DNA of 64,000 nucleotides, from NCBI GenBank assembly GCA_001600095.1, contig BCIX01000005.1, forward strand, positions 6,523 to 70,522, read 5' to 3'. Both the position numbers and the translations under genes were made by a program. The stretch comes from Bullera alba (taxonomy: Eukaryota; Basidiomycota; Tremellomycetes; Tremellales; Bulleraceae). The notes below the pieces were generated by a model, which made no database searches, was not told the origin of the DNA, and worked only from the letters and a program-made list of their open reading frames with translations. Within the stretch, counting starts at the first letter, position 1. Each line of letters begins with the position of its first letter. This document shows positions 1 through 64,000 of this stretch, piece by piece.

Positions 1-428
1 CTTTTGGTCTTTCCACTATGGGATGTACAGGTCCAGTGCAAGCCCGAGGAGTATGGTGTCTTCGATCCACCAAGCGGTCAGACTTGTGGGCAGTATCTTG
101 ACGAGTTCCTCAGCTATGCGACTGGCTACGTGAACAACCCAGTGAGTCATCATCTACATCTTGTCGATGATCGAAGCTGATGTAATCAGGACGCTACTTC
201 GAGCTGCGAGTACTGTGGATATCAGAATGGACGGGAGTACCTCGCATCTTTGAACTTGAACGAGCACGTCGATGGTTGGCGTAACATCTGCGTGACGCTC
301 ATCTTCGTGATCTCGTCGTACTCCTTGGTCTTCATCCTTCTGTGAGTACACGATTTATACGTCACACAAACACACGCTGACCTCGATATAGCAAACTGCG
401 AAGCAAGAAGTCGAAGATTGCAGAGTGA
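1..428 (+). CDS. PDR-type ABC transporter, C-terminal fragment
   Basis: Only the last part of the gene lies in the window. Three exons (1-141, 190-341, 392-428) are joined by two short GTGAGT introns. The translation shows the usual end of full-size fungal ABCG/PDR drug-efflux pumps: a Cys-rich extracellular stretch (VQCKPEEYGVFDPPSGQTCG), the ATSSCEYCGYQNGREYL segment, then WRNICVTLIFVISSYSLVFILL as the last membrane helix and a basic tail KLRSKKSKIAE. Paired Cys residues in that last loop are characteristic of the family. The protein should sit in the plasma membrane and export hydrophobic compounds using ATP. The nucleotide-binding domains are outside the window, so substrate and completeness cannot be judged. 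Confidence 0.88.
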
Positions 429-772
429 TCAGTCTGTTGGCTACCCGAAGAAAATGGAGTCGTCCGCCGCTGTAATAGCCCGTAGCCTGGGGTCAAGAAT
501 GTCTATAATAGATGCATGCAGGAATTCAGCTATTGCTTGACGGTTGATCACCGACACGACACCATGCGCGGTGTCTGAGCGGACAGGAAGGATGCGGGAT
601 CGACGACACGTGGTCCGGAGGTCTAACTTGCAAGAGATCATTGATACCTGGGGCAAAAGCACAGATGCATAAGTAACTCCAGATCGCCGAAAGGTATGGC
701 TGACCAGGGCTGACCGCTTCTGCCGATGCAATTAACAAACTGGCTCCCTCGAGCCTCACTAGGCATTCCTGC
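429..772. other. Intergenic, convergent 3' ends
   Basis: Stretch between the transporter stop and the lipase stop. No ORF with exon-like splice signals was seen. It is expected to hold both 3' UTRs. Confidence 0.5.
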
Positions 773-2432
773 TCAAAGCGCCAAAACCGGCAGTGCTTTC
801 ACAGCAGCAACAGCTGCACCTATCAAAGGCGCTAGACCAGGCAGGCCTCGCTGAAGAGCCTCCGCGACGGCGTCTGTCACCGTGGAGATTCCCACTTTCG
901 ACTCTGAGCATCCTCCTGGCATAGGCCTGCCGTCAAATCGATCTCTGAAGAAGGCGATAGCTCGAGGGATAGTCAAGACCTCTTCCAGCTGACATGTGTC
1001 AACACCATGCTGATCGTCTTGCACTCACAATGTGGCCCACGGTCGGATCAGTGTTGGTGACGAAGTGAACATTCGCTCCGTTGGCACAGTAGCTGTTCAC
1101 CATCTTCACGGCAGGACCGTATGGTAGCTATGTAGGATATTTAGCACCGGGCATCAGAATGTCGGAGTGTGACGTACAATCTGGTCATTCTGGGCGTGGT
1201 ATACCAGCATCGGCATCATCGGTGTCTCTGCGGGACCACCGTTTCCGAGGATGAGCGAGTCGAGTATAGGCTATCTTGGCTCAGCGATATACGCTACACC
1301 TACATTCTCGACTCACCTTGATAGTAGTGGGCTCTTCCAACAGAGCCGCACCGCCGTCGAAGTATGCCCCGTCTTCGAAGAAGTCCTGGTTGGGATACTT
1401 GAGAAGCACGTCGACTCCACACTTTGTAGTGACAAATTCGGTGACGGCTTGGTATCGAGGAGTAGCAACAGAGTTGAGCTGAGTCTTGAAAGCCGGATAC
1501 GCAACACCAAGACCGTGAAACGAAACGGCGATGACTGATGAATCAGCGGTGATCATTCGTCTGTCAAACTCACAACCTGAACCTAGGCCCTTGTTGAGGT
1601 ATAAGGCTGCTGCGGTGAGGTTGGCAGGGGTTCCACCTTGGGCGACTCCGACAATGTTCAAGTCTGGAGCGTAGGATGCCTTTAGCGCCGCAGCCCAGGC
1701 AACGGCAGCGGCTCCTCCGGAGTAGCCCCACATGGCTAGTTTGACGTCCGAGGTCAAGCTGAGCGTTGAAAATGCTCTGGTCGCTCTCAGACTGTCAAGT
1801 ACCGCTCGACCCTCAAGACGTCCCGCAATCCAAGCGGAGCCTGGGCCTTGATAATCGGCAACTGTAACGATCCACCCTGAGACTGGTCAGCCATGTTGTG
1901 AGATGGTTGACATACCTTGAGCCAGGGCCGCTTGTATAATGATCAACTCGTACTGAGCAATCACATTCGAGCTATCCGACCCGAACTGATCTAAAGTGAT
2001 CGATCAGCAACAGCTCGTCGGCATAACCACTCACATTGGTACGAAGGGGCGCATTTTGACGCTCCGGAGTCCTCTGCCACTGCGAATGAGAGTACCCTAT
2101 CCTTCCTGTGCAGCAGCGGCACAAAGATGGTAGTGACTGTAGCGAAGGGGTTGCCATCTTGGTCTTGCGTTCGGTATAGTAGCTGGTACGTCGTGACCGA
2201 AGCCGCAGGTATGAAACCGAGCGCACCTCCGAGAACCTGCCGAGTCGCAAGGATGGTTCCTGGTTGGCTGGCTTGCCTGGAATGGTCAGTCGGAGCTGTG
2301 TATGCAGACTCACCATTCGGCAGGCGGGGTGTAGAAAGGATCATTCGCGGGCTGTTGAACTCGAGTCTGTATGGCTGCCGCTGCCGCATACCCCACGAAA
2401 CTCAGGAGGATTGCTACAAAGAGGAACCGCAT
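773..2432 (-). CDS. Secreted lipase, CalA/LIP family
   Basis: Predicted extracellular triacylglycerol lipase of the fungal secretory lipase family (Candida antarctica lipase A type). The ATG at 2432 opens a hydrophobic signal peptide (MRFLFVAILLSFVGYAAAAA), followed by YTPPAEW and the family segment YQLLYRTQDQDGNPFATVTT. The nucleophile Ser lies in GYSGG. The acid and base of the triad fit Asp in HAQNDQI and His in PTVGHI, near the C-terminus. The product is about 460 residues, usual for the family, with at least five short introns (first at 2277-2313). The gene converges on the PDR transporter and shares an upstream region with the GH74 enzyme. A secreted esterase with other substrates is possible. 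Confidence 0.87.
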
Positions 2433-2491
2433 TCTGTGTCGAGATGGCCGTGTTGACATCGATGACTCTCATCTTTGTGGATCCTGACGAG

Positions 2492-2498
2492 TTATATA
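2492..2498 (-). promoter_or_regulatory. TATA-like element of the lipase gene
   Basis: TATATAA on the minus strand about 60 nt before the lipase ATG, a plausible core promoter position. Confidence 0.45.
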
Positions 2499-2738
2499 GC
2501 CTCTGTCGTCTTCTCAACACACCAACACAGGACTGGAAATCCTTCTTGGATCTCGAGTGCAACCGGTAAAGCCCAACTGGGCTGACAGCCGGACCTGACG
2601 GCATCCATTAGCATCCGGTCCCACCATTCTAGCTTGGCTGTAGGTGATAGCGAATTAGCAGTGGATTGTGGACGCAGTACCGCGCTAAAGAACGCCAAAG
2701 CGCCTGTGTCGCACTACACTAGTGAGACTAGCGTACAA

Positions 2739-2778
2739 AGGTCTACAGAGGTCCACAGAGTTCCACAGCGGTCCACAG
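2739..2778. repeat. Tandem 10-bp repeat, 4 copies
   Basis: Four adjacent imperfect decamers of the form AGGTCCACAG (AGGTCTACAG, AGGTCCACAG, AGTTCCACAG, CGGTCCACAG). They lie about 300 nt upstream of the lipase ATG, so they could be a minisatellite or clustered protein-binding sites. Confidence 0.8.
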
Positions 2779-3397
2779 TCACTCACGATCCGTTCCTGTG
2801 CAATCACGATCTACTGCATGTCGTACGATGAGATCGATAGCAAGGGCGAGGTAGTATAAGGTACACAAGGTCAACGTCCGGACCCGCGATATGGGTTGAT
2901 GCCTAAAATTTTCGGATCCGAAATCGTGGGCGTTCGTGGGCCGGCTGTGGGAGCATGCGATGTCAGAGCGAGATACTCGGTCGCGGTAATACTTGCTGAT
3001 AGGTGCTGGGCAGCTGGTGCAACCTGCCGATTGGTGACCTGATACATGGGTCTCACAGACCTTCCAGCTTCCAAGCCGGTTACTTCGTACAAGCTATACA
3101 ACAGAGGCAGATCTCGGATCTTCGGGGGAACGCGATCGACATTCCGAATTACTTAGACGTCTTCGGGTCTGCTTCGCGAGGCTGCGCGTTCTCCTTTGTC
3201 AGCTTGGTCGAGTCACTACTGTCTTCTGACTCTTCTCTGAAACCTCCCGCCGAGTCATTGTACCAGTTCTACAGCCCAGATGCAAATAGACAGATTTACG
3301 CGGGGCTCTACAGCAAGCATGTCGATTATACATTGCGCCGTCAATTGACGATCTCTTTGTCTACTGATCTTCGCGGAATCTGCAGCCCGGTATCTAG

Positions 3398-5806
3398 TCA
3401 GATTCCCCCGGTACCTTTTCTGCCTCCACCCTTGCTTCCTACTATATCTGCTCGCAGGATTCCACGACCTCCTGTACCCATGTACACCCTCCCGTACACT
3501 CTCGGATCGCCTTGAATGAGTGTTGGCCCGCCGTACTGATGCGCGTCGTCGTTAATACGAGCCCAGGTGGATCCATTGTCGTCTGAGCGATAGAGGCCAG
3601 TGGTATTGTTGACGTCTCCCCACAGATAGCAGGACGGATGTACTCGATGAGGAGGCGCAGCGCCGAGGGTGAAGAGAACGGGGAGTACACCTTGAGGGGT
3701 CACTTGAGTCCAGGACGAGCCAAAGTCAGAGGTGAACCACACGCCGTATCGGCCGAGTGGGAGGTAAACGTGACCGGCGTGATCGAAGTCGACAACTGGT
3801 AGAGCGCCGATAGAAGGAAGTCCGAGAGTCGACCCAGTGGTGTTGCTGTAAGTCTTTCCGCCGTCGGTACTGAGATACCAAACTCCCGAGGTGTAGCTGT
3901 AGAAAGTACCGCTCTGAACCTTGTCCGAGGTGATGTTGGGCGTCTGAATACCTAGACCGACTGGAGATTGCCAGGTCGCACCATTATCGGGGGAGAAGTA
4001 GGGTCCAGAGACGTTACTTTGGACGTTGTTACCTTGGATAGGAGTTGAACCTGCTGACCAGACCAAACAGGTGCCCGCAGCATCGATCGCAATGGTACCG
4101 GCGTCGGTGAAGGTGGAGTTGATCAACGGCTGACAGGTCTTGACGGGCGACCAGGTATCACCACCATCATGGGAGACTGCAGCGTTGCGACATCCCGTCG
4201 AGGCGTTTTGAGGCAGCTGGTTCTGACCGACGCGAACCAGTGTACTCGGTTGATTTCCGGCATAGTCGAAACCGTTTGTGTTCGAATAGACGGGAAGCGA
4301 GAGCATGGGCTGTGGTGCGTCGAGATCGTCGTGCTTGAACCCATTGATGTCTCCGAAACCCGAGATCAGGTGTGCACCTTCTTTGGGTGAAGTCATTGCC
4401 AAGCAGAACGTCTCCTCTATACCCTGTGCTTTGATGTACCAGTTGGGTGAGGTCATGTTTGAAGCTGCTGAGACGAGATCGTCGGTGGCCCAAATGGTCG
4501 CTCCAGTGCCGTACATGACTCGATTGTCATCCCAGGGTGACATGAGTAGTGCAGTCATCCACCATCCAAACTTGGCAAGACCCTGGATAGGTGAAGGTGC
4601 TCCATAGCCGTTCCATCCTCCCGCCCAGTTGAAGCTCAGCCAAGGCACAGCTGTACCGTTATCCAAAGCTGCTTCCTCGATAGGGTGTCCCCAGTATCCT
4701 CCTGATCCTTCTGGGGTCGAAATCTGCGCAAGATCGACCCAGGAACCACCACCGTCTCGAGATAGATACAGCGAATCGAGGGCAGGTCCAGGATCGCGGT
4801 CGAGAGAGGTGACAACGAGTGTGTTAGGGTCGGAGTGGGAGACGCTGATACCACAGTAGCCGCCGATCGGGAGTGACTGGGGAAAGAATGGAGGGGGTGA
4901 GGAGTTGTTGGCGTTGGGAGTAATGTCCTTCCAGACTTGCGACGACGTGTTGAGGCTATAAACAGCGCCGTGGGTTAAGCCATAAGGTCCGGGACTGTCG
5001 CCGTAGGTGATATACATGGTGTCGTTTCGCAGGACCGCTTTCATTGGCTGAGGTGCAGTCGAAAGGGGTGTAGTAGCGTTTGGTGGAAGATTGGTCCAAG
5101 ACGATGGCTGACCTGGTAGTTTGGACCACGAGACACCTCCATCAGTAGAGCAGTATAGGCCTTCTGGAGCCGTAGCGCCGGCGTATACAGTGCCGTTGAT
5201 CTCGGGATCGAAGATGACAAAGGTGATGCCGATGGTGTTTGCGAAAGCATCGGGGAAGGCTGTGACATTTGACCAAGTCTTCGCTCCATCTTCGCTCTTC
5301 CACAGTCCTTCAGTCCTTGTCCCAAAGTAGAGCTCCTGCGGCTTGAACGGATTTACGGCCAGTCTCTCCCCATTGTTCCTTCCCAATTCGTTGGCTCCCA
5401 TGGGAAAAGGCGCAGGGTGAATATCGAAGGATTCGCCTTGGTCGCTGGACACGAAGAAGGCCGAGTTGTTGGAGGAAAGGTATCTGCCTTGTGCGAGATA
5501 CAACATGGAGGGATTGGTCGGGTCTAGGGCGATGGCTTCTGTGCCAAACAGATTGGAATCGGCCTCGCTGATGAAATCGGTCAATGGGATCCATTTATTG
5601 AGGGTGACATTCCATCTGTAGGTGCTGCCGATATCGGTACGGGCGTACATCAGATCTCTCTCGGACGGGTGGGCGATGATACCGGTGATGTAGCCTCCGC
5701 CAGTGACAGCGACGGCATTGTATTCGTAGGTGTAATCGGCAGTACCATCGTTGTTTCCGGATACCAGTCCGAGCAGGAGGACGGGGATGAGCGAGTAGAG
5801 TCTCAT
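3398..5806 (-). CDS. Secreted GH74 xyloglucanase
   Basis: An 802-residue protein in one uninterrupted exon, unusual in this intron-rich window. It starts with a signal peptide (MRLYSLIPVLLLGLVSG). The body is the GH74 twin seven-bladed propeller: repeated Asp-box-like SxDxGxxW blades (SSDQGESF, SEDGAKTW, STDGGVSW, SDDNGSTW). The two likely catalytic acids are the Asp of ARTDIGSTYRW near the N-terminus and the Asp in the segment starting FGWWMTALLMSPWDDNRV, ahead of the conserved YGTGATIW. No carbohydrate-binding module follows, and the C-terminus is a short Gly/Lys tail. It would cleave xyloglucan outside the cell, either as an endo-xyloglucanase or as a reducing-end-specific oligoxyloglucan hydrolase. 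Sequence alone does not separate these. Confidence 0.92.
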   Translation of the reverse strand: MRLYSLIPVLLLGLVSGNNDGTADYTYEYNAVAVTGGGYITGIIAHPSERDLMYARTDIGSTYRWNVTLNKWIPLTDFISEADSNLFGTEAIALDPTNPSMLYLAQGRYLSSNNSAFFVSSDQGESFDIHPAPFPMGANELGRNNGERLAVNPFKPQELYFGTRTEGLWKSEDGAKTWSNVTAFPDAFANTIGITFVIFDPEINGTVYAGATAPEGLYCSTDGGVSWSKLPGQPSSWTNLPPNATTPLSTAPQPMKAVLRNDTMYITYGDSPGPYGLTHGAVYSLNTSSQVWKDITPNANNSSPPPFFPQSLPIGGYCGISVSHSDPNTLVVTSLDRDPGPALDSLYLSRDGGGSWVDLAQISTPEGSGGYWGHPIEEAALDNGTAVPWLSFNWAGGWNGYGAPSPIQGLAKFGWWMTALLMSPWDDNRVMYGTGATIWATDDLVSAASNMTSPNWYIKAQGIEETFCLAMTSPKEGAHLISGFGDINGFKHDDLDAPQPMLSLPVYSNTNGFDYAGNQPSTLVRVGQNQLPQNASTGCRNAAVSHDGGDTWSPVKTCQPLINSTFTDAGTIAIDAAGTCLVWSAGSTPIQGNNVQSNVSGPYFSPDNGATWQSPVGLGIQTPNITSDKVQSGTFYSYTSGVWYLSTDGGKTYSNTTGSTLGLPSIGALPVVDFDHAGHVYLPLGRYGVWFTSDFGSSWTQVTPQGVLPVLFTLGAAPPHRVHPSCYLWGDVNNTTGLYRSDDNGSTWARINDDAHQYGGPTLIQGDPRVYGRVYMGTGGRGILRADIVGSKGGGRKGTGGI

Positions 5807-6375
5807 CCTGTATGTGAGGTGTTTGGGGGTCCATCTCGTTGCTGTGATGCCAGCTTATACAGCCGTATGCATTGGATGAGGCGAGAGGATCGATGATGCT
5901 TTGGGATCGCATGGACAGTCATGTTCATTCTCGGGCCGAAGCAATTGCGCCGGTGCGGGGAGAGTGGGGAGTTGTCGGGGGATAGATGACCCGTGCTGGA
6001 TATAGCACTGCAGCTTAGAGCGATCTTGCTACTGATAGAGCAAGGGTACAAGCCGAGGCTAGAGTACAACAACTAGTAGTTACCCGTCATAGCAAGGAGC
6101 CTGAGCCCATACGGCAGACCGGGCCGTGAGAATGAGGACAGATGAGGACTCAGGAGCGAGCACTAGACACTAGTGCGTTTTAGCAATTGCAGTCCCTCTC
6201 AGCTCGAAGCTAGGCTCGGGTCTGAAGCTGGTACGAAGCTCATCCTAAACGGGCCGAACACGCTCACCGAGTGGATCATGACATCGAAGAAGGTACAAGA
6301 ATATGGATTGGGTCAGCTCAATGTATCGTCAGGTCATCACATGGGAATAGCAAGAGCTCCGAACTATCCGCAAAC
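5807..6375. other. Intergenic upstream of GH74
   Basis: Promoter region of the GH74 gene and 3' region of the next minus-strand gene. No gene recognised. Confidence 0.5.
5854..5860 (-). promoter_or_regulatory. TATA-like element of the GH74 gene
   Basis: GTATAAG on the minus strand about 50 nt before the GH74 ATG. Confidence 0.35.
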
Positions 6376-7821
6376 TCAACAGCACCGGTCATGAGCGTCC
6401 CTCTCCGCCTCTTCCCACCACTTGGCCTCGATGATGAAGTCAATACACTGCCTCTCATCGGCAAAGACGGCCCAATCTCGCTCTTCCCAGCCTCTTGGCC
6501 CGATCTCATGCACCCTAGCTTCGTTGTTCCTCCATCTCCACCTCTCCACTGGCTCCTGCCATACCCAAATCACCGGCTTCTTCTGCTCGAGCGCCTTCAG
6601 CGCAGCTTTGATTTCATCATCACCAAATTTGAGCATCTTGGCAAGCTGGTCCGTCTTGGCTGCGTCGAGGTGTTGACCATTATGAACGGCGGCAGCGATG
6701 TCTTGTACATTGTTGGCTCCAGTCCGAGGTTTCGCGTCCTTGGCTGCATTCTTGACTTCGTTTTGCGGCGCCGCAAGTGGTTTCTTCTCGTCTTTGGCTG
6801 GTGCTTTGGTCGCGTCGGGCTTATCGGTGACAAGCTCGGATTCTTTACCCACCTCTTTAGGCTCATCCTTCGAAGCTTTGCCAGCGTCTTTCTTCCCTTC
6901 CTTGATCTGGTCTTTCCCTTTATCGGCTTTCGCTGCTTCCTCCGCATTCTTCTTCTCGACAAGCTTTCTCTTATGAGCATCCTTCATCTTCTGCGCCTTG
7001 ACCATTTCACCAAAGACTCTGTCGTTGACAGACGTCACAAGCGGCTCGTATTTCCCAGCGGTGTCCTCTGGCTTCCACCGTAGATAGTCCTCGATGCGAA
7101 GCATGAAATAGCGATGACCAAGGGTCAAGTATGCTCCAGCGGGTTCGGTCCATCGGCGGGGGAGTGGCTTCTAAGAGAGAGTCAGGATAGAGTGGTGCTT
7201 ATAGTCTACTCACTTCTGTCTGATAGCTACACTGTACTCCGACCGTAGCAAGGGTCAATTCCGGACCTTCCCGAGTCCAGGCAGCAGCCTCGGGACTTTG
7301 TCTCTCGATGATATGGCGTTGTGCATCGGTCCAGTCGTATTTTGACCAGAAGGCCTCTGATCGCAGCTAAACAGTCAGTACGATTCGACCATATCGGCAC
7401 TCACCTCATGGTTTAGCTTCGACAAGATCATTCCACAGTTGTAGCAAGATCTCCTCAATCGTACTCGGCACCATTCTGCTGACTTTGGGCTTGTCGCTCT
7501 CGAGGGCAGTTACTTCACCTCGCAGTTTGGCCAAGGCCTCTCGCTCGGTTCTTTCCCTCCACTGCTCGGTAAGCCACCCATCTTTGGTAACATCTATCAA
7601 GATCCACTGTGCTTGAACTCCCTTGGCGTATCTGTGATACGCGCCTTTCGGATCGGTGTTGATAGGTGGATAGTGTTGGCCAAGAGTCATGCGAGTGCAA
7701 ACCGGCCGAAGTGGCTGTGGGCCTAGCAATCCGCCGACTTGTCCTCTTTGGGCTTTGGGGGAGGTGGGGGCACGATGGCCAGTACGAGGGGTGGTGGAAC
7801 GATAGCTCGGTGGAGGGACAT
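6376..7821 (-). CDS. Unrecognised Lys/Glu-rich protein; frame uncertain
   Basis: No family recognised. Clear coding character exists in three stretches. An N-terminal segment begins at the ATG at 7821 (MSLHRAIVPPPL, Pro-rich). A middle segment contains TLGQHYPPINTDPKGAYHRY. The C-terminal part (from about 7355, with an intron just before KPLPRRWTEPAGAYLTLGHR) has a long Lys/Glu/Ala low-complexity linker and ends with a Trp-rich block (VIWVWQEPVERWRWRNNEAR). The three parts do not join simply. The ATG frame hits a stop at about 7725. The middle frame meets TGA one codon before a good GTGAGT donor at about 7405, while the alternative frame reading ILSKLNHE is open through that donor. Either short introns were missed, the locus is decayed, or the assembly has single-base errors in C/A runs. 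Exact start and length (about 400 residues) are unreliable. Confidence 0.5.
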
Positions 7822-8694
7822 GGTGTCTGGAAGAAGAGGGTGAGCGAGATTCTACTATTGGAACTCACAGTTCAAGGGGTGACAAGGTGGATCTGTCGCT
7901 AGTTTTGCCTATATAGTCAATAGGCTACGACAACAATGTCCGTCGCAGTCCGGTCGTCGAAAGGCTAGATTGGATATTTGCAACGCGTACGACATTTGAG
8001 CCGTATATCGTACACCCCTACCTCTCTAGTCCTTACTAGTCTGGCGTTTGGTTCATGACGCAATGATGTGTAGAGATCGTGGTCCTTTGTTCGCTCTGCG
8101 TAGCGTCTTCCCTTTCTGCACTAGAGCGAGAATACCGAGCGCATTGCGAATCGGCGTTGCGGATTCTAGCATCTTCGTCGCGGTACAGATGACCACCTTC
8201 GCGGCATCAGGTGGTAGCCGAGTACAGGGACAGCCGACTCTGATATCACCTGAGCGCTTGATCGACCGGTCATCGCTCCAGTGCGGTGTGCTGTGGAGAT
8301 CAGTAGTCCGCTTCGTGCTGACCCACTATGCTCGGGAGTCTGCCCGACTTGCCGCAGGAAGTTGTGTCTGCAAGTCGATATCGTGCATATGTGTCAAGCT
8401 GGCCCTGTTGTTGGTGATCTATACGTGTCGTATGTAGCATCGACGGCCTGGCAATGGCTTATAGCAGCAAGACTGTCGTATCGATTCGGTGTGCGACTGC
8501 GTGTTGACGTTGGGGCTGGGCGCGGATCAAAGCCCTGCGGCCTGCGGCCGGCGACTTGGCCCCAAGGCCGGATCGATACCGAGAGCAACGCTAAAGCCAC
8601 GTCATGAAACGAGCGCTCATGTTGGCCGACTGACGGCACAATACAGAGCGGGTATTGATGACCTTGAACGTCTTGCTATCATCAGTCAAATCCT
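7822..8694. other. Divergent promoter region before regulator 1
   Basis: Lies between the uncertain minus-strand gene and the Zn2Cys6 regulator. A possible 5' UTR intron of the minus gene (GTGAGT to CAG, about 7827-7868) lies at its left edge. Around 8540-8565 there are clustered CGG triplets (CTGCGGCCTGCGGCCGGCGAC) that could bind a Zn2Cys6 protein. No gene seen. Confidence 0.4.
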
Positions 8695-10778
8695 ATGACC
8701 GACGTTCCCAGCCGTGGGCGCTTGCCACGATCAAGGAAGACACGGCCTTGTGATCGATGTCGCCGAGCCAAAACGCGATGCACGATCAATGCCGACGGAC
8801 CACCCTGCTCTCAATGCCGTGATACCGCAAGGCCATGTACATTCGAGCTGCCCTCGGTCCCGAGACCGACACCAGCTTCACTCAGATCCGAAGAACCATT
8901 CTCAGACAACTCAACAGAGGACCCGGAGCCTTCTGCCAAGCGGACGAGATATGAGGATCAGGAGATAGGATCTTCGCAAAGTGCACCGGAACCTAGAAAT
9001 GGCTTCGATAGCCTCTCATCGGACAAGTACGAGGCGCATGGTGAGCACTACACTGAAGGCTCTGCTGACTTGCTCAGTCTTGACGGTGGTCTTGACGGAT
9101 GATTTACTGCCTATCCCATCTGCTCGTCGGCCTGGTACAACAGCTCTCGAACCGCGGAGCGTCAAGCAAATCGTGAGCGTCTGTTTTCGATCTCGCTTAA
9201 TGAGCTCGATAGTCTGGAGATGAACGAAAGCCCGTATTTGCGATCATGCAACCTCGTGACAGTGAGTCTAGCACCAAGACATGTTGCTGATACCCCTAGC
9301 CGATGGATCACTTGGTTCTCGCAGCTTGAAACTACTCCGGCAATTCTTGACGGGAAGTCCGCACCTACTCAGCGAGAATCAACTGCTCGAGACGTATGAG
9401 AAGATGGTCCAACCTGCACTCCCGATACTCCCATGTCCTGTGGCGTCCTTACCGCCGTCAATTATGGGGATCGTTCTCACTAGCAGTCTGAGCCACTCGT
9501 CGACCACGAGAAGTATAGCAGCAGCCGCAGCGACGCTTCTCGATGCGGAGGATATGGACTTTGGCCTGAACAGTCTCCACACTGTCGTTCGGTCAATCCT
9601 CAGACTGGGTCTCCGCACTGATGTTAATAGTGGGAAGACATACATTCTCCTAGCACAGGTGAGGAATCGCACAAGAGAGCAGGATTGACCATTGCAGGCA
9701 ATCGCAGTGGCTCAGCTACAAGGCCTTCACATTGATCCTCTTCGATGGTCCATACCTAAGAGCGAGCAGCATTTGCGAATCACTTTGTGGTGGACGTTGA
9801 GTATGCATGATGCTTGGTTGAGCTTTCGTGAGTCGCTGCAGCGAGATCAGGTCTGACTCCCCAGTACACTCCCGACCATGCTTGATGCAAACCCGCAACA
9901 ACTCTGTTCCCCTACCTCGGCGGACAACACTCTCAGCTTCTCTACCCAGGAGTGCAGACTCCTTCATCGCTTCTTGTCGCTTGGTTCTCATTGTCCGGTC
10001 ATTGCAAGCTCGAGTATGCGTTCTCGATAGCGTTACTTCGAAAACCCGACAAGAACGTGCCGAAGATGTACTGCTCATCAAATCCAGGCTCAAGGTATTA
10101 CTGGACGAATGGTCAGACTGGCGATTGAACGTCTCGCGGTCAACTGGAGAAAGTAAGTGGTCGTGTTTGGGCATACGCTGATAGTGTATAGATTCCTTCC
10201 TTGTACATGCTCTCGGCCTGACCTGTATGCTGCAGCGAATCTACTTGGAACTGGTACATGGCCTCGGATCGCCATTTCAGCCTGGATCGGACGATCTCGC
10301 GCCGTTTGAGGAGATGGTGGACTTTATCCAGGGGATGTCGCATGATGATGTCGATGGCTACTACCTAGTCTGTGAGTTTAGACCATCAATCTAGCTGACG
10401 ATTCCAGACGCATCACATGTCGTATCTTCGGTCACTTCGTGCTTGTTTAGAATCGCTATGGCGGATCCATCTGGTCCCAACACCGTCGCTCTCGACCTCT
10501 TGAGAAGACTGGTTTCTCGCCTCAAGGATCTTAGCGTCAATACCGATTGGGATGTGCCTTCGGCCGCACTTCGACGTGTTGCTGCTATCGAAGCGAGACT
10601 TGGCGATTCGGCGGACATGGCACCGGTTCTCTGCGCTCTGCGAGGTGAAGTTCACGAAATCTCGGCGCCTCAGCTCGACGCTCTAGACATTCTACCGCAG
10701 GAGGACATGGCGCCCTGGACACGGCTAGAAGCGGACTGGACGATAGACGACATTTTTGCATCTTGGGCATTACAATGA
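8695..10778 (+). CDS. Zn2Cys6 transcription factor 1 (candidate hydantoin regulator)
   Basis: Fungal binuclear-cluster regulator of roughly 590 residues. Exon 1 encodes the DNA-binding domain CDRCRRAKTRC then CSQCRDTARPC, giving all six zinc-ligand cysteines, preceded by a basic stretch (RGRLPRSRKTRP). A Ser/Glu-rich linker follows. Later exons carry the fungal-specific middle homology region, recognisable from an LRITLWWTLSMHDAW segment. At least six short introns are needed, the first from about 9028 to 9064. The gene ends DDIFASWALQ with TGA at 10776-10778, only four bases from the stop of the convergent carbamoylase. It is the only regulator next to the hydantoin-type enzymes, so control of that cluster is a reasonable inference, not shown directly. 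Confidence 0.85.
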
Positions 10779-10782
10779 AAAT

Positions 10783-11964
10783 CTATGTTGGCTTTACCAC
10801 ACCCTCTCGGCTTACCAGACGCTCGTACATCTCTGGCCGACGATGCTTGGCGAGATTGAAGGTTCGCTCTTTGCCTTGGTTGCAGTCGTCCAGGTCGATG
10901 GTAGCTACAACCAGCTCATCCTCCTCGGTCTTGGATTCCGCGACGATATGGCCTTCTGGATCGACGATCATCGAGCCCGGTATCAATGGATGTTTCCCAT
11001 CATCGACACCCGCGCGCGCGGAGGTGATGCAGAACACTGTCAGGTCAGCGGAGATTTTTGGACTAGACTTACTAGAGTTGGTGTATGCATGTGCTTGGAC
11101 GACCACTGCAGTCGTTAGTCTACCATCCACCCGTGAAGAACCTACGCTTGTGATGAAACTATCCGTCAGCACTGCCAAATGTAACTTGACTCACCATTGC
11201 CTCGCTGTAAGCCTTCTCTCGGCTGATGTTCTGATCACCACCCCATAGTTGCGGGGCGTAGGCTGTGGTGTTGTAGCCGCAACACATGATCTCTGCTCCT
11301 TGTAGGCCGTAGCATCGCCAGCCCTCGGCCCATCTCCTGTCGTTACAGATGAGCTGTCCGAGTATGGGAGTTTCAGAGATCAATGATGGTGCTCTGAAAG
11401 CTTGGAAGCCGAGGTCGCCTGGGAGGAAGTATCTCTTTTCGAGCTGGTTCGTAGTATCCGGCTTCAGGTCGAAGGGCTCGACAGTTCCGGGTAGGTGGAT
11501 CTAGCTGTAAGCTAGGGTAGTCCGAGTCGACTCACCTTTCTGTATTTGCTGAGGACCTTTCCCGTCTTGTCTACGTATACACTGGTATTGTACCGCTTCC
11601 CAGGTACTCCAGTATCCTCGCCATAGCCAATTTGCACCTCGATTCCGAGCTCTTTTGCCCTGTCGAAGAACGGCTTGACATTGGGAGACTCGGTGATAGG
11701 GCAGTCTTCTGTGTCTAGCTCGAAGTAGGAGGCGAGCTCAGAGTCGTCGGGGATATAGTACCTCGGGAAGAAGGTGGTGAATGTTGTCTCGGCTACATGT
11801 CAGTCCTTGATTTCTCGATTGAACTCACGAAAGACCACCAGCTGAACATCCAAGCCCGCAGCCTCCTCTAGCAATCGACACAAGCGTTGTAGCACCTCTT
11901 TCCTCTCAGTCCACCGGTGGACAGCGCCAACTTGAGCTGCAGCAACCTTGAGTAAACGCGGCAT
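10783..11964 (-). CDS. N-carbamoyl-D-amino acid amidohydrolase (nitrilase superfamily)
   Basis: Carbon-nitrogen hydrolase predicted to cleave N-carbamoyl amino acids to amino acid, CO2 and ammonia in the cytosol. The catalytic Glu-Lys-Cys set is visible: Glu in PETTFTTFFPR, Lys in KYRKIHLPG and Cys in LICNDRRWAEGWRCYG. The last, with the following LQGAEIMCCGYNT, is close to the D-carbamoylase signature rather than to beta-ureidopropionase or aliphatic amidases. The ATG at 11964 gives MPRLLKVAAAQVGAVHRWTE, a normal nitrilase start. Five introns are inferred. One pair flanks a 13-nt microexon (11146-11158) that restores the family segment FHHKLVVQAHAYTN. The product is about 340 residues. Alternative substrates such as N-carbamoyl-beta-amino acids cannot be excluded. 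Confidence 0.87.
11146..11158 (-). other. 13-nt microexon of the carbamoylase
   Basis: Bounded by intron 11159-11194 (GTGAGT donor, GCTGAC branch, TAG acceptor) and intron 11106-11145 (GTAGGT donor, ACTAAC branch, CAG acceptor). It encodes Phe-His-His-Lys plus one base. Skipping it breaks the frame; including it gives MFHHKLVVQAHAYTNS, matching the D-carbamoylase family. Confidence 0.7.
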
Positions 11965-12035
11965 TTCGTCTCATACTGGGCATCGATGTTACAGAAGCAG
12001 CAGTGATATTTAGGAGGGCGAGATCAGCTCATCTG

Positions 12036-12045
12036 CCGCGGCGAG
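12036..12045. promoter_or_regulatory. CCGCGGCGAG element upstream of the carbamoylase
   Basis: CCGCGGCGAG about 75 nt upstream of the carbamoylase ATG. The same core CCGCGGCGA occurs in two other promoters of the cluster (13153 and 21519). CCG/CGG palindromes are typical Zn2Cys6 sites. A CCAAT box lies nearby at about 12086. Confidence 0.5.
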
Positions 12046-12118
12046 TGGTCTCGCCGGGAGGGCCGGATTCTGCCGGCTCAGTCAGCCAATAGGATTGATG
12101 CATCGATCGTAAATTCTC

Positions 12119-12835
12119 CTATCTACTGCTCCTTATCAACCCGGCCAGAAACTCTACGCCGACTCTAGCACCATCAATCACCTTGACTCGCCTTCCCTGT
12201 TCCGATGCTACTGTATGTACCCATGCATCCATCCCACTCATCCCAGCACAACCAAAGACGATAGTAGCCGCGCCCTTCTCCATCAGTCGTCGGACCGTCT
12301 CCTTCATGTTTCGCTCCACCAGTGCTTGATCGCCGTCCTGAAGATCCACCACCTGCAGACCTGTTGTAAGGACTCCTGCGAATCGAGTCGAGTGAGGCGT
12401 TCCAGTCATCGATGCTACCGCCTGCACGAGGTTTGGCTTGTCGCCTGTTCCGGTGGCTAGTATCCCAAATCTCTCCCTTGATGCGAGTAGAGCTGCTGAT
12501 ATCCCTGCATGCACTATACCCATGACCCTAGCGTCTAGGCCTCGTTGATCCAGGAGTTGTTGCAGAGTGTCGATCAGGGGATGTTCGGAGAAGCATGCTA
12601 CGAGAAACCCGTCGTATCGACCAATGTCCATCTCGGGTTGCTGAAGCTCTGACATGCATGCATAGCATGAGGCAGCAGCGGTTTCGACGTCTTTGATGCC
12701 GGGTGGACCGGTGAATGGGTTGAAGTAGTTTAGTTGCAGCTCGGTAGTCTCGAGTGATTGAAGTGCTTTTCGAAGAGCAGAGGTGATCGACTTTGACGAG
12801 TTCGGGTTGATCACCAGTATACGTAACGGCGACAT
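12119..12835 (-). CDS. Hydantoin racemase (Asp/Glu/hydantoin racemase superfamily)
   Basis: Single-exon, 238-residue protein starting MSPLRILVINPNSSKSIT, the conserved start of hydantoin/allantoin racemases (also the fungal DCG1 family). Two catalytic cysteines are expected. The first lies in VACFSEHPL and the second in FGCAGMSGM. The first motif differs from the more usual CFxDPGL form. The enzyme would interconvert D- and L-5-monosubstituted hydantoins so that a stereospecific hydantoinase can use both. It is divergent from the hydantoinase gene (501 bp between starts) and tail-to-head with the carbamoylase. The absence of introns contrasts with its neighbours. Allantoin racemase is the main alternative function, but no other ureide-pathway gene is present here. 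Confidence 0.85.
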   Translation of the reverse strand: MSPLRILVINPNSSKSITSALRKALQSLETTELQLNYFNPFTGPPGIKDVETAAASCYACMSELQQPEMDIGRYDGFLVACFSEHPLIDTLQQLLDQRGLDARVMGIVHAGISAALLASRERFGILATGTGDKPNLVQAVASMTGTPHSTRFAGVLTTGLQVVDLQDGDQALVERNMKETVRRLMEKGAATIVFGCAGMSGMDAWVHTVASEQGRRVKVIDGARVGVEFLAGLIRSSR

Positions 12836-13335
12836 GGTGTAGAGATGACTTCGGACACTCTCGGCCTGCGGTCGAGCCTGGAGGAGTGCTTCCGGTGGTT
12901 CGAACCCGAGATTCTGGGTACAGGATGAGAATTGTCTGTCGCGCTGAGTCCTCCAACAGAGTAGTGATCGCTGAGTCGAGTGACAGTACGTTGCAGAACA
13001 CAACTTCCGCCGTCGTCGACCCTTTCGGGCAACACGCTCGCCGGTTCGGATCGGTCATCGGTGACACATCGCTGCAACGCTAGGTCTCCTGGGGCACCGA
13101 CGTCCGACGCTGCGGTCAATCGTCCTATCAGCGTCCAGATCATAGAGCTTAGCCGCGGCGAAGAACCCGGCGAAGCGACAGTAGCCATCTGCGCTCTCGA
13201 TCTCGGTCCGGAGAAGACCGATCTCGTGAAGCAGCCGAGGGATGAGATCGACCTGCTGGAATGCCTTGACTGCTTGACTTCCTTGAAAGCTTGACTTCAG
13301 CGCTATACCTTGACTGCTGCACCATACTTGCCATC
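12836..13335. promoter_or_regulatory. Divergent promoter, racemase / hydantoinase
   Basis: 500-bp bidirectional upstream region shared by the racemase and the hydantoinase. It contains the CCGCGGCGAAG...CGGCGAAGC pair at 13153-13176. No gene of its own was seen; the open frames here run antisense or lack start and splice support. Confidence 0.6.
13153..13176. promoter_or_regulatory. CCGCGGCGAAG + CGGCGAAGC direct repeat
   Basis: CCGCGGCGAAG at 13153-13163 followed by CCGGCGAAGC at 13167-13176. The two CGGCGAAG cores begin 12 bp apart. A near-identical arrangement lies at 21519-21544 in the NCS1/aldolase promoter. Confidence 0.55.
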
Positions 13336-15115
13336 ATGTTCGACCTTGATCTCATTGTGAAGAACGGTATCGTCGTCACATCGTCGGTGAGTCGACCGAC
13401 CTATTGATGGGCTGATGGGCTGATATGGCGGTAGGACGAAACGGCTTGCGATATTGGGGTGAAAGATGGTGTCGTGGTTTGCTTGGCCAAAGATCTGCCG
13501 GTCCCAGATGGCTGTAGAGTGATAGATGCCGAAGGTGGATATGTGACAGTGAGTACATCGCTAGAGCTCTGCTAATGCTCAGCCTGGTGGGATCGACTCT
13601 CACGTACATATCGGTCAATCTGCTTCTGGGGCGAGATCTGCGGATGACTGGACTACTGGCACAAGAGGTGCCCTGTGTGGTGGTACTACGACAGTGGTGG
13701 CTTTTGCGGTACAGAAGAAAGGGGAGAAGGTAATGCCTGCGGTCGAGGCATACCATCAATTGGCGGATCAGAAGACCCACTGCGATTACAGCTTCCATGC
13801 GATCATCACCGACCCTACCGAACAGGTCGTCACCGAGGAGATCCCACAGATGGTCAAGTTCGGAATCACATCGGTCAAGGTGAGTTATTCAAGAGAGATT
13901 CTTGCTGACCTCCCCAGATCTACATGACGTACCCTCTCATGAAGCTCGATGATCGGCAGATTCTCGATATCCTAGCCTGTGCCCGGCAGCAAGGTGTTAC
14001 AACCATGGTTCACGCCGAAAATGCCGATATCATCGACTGGATGGCTTCTCGACTCATCAAGCAAGGCCTCGTAGACCCAGAACACCACGGAACAGCTCGA
14101 CCTGCCATAGTCGAGGACGAAGCCACCAACCGAGCCATCGCATTATCTGAAGTGGTAGACGCACCGATGCTGCTAGTACATGTCAGCACGAAGGAGTCGA
14201 CCCGAGCGATCAGAAGAGCACAGACTAGAGGACTTCCTCTATATGGCGAGACTTGTCCACACTTCGCGCTTCTCACAGCGGAGAGAATGAAAGCTCCAGG
14301 CTTTGAGGGGTGAGCAGCTGATATCGCTGGTCATGCTGACGATTAGTGCCAAATGCATCTGCGCCCCACCACTACGAACCGACCCAATGGATAAAGCGGG
14401 AATCTGGGAGGGACTCGCCAATGGAACGTACACGACCTTTTCGTCCGATCACGCACCTTACAATTACGATGATGAGCTCGGCAAGAAGGTGAGTCAGTGT
14501 GGCCGACTCAGCTGATTTCATCACAGATGGGACTTATCAACAATCCTACGAACAACGCCCGAGGCAATGCCTTCAAGGTACCCAATGGTCTTCCTGGAGT
14601 CTGCACGAGAACCCCACTGCTATGGTCAGAGGGTGTACTGAAAGGCAGGATATCCCGCCAACGATTCGTCGAGCTCAACTCGAGCAATGCTGCCAAGCTC
14701 TACGGTACGTTGTCAGCTCGACGACTCGGCTGACAACATAGGGATGTACCCAAAGAAAGGGGCTATCCAGCCTGGGTCCGATGCCGACTTTACGATATTC
14801 CGAGCTCCCGAGCAGCGTAAAGACGTCACCATCACCCAGGACATGCTACACCACGGTGCGGATTACACCCCTTATGAGGGTATGATGATCAAAGACTGGC
14901 CGAAACTCGTCATCCTGAGGGGAGAAATTGCATATGACGGAATGTCAAACAAGGTGATAGCACCTGTAGGCAGAGGGGAGTTCATCAAGCGATCATTCAG
15001 CACATTGCCGTGAGTGACCTGTACAAGTTGATCCATAGTGCCTAATCTGATATCACTCAGCGGACCTCGTGGTTTCTCCGATCATTGGCTCAACGACTTC
15101 AATCCGTACAAGTAG
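13336..15115 (+). CDS. D-hydantoinase / dihydropyrimidinase
   Basis: Cyclic amidohydrolase of about 500 residues in eight exons (first exon 13336-13386). It opens the hydantoin or dihydropyrimidine ring to an N-carbamoyl amino acid. All metal-centre motifs are visible in order: SHVHIG, the carboxylated Lys in SVKIYMTYP, His in MVHAENADI, His in LLVHVSTKES and Asp in SSDHAPY. The substrate-site segment NNARGNAFKVPNGLPG and the C-terminal TGxxA-like region (NSSNAAKLYGMYPKKG) are also present. The C-terminus ends in GPRGFSDHWLNDFNPYK. Linkage to a racemase and a D-carbamoylase favours a hydantoinase role over pyrimidine breakdown, but dihydropyrimidinase is the same family and cannot be ruled out. 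The stop codon falls inside a 16-bp tandem repeat. Confidence 0.93.
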
Positions 15116-15167
15116 AGGGTAGTACAAGTAGAGGGTAGTACCAGCAGAGGGTAGTACAGTCGTAGAG
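15107..15167. repeat. 16-bp tandem repeat spanning the hydantoinase stop
   Basis: Units tacaagtagagggtag (15107-15122), an identical copy (15123-15138), a variant taccagcagagggtag (15139-15154) and a partial fourth. The first copy supplies the last codons and the TAG stop of the hydantoinase. Confidence 0.85.
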
Positions 15168-15297
15168 TATGCATCAGCCTTTGACTTTCCTTCGTGATGA
15201 CGACCCCGCTCTCATGAATCTCAGGTTGAGTCTCTTGTCATGTCACCAATCGCCCAGATAGCCAAAAATGCATCACCAGGCTGCAGCAAATCTATAT

Positions 15298-18051
15298 CTA
15301 CGAAACGGTGGGACTCGGGCAGTGATCTGGGTATCCAGGTCGCTTGTTGCCAAACCAGCTCGGGAAGGGAACTCCAGCTCCGTTGCCCGCAGCACCAAAG
15401 ACGGCGAAGGACAAGATGAACATGACGAACAGACTACCACCATCGAAAGCGGCAGTGACGAGGTAACTGTACTCGCTGAAGATCTTGGGTCGATATAGTC
15501 GGAGATACCATTGAACGTATATTGGTACCAGTAAACCGGTGAGAATTGTGCAGGTCTGTGGTGATATGACCGCAAGATATCCCGAGAACACCAAGACGAG
15601 GGGAGTGTTGATGCTCTTGAGCTCGAACTTGCCGACCCGGGGTATAAGTCGAGTAAGCCCAGCATGTAGGAGGACAACACCGACACCAATGACCAGTCCA
15701 ATCGGGACGATGTAGTAGTCGGTACCTTTCTTGAACAGGTCTCTCGAGAGCGCCCAAGACATGGCTTGGGTGTTTTGTCCTTGGAAGTAAGCACCAGACC
15801 AGGCGTAGGAGCCGTTTGTCGTGAGGAGGAGCTCTCGATGAGAAGCTATGATCGAGGTCGATACCGCATAGTTGATGAAGAGTCCGATGATGGTACCGTA
15901 GGTTTGGGTGAGAAACATGATTCGAGGAGGGATTTTGACTGGTGCTATCGTCAGTATGCTTCTACGAGAGGACACTTCCATACTCACGATACTCTCCCAT
16001 CTTGAGGTCACTGGCCATGTTCAAACTCTGCGAGATGACACTGTGCGACCAAGCGGAGAAGTAGAGGTTGGCCAGTGGTCGTCCAGGTAGAACGGCTCCA
16101 GCCACAATCTTCATCAAGTTGTTGGTTGCAATACCACTTCCGTATCGAGAGTAGAGGATAGTCGACTATGACAACGTAAGCTGAGTATCTCGCTAAACCC
16201 GAGTCATAAGATTCACTCACGAATGGAGCAACAAATGCGCCGACCAATAGAGCGATGAAGTATGACCATACCGGCATAGTGATAGATTGAGTGGTCGTCA
16301 CGATGACACCGAGAACGACGGCAAAGGTGAGGATGCCCACATACCACCAGTACGGTACCTCTCGGTATCGCGCTGCCATGGCTCGATGGTGTCGGTCTTC
16401 GTGAACGCCGGATCGTACAGCTTTGATCGACGTCCAGACGTCTTTCCGCCAGAACAATATGACGTGAGTGATCAGAGCACCGATCTACGGACTGCTTCAG
16501 TATTGTATACTAAACCATTGATGAAAGGGGTAAACTCACCGCAGCGTTACCGACAGTCAAGGAGTAGGCGTACGAGCCCGTTAGTCTCGGCAGACCATAA
16601 GTCTCCAAGGCTTGTCGGTCGAGGATACCGTTGATGAACACAGTATTGCCGACATAACGGCCTCCAGATTCCGTGCGAAGGTTGGACGCCATGAAAGGCA
16701 GCGATCTCGATCTCCAGGTGTTGGTGTAAAAGATACCGAGGTAGGCACAGTAGCAGATCAGGATACCGAAAGCCGCATTTAGCTAGAGACTACCGTTAGT
16801 GTCGTCTCCATTTAACCGCTCTGGATTGATGCTTACATGATAACCCAGAGGCTGAGAGGTGGCGGAGGATGTAATATACTGCCAGTCAAAGCTAAGATGA
16901 AGCGAGTTAGCCCAGGATGATCTTTGACCATTCTTTACTCACGAGATGTTGAGAATGCCAAGACCTTCGTTGCTCAGAGAGCCTCCGAAGATGTTGGTCA
17001 ATGTCGCGGCTTTCGCCCCAGTCGCCTTCATCGACGCGAGACATGGGATTGACACCGAGTTCAACCAAGGCATGATGTATGCCGGAAGTGGTTGATAGAG
17101 TGCCATGGCGCCGAAGGAGTACCAGAAGAGTCGCAGCCTCTTGGACGATCGAACGTCTTCCCAGTGAAGTCCTTGTAGGGTACTGACGACGGGGATGTTT
17201 GACCAAAAGACGGACTCGGGAGCTATGATGTCTAGTCAGTCCGCTGCACACTCCGAGTCAGACATTCACTCACCCCAAACAGTTACAGGTCTCAGCAGGC
17301 CAGTCAATCCATAGCCGAAGAGACCGATAGAGAGCGTAGCCAAGATGACGGTCGCTGGAGTAATGGGATTGTCGACGTAGAATAGCCTTTGGACAGTGAA
17401 AGTGACGATACTGAGCGAGCCCTGTGAAGCACTGGAAGCGGTGATTGCGGCGATAGCGTGTTCCTTCAGACCAAAGTCGTGAGGGTTGATAATCTTCGCG
17501 AGAGTGATGTACAGGGGCAGGCGAGTGGCTTCGGGGTTGAGAGTTCGGAAGCGAGATTCGAGCCGATCACCTCGTGGAAAGAGCCTCGCCCAGCCTTTGC
17601 CGATGAAGAAGATGACGAGAACGATGAAGGATCCAGTCACAGAAGCCGAGGTCGGTTTGAACTGTCAATGCATTAGCGTATTACAAGACAAGTAACCACG
17701 ACGACTCACATTGTAGATCTGGTTCATTGCAGCTTGGAAACATGCAAAGCCTGTACCGAGTACAGCACTTCGGAAAGTCAAGACCGGATCTCCATCGTCT
17801 CTCAGTGACAAGAGATGCTCGCTGGCGTCTCGGCCGCTGTCGATAACTACCCCTCCATCGCCGAAACCAGTCTTGTCGAGGGTATTGACAGCCTCTTCGG
17901 GAGGACCAAGACCAACGGTGTTGGGGTCGTCTGTGATGTACTTGTCCTTCTCCTCATCTTGAGGTGTGAGCGGAGGGCTGGTGCTGTTATCGCTCGCTGA
18001 AGGAGCAGGTGTTGACTCGGTCTTGCGCCAGAATTTGAGCGTGGACGGCAT
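15298..18051 (-). CDS. OPT-family oligopeptide transporter
   Basis: Large multi-spanning membrane protein of about 775 residues with roughly eight short introns. It starts MPSTLKFWRK with a hydrophilic Ser/Asp-rich N-terminus. The OPT signature NPHDFGLKEHA follows the first membrane segments, and the C-terminal motif SWFGNKRPGYPDHC matches the WFGN...DHC ending of fungal OPT proteins. Many helices are visible, for example GSFIVLVIFFIGKGWARLF and YIVPIGLVIGVGVVLLHAGL. OPT proteins import small peptides (or glutathione, siderophores) with protons across the plasma membrane. It converges on the hydantoinase with 182 bp between stops. A role in taking up the pathway substrate or peptide-like hydantoin precursors is only suggested by position. 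Confidence 0.9.
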
Positions 18052-19531
18052 TTTGGGCTACCGGAGCCTGCGGGTGGTCGGGGCTAGAGCACAGGGGGGA
18101 AGAGGGGTGGGCTGGAGGATCCATTGTCAGATACTTGTCGGGAATATATGTCTTTCGGTAGGAGATCAGCTATCAGTGCACAATTAGCAATATTCCGATC
18201 CGAAGCATCCAAGTCGCCATATACACGACTAGCTGCACTCGACGATATGCGCTTGGAAGCAATGCTCACCATGTCACCTTTCGAAGCGTTATCGAGCCAG
18301 ACTGACGCCATACTCAGCGACGGTGCAGAAGTCGAGCGTTGAAAGAACTGCTGCCAAGTTTTGCTTGGCACGTACCGCGCGGGCGAATTGGACATCGGTA
18401 TTAACGACCTCGTTCGGGTATCGCAAAACGACGGGCAAAGGCGGATGTTCACTTGAGCTTGACGCCATTTGCGCCTTGTGGAGATCTGGTACTCCTCAGG
18501 CCAAGAGTAAAGCAGGCTAGCACGACATTGGAAGAGCCTGCCATCGTCCTGGCAGCTTGGCTGCAAGTATCGTCTGATAAGACCGACTTCCGAGCTTGTC
18601 CAGAGTTCTACCTGCTTTTAGTTGGTCATCCGTGAGGTTCAGGACCGTCGCCCCGCTCACTGTCAAACCGCTTGTTGCCAATCAGACCGGCACAAATGTA
18701 CACCGGGTCCAGCATCGAAGACGTTTCACCGCTTATCTTCCGTCCAAGCGTTCGGGCGGCCGGTCTTATTGACGGTCTATGCCAACTGAGTTGAAGTATG
18801 CTGACGGCCTTCGGTCATCCCCGAGGCCTACGTAGAGGTGTCACTCCGTGCATCGGATCCGTGGAGGCATGCCGTTGTCGACCACACCCGGTTCTGAGCT
18901 TTGAGTTGCGGCAACCGACGAGTGCGAGGTAGGGACTAGTCGAGAAGGTCTGATTGGTCTGAGCTGAGCTCGAGTGTAAGATCTCAGGCGAGAAATGGGA
19001 TTAATCGATTTTAATGGTTGTCAGTAATTCGTCGGAAGTACAGTATTCTGTGCACTACCGGTGCGATCGCTCACTTCGCTCGCTGCCTGTTGAGGATTTT
19101 GGGATGGCTGTGATGCTCGCATGCTTTTGTGATCGACCGCTTGATCATCTATCTCGCATGTAACACTCGCAGGATCCGCGAGCTCTCGCTTCAATACTCT
19201 TCGACTGCTATCCCGAACTTTCGGTCGACGTGGAATCACCCAGGAGCCCAGTTGATGCAGGATCTCATAACGAAACTCCCCGATCGATCGCGTGGACGAC
19301 AGTCGAGAAACTAGGCTGGATCTCGGGGTGGGATGTTCACCTCTCCTAGAAAAGCCTCGAGTGGTCTTTGTTGCGATGCTCAGTGGAGAGTGCGTATCAC
19401 GCTAGGCAATACCTCTGCTCAGTCGAAGCGACTAATGTGGAAACCCGGATCGTCTGTTGACAACCGATACATGGCAAAGCGAAACAAGATATATCGCCGG
19501 AAGACTGGTACTAACTCTAATAACATCCCTT
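18052..19531. other. 1.5-kb gene-free stretch
   Basis: Lies between the OPT start and the NCS1 stop. Only short open frames without family features or splice support are present, the longest on the minus strand at 18084-18566. A loosely related CCGCGCGGGCGAA sequence occurs at about 18371, roughly 320 nt upstream of the OPT gene. Confidence 0.4.
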
Positions 19532-21369
19532 CTAGATCTTCTTCTCATCGTCCATATCCAAACCACTCTCAGTAGGATACGTCGCGTGTACCTCCTCAAC
19601 CTCGCTCGCCGGTACCATCTTCCTTGGAAAGAGGACATTGCTGAGGTAGTAGACGAGACTCGAGACGACGACACCGAAAGGCCAAACCACGCAGTAGATG
19701 TAGGTGACTCCCCGGGGTATCGAGGTGCTCTTTCCTTGAATACCTCTAGCGAGACCGGGAATGACCGGAGCGATACTACTCAACGTAAGCTGCAAACTAC
19801 TTTCTGGTGTCTGAACTGACTCACGCTACAGCAAAGGCCACCACAGCTCGCAAATTCACACCGTGCGTGTACCAAAGGTCACCACCTGGACCAAGCTTGT
19901 AAAGCCGAGCAAGGTTGAGTTTGTTCCTCCTGATGATGTAGTAGTCGGTGATCATGATACCGAAACATGGTCTAACAGTCAGTTCCGCTCCGTTTCGAAT
20001 CACTCACCCCAGGAAGACCGAATAGCCCGACAAGAAGGCCGTGAAGCTCGCAGCATTGTTCTGGATATTCCAAGGGGTAGTGGCCAGAGCGACGATGATG
20101 CAGATGTATTGACCTCGTCTGATGTCGATGAACCGAGGGAAAGCGAGCATGAGATCATTGGCGACGGCGGTAGTGTTGGCCGAGATGTTTGTGGCCAAGA
20201 CGGAGAAACCCCAACATAGGCCCACGAAGAACTTTGGTGCTCGATCCATGAGAGCGGCAACCTGGAGAGGGTTCCATGTGGCTTTGCCATAGATGACCTC
20301 GACACAGGAAGTCACCACCACTCCGAGCATGGCACAGAGGGTGACCAGGAAGGTGAGCGAGATGATATTGGTCCACACGACAACCCTGGACGACTTGGCA
20401 TATCGAGTAAAGTCGGCAACTGATCGTCAGCAGAGCTTCTCACTGTAGTACTCACTGTTCAGCGCCAAAGTGGCTTTAGGAGCAATCGCAGCGGACATGG
20501 CAGAGAAGAAGATGACCGCCGCGGGATTACCATTCGATGTTCGGGTGGGTTGAGTCCACATAGGTCCGAATCCGTGAGCTCGTCCAACTGCCCAGCCGAA
20601 GAGCGATAGACCGAAGATTGGCATGACGACGATCTTGATCATGAAGAGGTATCGAAGCTTGGGCATAGGAATCCACAGAAGCGGCAGCTGAATGATGTAG
20701 AAGATGAAGAAGCATAACAGCTGAGACGATGTGACGTTGGCGGAGGCTGGCAGGTGATTCGGGAAGTTGATGAACGATGGCCAGATAGCCTGAAGCATGA
20801 CCTGTACACATTGACCGCCCTGTGGGATAGGATCAGCTCCGGACGTCGTATACCACTCACTTGGTACGTCTGTGTTCCGGCCCAGATGATAGCAGCGACA
20901 CTTCGGCACACGAGAGCGAGATAGACACCTCTTTGGCCGAAAGATGATCGGGCAAAGACAGGATAGTTGATACCGTAGACGCAACCGACGTAGCCTGATG
21001 CGGCGTTGGCAACTCCTACGAGGACTAGACGAGCAGCTTCAGCTATTGTTCATGCCAATGACCCATTTAGCTGCACTTACAATGGCCCAAGAGCACAGCA
21101 CCGATGGTCGCACCTGGCGACAATCCAGCGGCGATACTGGATGAAGCGACTTGGTATTGCGAGATACCGAAAGCTTCGGCGATCCAGAAACCGAGCAGGG
21201 AAGGGATACCCCACGTTCGGTTACCGCCGTCCTTGAGGGGAGGGATGGGAAGCATATCGGGCTCGACTTCGACTTCATCGTGCTGATTGCTGCCTGGGAC
21301 GCTCAAAGTCACCGTAGTGGTGACCTTGTCGATCCGAAGCTTGAAGTTGGGTTTGCGCAAGTGTACCAT
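19532..21369 (-). CDS. NCS1-family permease (hydantoin/allantoin/uracil type)
   Basis: Nucleobase:cation symporter-1 family protein of about 520 residues with six or so introns. The N-terminus carries the family region NRTWGIPSLLGFWIAEAF...QYQVASSSIAAGLSPG (helix 1). Later segments include SGYVGCVYGINYPVFARSSFG and VADFTRYAKS, the conserved xDFTRY motif of this family, and ITDYYIIRRNKLNL near helix 10. It ends with an acidic cytoplasmic tail (SGLDMDDEKKI). NCS1 members carry uracil, allantoin, cytosine, thiamine or, in bacteria, hydantoins (Mhp1). The neighbourhood makes hydantoin or another ureide the best guess here. It is divergent from the class II aldolase gene with 314 bp between starts. 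Confidence 0.92.
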
Positions 21370-21683
21370 TGCTGTGGATCTAGTGATGGATCTGTGAGTG
21401 CGGGCATCTTTGACTTTGCTAATTGTCGTCGGGTTATATGTACGTACGCTAACTAGGCTTATCTCTTATCAGTGCACGCTTTTAGGCCAATCAGGGAGGA
21501 GGGATAGAGACTAATTCCCCGCGGCGAAGCATCGGCGAAGCAACTCCCCGAGGCGTGGGATGCATATGGTGTTGGCCGAAGTGCAGACGGGTGGCGTACG
21601 ACCTTATCCATGTCAAGAGACAGCTTGTTGAAAGTCTACAGAATCTACAGTACCTCACCAACAGACTCATACCACAAAGCACA
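21370..21683. promoter_or_regulatory. Divergent promoter, NCS1 / class II aldolase
   Basis: Bidirectional 314-bp region with a CCAAT box at about 21487 and the CCGCGGCGAAGC...CGGCGAAGC pair at 21519-21544. It also holds the 5' leader of the aldolase gene. Confidence 0.6.
21519..21544. promoter_or_regulatory. CCGCGGCGAAGC + CGGCGAAGC direct repeat
   Basis: CCGCGGCGAAGC at 21519-21530, then CGGCGAAGCAAC at 21533-21544, with core starts 11 bp apart. It matches the element in the racemase/hydantoinase promoter. Confidence 0.55.
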
Positions 21684-22711
21684 ATGGCACCTATCGCAAT
21701 CCACAGCGCCGAGCCGGTAGCTCCAGCTAGCAAGACGATCACCACCAAGGCCAGCTTCCACCAAGATGTCCGAGAACTCGCAGAGAACCCCCTGCATCGA
21801 ACATGGCGCGGTAACGCCGAGGGTACATTACGAATCGACTCTTATCCCAGTTTCATGAACGCCACAACAGAGGAGGATCTGCTGAAGAAGCGTCAATGGG
21901 TGAAGGAGCACCTGGCGATCGCCTTTCGATTCTGGGGAAACCTGGGCTATGGCGAGGGCATCAGTGGCCATATCACTGTTCGAGTGAGTTAGCATGTCAC
22001 CGAGTAATGATCCTTCTGATGTCTCATAGGACCCTATTCTCCGTGATCACTTCTGGATGAACCCCTTCGGCGTCCACTTCAAGAGCATGACCGTATCGAA
22101 GCTGGTCTTGGTAACGCCCGAAGGTTACGTTCACAAACTCGGCGCACAACTGCCCATCAACGTGAGTGTTCCGCTAGTCTTGTACGAAGTCTGCTTACCG
22201 TTGTCAGATGGCTGGTTTCTACATCCACTCAGCTATCCACCACGCTCGTCCCGAAGTCGAGGCCGCCGGTCATTGCCACTCCCTCCACGGCAAAGCCTGG
22301 TCTTCTTTCGGTCGACCCGTCGAGATCACTACTCAAGACTCTTGCCTGTTCTACGACAATCAAGCGGTTTATCACAACTTTGGTGGTATCGTCCTCGCCG
22401 CAGAGGAAGGTGCCAATATCGCTCGCGCTCTAGGTCCCAAGAACAAGTGCTGTATCCTCCAGAACCACGGTCTTCTCACACTGGGAGCAACGGTCGACGA
22501 GGCGGCATACCTCTTCTCAGCACTGGACAAGCAATGTAAGGTTCAGCTCATGATCGAAGCGGCGGCAGCGAATGGTATTCCAAAGACTGTCATCGATGAC
22601 GAAGACGCCAAGTTTACCGCTGCGACGATTCAGTATCATGAGAATGTCTACTACAACCTTCACCCAGAGATCGAACTGATTCGGGAGCGAGAACCCGCTG
22701 TGCTCTCGTAG
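21684..22711 (+). CDS. Class II aldolase/adducin-domain protein
   Basis: About 310 residues in three exons (about 21684-21983, 22030-22160, 22207-22711). The ATG at 21684 (MAPIAIHSAEPVAPASK) is the first in frame; upstream in-frame codons give only a GTG. The class II aldolase fold is shown by GYGEGISGHITVRDP, the zinc-ligand pair in GHCHSLHGKAWS and the third His in ILQNHGLLTLGATVDEA. Relatives cleave or epimerise small sugar phosphates, decarboxylate or are uncharacterised; many fungi carry this paralogue without known function. It shares a divergent promoter with the NCS1 permease, so a downstream or accessory step in the hydantoin route is plausible but unproven. Confidence 0.88.
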
Positions 22712-23127
22712 AGTCGTGATTTGGTCTAGGGATTCAGTAGATGTGTCTGGAGCTACAGTCTGTAAGAGTACATCATGCATTCACATACGTTTCGGCCATG
22801 ACCATGTCAGTCAGCTCATCGTCTATCGCCTGAAGAGTTGTCGTTGGCAACGTTGATGACGAAGTAAGACCCTTTCCGCGTCGAGTGCTACGATCCTATT
22901 GTCCCAGCTGGTCTATAGTGCGGAAGAGGGGTCGTCACCAACATGATTGTTTGACTTACGACTTGGCGTACAATGGGGATCACGAGTAGGACATCGAGTC
23001 GCCATTGTTCAGGCAGAGCTTGATCCTTTCATCACGACCTCCTTTCAGTCATCAGTCGGCAAGCCATATTTGTCTTGTCGTTGTACTCACAGATCTCTGA
23101 GACGCCTTCGCATGTTGGCCATACACC
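22712..23127. other. Intergenic
   Basis: 3' region of the aldolase gene and promoter of the next plus-strand gene. Nothing else recognised. Confidence 0.5.
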
Positions 23128-23970
23128 ATGACTTTCCTCAAGACGCTGTTCAAGAAACGTCAGCATCAAGCTGGTCCCTTACCTCCCGAGATCCAATTTG
23201 ACACCTCCTCAACTCACGATGATGCTGAGATTGCTGCTATACTCAAACGAGTCCTCTCCTCAGATGCCAGTCCCGGAGATGTTAGAAGGCTAAAGAACGT
23301 CATCTCAGAGCTTGAAGCTGGGAGCTCAGCTCCAGCGTCCTCCTCGAACATCACACCGTTCACGTTTACTTCAAGGTCATCAGTGGCTACTCCGTCAATA
23401 ACACCAGTACTCACTCCATCGATCACACCGAACCTATCCCCTGCAGTGACCCCATCTCCCTCTCCTACGGCTTCTTCTCGTTCGAGCGATCCAGACTTTC
23501 TTACTATCCGGGATACCTCCGACCTTCAAGCTCGATTCGGTACTGGCACTATGCCTACCCCATCGGCAGTAACGCCTTCAATGACTCCCTCGAGACAGCC
23601 TTCAGCGGCGGCTACCCCCAGAAGCCCATCAGTGGCCTCGGACACCTCTGAGCCCGAGATATGGGAGTACAAGGGCAATTTACTCACTCGATCTGCTTTA
23701 TCCCTTGTTATGCGACAAGAGAGGTTGGCGATGGCGGATAGCTCGGGCCAGTACGCCGGCGAAGTCAATTGGGATGATCTGAGGAATGCTTGGATACCGA
23801 AATGGGCGGAGAAGATCAAGCCGGAAGATCTGGCCGAGGGTGAACTCCCATCTACGAACCCTGCGGATCTGAAGGTGAAGAGAAAAGATGCGTGGGGGAA
23901 TGCCATCGGATGGAGGGAAGGAAGGATGTTCTACCAGGAAGAACCGAAGTGGGAGGTGCCTGATGATTGA
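23128..23970 (+). CDS. Unrecognised 280-residue Ser/Thr/Pro-rich protein
   Basis: Intronless ORF starting MTFLKTLFKKRQHQAG. A short basic N-terminus and a small charged region (DDAEIAAILKRVLSSD) are followed by a long Ser/Thr/Pro low-complexity section with repeated TPSITP/TPSMTP motifs at about residues 85-165. The C-terminal third is structured and Trp-rich: EIWEYKGNLLTRSALSLVMR, VNWDDLRNAWIPKWAEKIKP and KDAWGNAIGWREGRMFYQEE. No signal peptide or membrane helix is seen. The conserved-looking C-terminus makes it very likely a real protein. I do not recognise the family. Confidence 0.72.
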   Translation: MTFLKTLFKKRQHQAGPLPPEIQFDTSSTHDDAEIAAILKRVLSSDASPGDVRRLKNVISELEAGSSAPASSSNITPFTFTSRSSVATPSITPVLTPSITPNLSPAVTPSPSPTASSRSSDPDFLTIRDTSDLQARFGTGTMPTPSAVTPSMTPSRQPSAAATPRSPSVASDTSEPEIWEYKGNLLTRSALSLVMRQERLAMADSSGQYAGEVNWDDLRNAWIPKWAEKIKPEDLAEGELPSTNPADLKVKRKDAWGNAIGWREGRMFYQEEPKWEVPDD

Positions 23971-25894
23971 GTCTGTAGTCACGGAACGAGAGACGGCTGG
24001 ATGAATGTCGAGAGGAGTACTTTGCGGAGTAGGCGAGTGTACGGTCCGTGGCAGATGTATAAGTCCTTCTGATCGACTCTCTCATGAATCGGCCGACGCT
24101 ATCTGACCTTAGCTCATGAAGTCAAGAAGTCTATTCAGTCATCCCTTCAGGAGGGAACCGAACAGCTCGGACTGACGAAAGAGTTGGTGAAGCGGATAGA
24201 GGGCAGTTTGTTGCATGTGAGAGAAATGTATCGAGAGCAGTACCGATGGTGATGAAGGTAGAGGTGAACGGCGGTCGACATCTATCGTAAGCAGTATTCC
24301 TATAATTATCCATCCCATGACATTGGCGGCTACCTCGACAGCGACTGAGTCTTTGCTATCGCGACATCGTAAGCTTGACCTTCATACTCTGCGAGTACCA
24401 GTCCTCTGCTGTCCACTAGCATGCTTACTGCGATCAGTCTGACATCATGAGGGACGCGTGAATAGCGGCGGAAGACCCTCGCTCCCACTTCTTGGCGACG
24501 TCCACGTCGCTTGAGCCTGCGTGAGTCTATCCGCCTGACAGCTATTTCCTAGGTGTATCGCCCCCTTCCGTCGACGTATCTGGCCAAGCAGTAAGCAATC
24601 GAGTCTTGGGTGGAGCGTCATGTGCCTTCTTGAGTTGGGAGACGTAGACTGTCGGTTTGTCGGGCGGATTCGCTCGTGTCGAGTCAAACTCGTCGACAGA
24701 GATGAGGGAGCGTCGAATTGCTGGCTCCTTGCCGCTCAGCGTCGAATCGTCATGACAAAGTCCATTGCTGCTATTCTCCAGTACTCGATCTTGTCGCGCA
24801 TAGGCTCTCGGAGATCCTTCGAGGTATAGAGATAGGGTGTGAACTGGTGTGAAGCTTCAGTCGCAATCGAGGACTTGACGGATCTCGTTCCGCTAATTGC
24901 GCTGAGGGTGATCCGACCTCGCCCTCGTCTAATGTCCATCTGCGGGAGCTTTGGTAGGTCGTCGTTCGAGTTATTACGACACGGTTGTCGGCTCGGCGAC
25001 TGCGTAGCTATTTCTTGACCCGGTTGAGGCTGGAGAGAGACTCCGATCAGCTCTGCGCCGTAATTGTAATGCAGCCTTGAGGATGGCATGTGTGCTGCTC
25101 CGGCGCGCTATATTGCAGCAAGTGTATCTTCTTGGCCGGCGGCAGGGTCTGCACTGCTGGTCTGCAGAATCAAGTCAGGTCGAGACAGGTCGACTGGGCC
25201 CGGGAGTGAGGGCGAGGATTCCCTGCCTCATACCGAAGGCGTATCGGTAGGTAGCGGTCCCGCGGAAGTACTTACTTGTACTGTTTATGATCGGGAATTC
25301 GCAAGCTCGAACGAGATGATTGAGTTGCCGTATCTTTCGGCCCTCCCTCAGCCTCCCTCTCCCTCTCCCCCATGCAGCAAGGCGCAAAGAAGCATACTCT
25401 ATCTAGCATACTTCATCAACATGACCTGAGCCACCGGCACAGGCGCAACCAGGCGCAACCACTGAGGCGTCCGGATCCGAGCGATGCCGTGGCTCGATCT
25501 CGCGACCTTCCCCCTTGTGCCCCGCTTTTCCGGAATCCGGTGTCCCATGCGGCCCCGCGTATTTTTGTAACCGGTGGCTTGTCCAGATCTGGCGATTCCT
25601 CTCTCTGCATGCTCAGTCCTAGCTTGACCCGCTCTTGAGGCAGTTTCAATTCAGATCGACGAGGTTCCGTAAAGAAGTGGACTGGCAGAGGGTCTGTGCA
25701 CGAGAGCATCCGACGGCCAGGTTGCATTCAGCCCAAACCGGTCCTCTTGGATACCCGGTTTCGAAGAGAGCGAGACGACTATATTTAACGCGACGTGTGC
25801 TTACCATCTCCCTGTTACTCATCAACCAGATACACAACCCAGTTAGTCACTGCCAACACTACACCAACGATATAGGATATACAACCGTCTCAAC
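23971..25894. other. 1.9-kb stretch without a confident gene
   Basis: The largest gap in the window. A minus-strand open frame at 24736-25089 (117 codons, MPSSRLHYNYGAEL) could be a small gene but has no family features or splice support. The right end is a pyrimidine-rich promoter for the membrane protein gene. Confidence 0.4.
25780..25787 (+). promoter_or_regulatory. TATA-like element of the four-TM gene
   Basis: TATATTTA 115 nt before the ATG at 25895. Confidence 0.35.
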
Positions 25895-26716
25895 ATGCCT
25901 CGATTCGGAGTTGACAGCTTGGCCTTTCTCCTTTCCACGATTACCGGAACGCTGGTGCTCGCCGCTTGCTCGAACGCCCTGAGGATCCGAAACCACGATG
26001 TGGGCACTCAGTCGCGTGCCGCAGCGGCCAGAGGAAGTGAGTCACACTAGCTGAGATCTTTGCTGACCTGCAGTCAAACTCATCTTGAACACCGATACAC
26101 TCACCAACCCTGGATGGGCGTTGTCCGTGGGAGGCGGAGGCATTGCTGTGAGTGGCGACTGGTCTTCCATTGCTGACGAAATCAGGTCTCTTCCCTACTC
26201 ATCCTGCTGCACTCGATGCATCTCCAGCCACCTACCAAGTTCGCCATGAAGGTGCTCTTCCTCAGCCCCGTGTTCCTCGCTCTCAACACGCTGCTCTTGA
26301 CTGCAGCTGCCATCCCGGTGGCTTACTACGGCAAGAACGGCACCACCACGGCAGAGGCCTACATCGGTGGCGCTAGACTTCCAGACTCGATCGTCAGGTC
26401 TCAAGCCGAGGCTTCGGGCATCTCTCTCGACTTGTGAGTCGCCTACGAGTGAATACAGCTGACGATCAGCTGGCAACACGGATATGTCAAGTTCATGGTC
26501 ATTTGCGGCATCGTCTGCATCCCCTTCGCCTTTGTCGTGAGTCTTGCTCTTCGTGACATTGGCTGACGTCAGACCACGTACTTCTCCTACAAGATCTGGA
26601 GGAACGAGCGACACGGCAACAACGTCGTTCAGCAGCATCAGGCACCAGGTCATCTCTCCAACGAGTCTGGTGACTTCAACGAGAAGAACGCTAGCGAGGT
26701 TCAGCACATTGCATAA
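25895..26716 (+). CDS. Four-TM membrane protein, unknown function
   Basis: About 220 residues in four or five exons, starting MPRFGVDSLAFLLSTITGTL. Four hydrophobic helices are visible: SLAFLLSTITGTLVLAACSN, WALSVGGGGIAVSSLLILLH, VLFLSPVFLALNTLLLTAAA and FMVICGIVCIPFAFVTTYFS. A longer loop between helices 3 and 4 carries an N-glycosylation site (NGTT). The C-terminal tail is hydrophilic (SNESGDFNEKNASEVQHIA). The layout resembles small fungal tetraspan or claudin-like proteins of the plasma membrane, but I see no diagnostic motif and assign no function. Introns have normal GTGAGT/CTGAC signals, supporting a real gene. Confidence 0.75.
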
Positions 26717-27731
26717 AGCATCAAGCACGGTCCAGCTAGCAGAGCTTGTATAATCAGCGCATGAATTGGTATCTTGTGTTCAGCGAGCCATCGTCCCAGT
26801 GGTTACAGTCAGTGGGCTCGAAAGCGGTCCGAGAGGTTCGACCGGGAAGATGAGCGTTAACGTGACAAATCCAAGATCAAGGGATGTGGAGGCTCGAGTT
26901 GTTGGATCTGGTGGGACCTCTGTAAGTACTTCACCACTCTGAGAGCCTTTTTTGTGAATCTATAAATCCCCAGCTCCATGAACCTCTGTGATCGCGAGTG
27001 AAGATTGCTTGACTTGGAGATCCTATCGTTGAAGCTGTGGTTTGCAGATGTAAGCGCCTACCGATGATCTATTGAGCTCCTGTATTCGCATGCATTTGGA
27101 GATAGGGGATGGTCGTCCTCCCTATGAGGTCATCATCATGGCTGCAGCTCCTATACTCTACACTGTCGATCGTTGTTCGCGAGGCGTAGTCTGGCGAAGC
27201 CTACGGCTCGCTGCCGATGTTACCAGCTGCTTCGTTTCTCCCCAACGAGCAGATCATAAGTGGACCAGTTTGCTGTGAGTCCATTCGCTGCTGTGCAGGT
27301 TGTAGGTAGTTGTGCTGAAGTCAGTGAGTATGTGCCTTTCAGGGCTAGTTCTGACCTATAGTACCTGGCCCTACACCCATAACAGTTTGAGCTCGATAGC
27401 TGCTATGTAGCAAGGAGCATCAGGAGGAGGAGTCGAAAATTGCCGAGGCTCGAATATCCCTTTTCACCGCGAGTCGCATCATCGCCGGCTCTTGAACGTC
27501 ATCTTCGAGATGAGCCTGGTCTGTAGGTCGTTATACAGCCTGGAAGCTTCGCGAGACACATGCCCAGATGCTGGATGTTGTTGAAAGCTAGACCTGTCTT
27601 CACTCCTGCGACCAAAGCTCCGCTCGGCTTCCTTATCTCGGCGCCCTCGGCCTCGGAATCCGACCGGAACAACGCGTCCGCCCATGTCCTGAACTCGCCC
27701 ACTATGGCATCTTGTCAGTCTACATCACACA
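26717..27731. other. Intergenic, about 1 kb
   Basis: Lies between the membrane protein and the SDR. Minus-strand open frames near 27479-27702 lack an ATG in the better-looking frame. No gene called. Confidence 0.4.
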
Positions 27732-28681
27732 ATGACCTCCCTCCAGGACAAAGTATGCGTGGTGACAGGGGCAGCAGGAAGTAAGTAAGAGCATGAAGTG
27801 CACTGCTGACTTCAGATATCGGTAGAGCGGTAGTCGCTAGATTGCTCGAGGCAGGAGCCGTGGTCTTAGCGGTAGACATTGCAAAGCCGGATTTGAAAGG
27901 GGCAGATGGGTTTGCATGTGATTTGGGGGATAGAAACTCGATACACGAGTTTGCTAACGAGGTCAAGAAGAAGTGAGCAGAGTGTGTGAGGGTATGAGCA
28001 TCGCTGATGATTAGCGTAGGTATGGCTCGATTTACTGCTTGGTGAACAATGGCGCCCTAGGTGGATCAAGAGTACCTATTCATGAGAAGACATATGAGGA
28101 GTACAATTCCGTCATGGATGTCAAGTGCGTACTATGGTTGAAATATGATGCTGATATACATATAGTGTTCGAGGCTCCTATCTACTGATACAAGAGTTCA
28201 TCCGGATACACCTCGATACCAAGTCTCAAGCGCTGGTCATCCTCAACATAACATCCCTGGTTTCTACCCGACCCGCAGAGCTGGCAAGCATCTACTCGAT
28301 GTCCAAGGCAGCTTTGAGAAGTCTGACACAGAGCGTCGCCAAGGAGTATGGAAGGCAAGGAGTCCGTTGTGTAGCTATAGCTCCGGTGAGTGTCGATATC
28401 GAGGCCGTCGCTGACTCTCGAAGGGGTTCATGGAGATTCCGAACATCCAAGGATTCGACCAAGAGGTGAGTGAGCTGGAGTGATCGCGCTGACGATAGAC
28501 CTTTGCCCAGCGCATAAGCGAGGTGCCATTGGGCCGTGGAGGAAAAGTGGAGGAGATAGGCCATATGGTTGCGTGGTTGGCGAGCAGCGAGGCGGCTTAT
28601 GTGAACGGGACAGAGGTCGTCAGTGAGTCGCAAACGATTGGGTCGAGCTGATGGGTAGTCGACGGTGGCCTTCTGGCGTAG
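27732..28681 (+). CDS. Short-chain dehydrogenase/reductase
   Basis: Classical SDR of about 240 residues with five or so short introns, start MTSLQDKVCVVTGAAGNIG. The NAD(P)-binding TGxxGxxG region (VTGAAGNIGRAV), the NNGALGG stretch replacing NNAG, the catalytic Ser region NITSLVS, the YSMSKAALRS Tyr/Lys motif and the C-terminal VDGGLLA are all present. An acidic Asp at the end of strand 2 (VVLAVDIAKP) suggests NAD rather than NADP. The substrate is unknown. Its neighbours (rhodanese and unknowns) do not indicate a pathway. Confidence 0.9.
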
Positions 28682-28778
28682 TTGAGATGTCGAGTTCAGG
28701 CCGTGACAGAGTGGTCGCGATGGAACAGAAGATGACGATGTGATGAGATTGATTTCCTCCAGTCGATGTCGAGATGGT

Positions 28779-29293
28779 CTAAGCCTTTGCCTGACTTCCC
28801 CCGCCTATGCTCGTGCGGTCCTGCGTCGGACTCTGTGGCCCTGTCGGTAGTCCATCCTCTTTCCAACCTCTATATCCCCTTTCCAAGTTCTTAGCGCGTA
28901 CTCCCAGCGAGTTCAAAGTGTGGACTGCAAGAGCAGAGGCATACCCCTCATTACACATCTGAATTCAGCGTGGGAATCGCCGAGCACTCACTATGACCGG
29001 AGCAAATGTGTCCTTCTTGGCCTCGTATATGCAGTGGGGCGAGGTTCGGTCCAGTCGCCACTCGAGCACATTCCTGAGCTGTCAGTGCCAGTCTGCATCT
29101 TCGGTCAGACCTCGGCTCACCTATCGACGATGAGAGAACCCGGTATGCAACCCTCGGCATTTCGATTCAGCGATGGCCGGATATCGATAATCACGGTCCC
29201 ATCGTTCTGAGCGAGCTTTTCGTGGACCTGCTCCGGGGTGAGCTTGTCGATACTGTTCCTCCTGTCCTCTAGGTACTTGTCTATCCTGCTCAT
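28779..29293 (-). CDS. Small rhodanese-domain protein
   Basis: 144 residues in three exons; the introns are 47 and 33 nt, the second among the shortest here. Start MSRIDKYLEDRRNSIDKLTP. The single rhodanese domain includes VIIDIRPSLNRNAEGCIPGS, RNVLEWRLDRTSPH and the active-site loop MCNEGYASALA, whose Cys begins the six-residue loop. The C-terminus LGVRAKNLERGYRGWKEDGL matches the last rhodanese helix and strand region. It would transfer sulfane sulfur to a thiophilic acceptor; the physiological acceptor is unknown. It lies 61 bp upstream of and divergent from regulator 2, so they may share a promoter. Confidence 0.85.
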
Positions 29294-29354
29294 GTTGCCG
29301 CGTTATCCACCACAAGTGATATTCCAAGATATCATCGCTTGAGAAGGCATCGTC

Positions 29355-31804
29355 ATGGACGAGCTCGACTGGTTGCTGAATTTTGATTCCGCTCGGCGTT
29401 CGGAGTTGACCAATCCTGGCCCAGATCTTACTCGTCAAACAGCATCAACGGCGACAACAACAGCGGCAGCGACTACAGGGACAGCAGCGGCCCCAGCGAG
29501 AGCAATGTCGGAGCACGATGTGAAGTATGGGTCATCAGGAGTACAGCTACCGGACTCGGCGGGATCGAAACGACTGGCAAAGGCGTGTTCGAGATGTCGA
29601 CAGCAAAAAGTCGCCTGCAAAGCCGGGTCTGATGGAGACTACCCGTGTTCTCGGTGTGAGGATGTAGGGTGAGTGAGGCTGCTTTTGATCGAGCTGATTT
29701 GTAGTGTGCAATGTGTATTACTAGAACGACAAAGACCTACGCCTCCGATATCGCTGGCAGAGTGAGTACCAGCGTAAAGACGACGCTGACCCGCAGACGA
29801 ATGACTCGCCAAGAGGATCTCACTACGACGCTCGATGAACGGGTCAAGCGGCTGGAGGAGGCAGCTTTCCGAGCACAAATGGCCTCGAGCTCGATGCAGA
29901 CCTGGGCACCACCAGAGGAAACATATCAGTCTGTGCCAGCACCAGCGCCATCCAAACACAATACTTCACCTTTCCCAGCTTCGTTATCGACTTCAATGGT
30001 GGACGCCAATGTTGCACAGGTGGCGATCCAGGAATTGGAGCATGGGGAGGAGATCAGCAACCTGGGCCCAGATGCGAGAATGTTGACACTGTCACGGACA
30101 GCAGAGGTCACGTCGCCGAATCAAAGCGGATCGAAGAAGCGGAAAAGGGGGAATCTAAAAGCGCTGTGCAAGATCGCTTTTGCAACGTGAGTCGACCATC
30201 TGGAATCAGTGCTGATCGGGTAGATTCTGCGTACGATGTCTACCGATGATATACTTTTTCGACCCTGCCGATCCGACTTTCACCGACGAAATCATCAGCG
30301 AAAGATCGCAGTTTCTGTACTGGGTGGTGGTGGCGGTTGGGTCGCGGGAGACGGAAGATCTGTTGGAGGTGTATGAAGTGGCGTGTAACCACACAATACG
30401 GCTGTTCAGGGAAACGCTGGGTGGACCATTTGGGGGTTATTGGGATCTCTGTGGAGCGCTAGTGTACAACAAGTGGCTATCGGCAATATGTCCAATAGGT
30501 GAGTTGCTGTTTAACCCGCTGTCGCTGACTCCAGGTCATATCGTCGATCTCGGCTACATGATGGGTTTACACCGAGTCTACGACAACATACCAGTGAAAT
30601 CACATCCGTCCGAGGACGACGTGAAGTACATCCGACTTTGGCTCACTATTACGATACAAGACTACTTGTGAGTTATGCAGATACTGAATTCCGCTAATCT
30701 TCTAGCTACTCGATATCCAGCGGTTGTCCCCCTCATTACCCTCACCGCAACTCGACGTTTACGCAGGCGAAATGGCTGTTATCGCTTCGCAATACTCTTC
30801 CCAATGACAAACGGCTACTCGCTACATACGAGTATCAAGAGATAGCACGTGAGTTGATAGCGCGAGGGGCAGAGCTGATGGCAGAATCAATCCAGGACTC
30901 GTATATGCGGGACAGCAGTGCGAAGAATTGGGAGCAGGAGATTCAGGAGAGGCTCGAAGCGACAGAGGGGTGGTTCAAGCGTTGGGAGGCCATCAGCCGT
31001 GAGTATAGATTGTTCACCGATTGGATTCTAAGCAGTACCGGGGACTAACGACATGCAGAGTCATTCTCGGATGAAGCTGAGACCTTTTCCATGCTCACGT
31101 CGATCAAAGTCAACTATCACGCAGCGAAGCTTGGTATAACCAGCGTGGGCCTGCAAGGTCTGCGGACGGCTCAAGACGTTACTCCGGAGAAACTCAAATA
31201 TATCCAGATGTCAGGTGAGTCCAACTCATAAAGCTGTACTGACCCCCCAGTGTCCACGGCTAGAGCAGCATGTAGACTTTGCGCGGACGAGTTTCAGCCT
31301 CCAGCTGTACAATACGTTGCCGAGTGAGTGAGACCTCCAGTCCTCGTGCTGATGCTCAGGGCTACCATTTTCTCGTTCCTGTCCGCCGCGGTCTTCCTGC
31401 TCAAGGTCGTTCGCCTACTGCCAACACTGGGCCAAACGATCCCCATTCTCTCGGAAGTCGGCTCAGTAGCCGATGTCCTGGATTCACTACACTCAAGACG
31501 TCACGGTCAATTCCTTCGACAAATGCTCGACCATCTCGCAGCGGGGTTACACACTCGTCCTGCAACTAGACTCCCGAGTCCGGACTCAAAGGGCGATACC
31601 TCGATGTTCGGCTTTGACAACGATCCAGCTGGTGTGCCGGATTTTGACCGCCTTACCGCGTCGATCATGGAGTGGGAGAGATCACTGGACGTGGATCACA
31701 TTCAGGCTTGGATGACGATCCCGGAGAATGAGGCTGGCGAGGATGGCAATATGAGTCAGGCTCTCGACCCGTTCAACTTCTCAGTCCCGTTCAATGGATT
31801 CTAG
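29355..31804 (+). CDS. Zn2Cys6 transcription factor 2
   Basis: Fungal regulator of roughly 690 residues with about nine short introns, start MDELDWLLNFDSARR. An Ala/Thr-rich segment precedes the binuclear cluster CSRCRQQKVAC...YPCSRCEDVGVQC, whose last Cys is encoded after the first intron. A coiled-coil-like LDERVKRLEEAAFRAQM follows, suggesting dimer binding. The middle homology region begins around YFFDPADPTFTDEIISERSQ and includes the HIVDLGYMMGLHRVY stretch. It converges on the amino-acid oxidase gene (94 bp between stops), whose divergent partner is the RidA gene. Control of that pair is plausible from position only. Confidence 0.87.
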
Positions 31805-31898
31805 ACGTCACTATCAGGTTGTTCTGTCGCGTTGTCACTCATAGGGAACCCTTGTATGCATTATAATATGGAGAGGCTTCTAAACTTTGCCCTTTTAT

Positions 31899-34341
31899 CT
31901 AAACCGAGATCCACCTAGCCATCCATTTGTTCACGATCTGAAGGAATGTCAGTCAGTTCGAGCAGGACTAGGAGTCTGACTCACCTCTTGAGCCTCAAGA
32001 ACCAGACCCTCGTCGAGGAGAAGCTGCACAACACCTCTGACCGAGGACTCGAGGGCGGAGAAGATCCAAGCGTGGTTGATGGAAGTATGCTCGCCGATAC
32101 TGCAAGAGTTAGCGAGAATCGGGTTCAGATCACTCACAAGATGTGGTTCGAGTGGGTCTTGTGGTACTCTGGCATGTACTTCTCGTGCTGGCCGGTATAA
32201 GGTGAAGCCCAAGATCCCGCCTGGTGTCGCTCAATGCCCCAGCACACTCTGTCGTAAACACCGGTGTATTGCTCCGCGGCGATAGGACCATGGATCTCAT
32301 TCATGGCGTCGACGACCAGTTGAATGTGTTCCTCCTCGGTGAGAGCTTGGGCGAATGGCCCAGTGGGAGTGTTGTAAGCGGCTAGAAGGGCGCCTGGACC
32401 GGTGCCGTTGATGTTGTAGGCCGGGTAGCAGAATGATCCGATTCCAGGAAGATCGGTACTTCCACAACCTCCGTAGATCGGTTGGTCGATGTGCTCCCAG
32501 AATCGAGTCTCGTATAGGAGAGAAACTTTGCAGGCGAAAGCGTATCCGAGACCGGTGATGGCCTCGGTGATGACGGGGTTGAGGGACGGCAGTCGCCATA
32601 GCCTAGCGACGGAGAATGGGACGGCGACCAGAGTCTTGTCGTAAGATCGGCTTTGGGTGGTACCATTCTCTTTCCAGTAGATACCAGTCTGACCAGTGGT
32701 CTCGTTGAAAGAGAGACGCTCGATTCGTCGCGAGTAGGAAAGTCGGTCGTCCACGATAGGGTGGAAGGCTTCTGCGAGGCGGGTAAGACCTTTGTCGATA
32801 GTCTTCCATTCGGATGCAGCGAAGTAGACACCGTCGTAGATGTCATCCCAGAGAGTGCCTGCTCGGGTCAGCGAAACTCGATATAGCTTTTATTGAACTT
32901 ACCAGAACCACCAACGGCCGATACGTCGTCCCAGCCTAGGCCTTGAGATCGAAGGAAGGAGCTCTCGGAGAAGTCCATCAAGCCGTCCTCTGGTCGTCAG
33001 CTCTATATGCTATAGGGTGACTCACCGATGGCTTGCTTGTGCGCCTTGAAGAGGTTGGTGGCTGCCTCTCTGCTCTTGTCCGCGTAGCCGATGAAGTCGG
33101 TCAGAGCGTCTTCGGCAGCGACGAGAGCTGGATCCTCCTCGTGTGACTCTCCACTGGAGGCATTGGCGGCCAAGGCGGCGTACTGGCTACGTCGGGGTAC
33201 AGTGCCATCTGCGTTTCGTAGTCCACCAGTGTATTGGTAGGTGCTGTAATCTGTCAGCGGAGCCCGTTCATGCGAATACGGGAGACTCACTTGACATTGC
33301 TCTGGATCCACTTGATGAAGTTCACTTGGTAAGCTGGGTCCTCGTTGGCGTTCATCTCGTTCAAGACGTCGGCGAGCTGGAAGACCAGCTTGTGGTCTTG
33401 AATCTCCAGCGTCTCGTTGGTGTCGGCGTAGGTGAGGCTGACGGGGAATCGCATTGGTCTGAGGCGTCAGCGAGAGTCGGGTCAAGGATGACTCACCCCA
33501 TCTCCTGGTACTGATAGTCTTCAGGCGCAGTGTCGTTGAGGTAGGCGGTTCGAAGTCGACTACGCAAAGTCAGCATTGTTTCAGAGTAAAGGGGGAGGAT
33601 ATGCTCACCCGCCGATCCTCTCGGAACTCTCGGAGATCTCCCAGTTGGTCATGCCCACCGAGTCGAGCAGCAAACCCGACATCAGACCGGCCATACCACC
33701 ACCGACAATACCAATCTTCTTGTCTTTGCTACCGGCGACGAAGCTGTTGTTGTTGGCTTTCAGGTATGCGACACCGTCGAACCATGGGCCATAGGGGTCG
33801 TTGAGCCATTCGAGGGTGTTTCGCTTCTTCATAGGGGATTGGTGAACGGCGATAGGGGCGGATCGGCCGAGCAAACCCAGCTCGGAGAAGGCATGCAGAC
33901 ATCCTCCAGTGGGAAGGTCGACAGGTGTGAGCCAGACGAATCGAGTTCTACGATACTTGTAAGTGCTTCTGAGTGATCGGAAGGCGGCTATAGGCGGAAC
34001 ACTTACGGCTTGTCATCGTAGCTCCTTGCGTCGAAACGCCCAACTTCATGGTGGGATCCAGAGTGATGAGTGAGATCACACTCGCCATACACCACGATCA
34101 CCTCGGTGTTGACGTGCTCTGGCCTGTACTCGAGCTCAAAGTTGGTCGCCCCGTCTGCATGGACAGATGAAGGACTGGTCGAATAGGAGAGAGAGTCAGC
34201 TTTTCGATCTTCCGTCTTCGGATCGGACAAGTCCGAAATTCGGATTTACCTTTTGAACGAGATCCCCGATGGTGCTGGCGACGCAGAGGCCGTAAGCGCA
34301 AGCAGTGTGGTAGCAGCGAGGAGGGAGTGTGTCGTGCGCAT
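31899..34341 (-). CDS. Secreted L-amino-acid-oxidase-like flavin amine oxidase
   Basis: FAD-dependent oxidase of roughly 620-650 residues with about nine introns. The ATG at 34341 starts a signal peptide (MRTTHSLLAATTLLALTASA). The dinucleotide-binding motif is IGIVGGGMAGLMSGLL, followed by the ISESSERIGG glycine-rich stretch. The C-terminal FAD/substrate motif is GEHTSINHAWIFSALESSVRG. Several N-glycosylation sites (NETT, NGTT, NGTG) fit secretion. It would oxidise amino acids to imino acids with release of H2O2 outside the cell. It is head-to-head with a secreted RidA-family gene. A polyamine or other amine oxidase is the main alternative. Confidence 0.87.
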
Positions 34342-34398
34342 GCTGAGGAGGTAGAATGTGTAGGATGGAGGAGGCTTTGTGACTTGAACTCACTCGTC

Positions 34399-34405
34399 TT
34401 ATATA
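34399..34405 (-). promoter_or_regulatory. TATA box of the amino-acid oxidase gene
   Basis: TATATAA on the minus strand about 60 nt before the ATG. Confidence 0.5.
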
Positions 34406-34672
34406 GACTTTCGAGTCAGAGTCGTTCGGGGATGAACTTGGATGAACTAAGCCGACTTAAATTTCTCCGTTATCTCCCCACATTGCCTTATCTCTGCGTG
34501 ACAGTGCGGGACCAGAGGGGATCAGGTGTGACCAAGTGAGAGCGCCCATTGCATAAGCAGGCACTAGCTTAGCCTCCTCGGTCAGGTACTATCATATACT
34601 GGAGCACCCCAAAAGTCGTCGGAGCGCCTATATCCTATGCTTGGCATCGAGACCTCGTACTACCATCACTAA

Positions 34673-34679
34673 TGACTCA
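34673..34679. promoter_or_regulatory. TGACTCA (Gcn4/AP-1-type site)
   Basis: Perfect seven-base match within the oxidase/RidA divergent promoter. Short motif, so chance occurrence is possible. Confidence 0.35.
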
Positions 34680-35038
34680 GCTCGAGTCGACCAACCGGAT
34701 CTCGAGGACGCTCGGCGACATGTCGTCGGAGTCGGAGCAATGGATCTGGTCGGAACGGAGGCGGTGGAGGGGAGATCTGAGTAGACATTGGGAAGTGGTG
34801 ATGATTGGTGGACCTGGGAGATAGGACCCATGCTGGACATTGCTTAGCAGGTACAGTCCTTCCCGTGCCAAGTCACTCGCTATCATGAACTGACGAGGCT
34901 GACAAGCGCCGGGAAAAGTGCTCTCGACTCGACTCGAGTCAGCTCTGCATAAGAGGACAAAGAAGGAGGGTCACTTTCCCCATCACCCACTCTTCGCACT
35001 AGACCCACTTGTTTCCAAAGTCCCCCTCACTTCTCACC

Positions 35039-35651
35039 ATGCGTTTCTCCTTTGCCTTTGCGACTGCTCTCCTGGCCTCTGTGGCCGCCGCTACTCCCGT
35101 CGCATCCGACACCTCCATCTCCACGAGGGAGAACACGGTCGAGTACCTCGGTTCCCAATCTGGAACTCTGTCCGGCGGTACCAAGTTCGGCAACCTAGTC
35201 TTTGTCAGCGGTCAAGTCCCCTTGATCAACGGCACCGTCGTCCCCGGTGGTGTCAAGAACGAGACAGCGTATGTCATTGATCGAGTCGGTGCCATCCTCG
35301 CAGAGGGCGGAACAGACTGGTCCAAAGTCCTCAAGGTCACGGTCCTCCTGCAAGGTGAGTCGTGCGTGCCAAGCCCTTGCTGATCGGCCTAGACATTCGA
35401 GACCTCCCTGCCGTCAACGAGGTGTATGCGGCCATGATCCCGAATCCGAAGCCAGCCAGGGCCGCCTTTGAGGTTGGAAATCTGCCAGTGTTGTGAGTCA
35501 ATCCCACCTAGGTATCCACACCTACCCATCTTGTGTTCCCAGCTGACTCTCGCATCAGCGGTATCTCCGTCGAGATTGAAGGTCAGTCTGACAATGTCAT
35601 ATCATGGAGCAGGCTCGCTGACGTCTGATAGCCATTGCTGCCGTTTACTAA
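35039..35651 (+). CDS. Secreted RidA/YjgF-family protein
   Basis: About 150 residues in four exons. The start MRFSFAFATALLASVAAA is a clear signal peptide, unusual because RidA proteins are normally cytosolic or mitochondrial. The mature part has the RidA fold signatures: GNLVFVSGQVPLINGTVVPG, the AYVIDRVGAILAEGGTDWSK helix, and the active-site region PARAAFEVGNLPV...VEIEAIA with the substrate-binding Arg and the Glu. Two N-glycosylation sites (NGT, NET) fit secretion. RidA enzymes hydrolyse reactive imines/enamines to keto acids and ammonia. The divergent neighbour is a secreted amino-acid oxidase whose immediate product is an imino acid, so a coupled extracellular reaction is a strong inference. 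Confidence 0.88.
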
Positions 35652-35903
35652 ACCGCGAGGAGAGGTTGGTGAGAGTAAAAGCTTGATAGTCCGGAGCGTG
35701 GATGAAAAAGACAGAAGTCGTAGAAGATGCATTATAATGGTCGTGCTGGAATGCAAGTGCTAGATCGTGTATGTGTCGTTGGCCTACAGCTTGTCTCAGT
35801 ATGGGCCGAGTCGACAGCCGAGGATGATTGCAGGCTATTGCTGAGTCGACTCGAGCCAAATCGAGCGGAGAAGCGAGCTGTCGCTTGAACGGTTGGCAGG
35901 TAT

Positions 35904-37484
35904 TCAATCGAGTAGTTGTTGCCAGTCGCCCAAGGTCCGCTCGAGCAGGCGGCGCTCTGACACTGCGAGCGAAAAGGCCATTTGGACAAGCGGCCTATCT
36001 GACTTCTCCTTTCTATCAGCTCGTTTACTTTCGGTCCAACTCACATTATGGAATAGTTCGTCAGACTGAACATCTGACTGGTGATACCTCGACCGCCGAA
36101 CCTCCATATGCTGAATAATTCGCTCTATGGCTGAGCATGTCGAAGGCGATAGTTCAGAAGTGGTCGATTCCAGTTTCGATTCTACCTCCTGAATCGCCCT
36201 GACAACTGTTTCGAAAGCTTTTTCTTGCGTCATATTCGTGTAGGTTGAGAGTACCGCCGCAGCGAACATGTCGACCGAGATGAGTTGTTGTTTCAAGTTG
36301 AACGATCCACTTGGCCCCAATCGTGGATTGGAGATGTTTCCCATTTGATCCCTGATTCCAACGAAGTCTCGCAATGCACCCCCCGATAGCACCTCCCTCG
36401 GCGTCCATGTGATCTCAGCTTCCTTTCCCTCGATGAATCCCCATTCCACTAGTAGCTTTCCATCGCCTACTGCCTCCTCGTAGCAGCTAAAGACCTGTTC
36501 TCCACATTTGATCTCCCTCTCCGCCCTCATCTCCACCACATTCTCCGATGAGGAGATGTATCGCCCGTCCAAGCCGTCCAGCCGGTTCGAGGGATGCTGG
36601 CATTCTTGGAGGGATCCGCACTCGGTGCAGACGCAGCCGTCAGTGAGCAGAGAAGTGTGTGGGTTGGAGGTGGAGTGGTTGAACATGTCACAGAAGGGTA
36701 CTATGGCGATACCACGATACGCATCGATTCCGTAGCCTCGAGTAAGGATGAGCGAGAGCGCGTAGATGAATTCCGGGAATGAAGGTGGTGTGCCGGGAAG
36801 GAGGGGGGCTGCAGAGGTGTAGAACTCTTTGACACTATTCTACAACGTCAGCAATGAGAGAAGATCGAAAGGCTTACCGTGCCCAAGCCCTCTTGCTCCT
36901 TTCTGGCCAGTTCTCGCTCGGCTTCCGTTCCCTGCAGCCATTCCAATGCAGAAGTTCCTTCTTCTCCTGATATCGACGTATCCTCCCAGAAAGCGGGTAG
37001 GAGTATGGTCTCCCGGGGTAGCATCTGAAGGTATCCATACCACTCGGACTGGGTCCCAAGTCGGAATTCGTGTAGAAGGCATAAAGCGAGATGCAGAGTG
37101 ATGTCGCTCGGATCCACTTCTTCTATTGGCGGCAGGGGTATTGTCGCTGATAGTGACGCTGTTCTATGTGAGAAGATGGCAGTCTTAGGTGCTGTATACA
37201 CTAAGAAGAGGTCAGCCGGCGGCTTGAGAGAGTGAAGGCGATACCGCACATACTACGCCCTGTTCCACATCTTCGGTAGCGTAAATTGACCAGCCCTGGC
37301 CGTTGTTCAGGTCGTCGAGCTTACATGCCGAGCTGTGCTTGATCCCCCTGTGTGCGAGCCACGTCGAGAAGACCTCCTTGGATGGTGGATCAGAGTAGAA
37401 CATGTCTCCAGGAGTAAGATATGTTCGACTGCAAATGAGTTCGAGTTTGGTTCGAGTCATAGAGAGGACGATGACGATGGACAT
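35904..37484 (-). CDS. SET-domain protein lysine methyltransferase
   Basis: SETD6/RKM-like non-histone methyltransferase of roughly 470 residues with three or so introns. The N-terminal part has FSTWLAHRGIKHSSACKLDD and GQGWSIYATEDVEQG, the usual SET entry. A large inserted helical region follows. The conserved core is ILTRGYGI...VPFCDMFNHSTSNPHTSLL with the NHS S-adenosylmethionine motif. The C-terminal Rubisco-LSMT-like substrate-binding helices follow (FNLKQQLISVDMFAAAVLST). Fungal relatives methylate ribosomal proteins or elongation factors. Three ATGs lie in frame near the start (37484, 37460 and the one before FYSDPPSK); the last gives the most family-like N-terminus, so the true start may be downstream of 37484. 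Confidence 0.8.
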
Positions 37485-37592
37485 TCGACAAAAGTCGAAT
37501 CAATTTCGATTTCGATTCCTTCAACTTTGTTGATGCGTCATCAATCGATCGCGACGACGAGGTATAAGTCGTCATCCAGCATGACTTCGTTT

Positions 37593-37599
37593 TATAAAG
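37593..37599 (+). promoter_or_regulatory. TATA box of the small membrane protein gene
   Basis: TATAAAG 98 nt before the ATG at 37691. Confidence 0.4.
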
Positions 37600-37690
37600 G
37601 CAATCTTCTTCATCCTCGCGCTGTTCTGCTGGATACACAGCATACGCTTCTAAATTGTTCACTGAGCAACTACCGACACCCTCCTTCACC

Positions 37691-38237
37691 ATGCCTTCAT
37701 CCGCCAGTAACCCGCAGGTTCGACCCGACCCCTCAAACAACGGTCAGACTATCCGCAAAGCCTTCCTCCTAGAGGCAACTGCTAATCTGATGAGCTTCCC
37801 AATCATCACCAATACCCACTTTGTCCTTCCATTCCTGCTCAACGACCCATCTCACATCAACCCCTCGACCGTGCTGTTCGCGCGGTTGTTCGGTGGAATC
37901 GTCATTGGAGGGCTGACCCCGCCTCTACTCGCTGGATACACCAATACGAGGAACGGCATAGAAAGCAGGAGAGTGACATACACCCTGCTAGGACTAGGAG
38001 AGTGTCTGTTGATTCCAATGCTCCTGCTGGAGGCCAGCAAGGGCGGGTCGAAGGATGCGGCGCTGAGTGTCAGAGCGGCGTTGGGGTCAATTGCGCTTTT
38101 GGCACCCCCGCTGTTGTGGAGACTGTATTGCATGTTTATCCGCCCAGACATCTTCGGGAGCTACGTGGACAAGAAGGAGGTGAGTTGTTTGACCGACTTG
38201 GGCCTTTGTCGCGTATTAACATGTCTTCCTATAGTGA
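37691..38237 (+). CDS. Small multi-TM membrane protein, unknown
   Basis: Start MPSSASNPQVRPDPSNNGQT, then four hydrophobic segments (for example LFARLFGGIVIGGLTPPLLA and AALGSIALLAPPLLWRLYCM) and a C-terminal VDKKE. The main exon runs 37691-38179. A good intron (GTGAGT donor, TATTAAC branch, ATAG acceptor at 38180-38234) is followed directly by TGA, so the last coding exon is only the stop codon, giving 163 residues. If that intron is retained the frame stays open to about 38350 and adds a different C-terminus. No family recognised. Confidence 0.65.
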
Positions 38238-39297
38238 TAGGGCTCAATCGTCACTGGACCTCGATGGGAGAACCCTTGTATTGTGCACATCTGGACCGCT
38301 GGGTCATGATGTACCAGGTATCGTACGATGAGTCGTCATTGCAGAATTGATCAAGCTAATCAAATCAAATCAACTCAAGATGAGGAGACTCCACTGATGA
38401 CACCCTCAAACAGATCTCGCCAACGCACTGTCTGACACATCCGTGAGGGAAGTTATGTGGCTGACATCCCATCACCTCAAGCCTCAAACCCTAGCTTCCA
38501 ACACGCACAGGACAGAACTGTACTCGATCGTCTGTCGAACCCTTTAAGCCGACCGATATCTCCAGGATCGGCGACAGTATTCTATCGCAAGTACCTCGTC
38601 AGACTGTTCTCCAACTCACCTTCTCCAGTTAACCTCGGGGTACTCTTACCACAGGGCCCGTGTGACTCTGCTAATCCGGGTGAGAAAGCTTATCCTCTGG
38701 CTGTGATGGACTCCTCGACTATCATCTACGCCGTCGCTGAGTTTGTTGAGGTTGGTCACCGACATGCGTCTAGGGGAGCGGATTCAAGGCAGGGGAAATC
38801 ACACGAGGATGATGAGCAGTGCTGTGAGTACCCTCCTTGGGCTCAACACTGGAGCGATACGTAAGCCGATACCGAACCCAAGTACATCCTAGCCGAACTC
38901 CGAATTTCGATACAGCCTCCTCTTTCGGCATGAAATTGGCAAAGGTATCGGTTCAGTAGTGGTAGAGCGTCCATTCCTCTCAACACCAAGCTGAGTCGCG
39001 GGCTGCGGTAGTCGACAACTCTGCAGCTGATGAAGCCTGCTGGACTATGCTGATGTCTGGAACTGTGATGTGCTTGATGTGCGGTACCTGGTTGTATGCT
39101 TGAGCGTGATATGCTTGGTGACATGCGCGTCCACGTGGGGCGATCCGACGGAAGCAAAATATCGAGTTAAGCGCCCTGATCGTCCAGGATCGTCCATGCG
39201 TCCTGACCTGTCCTGAGCCAAGTGCGACCATATACTCTACTTCTGTGTATGTACTTTGACGCTCCTATGGTCGAGTCGATACCCAACACCACTCTCC
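38238..39297. other. Intergenic, about 1 kb
   Basis: Contains an open frame at 38457-38864 beginning with GTG. Without an ATG or splice evidence I do not call it. Otherwise it is promoter of the GT31-like gene. Confidence 0.4.
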
Positions 39298-40844
39298 ATG
39301 CTGTCTAGAATGGTCCAAGTGCTGCAGGTGCTGCGGCGGAAGGCGGTCCAGCGACCGAGAATCACTGGTCTCGTCGCCGTCTTCCTGCTCACCGCACTGC
39401 CATATTTTATCCTCTGGCGACTGCACATGGGCAAATTTGGCCGATGGTACTGGAACTACGGGGTGGCCTTCCATCCTATTTTGGTATCGCTACTACCCTC
39501 TGGAGACTGGAGCGGGGTAAAAAATCCACCTAGATGGGTACAGGAGATACATGACTCGCCATGGATGGGGGAATGGCCAATGCCTCTGCTCACCAAACCG
39601 AAATACGACGAGCATGGCAAGTTGACAAGTCCGGTCATCGCCAAGCTTCACGTCTTCTCTACTGTGCAGGAGAAGGCGAGGCAGAAGCGGAAATTGATAC
39701 GACAGTTGACGGTGCTGGACCAGATCCCGGAGGAATATCGACATTTGATCGAAATTAAGTTTGTCATGGGCCACGCGTACAAGGAGAACTGGGAGGTGGA
39801 TCAGGAGATGGAGGACCTGCTGAAATTGGAACAAGAGGAGCACGGGGATCTGATCAGGCTGAGCTTGGTGCATGGGGAGAATCTGAGAGAGGGGAAGATT
39901 CTGGATTGGATGCACGCAGCTGGGTCGGGGGAGGATGGAGGCAGGCCAGGCTGGTGGACTTTCAAGGTCGACGACGATGTGAGTGGGAGTGCCGACCGAG
40001 AGATTCTCAAATTGACCGTTTACCTCGTCCTAGACTGTCCTCAATTTGCCAAACTTTCTCGATCACCTCCTCTCACTCGACCCCCATCGACCGACATACC
40101 TCGGAACATCACTGAATCGCTGGCCCGACTTTCACTACCATTTCACGGGGTTAACAACGGGTTTCAACTGGGGTCTCGTGAGTCATGGCTTTACTCTTGT
40201 GTGTGTATATAGCTGATATTGGCGACACAGCTGAAAACCCTTTCGACGGGTATTGGCAAGATGACACGCCAGGAAATCGAGGTCTGGTGGGATGACGATG
40301 TGTTGACGGGGGAATTGATGGTGAGTGGTGTGGATGCGAGCCTCGCTTCAACTCTCTAGATCACCTGCTCTTCTCTTGTCGAAGCGTTCTCTACCAGCCC
40401 TCGCACAGATCATCTCACGCCTCAGCTTATGATTATCTTGGCCTGAATCTCCATCATTCTCTGCCTGCCTTCCAGCCTATGAATTGATCTGGATCCTGCA
40501 CGAAAGCGCCGCTGACCGAAACCTAGTTCTGCCTCCCATCAGGTCCTCAATGTCGTCGCAACTCCAGCACGACCACCCTCCCGGCCTACTGCGACGCTCG
40601 CGCTACTCCCACTTGGGGCTGGGATGCCCCACCTCCCAATCCCGACCCTCGGACTAGCCTATATTGGTACGACTTTCTCCGGCATATGGGCGAGCGAGAC
40701 GTCTGGTTCTTGAAAAACGACGTGGCAAGCCATTCATGGTGGTTCAAGTCGGACGAGGGGTACGAGAAAGAATGGCGGAAGAAGATCAAGGGGAAGATGT
40801 GGACCCCGCCTCGTTGGTTGGAGAGGTACAAGGAGGAAAAGTAG
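39298..40844 (+). CDS. GT31-like galactosyltransferase, type II membrane protein
   Basis: Start MLSRMVQVLQVLRRKAVQ (ATG at 39298; the in-frame upstream codon is TTG). An N-terminal signal anchor (ITGLVAVFLLTALPYFILW) implies a Golgi type II protein. The catalytic domain shows KLHVFSTVQEKARQKRKLIR, then the metal-binding FKVDDD at the end of exon 1 (39978), followed after the intron by TVLNLPNFLDHLLSLDP. The fold continues with YLGTSLNRWPDFHYHFTG and WWDDDVLTGELM. The C-terminal part has WGWDAPPPNPDPRTSLYWYD and WFKSDEGYEKEWRKKIKG, typical of fungal GT31-like proteins. Exons between 40321 and about 40540 are uncertain. The sugar donor is probably UDP-galactose or UDP-GlcNAc. Confidence 0.8.
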
Positions 40845-41371
40845 ACGCTTGGGGATATCCGGATAGGAAGATCGAGGAGGCATAGAGGGGCTCGGTGTAA
40901 TGACGGACACGACGAACCATGCTTGGGCAAAGCATGAACGAGTACGAAATGGTCAAAATGGCGAGGGCTTCAAGACGGGCCTTGGCGATGAGAGGCTAAG
41001 CCCGGGGTTGTTGACAGCAAGGCTCTGTGCCTGGGCAATGACATTTCGACCGGGCGTACAGTTCTGACAGTGTTCTGACCAAGTGATCGATACCCTGACT
41101 GGGTGAGTCGAAGAAGCTTGACCGATTCGCGAAAGCCAGTAGACTACACTACACATGTAACGAGTCCCTCTCCGAACTGACTCCGCAGGTCGCAATCTCG
41201 ATTCACTTCTCACAGACGAAACACTTGTCACGGCGCCAGCTACTGACTGATACATCGACTGATAGCTTTTTGCCCTACTTCCACCTAGGATGGCGCAAAC
41301 ACTCTACCTATCCTTACAGATCATCCACCCGTCCCCCGTCCAGACTACTCCCTTGACCCCCTCCAACTCGC
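40845..41371. other. Intergenic, convergent 3' ends
   Basis: Lies between the GT31-like stop and the AKR1 stop. Nothing recognised. Confidence 0.5.
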
Positions 41372-42530
41372 CTACTTGCCCACCAGTCTCATATGCACGT
41401 CGGAATACCTCGCACCGGTGGGTTTCGCATCCTCCACCAGCTGCCTGATCTCCTTCAACTCCGCCTCGTTCAGGTCGACGTCCCTTGCTCCGAAGTTTTC
41501 GGCCAACCTGTCGCTCGTCTTGGTGCCCGGGATGGGAATCGCTCCCTGGGCAATGACCCACGCTAGGGCAAGTTGGGATGGGGTACTGCCCTTCTTCTTG
41601 GCGAGTTCGTGGAATTCGTCGACGATGCGCAGGTTCTTGGGCATGTTTTCCTCGTTGAATCGGGGGATGGTGCGGCGGACGTCGCCATCGGGGAAGTCGG
41701 AGGGTTTTCGGTAGCTGCCAACGTCAGCTGTACTCAATCTGGATCAACACAACCGACTCACTTGCCAGAGAGGATACCCTTTCCGAGGGGAGAGTACGCG
41801 ATGATCTGCACGCCGAGCTCTTTGGCAGCTGGGATCAGACCGCTCTCCTCGTGGTCGGTGAACCAGGGGGAGTACTCGATCTGCAGGGCGTCTATCTTTG
41901 CGACTAAGCAAAGTCAGTATGTCGTATCTAGATGCGAAACCCACAACGAGCAGAACTTTCACTCACTCGAACAGGCTTTGCGGAGTGTAGCCTCGGAACA
42001 CTCGCTCAGTCCGATGTATCGACACTTTCCATCCTTTCTCAGCTTGTCCATGGCGCCAATGGACTCTTCGAGATCGGTATCGGGGTCGATTCGGTGGAGG
42101 TAGTAGAGGTCTGGAGGCCCGCCAAGTCGTTTGATTGTACCTTCGATGTATTCGTTGATATGGGCGGCTTTGTTGGTCACAGTGTACTGGGATGGCTCCT
42201 TGCCAAGGCACTATCAACCCCTCAATGTCAGTCTGACGCCCCATTGCGAGTGGAGGGACACGCTGAACTCACGTCGAAACCGCATTTCGAGGCGATGAAC
42301 ACTTTGTCCCTCGTCCCTGTCTTCTTGAAGAAGTCGCCAATCAACTGCTCATTGTGTCCGGCGCCATAGACAACAGCGCTGTCCCAGAAGGTGCAGCCGA
42401 GCTCGACGGCCTTTTTAAGCGTTTGATGGGATGTAGCGTCGTCGGCGGGTCCGTAGCTCATGGAAAAGCCCATGGCGCCGAAACCCGGAACGGGGACTTT
42501 GATGTCCTGGAAAGAAAGCTCTTTGACCAT
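41372..42530 (-). CDS. Aldo-keto reductase, tandem copy 1
   Basis: TIM-barrel NADPH-dependent reductase of about 340 residues, start [20 protein letters not shown], with three introns. The catalytic tetrad is visible: Asp in [11 protein letters not shown], Tyr in the same stretch, Lys in FIASKCG and His in [10 protein letters not shown]. The C-terminal cofactor motif [16 protein letters not shown] is intact. The closest recognisable group is the fungal yakc-like / AKR13-type reductases acting on aldehydes. It is closely related to the next gene, with long identical stretches such as [18 protein letters not shown]. There is no intron after VPGFG, where copy 2 has one. Confidence 0.92.
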
Positions 42531-42632
42531 GTCGATTGGTGTAGATGGCGAGGTGTTCGGTGAGTAGGTTCTGCAGGCGAAGCTGTTGTGAGGTGCTGGG
42601 TTGAGGAACTGGCTAGGGAGATGACGCTACCC

Positions 42633-42639
42633 ATATATA
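42633..42639 (-). promoter_or_regulatory. TATA-like element of AKR copy 1
   Basis: ATATATA about 100 nt upstream of the AKR1 ATG. Confidence 0.35.
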
Positions 42640-42654
42640 CCTGGACGGGTGAGT

Positions 42655-42780
42655 ACCCTCCACCCCTCCACCGGTGTTTTCCTATTCTCCCGGTGGACAA
42701 CCTCCACCGGCCAATAGCTCCACCCACCTTCCCAGACTACCCTCCAGTGCCTCCACCCTAGTCCACCCTCCACCCAGTGC
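42655..42780. repeat. CTCCACC-rich low-complexity promoter stretch
   Basis: About eight copies of CTCCACC or CTCCAC in 125 bp, plus an imperfect palindrome CCGGTGG...CCACCGG around 42691-42710. A shorter run occurs again near 42989. Confidence 0.7.
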
Positions 42781-43342
42781 TCCCTAGGCCAGCACCGAGA
42801 AGGCTGCGGGGAACTTGGGAGTTGATCTACTGACTATTGCTGGCATGGTAGTCGTATGCATGGCGGGTAGATCTCATCAGGATCCGTATCCTTGCTGCTT
42901 AGTCCCTTGCTGTGCAGATCTCTCCGTTCTCCGGCGATCCACCGAAGATCCTCAAGGGGAAGAAGGCCCTTGGATACAAGTCGCAACTGCCTCCACCACC
43001 TCCACCTTCTCACTCTGTAGCGAGCTCTGGTAGGTTGCTAGTCCCAGAGAGCGCCTTGACTCGTTGGTACCTACTTTGACAGCAAGCAAAGTAATCGACA
43101 GCTGCATGTTGCCGCATGTCACACCTTCTACAAACGACCTCTGGGCTCTGGCTCGTTTTTTCAGCTCGGGAAGTCGTCAGGTCGGGCCCGACAGGTGGAA
43201 AGTCGCGGAATGTGGATGTAGTGTGAGGTAGTGTGCTGCAGTCTATTTGCATCGGGCTACTATGGCCTAACATTTGACTAGTGATCATCAACCCCCTGTT
43301 AGACCCCGCCTTACCTCAAATCCTCTGATTCCACCCCTTTCC

Positions 43343-44581
43343 TCACTTTCCAAGAGTCTGCATGTGACCAGCGTCGTACCTCGTTCCATGGGGTTTCGAC
43401 TCGTCCACCAGTCGTCTAATCTCCTTGACCTCGTCGTCCGTGAGTTCGACATCTCTAGATGAAAAGTTCTCCTCTAGCCTGTCCGAGGTCTTGGTGCCCG
43501 GGATTGGAATGACACCTTGAGCCATGACCCAAGCCAAGGCGAGCTTGGTTGGAGAGGTTCCCTTCTTGGCTGCCAGACTCTCGAACTTCTCCAACAGCTC
43601 CAAGTTTTTGGGCATGTTCTCGGCGTTGAATCGAGGGATTGTCCTTCTGAAGTCGTCTTCGGCAAAGTCCTCCTGTTTGCGGTATCTACCATCTCGGTCA
43701 GTACAGCAGTGTGGTGTCGTAACTTCGACCACTCACTTGCCAGAGAGGAAGCCTCTGCTGAGAGGGGAATAGCCAATGACGGCGACTCCAAGCTCTCTCG
43801 CGGCGTCAATCAAGCCTGTCTCTTCGCCTTCGGTGCACCAAGGCGAGTATTCTATCTGAATAGCGTCGATCTTTGCGACTACGTGCGTTCCGCATCAGCA
43901 GTGTTGTGGCAGGACAGGTGGGTGGTGGACTCACTGGCAGAGGCTTTTCGAAGGGTCTCAACACCGCACTCGCTGAGTCCTATGTATTTGCATTTCCCCT
44001 CCTTCCTCACTTTGTCCAAAGCGCCAATAGACTCCTCGAGCGGGGTGTCGGGGTCGATTCGATGGAGGTAGTATAGGTCGGGAGCGCTACCGAGGCGCTC
44101 TATAGTGCCGTCTATGTACTCGTTGATATGGGCCGCGCTGTTCGTGATTGTCATTTCGGTCCATGGTTTGCCGATACACTGAGATCAATGCGTCAGCTTG
44201 CTGTTCATGACTCGTGTGATGGAGGTATGAATGGCTGGTGAGATAGAGGCAAGGGGAGACCCACCTCGAGGCCGCATTTCGAGGCGAAGAACACTTGATC
44301 CCTTGTCCCGGTCTTCTTGAAGAAGTCACCGATTAGCTGTTCGTTATGGCCAGAACCATAGAGAACCGCGCTGTCCCAGAAGGTGCAGCCTAGGTCGATT
44401 GCTTTCTGCAGCGTCTTCATAGACTCTTCGTCGTCGGCTTTTCCGTAGGCCATTGACAGACCCATTGCCCTGAGAACCAGAGATCAGCTCTGCAGATTGC
44501 GAGCCGGATGGAATCGCGGAGTGCTCACCCGAACCCGGGGACGGGGACCTGGACGTCCTGGAAGCTCATGTAATGGACCAT
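43343..44581 (-). CDS. Aldo-keto reductase, tandem copy 2
   Basis: Start [18 protein letters not shown], then an intron splitting the Gly codon before [15 protein letters not shown]. The same tetrad appears as in copy 1: [25 protein letters not shown]. The C-terminus is [20 protein letters not shown]. Overall it is highly similar to copy 1 along its whole length, with matching later intron positions, so the two arose by tandem duplication. The extra early intron is the main structural difference. Substrate likely overlaps with copy 1; different promoters (copy 1 has the CTCCACC stretch, copy 2 does not) suggest different regulation. Confidence 0.92.
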
Positions 44582-45065
44582 GATGAGACTGGCTGTAGAT
44601 TCAGATGTGCTTTGGGTAATGACAAGATGCGGGGAGATTGGTGCGAGACCTAGTCTAGTCTTTATATAACAGTACGGTCGGAAGGCCCTAAGCAGGACCT
44701 GACGTAGGTGCGACGGTTAAGCTTATGACACGAAACGCGGGCGATCCAGAGCGCACCTGCAGCAAAGCAGGCCCAGCGCCCAGGACGCGGCAAGACGTCA
44801 CTCCAGACGAGGTTGCCGAATCGCTGCCGAACACAGTATCGACTTATCAAACCCCGAGACCGACGGCCATACGTCGTGACTCGTTCGCGGTGGAGGGTGG
44901 AGGTATGAGTAGTGAGGTCAGTCCAATACCTCTGCGCCCGTCATGATGTTCTCCACTGGTCATCCAGATGACAAACCGGCGAGTGTCATCCGGCTCAATG
45001 ATCTCGCTCATGATGTTGCATTGGCTATCTATACAAATCCTCGAAGACAACTTGCCAGTCTCGAG
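44582..45065. other. Intergenic
   Basis: Promoter of AKR copy 2 and 3' end of the GH105 gene. No gene seen. Confidence 0.5.
44662..44668 (-). promoter_or_regulatory. TATA box of AKR copy 2
   Basis: TATATAA on the minus strand about 80 nt before the ATG at 44581. Confidence 0.5.
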
Positions 45066-46549
45066 CTACTTTTTCGATACGCCGTTCAACCTCTGCCACT
45101 CGACAATCGCGAGCATTGCCAGTGCCTGGCCATATGGCATCGAGGTGATTGGGATGTCCTTGTAGAACTGGAGATTGTGTCCCATACCCGTTCCAAAGGA
45201 CACATTCGACACCTCTCCATCATCGGCAATCTGCGCAATGACACCCTTGAGACCGTTGTTCGCGCAGTTTAGGTATTTCTCCCCAGAGATCAAGCCCTGT
45301 CTGATTCCCATGAAGATTCCAGCAACAAAGCCCGCCGCGGCCGAGGTCTCCACATAACTCGATGGGTCGACGATGAGCGTGTGCCAGAGGCCGGTTGGTT
45401 CGTGCTGGTATTTGACCAACGTGTCCACTTGTCTCTTGAATGTCGATACGAGGAACTCTCTCGTTGCGTCGCCGGCAGGCAGTCGATCGCCCATGATCTC
45501 CAGGAAGATGGGTATCGAGACGGTGATCCAGCAGTTGCCTCTGGCCCAGAGAGCTCGAGCGAAATTGTGTCCGGCTTCCCCGTTGGAACCAAAGTCCCAG
45601 CCGTGGTACCAAAGCCCGGTGGGCGTGTCGACGAGGTATTGACAGTGTAGGAGGAATTGGTATTTGGCCTCGTCTAGGTAATGCGGTCGGTCGAGCAGGA
45701 CACCGATCCGAGCGAGCGGGATGACGGACATCATGAGCGTGTCGTCCCATAGGTTGTTCTCGTGCATTGCGGCGTAGGTCACTGCGGGTAGCGAACGCGT
45801 CAGCGTGAGCCCAAGGAGATGAAGCAATAAGGGACAAGCGTGAGACTCACTGTGCTGGAATCCCCTCTCCTTCGTCCTTGGCAGATCATTCATGATCCAC
45901 TCTGCCCACTCGTCACACCACTGCGTCCACCTCTGGTCCTTGACTTTTTGCTCGAGCAACAGCGAGCCGAGGCAGTAGAACGGGGACATGGTGTTGATGT
46001 TCTTTGGCGCGGCTTTACCGTTGGAGAGTTTGTATTGAAGCTCGAACCAGTCGAGTGCGGTCTTGAGGGAGTACTGCGCGGATTCCGAGTCGGGCGAGAT
46101 AGACGTGTGCTGCGCTGTGGTCAGCCTTGCCCCCTTCTGGGATATGGGAGCTGTTTCATGGACTTTGGGGATGGGCGGAGGTTGAGACAGTTCGCTCTGC
46201 TCTACTCCTTGGTATGGGGTATACAAGCGATTTCCCTCAGTCTGCATTTTCCCTCCTCCCTCCACGTAGATTGCGATGAATCGTTGACCGGACTCGCACT
46301 CACGTGGTATAGCGCCGTGAGGGCGATTCCGTGCGTCCATTCCCAGCCTTTCCAGCCCTTCGTGTCAATCACCGTTCCGTCATCCACTACACACACACTG
46401 TCAGCCTCTTGTCCTCATCTGAAGCTCCTCTGCGACTCACACTTCAACAGGAATTGACCGGACTCGTCGACGATATTGACCAAACCGTCGGTCAAGAGTC
46501 TGACCAGCTGTTCGGCCCGTTCGGGCGTCAGGGAGACAGTAGACGACAT
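45066..46549 (-). CDS. GH105 unsaturated rhamnogalacturonyl hydrolase-like
   Basis: About 400 residues, start MSSTVSLTPERAEQLVRLLT, with three or more introns. The one at about 45781-45849 is a multiple of three without stops, so unspliced RNA would stay open. The (alpha/alpha)6 barrel signatures are WKGWEWTHGIALTAL, AMHENNLWDDTLMMSVIPLA (with the key Asp pair), LWYHGWDFG, FARALWARGNCWITVSIPIF and TGLWHTLIVDPSSYVETSAA. Family members remove the unsaturated galacturonyl residue left by pectin lyases. There is no signal peptide, so it should act inside the cell on imported oligosaccharides. No pectin lyase is in the window. Confidence 0.88.
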
Positions 46550-47002
46550 GGTGCTCAAGTGTGGAGATCCCAGGTGTTCGATAGGTAGATGAGGTATGTG
46601 CAGAGATGTTCGACGTAGAAGACGGTAGACCAGCATATACCTAGCAACACAACCGACTGCTCGCTTCTCGCAATGGTGGACATTTGCTCGGCGGGATAAT
46701 CGTCCCGGATTCCGGTGCATCCCGGCCCGGTGGGCGATTTTGGCTGGACGAACCTCTGGGGTGGGCGGAGGAACGGGTACCGAAAGACCGAGCACGTGGC
46801 TGCCACGTGTCAGGGGGGGGAACATTCAGCGAGGTTCCCGCCAGAGCAGTAGTGAAGAGTAATGATGGTACATCTCAGCCGCACATACGGTCTCAGTAAG
46901 TCGCGGACGAGCCAGCGCAGTACCCGTAAAGTGCCCATTAGACTCATTTTGCATCTCACGACTCCCTATACATCCACACCAACCACGCCTTCCCCACCTA
47001 CG
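46550..47002. other. Intergenic
   Basis: Promoter of GH105 and 3' region of the U5 40K gene. Nothing recognised. Confidence 0.5.
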
Positions 47003-49174
47003 CTACGCATAGTCCGCAGCGTCCAGCTCGCCCAGAAGGAGATTGGTGTCTTTCGCTCCGGTGAGAATGACGGGTTCACTGGAGGGGAGGATCAGCTCGG
47101 CCCGTGTCTGATGGTGCAACGATGCAGGGAGGCGAGTGCAGGGGAGATGAGCGTGAACCTGATTCTGATCCCGGATAGACGATAGAGGTGCAGCCTCCTC
47201 TCGGCACCTTCTGCCATTGAACTCCACATTGTCACAGTCCACCTTCCGAGCCCTTCTCCCCAAGCGGGAAATCCTGATTGATCATCGACTCCCAGACCCT
47301 GACTCACCGAGGATGAAAGTCGACGCCTGTCACTGTACCCTTATGCCCCGGCAGCTTGTACAGCACTTTTCCCGTCTCCACCTCCCACACCGTCACCGTC
47401 CTGTCCCCTCCGCCGACCGCTATCCTCGCCCCATTGTCGTGTTTCGACCAGGAGACCTTGATGAGCGTCTGCTCAAAGCCCGATGGCGCACCAGTCAGCG
47501 AGCGGTAGACTCGCATGGGGTCGGAAGAGAAAGGTCGGACGTCGTAAATGATCAATGCGGAGTCGAGGGAGTAGGTCGCTAGGTAGTTGCCATTAGGCGA
47601 CAGTGCGACCGAGGTGATCTAAGCAGGGGAGAAGGTCAGTGTACGCTCAATCAGGGAAGTTTGACGTCCAAGGTTGAAATCACGCCGGGATACACCCTCT
47701 AAAAAGGGCCAAGAAGACGAGAACAACCGCCAACTCACCGTATCCGTGTGCCCGTGTAGCGTGTAGAGAACTTTGACTGTCCGTAGATCCCATACCTAAG
47801 CTCACAAGTCAGTAATCTGCCCATTTCCGTTCGTACTTTGACTCTTTGAGCTTTGAAATGCTCGTCCCTCCTCCCGACTCAGATGTTTGAAATGATCACA
47901 AGAGCTTCACCCACCTTCACCTCGTTGTCGACACCCCCAACGAAACACTGGTTTCCATCCGCACTCCACGTCACGGCCGTCACTGGGCAATCCCGTCCGT
48001 CGTCAAATTCCACCACCGGATCCTTTCCCTCGAGGCCAATGTCGAACACTCTGGCGACGCCATCGTCTCCTCCTGTCAATACGAGCTCTCTGCCTCCGGA
48101 TATCGTGACGGCGAGCGAGTTGAGCGGGCCGTAGTGAGCAGGGTATCGAGCGAGTCGCTCGCCAGTCTTTAGGTCGGTCGCAATGAGCATCCCGTCCGCG
48201 CCGCCCTATGGCGAGATCAGCATTGGTGGCAGGTGCAAGGGGGATTGGTGGAAGATGAGGATGAGGGCGGACTTACGGAGTAGATAACCTCCGAGTCGAG
48301 GGAGAATGCAATGTCGAGCACGGCCTGCTTGTGGACATTGGGTAATTGGCCATAGTTGTCATGAGGGGGGTACGTGTTCCACAAAGCTGAACAAAGGGTC
48401 AACAAAGGTCCCTCAAGTACGAAGCTGCTGTCTGTGATGGGATCAAGGGAACACCGTACTCACATATACTCCTGTCGGTCGAGGAAGCCGCTAATCTTCT
48501 GCCGGTCGGGTCGAATTTGCAAGCAGTGATCTCGCCCTGGGATTGTCGATGGTCAGCGGACACCCCTCATGCTTACATCGCGAGGATGAATTGGGATACG
48601 GAGACAACGAGATAGATGAAGGAGCACAGGAGGGGAGCGGGTGTAAACGTGGTCTGGATAATCAGAAGCAGGGAGTCCTCCATGAAGTTGAACTCCTTCC
48701 GATCCAAAGTTCCAGACACTGAAATTCGATCTTGCGTAGAATCCTGTTTGATTCCAGACTGCAGATCTGGTATCAAGCGGCCGAGTCAAACATAGGGAGA
48801 GCAGCGACGGAGGACTGGGGAAAGCGATCTAATTCAAGACGAAGGGGATTGGTTTGCAGGTAACGGGGATAGGCATGAGAACTTGCCCCCCGATCCCGCG
48901 ATCTGACCCGATGTAATGAGGAGATCCATCCAACTCCTTAGACCCAGCGATACAATTCACCACTCACCCCATGAGCTCCGCTCAGCGAGACTATAGGCGC
49001 CTCCAGCCCACTCGTCCTCTTTATCGTTCTCACAAGCGCATTCTTCCTCTGCCCTTCTCCCGAGCTAGCAACAGTCAATGTCTGACTGGATGGATCATCC
49101 TCGTCGTCCACGCGAGCTCGTTTGGCGAGGGCGTACCCCTGTCCAGCGGGTGGAGGGGATTTGCGGACCGACAT
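47003..49174 (-). CDS. SNRNP40: U5 snRNP 40-kDa WD40 protein
   Basis: Spliceosomal seven-blade WD40 protein (SNRNP40, fission yeast Spf38/Cwf17), a partner of Prp8 in the U5 particle, nuclear. The ATG at 49174 gives MSVRKSPPPAGQGYALAKRA; the in-frame upstream codon is TTG. The first blade reads SGLEAPIVSLSGAHG, and later blades include HKQAVLDIAFSLDSEVIYS, LVLTGGDDGVARVFDIG, VWDLRTVKVLYTLHGHTDTI and VGGGDRTVTVWEVETGKVLY. It ends PVILTGAKDTNLLLGELDAA as in orthologues. About seven introns. It is divergent from the MYST gene (510 bp). One blade is longer than usual, with EGKDPVVEFDDGRDCPV. Confidence 0.88.
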
Positions 49175-49684
49175 CGTTTTACTGGAGCCGCCTTGTAGTG
49201 CCTCCAAAGCTGAGTTCGAGGGTGAAAGACGGCTGGATGTCTGCTCGGGACGATGACTGTCCTTTTCCTGGGTATATCGAGCGGCGGGATGAGCGATGGG
49301 ACGCGGAGACGATCAAGTTGAATGCTGTATGCTGGGTGTTGAGGATGTTCAAGTTGTCAAAGAGGATATTGATACCGTGACGTGGCAAGCGGAATCAAAA
49401 ATATCATACGCTCCGAGCCCCTCCCGTGACTGTTTGTCCCGTCCTACCCTGTCCGACCATGAGGGTATTGGGGTGGATGCATACCACTGTACATGCATCG
49501 ACCTCGACAGTAGAACCCGTCGTGAGCTCGACAATCACCCATGCTTCACTCCTACCCGACTCAAGAGGCTTGACCGACCAAAAGCACACGACTGGACGCT
49601 CAACGACACCCGACGCGTCAACATTAGTCATTACCTAACAGCACATCGCCGCGTCCTGAGCAGATCACCGTAGTCCAGCTGGCC
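49175..49684. promoter_or_regulatory. Divergent promoter, U5 40K / MYST
   Basis: 510 bp between two head-to-head housekeeping-type genes. No TATA-like motif noted and no gene seen. Confidence 0.45.
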
Positions 49685-53305
<3,621 letters not shown>

Positions 53306-53819
53306 GATGAGTATGCGTACAGAGCTTTCTCTCGGTCAGGAGAGAGGCAGGAGCGGGTGGGAGGGAGTATAGTGATCGGGTTCGAAACATCCTCCTCTGA
53401 GGCGCGGGTGTTGGTCATGGCGTCTTCATACTCAGTAGTCGTACCAGTCATTCATCCCTATGCACCAAGTCATCTGGTGATCAGGTACTGCAGCAGAGTA
53501 AAGCACAAGTATACGCCCTCACCCTACATGCATCCCGTCTTCCCCCATAGCCCGATGTGGCTGCAGTTGTAAGAGGAGAAGGAGAGATGACCCCGATGGC
53601 CGGTTAGAATCAGCGTCGGATTAACCGGGTCAGTGCGCACACAAAGGGGAGGCGAGAAAATACCACGAGCGGTGCAGGTCAAAGTTGGTTCTATACCTCA
53701 TCCCATTCAACTCATTCCATCTCATCCATCCTTCATCTTGAGTATATCACAGCCTCTAGCATAGTCTAGAGCAGCGTCACTATATCCCAAAGACACAAAG
53801 AATCAGTTAGCTACCCATC
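53306..53819. other. Intergenic
   Basis: 3' region of the MYST gene and promoter of the acyl-CoA oxidase gene. No gene seen. Confidence 0.5.
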
Positions 53820-56800
53820 ATGGCGTTTCCCAGGCCAAAGCCCAATACCGTGAGTCGACCGATCTGCCTCCGATTCTGGGCCACGTACTGATTCTTCATA
53901 GATGGACACGATGGCGATGGTGAGTTCGAGTAGATACACGTACTGCTTCATCCAGAAGCCTCAGCTAAGCCGTTCATCGTCCAACCCTGAGCTGACCCAT
54001 ACCTCAGGAGCGATCGAATCCCCCTTTCAACGTCCGGCAGATGTCGGCTCTCCTCCATGGTTCCGAACGCAACCTCGTCCTGAAGGAGAAGTTCATGGCC
54101 GAGGTGAGTAGTCTCGTCATTACCAGAATACATTTACTCACTCGCTTGTTAGATCGCCCGACATCCCGCTTGGAAGGCGACGGATATTCACGATTTGAGC
54201 AAGGATCAAATCAGGGAGAGGACGATGGAAAAGGTGAGTACGCGTTCTAGCGTCAATATGCTCTTGGCTTCGGTGTGTGGGTGCTGATGCTACCCTTCAG
54301 TTCGCGACGATGGTCCATTGGGTCACTACGGAGAGCCTCGATGTGTTCCAGCAGCGATTACAAGTGAGCAATGTCCCTCCTCGGCGCGTCAACACCGTAC
54401 TGACCCTCTCTAGGTGATTGGTATTGCCGATCCAGGTTTCTGGACCAGGTTCGGAGTCGCCTACGGCTTGTTCCTCGGCGCTATCCGAGGCGGCGCCACG
54501 CCCAACCAGCTCAGTGAGTCCTTTCTCGCATTCTCGAGACGGGGTATTGACTCGTGGTAGACTACTGGATTGATAAAGGTGTCGTGGGACTCAACGGCGT
54601 GATTGGCTGTTTCGCCATGACCGAGCTCGCGCACGGGTCAAACGTCGCTGGATTGGAGACTACAGCTACTTTCGACCGCGAGACGGACGAGTTTGTCATT
54701 CACACCCCGCACCTCGGCGCAACCAAGTGGTGGATCGGCGGAGCGGCCAGTACTGCCACCCACGCGGCCGTGTTTGCTCAGATGATCATCGATGGAAAGA
54801 ACTATGGTGTCAAGACGTTTGTCACCCAGCTACGGGACACAAAGTAAGCTACTATGCATCCGGTAGATGGACGGTCAGCTGATGGTGTTCACAGGGCATT
54901 CACCTTGCTCCCCGGCGTGAACATTGGCGACATTGGCAAGAAGATGGGCAGAGATGGTATCGGTGAGCAACGATATCCGCTATACTTTCTGAGGACAGCC
55001 AGCTGACATTTCTCGTAGACAACGGCTACATTCAGTTCACCTACGTCCGAGTCCCTCGAGCCCACCTGCTCATGAAGCACACCCAGGTGTCGAGAGACGG
55101 ACAAGTCACAGAGCCAGTGAGTATTCTGCTTTGACGTTTCGATAAGTATCGGTACTGATAGAGGTAGCCCCTCGCACAATTGACGTACGGAGCCTTGCTA
55201 TCCGGAAGAACCTCGATGGTTGGAGATTCCAGCGCTACGGCCAAGAAGGTGCGCATTGTCGAGAATGTTGAAGAGGCATACTGATCTGACCTGCTTGACT
55301 AGGCTCTTACAATTGCTGTGCGATACGCCGCCGTCAGAAGGCAGTTCAGTGCGGGAAAGAACCAGGTAAGTGACTGCTGTCGTCTGATCATGTTGCCGCA
55401 CGCTGATTTGCATACAGGTCGAGACGCAGATTCTCGACTATCCAATCCACCAGAGGCGTCTCATGGTGAGCTATAATGTGCTGCGTAGTACGCGAAGCTG
55501 ATCACTCAATCTTCGCAGCCTCTCGTCGCGCAGGCTGTGGCCATTGGCTTCACGGCACAGAAACTGCAGGACATGTACGAAGACATGACCATGTCGCTCG
55601 AGACGATGGATCCGAACAACGTAAGTCCTCAGGTGTAAGGGTTCTCGCTGACCTTGTATATAGCCAAACATCACGGACGTCCTCGACAAGCTGAAGGAAA
55701 CGCACGCCACCTCGGCTGGACTCAAGGCGTTCTGCACATGGGCGTGCTTGGACACCATCGACAAGTGCAGGCAGTCTTGTGGTGGTCACGGATACTCCTC
55801 GTGCGTACATCTGATCAAAGACGCGAATAGCCAACTGATGGAGCTGTCATAGGTATTCAAACTTCCCAGCAATGTACGCCGACTTTGCCGTCCAGGTAAG
55901 TCAAGAAGGGAGACAACGTGGCATGTGGGTTCGGTGCTTACCTTTCGTGCAGTGTACTTGGGAGGGAGACAACACGATTCTCAGTCTGCAAGCTGGTCGA
56001 TCGTTAGTCGGCGCATGGGGCGGTGAGCGATGTCTGGTGTATCGGGGCGAGGATGCGTACTGACAACCTGCTTCAAGATGCCCTGAAGAAGCGCAAGCTC
56101 GCCCCTGGTGTTGCCTACCTCGCCCGACCGGGAGTGCTGACTCTGAAATCCGACTCGAGCCTCTCCCTCAACGACATCGAGTCCGCATGGGCCTGTGTCG
56201 CTGCCAACGTGGTCAAAAAGGCCAATGAGGAGTTTGTCGCCCATATCAAATCCGGAAGGGACAAGGAGGTCGCTATGGAGATGACCTCGCAGAGCCGGTT
56301 TATCGCTGCCAAGCTGCATACCTTTGGGTACATCTCCACGCGGTTCAAGGAGGCCGTCGAGGAGATGAAGCCCGGTCCTGAGAGGGACGTCTTGGACAAG
56401 GTGTCGAGGTTGTACTCCCTCTGGCAGATCGAGGAGAATCAAGGAGCCTTCCTCAAGTGTGAGTCAATCCCCGCCTAATTCGGATCACAAGTCCCCCCTG
56501 TAGAACACAAGTCTCCATCTATATTGGAACACAAGCTGATGTTTTGTAGACGGATACTTCTCGGCAGAGCAGATGGACAAAGTCCAAGTCATGGTAGATG
56601 GCCTTTGTGCCGATATCCGAGGTGTCGCCAGTGAGTCCAGCGCTCCAGATCTGGCGGGGATGGAGAGCAATCGCTGATGGTGTTCGTAGTCCCCCTGATC
56701 GACTCGTTTGCGCTTAGCGACCATATTGTCAACTCCCCACTGGGCAAGTGGGATGGATCGGTTTACGAATCGTATTTCGCCCAAGTACAGGCTTCGAACC

Positions 56801-56940
56801 CGTTGCCCAAGGAGCACCCATACTTTAACCGACTTATCAAGCCGCTATTGGAGCGCGTCAACGAAGGGTTCGCCGATCCCGAGAGCGAGATGCAGCTCGA
56901 CGCCGAGTTGAAGGAGATGAAGGCAAAGTCGCAGGAGTGA
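53820..56940 (+). CDS. POX1: Peroxisomal acyl-CoA oxidase
   Basis: About 690-700 residues in fourteen or so exons, start [10 protein letters not shown]. It oxidises fatty acyl-CoA to enoyl-CoA with H2O2 release, the first step of peroxisomal beta-oxidation. Visible motifs are the FAD-site [75 protein letters not shown] and the catalytic Glu in [13 protein letters not shown]. The C-terminal ACOX domain is complete. It ends KEMKAKSQE, which is not a PTS1 tripeptide, so import would need another signal, as in budding yeast Pox1. It converges on the dehydratase gene with 159 bp between stops. Confidence 0.93.
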
Positions 56941-57085
56941 CACTGCCCTAGATTGTTCAAGATGTAATCTTGGTGTAGCTCTGTAGATGTAGAATGTATA
57001 GAGTGCTGGAACCGTGTTCTGCACTGCGATATCGATACATTGTCACTATCACTAACACACTCTGACTTGGCTACCAATTCCCCAC

Positions 57086-57100
57086 GGCGCCTACGGCGCC
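57086..57100. terminator. GGCGCC-TAC-GGCGCC hairpin at the dehydratase stop
   Basis: Perfect six-base inverted repeat (also a direct repeat) touching the dehydratase stop codon in the convergent 3' region. It could fold in either transcript. A terminator role is only a guess in a eukaryote. Confidence 0.3.
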
Positions 57101-59515
57101 TAGTGGTTTCTCCTTGGGATACCATGTACCTGTGCGATACGCTGGTACTTTACTGCCTTCTTAAGAACCATTCCCTCGCTCAACTCGCTAACGTCGTCCC
57201 TAAAGATCTCCTGCCAGGGCGTCTGACTCGCTGGGTACTTGTACGGGCCCATCTCCTTCTTCCGGCTCTCGATCTCTTCCGGGGTGAGCTTGACGTCGGC
57301 GGTACGTCTTTTGAGGTCGATTCGGACAGTGTCGCCGTTTTTGATGAAACCGAGCATTCCGCCATTGGCGGCTTCGGTGGCGTTGAGGATGGATGGAGAG
57401 CCACTCGTGCCAGATTGCCTTCCGTCCCCAATACACGGGAGCTAAGTCGCGTCAGCGACATGCGACCAATGCAGAGAGAGTCAAGTGATAGAGAATGCAG
57501 AAAAGCACAATAGTGAACATTGAACCCACCTCGATGCCCTTTTTGATCATCTTGCCCGGGGGGATCATGTTGACGACCTCGGCCGCCCCGGGGTATCCCT
57601 TTGGCCCGGCGCCTCGCATGATGAGAATCGTCTTCTCGGTGATCGAGTCGTCGGTCTCGATCCTGTGGTGGTAATCCTCCGGTCCGTCAAACACGGCCAC
57701 GGGACCCTCGAACGCCATCGGGTCGTCCGGGTTGGAGAGGTACTGCTGGTTAAAGGCCTCGCTAATCACCGACGTCTTCATGATAGCGCTGTCGAACAAA
57801 CTGCCCTTGAGGTGGAGGAAGCCAGCTTGACTCTTCATCGGCTTGTCAAAGGGCAAGATGACCCTTGGGTCGGATGCAAAGTCGCCTCTGCAGTTATCGC
57901 CGATTGACTTTCCAGACACTGTGAGCGCCGTCGGGTGCGGCATCTTCTCCGCCTTGAGGAGCTCGGCAATCACAGCTAAAACCTGTCAGTGGATATGACG
58001 ATTGTCAGAGGAGGAGGCTCACAGGGTAATCCCCCAGCACGGTGATACTCCTCGCAGAGGTATTGACCCGCCGGCTTGATATTCACCAACAGGGGCAACT
58101 CGTATCCCACCCTCTCCCAGTCGTCACAGGACAGGTCGACGCCGATATGCTTGGCAATGGCGTTCAAGTGGATAGGCGCGTTGGTCGATCCTCCAATGGC
58201 GGTACAGACCGCAATGGCATTCTCGAACGCCTCTTTGGTGAGAATGTCAGAGGGCTTGACGTCCTGTCGGACCAAATCGACGACTCGCACGCCGGTCTGA
58301 TAGGCGCAAGCTCCTCGTTCTCGATACACGGCGGGAATTGATGCGGATCCGGGAAGGGCCATACCGAGAGCCTCGGAGAGAGCGTTCATCGTGCTCGCAG
58401 TTCCTGTGAGGTGTCAGTTCGAGCAGTCATATCAAGCATTTTGTCGACATACCCATGGTGTTGCAGTGGCCGGCGCTGAGCATCGGTCAGCTCGATGATC
58501 TGAATTGAGCGCATAGAGACTCACCTTGGCGCGGAGAGAGCGATTCGCTGCATGAATTGAGCTTCGGTCAACTTGCCCTCGGCAAGCAATGCTCTGCTGT
58601 CCCAAACGACCGTTCCCGAACCGACGAGATTGCTCCCAATGTATCCTACAGCTCGTCAGAATCCACTCCTCTTGATCATATGGGTTCGACCCACCGTTCA
58701 ACATGGGACCGACGTTCATGCAGATTGCGGGGATGTTGACGGTAGCCGCCGCCATGAGCAAAGCGGGAGTTCTAGACCAGTCAGCCAAGCACATCAATGG
58801 AGTTGTGGGGCTTACGTCTTGTCACATCCTGTCAGGAGTACGACGCCGTCCAGGGGGTATCCATACAGCACCTCCACGAGGGAGAGGTAGGCCAGATTCC
58901 GGTCCAAACTTGCCGTGGGTCGTTTGGCCGTTTCTTGAATCGGGTGGCAGGGGAATTCAAAGGGTGTTCCGCCGGCGGCGATGATTCCATCTCGGACTCG
59001 CTTGGCGAGCTCCATGTGGTGGGCATTGCAAGGAGCGAGGTCCGACCCGGTCTAAGCGGGGTTTTGTCAATGACCGATCGGTGATGTGTGCCTTGGGGAG
59101 AGTGACTTACCTGTGCAATACCGATAATTGGCTTTCTCCTATCCGCGATTTCGCCCACTACCCAGAGTCTATCAGAATCGCCCTTACAAGGGGCCTTGGG
59201 AGACTTACGAGTTCGCCCGTCGTTCAGGAATCGCTCGACGTATGATCCGCACATGTCTGACTCGGATGTCAGCAGGAATGTAAAACGATCGAAAAGGCTC
59301 TACGCACCGTCTTGGGGATTGTTGAACCACGCCTTTGATCTGTAGGGGATAGCGGGCTCGATACCCTCCGCTGGCTCGACCCAATCGGCCGGAGAGGTAA
59401 ATGACCTTGGGTCACGCAGCACGTCGGCATCGACGCCATTGCCGTTCCCATTGCCATTTCCATTGGCGTTACCATTCGCTCTTCCACAGGTGCATCCTTC
59501 GCAAGGCTGTGACAT
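57100..59515 (-). CDS. IlvD/Edd dehydratase, sugar-acid type
   Basis: Iron-sulfur dehydratase of roughly 620 residues with several introns, start [15 protein letters not shown] followed by an Asn-Gly repeat. The three cluster cysteines are visible: [26 protein letters not shown] and [16 protein letters not shown]. The CDKTTPA form is that of D-xylonate/L-arabonate/galactonate-type dehydratases; branched-chain dihydroxy-acid dehydratases usually have CDKNxPG. Other conserved blocks are [38 protein letters not shown] and [20 protein letters not shown]. Best call is dehydration of an aldonic acid. The Cys-rich N-terminal CEGCTCG could be an extra metal or redox site. No clear mitochondrial presequence is seen, so cytosol is likely. 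Confidence 0.88.
59435..59477. repeat. Hexanucleotide repeat coding Asn-Gly
   Basis: Imperfect GGNAAT/GGCAAC hexamers in the dehydratase N-terminal coding region give a run of alternating Asn and Gly, likely length-variable. Confidence 0.75.
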
Positions 59516-60130
59516 CTTGTTTGTGGTGACTGTTGTGTGTTGTGGTGTGAAGATTGATGCTGACTGAGGCTCGATGTTATCAATAAATGATAGCGCAGAC
59601 TGACGGAGATCAAGACCAAGACAGGACGGTGTGATAATCGCTCGAAATCGATTGGGCGGGCGGATGTTCCACCGGACCGAGGGAAAGCCGACGTCGGCGA
59701 TCGGGAAAACTGAGCTCCGGGCGGGGGGTCAAAGCGCGGGTGGCGAAGCCGCCATCTGCCGAAGCGGGGCAAGTATTAAGTAGTATTGCCTGCTGCATGC
59801 AGTCCTTCGCTTGGTCTTCGGCGAGGAGGCGTACTCTGTTCTACTGTACGCACTGGCCAGCTGGGAGCTACTCGACGAGTCGTGTTACTGGCTCATGTTC
59901 TGCTTCGCAAGTGCTGGGTCTCAAACCCGATTTCCGATCGCTGCTCGAGCCTCGCACAGCGCACTAGCCGGTCCTTGCCGACGGTTTTATCGATGGCGCA
60001 ATATCGTCAAGTCTGATGCCATCGACAGTGGGCACTTATTCTGGCTAGTGGCTAGGTAAGAGTCAACTACCAGTCATGTAGGATCAATTGCATGCAAGTA
60101 TCATCGCAACAACGCTCTTCAGTAGCAACG
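59516..60130. promoter_or_regulatory. Divergent promoter, dehydratase / monooxygenase
   Basis: 615-bp upstream region shared by the two genes. An in-frame ATG at 60092 could extend the monooxygenase by 13 residues. Confidence 0.45.
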
Positions 60131-62011
60131 ATGACAGTCAAGCAAAAGCGGGTAGTGAGAGTCGCGGTGATTGGGATCGGATCGGCCGGGTTGGCACAGT
60201 TGAAACAGCTCAAAGAGGCTTATGCCCGACCTGCCATCGCGGACGATGTTGAACTCGAGCTGGTCGGGTTTGAGAGTCGAGCAGACGTTGGGGGCATCTG
60301 GTGAGTAGCCCCTCGGGGGGTTATGCTCGATATTGATGGGGTTTGTAGGAACGAAGACCCGACACCCGCGCCGTTCGTACGGAAGCACTTGGGTGGAGAG
60401 GGTGCGCCGGAGAAGACACTCTTATACCCCGCGAAAGGGTCATACAACACGACAGCCATCTACGATGGACTAGTAGCCACACTCCCGGCGGTAAGTATAA
60501 CAGAAATAAGAGTGTGTAGAGCTGATCGAATGGCAGGACTTGATGGCATTCCGGGATCTGACCTTTCCTGAAGATACGCCAGTGTTCGCTACTAGCGGTA
60601 TGTGATACTTGGATCGTGTCAGGCTTGGGCTGATATGTCCGACATCGTTTGTAGGCCAGATATCAACCTACCTCCGGACGTACGCCTCCACGTTCGGGCT
60701 GTACCCCCACATCCGACTGAACACCTACGTCGAGAGGTTGTACCAGAACGACAGCAAGTCTCGCCGGTGGACCCTCGAGAGTCGGGGGGAAGATGGTCAT
60801 AGGCGCATTGAGGACTTTGACTACGTTTCAATATCGAACGGACACTACAATGATCCCTGGATCCCACCCTCGATGAAGGGCCTGAGGTGGGTGATCAATC
60901 AACGCCTGGCTTTGAGACGGCTGACGGATGGACAGCTCATTTCCGGGACTGGTACAGCATTCAAGGGAGTTCCGCCGAGCATCGCAGTACGCTGGCAAGA
61001 CGGTCTTAGTGGTCGGATCGTTCAACTCGGGTTCCGACATTGCTCGACTAATCGGCGGTCTCAATATCCATCAGTACGACTCCACTGGCGCCCCCCTACA
61101 CCCCGACGCTCCGCCCAAATTGGCTTTTGCGAGGGTATACCAATCCAGCACGGGGATGCCCAATTCATCCACCGCAGACGACCCTGATGAACCGTGGCGG
61201 CCGTACATCACCCAGTTCCCCCTCATCGACCATTTCGACCCGCCATCTCCTTCCCATCCCAAGGGGAGGGTTCAGTTCCAAGATGGAGCGTCGGTGGATG
61301 ATGTCGACGTGGTGATTTTCGCAACGGGATATAGCAATTCTCTGCCGTTTTGCAAAGTGACAGACGAGCCGTGGCGCTCTATGCGGCCCTTGGACGAGGT
61401 GATCCAGTCGGAGGAGAGGGAGGGAGGCGATGAGTGGGAAGTGGGCGGATTGAGGGGGCTGAAGATGAGGGGATTGGACGAGCTTCTGATATTTTCAGAG
61501 GGGGATAGGTCCTTGGCTTACATCGGTCTAGGTGGGACCCCTCCCTTCTTTGCAGTGTATCGCCCCTCGAGAGAGTGCTGAAACCGTACCAGCGTTCCAA
61601 ATCACACCATTCCCTTTCGCAGAGGTTCAAGCTCGTCTAGTGGCATTACTCTGGGCAGGTCTACTGCCAAACTTCCCCTCGCATCCTGTACCACCACCCA
61701 ATCCCGCCCTCCAGGCGACAATCACCCCGCCTCTCACTCCCAACGCACTCACCCCGCCCTCCGAGACATCGCTATTCCACAACAAACCCAGGGAGAAGGA
61801 TGGCCTGGGGCGCAAAGAGCGGATCAGCGTGGCTCAGAGGAAGGAATTCATCTTTGCAGTGCCCTACGAGTGGACGTATACGGAGTACGTGTTCTCCCTG
61901 ACGGCAGAAGCGGAGGGCGAGGGGGTGGAGCAGCATTGGAAAGAGGTGGAGCCGTGGCGAAGAGCCCAGAGGGCGGACACGGGCATGAGGAAGAGGTTCT
62001 TGGGGTACTGA
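60131..62011 (+). CDS. Flavin-containing monooxygenase
   Basis: About 540 residues, start MTVKQKRVVRVAVIGIGSAG with the FAD motif GIGSAG near the N-terminus and SRADVGGIWNED. The FMO signature FPGLVQHSREF fits FxGxxxHxxxF and follows an intron that ends at about 60950. The second dinucleotide motif is TVLVVGSFNSGSDIARL, and DVVIFATGYSNSLPF is the ATG-containing motif. A 61-nt intron (GTGGGA donor at about 61533, ACCAG acceptor) joins LAYIGL to AFQITPFPFAEVQARL. It uses NADPH and O2 to oxygenate soft nucleophiles (N, S) or ketones; substrate unknown. The C-terminus is a hydrophilic tail ending RKRFLGY. Confidence 0.88.
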
Positions 62012-62433
62012 GCGAGCAGGTCGACCCGGTTACACCTCGACGGGGGTCAGCATGCAGAGTCTACGGGACATCTTCACCCTCGACGATCTTGATTCTTGAC
62101 GTCTCACAGGCTGAATGGAGGGTGTGCTGATCAACGTCGCAGCGAATGTTGGGCGAGTCTCGCACGATGCTATACTCACGTCTCACTCATCCTTTCAGGT
62201 TGGTCAGAAGCTTCTTCGCCTTATCGCCAGTGGACAGCCTGGTCGATCTGTGTGCACTCCTGTATACTGATCTTTCCAGAATCGTCGATGGAGAGTCGAG
62301 ACTAGGCTGAGGCGTGCGGCGAGAGGCGCGAGGCATCAGGATGTCTCCTATAGCAGGTCTCTCATTCGTTACTGACATCAGGCTTTACACTTTACACTTT
62401 GCACTACCACCAGATCACCGTCTGACCAGCAAC
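62012..62433. other. Intergenic
   Basis: 3' region of the monooxygenase and promoter of the small gene. Nothing recognised. Confidence 0.5.
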
Positions 62434-62729
62434 ATGCCCGACCATACCACCTCAACCGATTCCATTACGGGTAAGTAGCCTTATATACCGGCTCTGGATA
62501 CTGTGCTGAATCCGCTGATTATGGCACAGCTCATACTGGAAGTACGCCTTCTATGCCCAAGTCTGGATCGTCTTTCGACCAAGCATTCCATGATGAGCTA
62601 CAAGAACACTTCAAGCTGTCACAACTCTCGGAGGGGGAACGTTCTGAGGCTCAGCAGACCCGCTTTAACGAGCTTCAGAGTAGCCTCGCACCTCAGATCG
62701 ACGCTCTAGATGGCACGTCGGCCGAGTAG
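62434..62729 (+). CDS. Small hydrophilic protein, two exons
   Basis: About 78 residues. Exon 1 (62434-62470) MPDHTTSTDSIT, a 59-nt intron with a GTAAGT donor and CACAG acceptor, then exon 2 (62530-62729) containing SSFDQAFHDELQEHFKLSQL and ending ALDGTSAE. It is acidic and Ser/Gln/Glu-rich with a probable amphipathic helix, and has no signal peptide or membrane helix. The clean intron and continuous frame support a real gene. No family recognised. Confidence 0.6.
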
Positions 62730-63526
62730 TGAGCTTGGCGATCCAACAGCGGATGCCAAGGTAGGAGAGCGCCAGTAGGCGATGCCGCGATGGAAATCTG
62801 ATGTAGGGACGGGTCAGTGAGATGCAAGTCATGCAACACTTGCGAGCTGATTCGTTATTCATCGAAGAGTTCGATGGTCTGTTCATCTGTGGCAGCAGTG
62901 AGGCTTATCACATCATAAGACCTTGACTTCATGGTAGCAGATAGCCTCGACGTTCGAAGTCGCAGACCGCCTCCGTCCGAATGAAAGAGTAAACCAGCAG
63001 GAGCTACTGACTGTCAAGAGATAGCAACACACTCACCGATCTCAATTCCCAGTTGTGTATGACCATTGACCATCCGAAGCCTTCTAGTTTGGGTTCGTTT
63101 ACAACGGTCGACGGCTCCACTCTGGAAAGGGAAGCCGACGGCTAGCTTACTCTATGACGATCATGGAAGCCAACATATTAGATGACACAAGTCGCATCGC
63201 ATCCGAGATGAAGTAAGACGGAGACGGCTTCAAAGGATCTGGATGGGCAAGACAATAGGGAGAACTACTTCTTTTGACCCCCAACTCCACTGGATGAATC
63301 AATTTGCATTTTGCGGGCTGAAGGCGTTATTTTGTCTGGGTGGAATATTCTACTCGTTGGAAGCTGAGCAGTGGTCGAAGGCATCCTTCTCTGGGATCAC
63401 TATATAACAGCCCATGATTCTTGTGCTGCCACCGGAACACAACTCACGACTTCCTCGTTCCAAGCACTTCAGTGGACTCGCACACTTCACTCATTCTGTC
63501 AAGGATCCATCTTCAGGTCGTCAAGA
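62730..63526. other. Intergenic, about 800 bp
   Basis: Between the two small genes. It carries a TATA box at 63401 for the second. No other gene seen. Confidence 0.45.
63401..63407 (+). promoter_or_regulatory. TATA box of the last small gene
   Basis: TATATAA 126 nt before the ATG at 63527. Confidence 0.45.
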
Positions 63527-63784
63527 ATGTCAGGAAACGCTCAATACAAGACCGAGGCCAGCGAGGCATCCACTGCTCCGTCAAAGACAACAGGCACAGA
63601 CCCTAGTCAGGATGAGGACTACAAGCTGCTGCAGAGCATCTATGCCGCGCACAACACATTGGGAGGGAGCACTGACCCATCGAGAATGAGCGACCTCAAC
63701 GCCGCCGTCGATGCAGCCCAGGCTCGCTACAAGTCGCTCAGAGACAAGTCCAGAGAAGAGGACAAGTCTTCGAACGGGAATTGA
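63527..63784 (+). CDS. Small hydrophilic protein, single exon
   Basis: 85 residues, start MSGNAQYKTEASEASTAPSK. A Ser/Thr-rich N-terminal half precedes a predicted helix (DEDYKLLQSIYAAHNTLGG and LNAAVDAAQARYKSLRDKSR), and the end is charged (EEDKSSNGN). No signal peptide or membrane helix. It resembles the gene at 62434 only in size and composition. A TATA box and an uninterrupted frame support it; a stress- or stationary-phase protein is possible, but nothing in the sequence identifies a function. Confidence 0.6.
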   Translation: MSGNAQYKTEASEASTAPSKTTGTDPSQDEDYKLLQSIYAAHNTLGGSTDPSRMSDLNAAVDAAQARYKSLRDKSREEDKSSNGN

Positions 63785-64000
63785 GAGGGTCCGGACCATG
63801 GGGAGACCGGAGATGTCTGACCTTTATAACCGATGAGTGCTTCGTACAGAGGGATGGCGAGGTAGCGCTGTAGCAGACTGCAGACGTCGAGTAGAGTCTT
63901 CCAAGCTCGAGCTATCATGGTAATTGGTAAATTGGTAACTCAGGCGAGATACCCAATTGAGAACTTGAATGGGCTGTGGGACAAGCTCGAATGGGGCTTC

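Follow-up and report, generated by a model that had tools for sequence, protein, structure and literature searches.

A candidate gene cluster for salvage of hydantoins or related cyclic ureides in the basidiomycete Bullera alba

The window analyzed here is a stretch of 64,000 nt from Bullera alba contig BCIX01000005.1 (forward positions 6,523-70,522), and all feature coordinates are positions within it. Seven genes lie side by side at 8695..22711. They are predicted to encode a Zn2Cys6 transcription factor (TF1; 8695..10778, plus strand, 8 exons, 605 aa; PF00172 and PF04082), a nitrilase of the N-carbamoyl-D-amino-acid hydrolase type (DCase; 10783..11964, minus strand, 6 exons, 332 aa), a Dcg1-like protein of the Asp/Glu/hydantoin racemase family (RAC; 12119..12835, minus strand, 238 aa), a cyclic amidohydrolase of the D-hydantoinase/dihydropyrimidinase type (HYD; 13336..15115, plus strand, 8 exons, 498 aa), an OPT oligopeptide transporter family protein (15298..18051, minus strand, 8 exons, 796 aa), an NCS1 family permease (19532..21369, minus strand, 6 exons, 533 aa) and a class II aldolase/adducin family protein of the PRK06208 type (ALD; 21684..22711, plus strand, 3 exons, 311 aa). 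This arrangement had been proposed in an earlier note on this DNA and was confirmed, with one intact model, spliced or intronless, for each gene. Six of the seven genes carry introns, all GT..AG and 34-59 nt long, RAC being the intronless exception; no model contains an internal stop, and all seven proteins pass their Pfam gathering cut-offs, TF1 being the weakest case (Zn_clus 21.5 bits, cut-off 21; Fungal_trans 24.7 bits, cut-off 23). The automatic gene predictor placed no further gene between the seven, and it is an insensitive one that missed TF1 and RAC and shortened DCase. TF1, RAC and one HYD intron were placed by hand and DCase was modelled from a hand-given start codon, while forcing a spliced structure on TF1 and RAC gave over-spliced models, which were dropped. 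Modelling of a regulator at 29 kb gave no gene model.

The clearest assignment was obtained for DCase. When it was compared with 35 PDB sequences, the top 11 were all N-carbamoyl-D-amino-acid hydrolases (E 1.2e-70 to 7.7e-68) and the next family followed at E 3.4e-16; identity to 6LED was 45% across aligned columns. A fold search with homologue P0001, which is 80% identical to DCase and was used in place of the window protein, placed D-carbamoylases at ranks 1-19. We also considered DCase as a beta-ureidopropionase and rejected this, as chains of that name matched at E 4.7e-6 and 2.6e-5 only and the closest candidate, an archaeal nitrilase with beta-ureidopropionase among its labels, reached 2.2e-11. 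The catalytic Cys-Glu-Lys triad is intact, and together with an Asn and both Arg it is conserved in the window protein and in 120 of 120 homologues. Judged by sequence and by the fold of a homologue, there is a strong case that DCase belongs to the N-carbamoyl-D-amino-acid hydrolase family (EC 3.5.1.77). Gln replaces His143/144 of the bacterial enzymes in DCase and in 119 of the 120 homologues. The available text of PMC11503299, which names the triad and the Asn/Arg contacts, gives this His as a ligand-contact site, so DCase may take other substrates than its bacterial counterparts do. Variation at this position occurs among the bacterial enzymes too, Gln having also been found in one of the five bacterial loci read (L090). 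In each of two records, P0083 and P0091, a DCase and a racemase domain are joined in a single protein.

HYD retains H62, H64, K154, H186, H242 and D319, which we take to be the metal ligands and which are kept in 12 of 12 alignment rows, in agreement with the earlier claim of intact catalytic motifs. It passes TIGR02033 (485.1 bits, cut-off 393.25) and stays below NF009941, the PRK13404 dihydropyrimidinase subfamily (616.3 bits, cut-off 647). Because TIGR02033 is shared by D-hydantoinases and dihydropyrimidinases and the nearest solved relative is a yeast dihydropyrimidinase (2fty, E 3.9e-116), sequence does not fix the class of HYD, and the choice between hydantoinase and dihydropyrimidinase cannot be called. 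The earlier note had read RAC, HYD and DCase as a hydantoinase process; the three intact, adjacent enzyme families and the strong DCase assignment support this, whereas sequence does not support naming HYD a hydantoinase. The cluster could instead serve dihydropyrimidine breakdown, with HYD opening dihydrouracil or dihydrothymine, DCase acting as a beta-ureido acid hydrolase and NCS1 importing a pyrimidine. The match to 2fty and the position of this protein on the fungal side of the HYD tree speak for this, as do the dihydropyrimidinase labels that most named HYD homologues carry in their sources and the fact that NCS1 carriers include uracil carriers. However, DCase is far nearer to D-carbamoylases (1e-70) than to beta-ureidopropionases, unsubstituted dihydropyrimidines would leave the racemase without a role, and no dihydropyrimidine dehydrogenase was seen in the genome, where the sole Fer4_20 match reads as a glutamate synthase. 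We therefore regard dihydropyrimidine breakdown as distinctly unlikely.

RAC passes PF01177 and keeps both cysteines presumed to form the active site; none of the NCBIfam models was passed. Its match to the allantoin racemase 5lfd (E 1.2e-9) raises the possibility of a second allantoin/ureide route, in which RAC would racemise allantoin, HYD would act as an allantoinase, NCS1 would carry allantoin and DCase would hydrolyse allantoate, and the yeast DAL cluster likewise combines an NCS1 permease with the racemase-like Dcg1. Against this, HYD fails the allantoinase model TIGR03178 (230.3 bits, cut-off 357.85), and the genome holds a separate allantoinase that passes it (429 bits, contig C2), an allantoicase (C1) and a second racemase-NCS1 pair (C4). 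An allantoin function for the cluster is thus very improbable in our estimate; the separate allantoinase and allantoicase, together with the dehydrogenase not seen, argue against breakdown of either allantoin or uracil by these genes. For the permease, the earlier note had pointed to the bacterial hydantoin carrier Mhp1 as a member of the NCS1 family. W144, Q148 and N348 align with Mhp1 Trp117, Gln121 and Asn318, but the overall match is weak (E 4.7e-13) and equivalents of these residues occur in other NCS1 carriers, according to the available text of PMC4195764.

A doubled CCGCGGCGA element was found in three promoters, which between them serve five of the genes in the cluster. It is inverted (CGGCGA-N6-TCGCCG; 12036..12056) 72 bp upstream of the DCase start codon, direct (CGGCGA-N6-CGGCGA; 13153..13176) in the divergent RAC/HYD promoter and direct with a shorter spacer (CGGCGA-N5-CGGCGA; 21519..21541) in the divergent NCS1/ALD promoter. 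As an exact pattern the doubled element is absent from the rest of the genome; its similarity reached only p about 0.06 in two controls. Among 84 motif-and-spacing combinations of Zn2Cys6 sites scanned in five promoters, several exceeded expectation before any correction for their number; for example, CGG-N7-CGG occurred 6 times against 0.9 expected, CGG-N14-CGG 7 against 1.6, CGG-N12-CCG 3 against 0.6 and CCGCGG 3 against 0.3, and GATA sites were close to expectation. Six 8-mers were common to at least three promoters (2.46 expected; 8% of random sets equally high) and one 9-mer (0.34 expected; 18% of random sets); no 10-mer was common to at least three. The shared element hints at common control of these genes. 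A different explanation is that there is no seven-gene unit, and that HYD and DCase, perhaps with RAC, cooperate and stand beside OPT, NCS1, ALD and TF1 by chance. Such an explanation fits the promoters of OPT and TF1, which were examined and are without the element, and also the absence of RAC, among the matches listed, from species with the linked pair; the exact doubled pattern in both the NCS1/ALD and RAC/HYD promoters and nowhere else in the genome, and the 4 bp that separate the TF1 and DCase stop codons, weigh against it. We consider chance neighbourhood unlikely, OPT and ALD being putative members of the unit.

Linkage of HYD and DCase is also present in other basidiomycetes, several of them distantly related fungi, and is described here as new. 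Fourteen species are named in both homologue lists; in nine the HYD and DCase contigs are of equal length, in a tenth the locus tags are 4 apart, and in one HYD and DCase are carried on separate contigs. The 120 RAC relatives listed out of 173 include none from other species with the HYD-DCase pair. The distribution of RAC in fungi looks patchy, and the three-enzyme set may for this reason be special to few fungi. In trees the best-scoring relatives of HYD and DCase are fungal and form fungal groups, 2fty sitting on a long branch, and the basidiomycete clades fit long vertical inheritance. A recent bacterial transfer of HYD and DCase was rejected on these grounds, and the placement of HYD in a fungal clade indicates that it is no recent import; with few bacterial rows in the trees (16 for HYD, 6 for DCase), an older transfer may still have occurred. 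We also examined the context of bacterial HYD relatives in 80 loci retained out of 589 relatives, some of them short contigs. At E 1e-5 the fetched flanks contained a match to DCase in 6 loci, to RAC in 7, to NCS1 in 2 and to ALD in 1. When neighbours within 5 kb were clustered and the cluster sequences read, 18 of the 80 loci showed a protein resembling the Asp/Glu racemase superfamily (the representative of this cluster being a long ORF in a partly spurious frame), 9 showed one resembling PuuE and 6 one resembling a hydantoin racemase. The hydantoin route is thus not singled out by the bacterial context.

Taken together, our results partly support the hydantoin-utilisation interpretation of the earlier note. 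We see about an even chance that the cluster serves as a unit to salvage nitrogen from 5-substituted hydantoins or from cyclic ureides closely related to them. NCS1 would bring the ring compound into the cell, RAC would convert its enantiomers into each other, HYD would turn the D form into an N-carbamoyl-D-amino acid by ring opening, and DCase would strip the carbamoyl group as CO2 and NH3 to leave a D-amino acid. The latter could be deaminated by D-amino-acid oxidases encoded elsewhere, as two D-amino-acid-oxidase-like loci are present in the genome outside the cluster. TF1 probably acts on the CGG half-sites of the shared element. The HYD-DCase pair would be the old core, with RAC, the permease and other genes maybe lineage-specific additions. 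A broader idea, to which we give somewhat less than even chances, is that fungi possess their own ancient D-ureide catabolism, in which the HYD-DCase pair was kept across several Basidiomycota classes with His143 of the DCase pocket changed to Gln, acting on a natural cyclic ureide not yet known, and supplemented here with racemase, permease and a dedicated Zn2Cys6 regulon marked by a doubled CGGCGA element of its own. Hydantoinases and D-carbamoylases are used industrially and their natural substrates are little understood. A conserved fungal pair linked to a permease, a racemase and a regulator would let that question be approached by genetics, and the cluster could supply eukaryotic enzymes for D-amino acid production.

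A full-text literature search, judged by titles, starts of abstracts and passages and with subscription papers mostly outside its reach, found no such fungal cluster described. The yeast dihydropyrimidinase 2fty, which we take to be Pyd2 of Lachancea/Saccharomyces kluyveri, is the best solved match of HYD and shares its side of the tree, but it lies outside the DCase-linked basidiomycete clade, and the cluster DCase falls outside the beta-ureidopropionase branch. The yeast DAL allantoin cluster (DAL1, DAL4, DCG1) resembles the present locus in its cyclic amidohydrolase, NCS1 permease and Dcg1-type racemase; it differs in that HYD is not an allantoinase by TIGR03178, in that allantoinase and allantoicase are on other contigs in B. 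alba and, to our knowledge, in having no DCase. A six-gene cluster specific to Cryptococcus neoformans VNII, which comes and goes between lineages and contains a dihydropyrimidinase (PMC5586382), is similar by description in its transcription factor, transporter, hydrolase and dihydropyrimidinase; its members in the available text include an oxygenase and a transporter of amino acids, and neither a racemase nor a carbamoylase is named there. The bacterial hydantoinase process consists of hydantoin racemase, D-hydantoinase and D-carbamoylase, as outlined in the available text of PMC7431475. The B. alba cluster is like this process and Mhp1 in having the three families of enzymes with their catalytic residues and an NCS1-family permease, whereas its genes are fungal, six of seven with introns, and are accompanied by a Zn2Cys6 regulator, OPT and ALD, with HYD and DCase in fungal clades and Gln at the His143 site of DCase.

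The seven genes at 8695-22711 lie on contig C5 (1.77 Mb) of the B. alba genome (19.4 Mb, 7 contigs), where the window covers bases 6523-70522; the preceding stretch (L011, C5:1-6522) is N throughout its first 600 bases and carries no predicted gene. Spliced models came from a small gene predictor with the window as training set; TF1 (Zn2Cys6 regulator), RAC (Asp/Glu/hydantoin racemase family) and one intron of HYD (D-hydantoinase/dihydropyrimidinase-type cyclic amidohydrolase) were set by hand, and DCase (D-carbamoylase-type nitrilase) was built from a hand-given start codon. Intact models were predicted for all seven genes, with introns of 34-59 nt and GT..AG ends, RAC being intronless. TF1 and DCase are convergent with stop codons 4 bp apart, RAC and HYD share a divergent promoter of 500 bp, and the permease NCS1 and the class II aldolase/adducin protein ALD share one of 314 bp. 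Codon GC3 was 0.53-0.65, compared with 0.57-0.73 in the window's other predicted genes. Every protein matched its Pfam family: TF1 PF00172/PF04082, DCase PF00795, RAC PF01177, HYD PF01979, OPT (oligopeptide transporter family) PF03169, NCS1 PF02133 and ALD PF00596. With intact models and family matches for all seven, the grouping described in the earlier note stands. Further along the window we read a 229 aa model (27732-28681) as short-chain dehydrogenase-like, a cysteine motif marks a second Zn2Cys6-type regulator candidate (29355-about 31900), and a flavin amine oxidase (PF01593, 31899-34341), 9 kb from the cluster and with an N-terminal signal-like stretch, appears in our reading to resemble a secreted L-amino-acid oxidase.

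NCBIfam profiles were applied to five of the seven proteins (TF1 and OPT left out). HYD passed TIGR02033, fell below the PRK13404 cut-off and was far below the allantoinase cut-off; ALD exceeded PRK06208 (283.4 vs 255), NCS1 stayed under TIGR00800 (331.9 vs 353.1), and no NCBIfam model was passed by DCase or RAC. Against solved structures, HYD was closest to yeast dihydropyrimidinase, with D-hydantoinases next, Mhp1 was the sole match of NCS1, RAC matched three sequences, two from putative hydantoin racemases and one from an allantoin racemase, and DCase was a relative of D-carbamoylases.

The DCase assignment was examined residue by residue in an alignment of its 120 best homologues, many of them metagenome proteins (118 in full, two fused ones trimmed at residue 310), together with five of six bacterial DCase loci, the sixth of which ends at its contig edge. 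Glu47, Lys126, His128, Cys171, Asn172, Arg174, Arg175 and Trp176 (6LED numbering) were invariant in all 120 homologues and His214 was retained in 105, but His143 was replaced by Gln in 119. PMC11503299 gives Lys127, Gly132, His144, Cys172, Asn173, Arg176 and Pro199 as ligand contacts of a Pseudomonas enzyme; since His144 is on that list and this group has Gln at 143, one contact differs. An AlphaFold2 model of the homologue P0001 (26 rows) had a mean pLDDT of 81.7, and in its loop 134-161, which bears the exchanged site, pLDDT is mostly <50, so that the geometry there is unreliable. In a Foldseek search with this model D-carbamoylases took ranks 1-19 among the 50 matches listed.

Dihydropyrimidine and allantoin breakdown are rival readings of the cluster, and the rest of the genome bears on both routes. 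No dihydropyrimidine dehydrogenase was seen genome-wide, in an exon-by-exon search that could miss one; the sole Fer4_20 match is by our reading glutamate synthase. Allantoinase and allantoicase are encoded on contigs C2 and C1, respectively. On C4 (L012/L013, C4:79000-98800) a second racemase (PF01177), 46% identical to RAC, lies beside a divergent NCS1 gene whose product passed TIGR00800, a pair that is likely allantoin- or hydantoin-related. On C3 (L014/L015, C3:1849000-1868800) a second HYD-type gene (527 aa model) is divergent from a PuuE-allantoinase-like gene (TIGR03212, 314 bits, under the 424.6-bit cut-off); an NCS1 gene follows about 4.6 kb downstream, and these genes are a candidate for another cyclic-ureide cluster. 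The DCase protein matched only itself in the genome, where other CN_hydrolase genes are present, as are M20-family genes that could include other carbamoyl hydrolases. There were 14 DAO-family matches; of eight loci read, two had D-amino-acid-oxidase-like motifs, judged by a motif typical of that enzyme.

The window has four copies of the 9-mer CCGCGGCGA, one each upstream of DCase, in the RAC/HYD promoter, in the NCS1/ALD promoter and within the 32-kb oxidase gene's coding region; one more copy lies inside the NCS1 gene on C4. In the three promoters a second half-site follows after 5-6 bp, in direct orientation in two of them and inverted for DCase. Genome-wide, CGCGGCGA-N4-8-CGGCGA had two matches and CGCGGCGA-N4-8-TCGCCG one, all in this cluster; the patterns were derived from these very sites, which makes their presence here a given, and the informative part is their absence elsewhere. 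The patterns in reversed form, taken as controls, had 4 and 0 matches. The top local alignment over the ten promoter pairs was matched or exceeded by 25 out of 400 dinucleotide shuffles and by 23 out of 400 random-stretch sets, which makes the similarity of the candidate element across promoters suggestive.

The nearest named relatives among the homologues listed were from Kwoniella dejecticola for DCase (80%) and Naematelia encephala for HYD (75%), both tremellomycetes. A HYD tree of 58 rows (41 of the best 120 homologues, 12 of 80 bacterial loci, this genome's two HYD genes and three PDB sequences) placed fungal HYD and yeast dihydropyrimidinase on one side of a branch (100/99) and two classical enzymes together with 16 bacterial rows on the other. 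HYD of the window fell inside a basidiomycete group (28 rows, 100/99) and the C3 gene inside a different fungal group (10 rows, 97/97). The DCase tree (62 rows, including 55 of the best 120 homologues) had a single fungal group (100/100) and a single basidiomycete group (33 rows, 100/99), whose tremellomycete part (8 rows, 100/99) includes the window DCase. Both trees, which have few bacterial sequences, midpoint roots and several long branches, are compatible with long vertical descent.

Linkage in other fungi was read from the best 120 each of thousands of HYD and DCase matches, which name at least 14 shared species, 13 of 14 being tabulated. Among the matches listed, nine of the 14 had both genes on contigs of equal size, read as the same contig: Tremellales sp. 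Uapishka_1 (76 kb), Kwoniella shivajii, Phellopilus, Dendrothele, Stereum, Sporobolomyces salmoneus, S. koalae, Rhodosporidiobolus poonsookiae and Rhodotorula kratochvilovae; long contigs (up to 1.7 Mb) are by themselves weakly informative. The contig sizes given for R. nylandii differ, yet its two genes bear the locus tags JCM10213_000884 and _000888; in other species the tags were 3, 2 and 5 apart, and 8 in R. kratochvilovae (two strain prefixes). Rows for R. toruloides, S. pararoseus and Exophiala xenobiotica came from different strains or merged records, and Pseudohyphozyma bogoriensis has the genes on different contigs. Naematelia, Cryptococcus sp. DSM 104549, Stygiomarasmius, Tetrapyrgos, Fistulina, Flagelloscypha and others in the HYD list were absent among the DCase matches listed, and some DCase species among the best 120 HYD matches, mismatches that may partly be due to the best-120 scope and 90% clustering. 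RAC was most similar to metagenome proteins (up to 95%) and to a protein from Dioszegia hungarica (54%). The earlier note had named synteny in related Tremellomycetes as a check; HYD and DCase are linked in other basidiomycetes, and the best 120 of 173 RAC matches included no relative from a species with that linkage. P0083 and P0091 (Friedmanniomyces simplex) each show DCase and a C-terminal racemase domain within a single record, and may be true fusions or merged neighbouring gene models.

Taken together, we infer that hydantoin use, in which NCS1 would import the substrate, RAC racemise it, HYD open the ring and DCase release a D-amino acid, is the best single explanation of the cluster, because DCase belongs firmly to the D-carbamoylase family and the dihydropyrimidine and allantoin routes have their own genes elsewhere or, by the exon-by-exon search, miss a step. 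The families of all seven genes are already known in fungi, and the interest of this putative functional unit lies in the linked HYD-DCase pair. Around close bacterial HYD relatives (L037-L116) we read adjoining genes as Asp/Glu-racemase-superfamily-like in 18 of 80 loci and PuuE-like in nine; a D-carbamoylase neighbour, in six, was rarer than either. The comparison with the bacterial hydantoinase process made in the earlier note holds in the sense of working like it, and DCase and HYD share family membership with its enzymes on most, not all, of the tested features.
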